A stretch of 10,089 bases of DNA from positions 1 through 10,089 of the forward strand of contig JAQTNZ010000048.1 of NCBI GenBank assembly GCA_028713595.1, written 5' to 3'. The position numbers were made by a program, and so were the translations under genes. Shown piece after piece: positions 1 to 10,089 of the stretch (position 1 is its first letter; every line of letters begins with the position of its first letter). Source of the stretch: Methylovulum sp. GTDB taxonomy: Bacteria > Pseudomonadota > Gammaproteobacteria > Methylococcales > Methylomonadaceae. The notes under the pieces are model-generated. The model was not told the DNA's origin and searched no databases. It worked only from the letters and a program-made list of their open reading frames with translations.

Positions 1-100
1 ATCAGGCTCGAGGCCTCAGGTCGGGTCCGGCTTCTCTTCTTTCCGCTCGGTGATCAGCCGAGGATTCTACCCTTTAACAAGGGTTGAATCGAGATATAAG

Positions 101-172
101 GTCGGGTTAGCGGTAGCGTAACCCGACAGCATCCGATCAGCACAAGTCGGGTTACGCTACCGCTAACCCGAC
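101..172. repeat. Perfect 27-bp inverted repeat (REP-like pair)
   Basis: Arms at 101-127 and 146-172 are exact reverse complements separated by 18 nt. Each arm is itself a near-palindrome: GTCGGGTTA and TAACCCGAC flank a short GCGGTAGCG core. A nested palindrome in an intergenic region is typical of REP/BIME-type repeats, which are often spread by REP-associated transposases. Half of one arm (gtcgggtta) recurs at 7788-7796. The RNA could form a long hairpin, but no T-run follows, so I treat it as a repeat rather than a terminator. Confidence 0.85.
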
Positions 173-231
173 TTACTTATATTATATCTAATTGATAATA
201 AACATAAAAATAATTAACTTAATGGCAATAA
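165..231 (+). repeat. AT-rich intergenic repeat, copy A
   Basis: This starts in the right arm of the REP-like palindrome and continues through attgataataaacataaaaa (191-210) to ttaacttaatggcaataa (214-231). Over 191-229 it matches the reverse complement of 7731-7769 at 36 of 39 positions, including the exact 20-mer. The looser similarity continues to the taacccgac motif on one side. The last 18 bases also occur exactly at 5505-5522. It is a dispersed repeat of unknown type, possibly an extended REP unit or a MITE end. Confidence 0.75.
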
Positions 232-412
232 CCACTACACCATGACGGCCTTCTTCAAACCGCGTCAATCTAATAATTGGATAGTAATATCAAATTATAT
301 CGTTTTATCAAAGATAATAACCGCGATAGCATAGTTTCCAGAGCGATTAAGCCCTGTTTGATAACATTGGCCTGTGTAGAATAAGCGACCAACACGGAAG
401 TTATTGGAGGGT

Positions 413-435
413 GCCTTAATCGGTTTTGATAAGGC
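413..435 (+). promoter_or_regulatory. Possible leader hairpin upstream of operon
   Basis: GCCTTA (413-418) pairs with TAAGGC (430-435), and a TC/GA extension would add two pairs around one bulged A. The stem ends about 15 nt before the GGAGGA ribosome binding site of the first gene. It could influence translation or mRNA stability. The stem is short and may be chance. Confidence 0.2.
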
Positions 436-466
436 GTAAGCTATCAATTGGGAGGAAACACACGCG

Positions 467-1424
467 ATGAAAACCTATCAGCACATCGAGAAAAATTGGA
501 ACATCGAGGCCATTGTCTCGGAACTGCGCCTCTTGCGTAACCAAGCCTTGGAAAGTCGGCAACGCAAAGGCCGACCGCCCAAATTGCCCTCACGCAAAGC
601 CCTAGTGGGTGTCTTGGAAAACCTATCGGCGGCACTGTTCCCCAACCGCTTAGGTTCTGGCGAACTCTCCGATGAGAGCATCGATTATTTTGTCGGCCAT
701 ACCCTAGATGTCGCCTTGCAATCGCTGTTTGAGCAACTGCGGCGCGAATGCCGGTTCAAAGCCGAGCAGCAAGGGCTGTTCGATATTGATTGCAGCCAAC
801 ATGCCGTCATTATCAACCGTGAGTTTGCCGCGCAATTGCCCACCATCCGCGCCTTGCTGGATAGCGACCTGATCGCCGCCTACGAGGGCGATCCGGCGGC
901 GACCAGCTTGGACGAGGTGCTGGTCTGTTATCCGGGCATGACCGCGATCATTTATCACCGCAGCCCATGCCCTGTATCTGAGCGGCTCGCCGCTGGTCGC
1001 CCGCATGATTGCCGAAATCGCCCATTCGGCGACTGGCATCGACATCCACCCGGGCGCGGACATCGGCGCCAGCTTTTTCATCGACCACGGCACTGGCGTG
1101 GTGATTGGCGAAACGGCGGTCATCGGCCAGCATGTCCGCGTGTATCAGGCCGTGACCTTAGGGGCCAAGCGTTTCCCCAAAGATGAAGATGGCGCGTTGG
1201 TCAAAGGCAACGCCCGCCACCCGATAGTCGAAGACGATGTCGTCATCTACGCGGGCGCGACTATTTTGGGGCGTATCACCATCGGCAAAGGCTCTTCCGT
1301 TGGCGGCAACGTCTGGCTAACCCACAGCGTCGCGCCCGGCAGTGTCATTACCCAGTCACAGGCAAAAAACGAACCGCCACCCCAGCAGGCATTGTTAGCG
1401 GCGGCAGTTGCGGCAACGCATTGA
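467..1424 (+). pseudogene. epsC: Serine O-acetyltransferase (EpsC/SrpH type), frameshifted
   Basis: The intact family makes O-acetylserine from serine and acetyl-CoA, the first step of cysteine synthesis in the cytoplasm. The start at 467 follows a strong GGAGGA (451-456). The first frame reads an alpha-helical N-terminal domain and reaches the motif [10 protein letters not shown] at about 956-961, where family similarity stops. It then runs out of frame to 1186. The family sequence resumes in the next frame at 960 ([16 protein letters not shown]) and continues through the left-handed beta-helix hexapeptide domain, with [21 protein letters not shown] and [15 protein letters not shown], to 1424. 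Restoring two bases (CGC-GC-AGCC) would give about 319 residues, the expected length. The presumed catalytic His and Asp both lie after the break. It is either a real mutation, leaving at most a short product restarted at ATG 1005, or a sequencing error. No slippery site for programmed frameshifting is seen. Its place before the encapsulin gene matches known family 2A operons. Confidence 0.85.
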
Positions 1425-1499
1425 CACGGGCGTAATCACTTACCCTTTAAAAAATAAAAAAAACCATTTTGTACCCAACACCACCACAGAGGAAAAACC

Positions 1500-2417
1500 A
1501 TGTCCGATATTCATGAAGCCCATACCGCATTAAGCGATGTCGCCGCGCGTACCCTAGCGAACGCCACCAAAACCGTCCCTATGATGTCCACCATCACGCC
1601 ACGATGGTTAGTGCATTTGCTGCAATGGGTTCCGGTTGAGGCGGGTATTTACCGCGTCAACAAAGTCAAAAATGAAACCGGTATCGCGGTCGATTGCTCC
1701 AATTTAGACGAGCGCGTCTTGCCACAAACCTTTGTCGATTATGAGGCCTGGGGCCGCGAGTACCGCTTAGGGGCGGTCAATAGCGTCGTGGACATCCACA
1801 CCCGCGTCTCCGATTTGTACAGCAGCCCGCATAACCAAATCCAAGAACAGTTGCGCCTGACCATAGAAACCATCAAAGAGCGGCAAGAAAGCGAATTGAT
1901 TAACAATAGCGAATACGGCTTGCTGAATAATGTCGCCGATAGCCATAAGGTGCAAACCCGTAACGGCTCACCGACACCCGATGATTTGGATGAGTTGCTG
2001 ACCAAGGTCTGGAAACATCCGGCGTTTTTCTTGGCGCATCCGCAGGCCATCGCCGCCTTTGGCCGCGAGTGTACCCGCCGGGGCGTACCACCACCAACCG
2101 TGACTTTGTTTGGTTCGCCGTTCCTAACTTGGCGCGGCGTGCCGCTGATCCCGTCCGACAAGGTCAGGATCGTCAACGGCAAAACCAATATCTTGCTGCT
2201 GCGCACCGGGGAAAGCCGCCAAGGCGTGGTGGGGCTGTATCAGCCTAATCTGAGCGGCGAGCAAAGCATGGGGCTATCGGTGCGGTTTATGGGCATTAAC
2301 CATAAGGCGATTGCCTCTTACCTGATTTCCCTTTACTGCACCTTGGCGGTGTTGACCGACGATGCCTTGGCGGTGCTTGAGAATGTCGCCGTGGACAACT
2401 ACTATGACTACAAGTGA
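1500..2417 (+). CDS. srpI: Family 2A encapsulin shell protein (SrpI type)
   Basis: This 305-residue protein matches the family 2A encapsulins, HK97-fold shell proteins that self-assemble into an icosahedral nanocompartment in the cytoplasm. The family includes SrpI of Synechococcus and major membrane protein I of Mycobacterium leprae. Recognisable stretches include TITPRWLVHLLQWVPVEAG (about residues 31-49), the segment around residues 100-130 with HNQIQEQLRLTIE, and the AFGRECTRRGVPPPTVTLFG region with SPFLTWRGVPLIPSDKVRI (about residues 185-225). There is no added cyclic-nucleotide-binding domain, which separates 2A from 2B. A good AGAGGA (1488-1493) precedes ATG 1500. The C-terminus (DNYYDYK) overlaps the start of the cargo gene by 14 nt. 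The acetyltransferase upstream and the desulfurase downstream form the classic neighbourhood. In cyanobacteria this shell gene responds to sulfur starvation; regulation here is not visible. Confidence 0.93.
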   Translation: MSDIHEAHTALSDVAARTLANATKTVPMMSTITPRWLVHLLQWVPVEAGIYRVNKVKNETGIAVDCSNLDERVLPQTFVDYEAWGREYRLGAVNSVVDIHTRVSDLYSSPHNQIQEQLRLTIETIKERQESELINNSEYGLLNNVADSHKVQTRNGSPTPDDLDELLTKVWKHPAFFLAHPQAIAAFGRECTRRGVPPPTVTLFGSPFLTWRGVPLIPSDKVRIVNGKTNILLLRTGESRQGVVGLYQPNLSGEQSMGLSVRFMGINHKAIASYLISLYCTLAVLTDDALAVLENVAVDNYYDYK

Positions 2418-4053
2418 TTTTAAGCCACAGCTAGACGCTGTGCCGGACAGCACCAACAGCTTTGCCGCCGATTTTTCGCTGGCGCAATTGGAGCGGCTGG
2501 CCAACGAGCTGTTTTCGGCCTTGCCTAACGCGGGTAACGATGTGGTCGGCTTTGCCCACCAACAACTGGACGCACACGCCAGCGCACACCCTAAAGCCGT
2601 AACCTGCGCCAACCGCTTGGCGGCGTTGGCCAGCCAAGCCGAACAGGTGGCGACAGCGGCCTTACCAACGGGCGGGGTGGACTTGTCGCAACTGCTGGCG
2701 GGCTTTGCCCAGCCCACCGTGCAGTTACCGACACCCAGCCTAGCGGCCCCGTCATTTTATTTCCTTGACGAACTGGCCCCGTTCGCACAGGCCTTACAGC
2801 CCACATCGGCAATCCCCAGCCACCCGCCCGCGTTTGATGTCGGGGCGGTGCGCCGTGATTTTCCGATCTTGCAAGAGCGCGTCAATGGGCGGCCTTTGAT
2901 CTGGTTGGACAATGCCGCCACGACCCAAAAGCCGCAAACCGTCATTGATCGGTTGGCGTACTTTTACCGGCACGAAAATTCCAATATCCACCGTGCCGCG
3001 CATGAACTGGCGGCCCGTGCCACCGACGCTTACGAAGATGCCCTCACTCAGGTCGCCCACTTTCTCGGTGCGCCCTCCAGTTCGGAGATTGTCTTTGTGC
3101 GCGGGGCCACCGAGGGCATTAATCTGGTCGCGCAATCGTGGGGTCGCCAGCATATCGGCAAAGAGGATGAAATTGTCATCACTTGGCTGGAACATCACGC
3201 CAATATTGTGCCTTGGCAGCAATTATGCGCGGCGACCGGGGCTAAATTGCGCGTGGCCCCCGTTGATGACAACGGCCAAGTGGTGCTGGAAGCGTATGAG
3301 AAACTGCTCAACTCCCGCACCCGCCTGGTCGCCTTTATGCAAGTGTCCAATGCTTTGGGTACGGTGACACCGGCGCGGGAGATGGTGGCGCTGGCGCATC
3401 GCCACGGGGCGCGGGTGCTGGTGGACGGGGCGCAATCGGTGTCACATTTGCGCGTTGACGTTAAGGCCTTGGATTGTGATTGGTTCGTGTTTTCCGGGCA
3501 TAAAATCTTCGGGCCCACGGGTATTGGCGTTGTTTATGGCAAACGTGACTTGCTCGATGCCACCCAGCCTTGGCAAGGCGGCGGCAACATGATTGAAGAC
3601 GTGACCTTTGAACATACCCGCTACCATCAAGCCCCAGCACGGTTTGAGGCGGGTACGGGCAATATCGCCGATGCCGTGGGTTTAGGCGCGGCGTTGGCAT
3701 ACATAGAAAAACTGGGTATAGACAACATTAACCGCTACGAGCATGAGCTGCTGGTGTATGCCAACCAACACCTAAGCACGATACCCGGCTTGCGCCTAAT
3801 CGGCACCGCCCCCGACAAAGCCAGCGTGTTGTCTTTTGTCCTCAGCGGCTTTACCACCGAAGCGGTCGGTGTCGCCCTCAATAAGGAAGGCATCGCGGTG
3901 CGCTCCGGCCATCACTGCGCCCAACCGATCTTGCGCCGCTTTGGCGTGGAAAGCACGGTACGGCCTTCGCTGGCGTTTTATAACACCCGCGAAGAAATTG
4001 ACGTGCTGGTGGCGACCTTACGGCAACTGCAACGTGGTGGCACAGGACGTTAA
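2404..4053 (+). CDS. Cysteine desulfurase, family 2A encapsulin cargo
   Basis: This is a PLP-dependent enzyme that converts cysteine to alanine and leaves a persulfide on its active-site Cys. Starting at ATG 2404 gives 549 residues. About residues 144-549 are a complete SufS-type (class II) desulfurase: FDVGAVRRDFPIL, WLDNAATTQKP, EHH at 263-265, VDGAQ with D341, PLP-binding lysine K367 in SGHK, catalytic C505 in RSGHHCAQP, and R520 in RPSLAFYNT. The first 143 or so residues are rich in Ala, Pro and Gln and are probably mostly disordered. They hold LAQLERLANELF (26-37) and a hydrophobic YFLDELAPFAQAL stretch (119-131). This fits the N-terminal cargo-loading domain that targets such enzymes into family 2A shells. 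ATG 2404 overlaps the shell stop codon by 14 nt. In-frame ATGs at 2362 and 2383 lie further inside the shell gene and would add 14 or 7 unlikely residues. No clear ribosome binding site is seen, which suits translational coupling. Confidence 0.93.
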   Translation: MTTSDFKPQLDAVPDSTNSFAADFSLAQLERLANELFSALPNAGNDVVGFAHQQLDAHASAHPKAVTCANRLAALASQAEQVATAALPTGGVDLSQLLAGFAQPTVQLPTPSLAAPSFYFLDELAPFAQALQPTSAIPSHPPAFDVGAVRRDFPILQERVNGRPLIWLDNAATTQKPQTVIDRLAYFYRHENSNIHRAAHELAARATDAYEDALTQVAHFLGAPSSSEIVFVRGATEGINLVAQSWGRQHIGKEDEIVITWLEHHANIVPWQQLCAATGAKLRVAPVDDNGQVVLEAYEKLLNSRTRLVAFMQVSNALGTVTPAREMVALAHRHGARVLVDGAQSVSHLRVDVKALDCDWFVFSGHKIFGPTGIGVVYGKRDLLDATQPWQGGGNMIEDVTFEHTRYHQAPARFEAGTGNIADAVGLGAALAYIEKLGIDNINRYEHELLVYANQHLSTIPGLRLIGTAPDKASVLSFVLSGFTTEAVGVALNKEGIAVRSGHHCAQPILRRFGVESTVRPSLAFYNTREEIDVLVATLRQLQRGGTGR

Positions 4054-4071
4054 GGGTTATAGCAAGAAACC

Positions 4072-4093
4072 GCTTGCCCCGTCAGGGGCAAGC
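4072..4093 (+). terminator. GC-rich hairpin after the encapsulin operon
   Basis: A perfect 9-bp stem (GCTTGCCCC / GGGGCAAGC) closes a GTCA loop 18 nt after the desulfurase stop. No T-run follows (taacacaata), so it is not a canonical intrinsic terminator. It could be a weak terminator, an mRNA 3'-end protector, or an attenuator ahead of the response regulator gene. Confidence 0.45.
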
Positions 4094-4138
4094 TAACACA
4101 ATAGCGGGAATCCATAGCCTTTGCCCAACCTTGTGAGC

Positions 4139-4795
4139 ATGACCCCCATCATCCGTATCTTATTAGTGGACGACCATGCCATCGTCCGTGCCGGCTATCG
4201 CACCTTGCTGGCGAAACAAAGCGGTCTGCAAGTCGTGGCCGAAGCCGCCGATGGCAACCAAGCCTACCAACTCTTTAAAGACCACCAGCCCGATGTGGTC
4301 ATCACCGATCTTTCCCTGCCCGGTATCAGCGGCTTGGAAGTGATTGCCCGGATCAAACAGCGCGACCCCAAAGCGAAAATACTGGTGTTCAGTATGCACC
4401 TAGAGCCTAGCTTTGCCGTACAGGCCACCCGTGCCGGTGCCTTGGGCTATATCACCAAAAGCAGCCCGCCGGAGCTGTTGCTGCGAGCCATCCACGAAGT
4501 CCATGCCGGTCGCCTCAGCTTAAGCCCCGACATTGCCCAAGCTTTGGCCTTGGCGCAACTGGGCAACGAGGGCATGGCGCTGGATACCTTGACGGTGCGC
4601 GAATTTGAAATCCTACGCCTGTTGGTCGAAGGCCACAGCAGCGAAACCATCGCCCAGAGCCTCAACATCAGCGCCAAAACCGTCTGCAACAGCCATTATC
4701 TGATTAAGCGCAAGCTGGGCGTGACCAGTGACATAGAACTGACCCGACTGGCGATACGCTTAAATATCGTCAGCTTGTTGGCGGTGGGCAATTAA
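4139..4795 (+). CDS. NarL/FixJ-family response regulator
   Basis: This is a two-component transcription factor: a receiver domain, phosphorylated by a sensor kinase, controls DNA binding by a LuxR-type helix-turn-helix. With the start at ATG 4139 it has 218 residues. Receiver domain: acidic pair D11/D12 (ILLVDDHAIVRAG), phosphoacceptor D57 in VVITDLSLPGISG, S85, and K107 in GYITKSS. The GerE/LuxR domain spans about residues 148-207, with LTVREFEILRLLVEGHSSETIA and then LNISAKTV. The layout resembles GacA/UvrY or NarL, but the target is not evident. TTG 4121 and GTG 4133 are in-frame alternatives; ATG 4139 places the receiver at the usual distance from the N-terminus. No histidine kinase lies in the window, so it is an orphan here. 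It lies 85 nt after the desulfurase and could be co-transcribed if the hairpin at 4072 is leaky. Its 3' end overlaps the minus-strand paiB-like gene by 26 nt. Confidence 0.9.
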   Translation: MTPIIRILLVDDHAIVRAGYRTLLAKQSGLQVVAEAADGNQAYQLFKDHQPDVVITDLSLPGISGLEVIARIKQRDPKAKILVFSMHLEPSFAVQATRAGALGYITKSSPPELLLRAIHEVHAGRLSLSPDIAQALALAQLGNEGMALDTLTVREFEILRLLVEGHSSETIAQSLNISAKTVCNSHYLIKRKLGVTSDIELTRLAIRLNIVSLLAVGN

Positions 4796-5414
4796 CCCCC
4801 GCCTCAACCCACGCCGCCATTTCCGCCTGCCCGTTGGCCTGCAAACCGGCAACGACACTGGCCTGATTGCACGGCGGTTGGTTTTGGCTGACTTTCCACT
4901 TGCCCACCAAGCGCGTGATTTGCAATTCAATACCCACAATCGCCCCCATCAGCCTTTCCGTAAAATCGGCAGGCGCATCAGCCACCGCCCACGGCTTGGC
5001 AAAATGAACCTCGTTATGGTCAGTCAACGCTTCCAGTTGGGCGCGTAGCCAACCGGCATCGTCAACCGCCCGCAAATGGCCGTAAGCATGGACGACCGCA
5101 TAATTCCAGGTCGGCACGACCTTCCCCGTTTCCGGCTTGGTCGCATACCAAGACGGGCTAATGTACGCATCCGGGCCGTGGAAAATCGCCAGCACTTCCT
5201 GTTCTGGCGACACATCGGCCCATAAGGGATTGGCACGGGCGACATGGCCGCGCAAGCAACCGAATGGCAATGGCTCATCGGCAAGGTGCAAGGGGATGTG
5301 GTTGGCGTTAAGGCCATCGCTATCTAACGTCACCAACGTAGCCAAAGGCCGCTGGCGCATCAGCTCGTGCATGACGGCGACACTGGGTTGTACAAAGTGG
5401 GCGGGTTGGTACAT
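4770..5414 (-). CDS. paiB: PaiB-family FMN-binding split-barrel protein
   Basis: This 214-residue protein has the length and signature motifs of PaiB, annotated as an FMN-binding negative transcriptional regulator. The founding member in Bacillus subtilis is a repressor of sporulation and degradative-enzyme genes; in Proteobacteria the real role is uncertain and it may be a flavin-dependent oxidoreductase-like protein. Visible signatures are MYQPAHF at the start, PLATLVT (23-29), ANHIPLHL (37-44), RGHVARANPLW (55-65), YISPSWYATK followed by VVPTWNY (84-105), HAYG (109-112) and GKWKVSQNQP (171-180). It is transcribed toward the response regulator and overlaps its last 26 nt. Upstream on its own strand there is no strong ribosome binding site. 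The partner acetyltransferase PaiA is not present in the window. Confidence 0.92.
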   Translation of the reverse strand: MYQPAHFVQPSVAVMHELMRQRPLATLVTLDSDGLNANHIPLHLADEPLPFGCLRGHVARANPLWADVSPEQEVLAIFHGPDAYISPSWYATKPETGKVVPTWNYAVVHAYGHLRAVDDAGWLRAQLEALTDHNEVHFAKPWAVADAPADFTERLMGAIVGIELQITRLVGKWKVSQNQPPCNQASVVAGLQANGQAEMAAWVEAGVNCPPPTS

Positions 5415-5504
5415 AAAGGCTTAAGCTTACCGAAGTTAAAAAACTCGTATCATCATGTTTTTCCGGTTAGGCCGCAAGCAAACGGACTCATTTTTAAAAA
5501 ATCC

Positions 5505-5522
5505 TTAACTTAATGGCAATAA
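5505..5522 (+). repeat. Short dispersed repeat, copy B
   Basis: The 18-mer ttaacttaatggcaataa is identical to 214-231 and is preceded, as there, by an A-rich tract. It ends exactly where the TA-flanked MITE begins, so the MITE may have inserted at the edge of an older copy of this repeat. Confidence 0.6.
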
Positions 5523-5524
5523 TA

Positions 5525-5749
5525 AGTAGGTGTGCATAAATTTTTTAAAATTTTTAGGAAGAAGCCGTCATTCCGGCAGGGATTGCCGGAATCCAGATTA
5601 CAGGGATGTACACCCGTACAGATTGCCCTCCATGGCGCATGGATTCCGGCAATCCCTGCCGGAATGACGATGCTTCTTTAATTTTGCAGTAAAAATACAG
5701 GGCGTTAGTCCTGCAAAAAATTTTGTTAAAAAAATTTTGCACACCTACT
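5525..5749. mobile_element. MITE-like element with TA target duplication
   Basis: The 225-bp non-coding element has terminal inverted repeats that begin AGTAGGTGTGCA on the left and end TGCACACCTACT on the right. AT-rich tracts (ataaattttttaaaattttt and its counterpart) extend the similarity inwards. TA dinucleotides flank both ends (5523-5524 and 5750-5751), the target duplication expected of IS630/Tc1-mariner transposases. There is no coding capacity, so a transposase elsewhere would have to move it. The centre holds a long perfect palindrome (5566-5669). The element and its flanks account for most of the gene-free stretch 5415-5818; the remaining 67 bp to the next gene show no clear signal. 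Confidence 0.75.
5566..5669. repeat. 30-bp perfect inverted repeat inside the MITE
   Basis: Arms 5566-5595 and 5640-5669 are exact reverse complements (cgtcattccggcagggattg at the left start), and pairing continues outward (gaagaagc) past a 2-nt gap. Within each arm TTCCGGCA and TGCCGGAA-like halves add further self-complementarity. The 44-nt centre has its own small stem, TGTAC/GTACA (5607-5620). The sequence is of the 'GTCATTCCGGCAGGGATTGCC' type common as dispersed intergenic palindromes in Proteobacteria; I recall this class but cannot search for it. Confidence 0.85.
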
Positions 5750-5818
5750 TAGACTGACCCTGAGAATTTATGAGAAGATGCTTTCTTATCCATCTTTCCA
5801 AAACCCACCACCAAGACC

Positions 5819-6619
5819 ATGCCCCTAACCCCCACCACCTTAATCAAAGCCCGTTTGACAGAGCTGGCCGCCCAGCATCACATCAAAATTATCTATGCCT
5901 GTGAATCGGGCAGCCGGGCTTGGGGTTTCCCGTCACCGGACAGCGATTATGATGTGCGCTTTATCTATGCCCGGCCTTGGGCTGGGTATTTGTCCTTGGC
6001 GGAAGGGCGTGATGTCATTGATTTGCCGCTGGAAGACAGCGCGGCGGGGGTGCTGGACATAGGCGGCTGGGACGTGCGCAAAACCTTGCGGCTGGCGGGC
6101 AAGTCAAATCCGGTGATTTGGGAATGGCTGCAATCGCCGATGGTATACCAGCCTTTGGCAGCGGCAGAGCTACAGGCCTTAAACGCCCGCTTGGCGCCGT
6201 TTTATTCGCCGATTGCCGCTTGCCACCATTACCTGTCCTTATGCCGTGGCACTATGACGCGGGAGTTACAGGATTCCACGGTCAAGATCAAAAAGTATTT
6301 CTATATGCTCCGGCCTTTGCTGGCCGCCGCCTGGATTGAACGCCACCACAGCGTCCCACCTATCGGCTTGGCCCCGCTGTTGGCCTTGCTGGACGGGCAA
6401 ACCCAGATCACCGCCAGCATTGACGAATTGCTGGCCCGCAAACAACACACCGATGAAGCCATCCCCATCCCACGCCTGGCCGTGCTGGACGGCTTTTTGG
6501 TCAGCGAACTCACCCGTTTACAGGCGGCGGCCAAAACATTGCCCACGGCCTACGGTGATCCGGCGCAGCTGGATAGCCTGTTCAGGCAGTTGATTGGCGC
6601 ACCCGACCCCGCCTTATGA
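5819..6619 (+). CDS. RlaP-family nucleotidyltransferase, short form
   Basis: This 266-residue protein belongs to the DNA polymerase beta-type nucleotidyltransferase superfamily, RlaP family (PF10127). The N-terminal catalytic motif GSRAWGFPSPDSDYDVRFIY (31-50) has the G-S pair and the metal-binding D43 and D45. Family features follow: VLDIGGWDVRKTLRLAGKSN (78-97), VIWEWLQSPMVY (99-110) and KIKKYFYMLRPLLAAAWIE (156-174). RlaP proteins have been linked by gene neighbourhood to RNA ligases and RNA repair, but their reaction is not well established. The start at 5819 has only a weak purine-rich stretch (ccaagacc) before it. The stop codon overlaps the start of a second, related gene (ATGA), so the two are almost certainly co-expressed. 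Confidence 0.87.
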   Translation: MPLTPTTLIKARLTELAAQHHIKIIYACESGSRAWGFPSPDSDYDVRFIYARPWAGYLSLAEGRDVIDLPLEDSAAGVLDIGGWDVRKTLRLAGKSNPVIWEWLQSPMVYQPLAAAELQALNARLAPFYSPIAACHHYLSLCRGTMTRELQDSTVKIKKYFYMLRPLLAAAWIERHHSVPPIGLAPLLALLDGQTQITASIDELLARKQHTDEAIPIPRLAVLDGFLVSELTRLQAAAKTLPTAYGDPAQLDSLFRQLIGAPDPAL

Positions 6620-7746
6620 GCTTAAGCATCGCCGACCTTAAACGACAAAACCTCATTTTGTTGGAAGCGTTAAGCGGGAGCCGCGCCTACAACTTGGCGA
6701 CCCCGCAATCGGACACCGACTTGCGCGGGGTCTTTATCCTGCCGCCAGAGCGGTATTTCGGCTTTACTTATACCGAACAGGTCTGTAGCGAGCGTAATGA
6801 CCACGTCTATTACGAACTTGGCAAATACCTGAAATTGCTGGCTAAGAACAACCCTTCCAGCATCGAACTGCTGTTTGCCCCCAAGGCGACCCTTCTCTAC
6901 CAGCACCCCTTGTTGGCGAGAATCCGCCCGGAGCCGGTGGTCTCGCGCCTATGCCGGGACAGCTTTGCCGGTTATGCCTTAAGCCAAGTCAACCGCGCCA
7001 AAGGCTTGAACAAAAAAATCTTCAATCCAGTCACAGGCACCATCCCACGCCCGATAGAGTGTTGCCATATCATTGAAGGCGATCAAAGTATTGCCGCCGA
7101 GTCTTGGCTTAACGCCCATAACATGCAGGCCGGACGCTGCGGCCTCAGTGCCTTGGCGCATGTCCGCGACGGTTACGCGCTGTTTTATGCCGATGATTAT
7201 GAGGGGGATGATCGGTGTTTTAATGGCCTCTTCCGCACCGATGCCCAGCAAGCCCCCGCCGCGCCCTCACAAGACCTTTGCCTGTCTTCCATCCCCAAAG
7301 GCATGAAGCCTAGGGCGTGGCTGGTGTTCAATAAAGACGGTTTTGCCCGCCGTTTGCGTGACTATCACGACTATCGGCTCTGGGAGCAAGAGCGCAACCA
7401 AGACCGTTACCAAGGCACCTTGGCGCATGGCGGCGGCTATGATGCCAAAAACATGATGCACACCTTCCGGCTGTTGCGCATGGCTAAAGAAATCGCCAGC
7501 ACCGGTCAGCCATTGGTGCATCGCCCTGACCGTGACGAATTGCTGGCAATCAAATCCGGCCAATTCGCCTACGAGGATTTATTGGCCCAAGCCGCCCAAG
7601 AACTGCTGGAAATAGACCAACATTTTGCCACCAGCACCTTGCCTGACGCGCCAGACACCCAGCAAATCGAGCGTTGGGCGGTGGAGATACGCACCGCGTG
7701 GTACAGGGGGGCTTATGGGGCCGACTCTTCATTGCCCTTAAGTTAA
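6616..7746 (+). CDS. RlaP-family nucleotidyltransferase, long form
   Basis: This 376-residue second nucleotidyltransferase overlaps the first gene by 4 nt. Its motif GSRAYNLATPQSDTDLRGVF (21-40) carries G21-S22 and metal-binding D33 and D35, followed by HVYYELGKYLKLLAKNNPSS (63-82) and IELLFAP, which hold a likely third acidic residue (E67). The C-terminal two thirds, with AKGLNKKIFNP, a helical region and YDAKNMMHTFRLLRMAKEI (about 275-293), matches the longer RlaP subfamily. It is only distantly similar to its upstream partner outside the catalytic motif, so the pair is two subfamilies rather than a recent duplication. Its last codons and TAA stop lie inside the AT-rich repeat copy at 7731-7796, so the native C-terminus may have been altered by that repeat. 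Confidence 0.87.
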   Translation: MSLSIADLKRQNLILLEALSGSRAYNLATPQSDTDLRGVFILPPERYFGFTYTEQVCSERNDHVYYELGKYLKLLAKNNPSSIELLFAPKATLLYQHPLLARIRPEPVVSRLCRDSFAGYALSQVNRAKGLNKKIFNPVTGTIPRPIECCHIIEGDQSIAAESWLNAHNMQAGRCGLSALAHVRDGYALFYADDYEGDDRCFNGLFRTDAQQAPAAPSQDLCLSSIPKGMKPRAWLVFNKDGFARRLRDYHDYRLWEQERNQDRYQGTLAHGGGYDAKNMMHTFRLLRMAKEIASTGQPLVHRPDRDELLAIKSGQFAYEDLLAQAAQELLEIDQHFATSTLPDAPDTQQIERWAVEIRTAWYRGAYGADSSLPLS

Positions 7747-7796
7747 TATTTTTTATGTTTATTATCAATAATATACAATTATAGCAGGTCGGGTTA
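7731..7796 (-). repeat. AT-rich repeat, copy C (inverted relative to copy A)
   Basis: Read on the minus strand this matches copy A at 165-231: 36 of 39 positions over the part 7731-7769, including an exact 20-mer (7750-7769), then looser similarity up to taacccgac at 7788-7796. Only half a REP arm is kept and the palindrome partner is missing. The low-numbered end reaches into the 3' end of the upstream nucleotidyltransferase gene. Confidence 0.72.
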
Positions 7797-7959
7797 TTTA
7801 CTGATGGCAAAGCAACGGCCCAATATCCGGCAACCATTAGAAAAATCCTTTAGATAGGAGATATAAGGGCGCTTTTGATGTTGTTGAAACAAGCGTTGTT
7901 TTGGCCGATAATGGGTTGCCATCACTGCGCCAGCCACAGGGTATGCCAGCCTAGCCACC

Positions 7960-8451
7960 ATGAAACCGATCATCAGACCCCTTTCAGTTAAAATCCGCGA
8001 CAAGCACACCGCTGTTTCGGGGCGCATGGCCTTTGATGCCAACCAAGTCTGGAACGCGGCCAATGTCGGTTCCACCGAGTTGTCGTGGGCCGCCATCCCT
8101 GAAGTCGGTTATATGGGCTGTGGCACGTCCGCGTTTGGGCTGATGAAAGAATTGAAAGGCATCCGCAAGGAACGGGGCATGGTCATTGACTCCACCGCCG
8201 CCCATACCAAGGCCCGGAAAGCAGTTCAAGAAAAACAAGCGGTGCTGGCGGTGTTCGGGCGGGGCCAGGAACGCTGCACCACCCAAACGTGTTCGTGCTG
8301 CGGCTGCATAAGCCTCGGTAGCCCGAAAGATAGGGCAGATTTGCGGATAAGGGCATGGACGCGTGCCGGGCATGATCGCGGCATCAATGCGGCCAAGGAC
8401 ATTCCCGCGCTTGGGCATAAGCACCTAGCAGCAGGAATCCCTGTCCTTTAG
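7960..8451 (+). pseudogene. tnpB: Decayed IS200/IS605-type TnpB (OrfB) remnant
   Basis: A continuous frame of 163 codons joins the two ends of a TnpB protein, which is normally about 350-400 residues. The start (MKPIIRPLSVKIRDKH, then FDANQVWNAAN) is TnpB-like. The end carries the zinc-ribbon and last RuvC region (TTQTCSCCGCIS, then ADLRIRAW and GHDRGINAAKDIPALGH). The middle, with most of the RuvC nuclease, is missing; the junction is near 8270. An extra A near 8218-8220 shifts the frame: in the other frame the bases read KQFKKNKRCWRCSGGAR, a TnpB-like continuation. The second zinc CxxC pair is gone (TRAG) and the Asp expected in HDRD is Gly. It cannot be an active RNA-guided nuclease. No tnpA is nearby. 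Confidence 0.83.
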
Positions 8452-8468
8452 GGTGGGGAGGATGTCAA
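8437..8468 (+). mobile_element. Probable right end of the TnpB element
   Basis: After the TnpB stop comes ggggaggatgtcaa, ending at 8468. A small stem (CCCT/AGGG, about 8439-8453) and a TCAA end are reminiscent of IS200/IS605 right ends. The boundary would fall directly before the ATG of the endonuclease gene, so GGGGAGG (8455-8461) in the element end would serve as that gene's ribosome binding site, 7 nt upstream. The exact end is inferred, not proven. Confidence 0.4.
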
Positions 8469-9362
8469 ATGGGCAGACGTTCTTCCCTTAACGGCTTCAA
8501 GCACCTGCTTGCCTTAATGCGCCTTGTTTACCGCCACCCCACGTTATTGCTGCTGGGCTTGCTGATCGGGGTGGGCGATTATGTTTATGAGCTAAAAATA
8601 GCCCGCCCTGCCCTGCTGTATCAAGGCGAACCCCAGGCCTTGGCTTGGCAAAACAGCGACACTTGGTTTCGGGTGCTGCGCAATCATGGCTTTATCTTGG
8701 GCTATTCAGATGTGCGCGGTAATCCTCTCTGGGTGGAATATGCCCTGACCCCAGTTCCAGACCATGCGCCCCCATTGAAACGCCCTAGCCGTTTTAGCAC
8801 GGACTGGCGCAGCTTTAACCGCTTAAGCCATGACAGTTATCAAAAAAGCGGCTATGACCGTGGGCATCTGGCCCCCAATTACGCGATAAGCCATTTGTAT
8901 GGCAAATGGGGGCAAGCGGACAGTTTTTTGATGACCAATATCACGCCGCAAAAACCCCACTTAAACCAAAAGGTCTGGGAACGCTTGGAAGAGGTGGAAA
9001 TTGATACCTTTGCACCAACGTTCGGCAAAATCTGGGTGCTGACCGGGCCGGTGTTTAGCGGTTCGGTGGAGCGGCTAAGTTCTGATTGGAAGGTGGAGAT
9101 ACCCGACGCTTTTTTTAAGATTTATATCACCGCCGCCGAACCGCCTGATAAACCGCTGGCACTGGCGTTCTTAATCCCACAAACGGTAAAAGGCAACGAA
9201 CCGCTGGCACAATTTGTCACCCGCATTGACGCGATAGAAGCACAAACGGGGCTGGATTTTTTTGCCGACCTGGATGATAGGATTGAAAATGCTGTGGAGG
9301 CCAGCATGGACGGGCAACCGTGGCATTTGCAGGAAGTCAGCCAACGCCCTGCGCGGTACTGA
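8469..9362 (+). CDS. Membrane-anchored DNA/RNA non-specific endonuclease
   Basis: This 297-residue member of the beta-beta-alpha-metal NUC family (PF01223, Serratia nuclease/EndoG type) hydrolyses DNA and RNA with a His base and one metal ion. The core shows RPSRFSTDWR, then SGYDRGHLAPNYA with the catalytic D130-R131-G132-H133, MTNITPQKPHLNQKVWERLE (155-174) with N166 as likely metal ligand and E174 downstream, and the strand IWVLTGPVFSG (188-198). Before the core lies a basic N-terminus and one hydrophobic segment (about 25-39, TLLLLGLLIGVGDYV), which looks like a signal anchor placing the nuclease in the periplasm or on the outer face of the inner membrane. No immunity protein or toxin-delivery domain is seen next to it. 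The start follows GGGGAGG, apparently within the end of a mobile element. It converges with the RTX gene, 4 nt apart. Confidence 0.9.
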   Translation: MGRRSSLNGFKHLLALMRLVYRHPTLLLLGLLIGVGDYVYELKIARPALLYQGEPQALAWQNSDTWFRVLRNHGFILGYSDVRGNPLWVEYALTPVPDHAPPLKRPSRFSTDWRSFNRLSHDSYQKSGYDRGHLAPNYAISHLYGKWGQADSFLMTNITPQKPHLNQKVWERLEEVEIDTFAPTFGKIWVLTGPVFSGSVERLSSDWKVEIPDAFFKIYITAAEPPDKPLALAFLIPQTVKGNEPLAQFVTRIDAIEAQTGLDFFADLDDRIENAVEASMDGQPWHLQEVSQRPARY

Positions 9363-9366
9363 ACAT

Positions 9367-10089
9367 TCAGATCACCAGAAAATCCGCCGCCGTCACAGCC
9401 AATCCCTTACCGATGAGGGCAACCAGTACAAAAGCGCTCGAACCGCTACCATCAACATCGTAGAACAAGCCGCCGGACAGCGTGTTGTACAAAATATGGT
9501 CATTGCTGTCTTCGACATCACCTGCGCCCATAAGCTTAAACGCGCTGGCCGCTAAGCTGCCGATAGAGGACAATTGCGTAAAAACAGTATGATCCAATTC
9601 GATAGTATCATCGGTGACGGAAAAATCGGTGATGATGTCTCTGTTATCAAGACCCAATGCCGCAGCAAAAACAAAACTGTCTTGCCCTGCCCCGCCTAGC
9701 AACACATCTTGGCCTAATCCACCGTTCAGCACATCATTGCCTGTACCGCCCCATAAGATATTATTGACGGCATTGCCTGTTAAGCTGTCGTTAAAATTGC
9801 TGCCGTTGATATTTTCGATGGTATTCAGGGTGTCAATGCCCGCCCCGCCGGTGTTTTGCGCTACGGTCAGCGTCAGATTAACCGTCACCCCCACCGTGAC
9901 CGTATGATAGTGGGCGGTATCCACGCCACCACCGCCAACCAGCAGATCATTGCCGGCACCCCCATTCAAATTGTCAGTGCCGTCACCTCCCTGTAACGTA
10001 TCGTTGCCATCTCCACCTGTTAAATTGTCGTTACCGTTGCCACCATTAAGGACATCATCCCCATCCCCACCAGCCAAGCCATCATCACC
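9367..10089 (-). CDS. RTX calcium-binding exoprotein, C-terminal part (cut by window)
   Basis: The frame stays open to the window edge, so at least 240 C-terminal residues of a larger protein are present; the upstream end and the function-bearing domain are outside. It begins with tandem GGxGxDxLx nonapeptides (GGDGDDVLN, GGNGNDNLT, GGDGNDTLQ, GGDGTDNLN, GGAGNDLLV). A beta-rich spacer with NTIENINGSNFNDSLTG follows, then a second block (GGTGNDVLN, GGLGQDVLL, GGAGQDSFVF). These fold into calcium-binding parallel beta-rolls outside the cell. The tail (DIITDFSVTDDTIELDHTVF to AVTAADFLVI) is the usual C-terminal region carrying the uncleaved type I secretion signal. No secretion ABC transporter or membrane fusion protein is in the window. 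Possible whole-protein roles include a protease, adhesin, lipase or S-layer protein; this cannot be told from the C-terminus. Confidence 0.93.
   Translation of the reverse strand, partial: GDDGLAGGDGDDVLNGGNGNDNLTGGDGNDTLQGGDGTDNLNGGAGNDLLVGGGGVDTAHYHTVTVGVTVNLTLTVAQNTGGAGIDTLNTIENINGSNFNDSLTGNAVNNILWGGTGNDVLNGGLGQDVLLGGAGQDSFVFAAALGLDNRDIITDFSVTDDTIELDHTVFTQLSSIGSLAASAFKLMGAGDVEDSNDHILYNTLSGGLFYDVDGSGSSAFVLVALIGKGLAVTAADFLVI

Follow-up and report, generated by a model that had tools for sequence, protein, structure and literature searches.

A serine O-acetyltransferase of the SrpH/EpsC type, an encapsulin shell of the SrpI type and a cysteine desulfurase lie in succession near one end of a 10,089-base stretch of DNA (the window), which is the entire contig C48 of a MAG that is 76.6% complete and fragmented, with 3.26 Mb in 587 contigs. 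The operon starts 466 bases into the contig and a response regulator follows it (Table 1). Since a search for shell relatives finds the nearest shells in Methylovulum miyakonense and M. psychrotolerans, at 94% identity, the host is taken as a Methylovulum-like methanotroph. The locus is compared below with the best 80 of 251 shell relatives (loci L002-L081), nearly all recorded as Methylococcales, Methylophilaceae or proteobacterial MAGs, with flanks of at most 6 kb, and often less, fetched on each side. A genus comparison covers 20 genomes, the window's own included.

Table 1. Features of the encapsulin locus in the window and the basis of each assignment.
Feature	Position	Strand	Basis
srpH/epsC-type serine O-acetyltransferase, frame-split	467..1424	+	EpsC/cysE profile matches; identity to S. 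elongatus EpsC
Family 2A encapsulin shell (SrpI type), 305 aa	1500..2417	+	encap_f2a profile; identity to SrpI
Cargo start overlapping the shell stop by 14 bases	2404..2417	+	ATG position conserved across related loci
Family 2A cargo cysteine desulfurase (CyD), 549 aa	2404..4053	+	f2_encap_cargo1 profile; K367/C505 conservation
Loading motif 1, SLAQLERLANELFSALP, cargo residues 25-41	2476..2526	+	Sequence against published consensus LARLANEFFS
Loading motif 2, SFYFLDELA, cargo residues 117-125	2752..2778	+	Sequence against published consensus AASPYYFLDG
Response regulator, receiver and LuxR-type DNA-binding domains	4121-4795	+	Pfam domains

The first-pass annotation had read the three genes as a family 2A operon, and profiles, identity and gene order agree with that reading. 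The profile matches of shell and cargo are far beyond chance. In the profile search that had been proposed for the 305-aa protein, NCBIfam encap_f2a is matched at 534.7 bits (cut-off 380) and the Pfam SrpI-like family at 342.5 bits. The protein also clears the cut-off of the 2B shell profile (418.7 bits, cut-off 400), with a score below that for 2A; the best stretch of this match covers profile positions 207-449 of 450, the N-terminal part of the profile being absent. An internal cNMP-binding domain in the shell is a mark of family 2B (PMC8346489), and the Pfam search finds none in the window shell, where SrpI-like is the sole domain.

The window shell is predicted to have the HK97 fold because it is 77.4% identical to SrpI of Synechococcus elongatus, the structure of which is solved. 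It aligns over residues 8-305 with PDB 6X8M and over residues 5-304 with 8T6R, which we take to be the family 2A shell of Acinetobacter baumannii. An AlphaFold2 model built on an alignment of 25 sequences, all 82-94% identical, has a mean pLDDT of 33.5, too low to speak for or against the HK97 fold. Two SrpI residues named as close to the cargo density in the structure, F262 and Y273 (PMC8049743), have their equivalents in F263 and Y274 of the window shell.

The second claim about the core of the operon, a desulfurase with an N-terminal extension serving as cargo, is supported by a match to f2_encap_cargo1 at 879.1 bits (cut-off 800) and by the presence of both loading motifs. The longest open reading frame of this gene opens at 2362, upstream of the ATG at 2404. 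Residues 1 to about 148 form the loading domain and the remainder a SufS-type PLP enzyme, in which K367 (in SGHK) and C505 (in GHHCAQP) are identical in all 29 aligned proteins, chosen from 120 matches listed. These two residues presumably correspond to the catalytic lysine and cysteine of SufS. The consensuses against which the loading motifs are set in Table 1 are those published for the SrpI cargo (PMC8049743); patterns for them, picked after inspecting the sequences, find motif 1 in 60 of 76 loading domains and motif 2 in 75 of 76. The structure model of the cargo has a mean pLDDT of 67.0, and its ten-residue blocks divide sharply: the 14 that cover residues 1-140 all score between 31 and 56, and of the 41 that follow, 31 reach at least 70. 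This low confidence suggests that the N-terminal domain is flexible or disordered.

Shell and cargo genes overlap by 14 bases, as had been noted at the outset, and this is not unusual. Among the best 80 of 251 loci, 76 have a cargo match, and in 72 of these an ATG stands at the same place, 14 bases before the end of the shell stop codon; in 71 it is open in frame into the enzyme, the exceptions being L014, L032, L042, L060 and L063. Because it is present in 71 of the 76 related loci, the overlap is a trait of the lineage, and as a peculiarity of the window it is rejected. Its fixed length plausibly serves translational coupling of the cargo to the shell.

The acetyltransferase is split between two open reading frames in different frames, an N-terminal piece at 467-1186 and a C-terminal hexapeptide piece at 1005-1424, the latter beginning at an internal ATG at 1005. 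The frame shifts between about 955 and 985, and near 962 the window is two bases shorter than all eight aligned relatives. The C-terminal piece scores 114.7 bits against EpsC, under the cut-off of 150, and the N-terminal piece has no profile match in Pfam or NCBIfam; their identities to S. elongatus EpsC are 73% and 44%, respectively. A complete acetyltransferase frame over the family cut-off is absent from the window, where the gene is a broken or mis-assembled SrpH/EpsC homologue.

Relatives seldom share this condition. Within the best 80 of 251 loci, 72 others carry both halves and 67 of these have them in one frame, including all seven loci nearest by shell identity. Of the five flagged, L011 and L063 contain frame changes and L033 a premature stop, and L019 and L064 seemingly just read on beyond the natural stop. 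In eight further loci the two halves are not both present. The sequence of L028, L053 and L068 breaks off no more than 0.5 kb from the shell; L050, L067, L069, L077 and L078 have 3.4-6.0 kb of upstream sequence with no acetyltransferase match in it. Shell and cargo can therefore occur with no acetyltransferase beside them.

Both halves of the window gene are still under strong purifying selection, with no clear relaxation and no long decay. For the N half, dN/dS between the window and four relatives is 0.087-0.112, against 0.068-0.142 among the relatives. For the C half the corresponding ranges are 0.021-0.093 and 0.030-0.048; the comparison with L003 (0.093) lies above the range of the intact relatives, and the other three are at 0.021-0.037. 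The acetyltransferase does not stand out, since the window values are slightly raised for the shell as well (0.042-0.054 against 0.022-0.036 among relatives) and for the cargo enzyme (0.060-0.126 against 0.039-0.066). With dS near or above 1, a recent relaxation would stay hidden in these ratios. Given the strong purifying selection on both halves, the break is either an assembly error or recent.

An assembly or consensus error, the gene being intact in the organism, is given an even chance. It fits the persisting selection and the continuous frame of the 67 loci, and also the frame changes in L011 and L063, the latter with a cargo gene likewise in pieces, as is expected of draft errors. Against it, a two-base shortening is less usual in short-read assemblies than single-base errors. 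True inactivation in the lineage, with the compartment running without its own SrpH on another CysE of the genome, is a serious contender that we rate somewhat short of even. The two bases missing relative to eight of eight relatives, the five loci with shell and cargo but without the acetyltransferase, and the single raised C-half value would all agree with it, and the profile search of the contigs finds another CysE over its cut-off on C303, with a further match at the edge of contig C438 just under it. The low dN/dS, with no sign of long decay, argues the other way, although a recent relaxation would stay hidden at such values of dS; the MAG is fragmented, and the shell and cargo relatives listed include no second assembly of the species. 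Translation of the C-terminal piece alone as a shortened, 139-aa acetyltransferase is improbable: this piece retains the hexapeptide domain, but it is without the N-terminal domain, and 67 of the 72 relatives keep a continuous frame. A programmed frameshift is unsupported, given those 67 continuous frames and no slippery run seen at the break. Of the earlier description of a broken acetyltransferase, the break is thus real in the assembly; its standing as a special feature does not hold, with selection kept and an error indistinguishable from a true lesion.

The regulator that had been pointed out downstream does exist, nearest to NarL/GacA-type models and under their cut-offs, and its association with the operon is not found in relatives. 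That it controls the encapsulin genes is highly improbable. It lies on the same strand, its first possible start only 67 bases past the cargo gene, but no match to it follows the operon in the best 80 of 251 loci, 66 of which extend at least 1 kb beyond the cargo match; the sole match among the 80, weak at 31.7%, is upstream of the operon in L006. Orthologues have 75-85% identity. In one genus genome (G001) the orthologue is separated from the shell by about 0.9 Mb, and three more (G003, G010, G012) have theirs on contigs other than that of the shell. Across the 20 genus genomes, five have both genes, five the regulator (at least 60% identity) without the shell, four the shell without such a regulator and six neither. 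Being unlinked in relatives, the regulator is rejected as a part of the encapsulin system. The genes that come after it in the window (FMN-binding, two RlaP, a TnpB remnant and a nuclease) have no match in the best 80 of 251 loci. Between cargo and regulator, a 9-pair hairpin at 4072-4093 is classed as a minus-strand terminator-like site. The window has 11 terminator-like sites, not clearly above the 7.5 of shuffles (sd 2.8), and three promoter-like sites compared with 3.3. No structured RNA is detected in the window at gathering thresholds, and an alignment of the window with six relatives gives no clear block of a conserved upstream promoter motif.

The best-known counterpart is the family 2A SrpI/CyD system of S. 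elongatus PCC 7942 (PDB 6X8M), where the order acetyltransferase, shell, cargo (epsC-srpI-cyd) recurs on a plasmid record and the loading domain carries a FYF[LI]DE motif as in the window. It differs in having cysK before and a rhodanese gene after the operon, an unbroken epsC, shell and cargo genes that stand 234 bases apart with no overlap, and a loading domain that reaches residue 226, compared with 149 in the window. The Methylococcales and Methylophilaceae systems, such as that of M. miyakonense HT12, are closer: the large majority have the same three-gene order, and the overlap is of the same length. Family 2A cargo is already the assigned name of two closely related proteins from Methylovulum sp. 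(P0004 and P0005). Records of A. baumannii include a shell with 73.2% identity to that of the window, and a 2024 study by Benisch and colleagues reportedly describes sulfur storage by the A. baumannii particle. No paper on encapsulins in methanotrophs was recognised in a literature search that covered part of the literature.

The surroundings of the related operons point to sulfur. Genes for a sulfate ABC transporter, CysK or a CysB-like regulator occur in the fetched flanks of 62 of the best 80 of 251 loci, and the transporter in 46; among the 45 of these loci that span at least 12.8 kb, the numbers are 35 and 27. Neighbours were called at 45% identity and 60% coverage, with each family checked on one representative, and the LysR representative labelled CysB-like scores under the CysB model cut-offs. 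CysW occurs once each in 19 of the 20 genus genomes and was not found in G007; as a single gene per genome, it would fall by chance within 13 kb of the shell in a genome of 3-5 Mb in well under 1% of cases, an estimate that ignores the kinship of the loci. Such proximity to sulfate-uptake and cysteine-synthesis genes fits a role in sulfur limitation, and S. elongatus upregulates its encapsulin system on sulfate starvation (PMC8049743). Rhodanese is named in PMC8346489 as a common partner; queried with the S. elongatus protein at the same limits, it appears in none of the best 80 of 251 loci here.

Nearer to the window the association is looser. Sulfate genes flank only two of the seven loci nearest by shell identity (L005 and L012), or three of eight counting L008, and the sulfate transporter of M. 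miyakonense is about 0.66 Mb from its shell. The window itself shows no sulfate-uptake genes. The transporter of its genome is on contig C29, where about 50 bases remain between cysA and the contig end; in the sister locus L005, cysA is directly followed by the acetyltransferase gene. No exact overlap of at least 15 bases joins the end of C29 to the start of the window; that C29 physically precedes the window in the order of L005 is only a possibility.

Taken together, the locus is very probably a family 2A encapsulin operon of the ordinary kind, belonging to a Methylovulum-like methanotroph, with a loaded desulfurase, a role in sulfur metabolism and a bystander regulator. The shell protein would assemble into a closed HK97-type particle, as has been shown for SrpI, and the flexible N-terminal domain with its two conserved motifs would draw the desulfurase inside, in the manner demonstrated for the S. 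elongatus homologue. The overlap probably couples translation of the cargo to that of the shell. Once enclosed, the desulfurase would take sulfur from cysteine, and the upstream acetyltransferase would feed cysteine synthesis; interrupted as it is in the assembly, another CysE could cover for it. The most likely role of the operon, judging from the neighbouring genes at related loci and from the S. elongatus system, is to store or supply sulfur when sulfate is scarce.

No unusual feature of the window operon survives comparison with its relatives, and the oddities first noted at the locus are normal in the lineage or incidental. The locus adds a methanotroph example to a known family of nanocompartments. 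Because the operon often lies near sulfate-uptake and cysteine-synthesis genes in the methylotroph loci examined, culturable methanotrophs would suit tests of the compartment under sulfur limitation.

Loading domains vary in length, from 120 to 320 aa in the window and 75 loci (among the best 80 of 251). Many of those in relatives are longer than that of the window and have internal repeats, which the window's lacks. A self-repeat test, independent of the motif patterns, detects repeats (z of at least 4 against 60 shuffles) in 37 of 77 loading domains, namely those of 75 loci, the window and S. elongatus. Below this limit are the window (z 1.8, reached by 4 of 60 shuffles) and S. elongatus (z 3.8, reached by none of 60). 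It is conceivable, though doubtful, that methylotroph 2A loading domains grow by internal duplication of a motif that resembles motif 1, has the core GLPGEAELQKLF and would target the shell. On this view the cargo would bind the shell at a variable number of sites and repeat number would tune the strength of loading, with the window cargo at low valency; the operon would belong to a sulfate-limitation regulon together with the sulfate ABC transporter. Most of the repeat-bearing loading domains share a GLPGEAELQKL-like core.

In many methylotroph relatives, internal repeats are present in the N-terminal loading domain of the cysteine desulfurase cargo, a domain that probably draws the enzyme into the shell. 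When 77 such domains (75 from relatives, together with those of the window and S. elongatus) were subjected to a self-repeat test against 60 shuffles, 37 contained repeats at z ≥4. The repeat-bearing domains were drawn from L002–L081, the best 80 of 251 shell relatives, with L054, L062 and L066 as examples, and the repeat core is often GLPGEAELQKLF-like. These repeats could mean multivalent shell binding.

The flanks of the same 80 loci also carry EAL-domain proteins, which occur in the operon neighbourhood at 33 loci by loose clustering and at 15 by strict match. In several Methylophilaceae, the EAL-domain gene sits between sulfate transporter genes.

The window itself contains repeat elements and further genes outside the operon.

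Repeat elements and additional genes of the window
Feature	Window position	Strand	Character or basis
Hairpin-bearing repeat	90-235		
MITE-like element	5490-5765		Terminal inverted repeats
Two RlaP-type nucleotidyltransferase genes, side by side	5819-7746		Profile match
Partial inverted copy of the hairpin-bearing repeat	7731-7796		
Possible TnpB-like protein remnant	7960-8451		
DNA/RNA non-specific endonuclease gene	8469-9362		Profile match
Protein C-terminal end with glycine-aspartate-rich repeats, calcium-binding type	9367-10089	minus	ORF read by eye

For the hairpin-bearing repeat, 61 matches are listed in the host genome, a figure that takes in the window's own copy and both strands of single copies. 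The MITE-like element encloses a perfect inverted repeat of 30 bases and has 25 listed genomic matches including itself, the majority partial. The RlaP-type genes match the RNA repair pathway DNA polymerase beta family. The sole profile match of the putative TnpB-like remnant, to Cas12f1-like TNB, is weak and below the cut-off, and the minus-strand gene is truncated by the contig end.

Shell and cargo are both plasmid-encoded in another methanotroph, the alphaproteobacterium Methylosinus trichosporium OB3b (L112, plasmid pOB3b1). There, an Rrf2 regulator comes after the two genes, and the surroundings include TonB receptors as well as an iron ABC permease.
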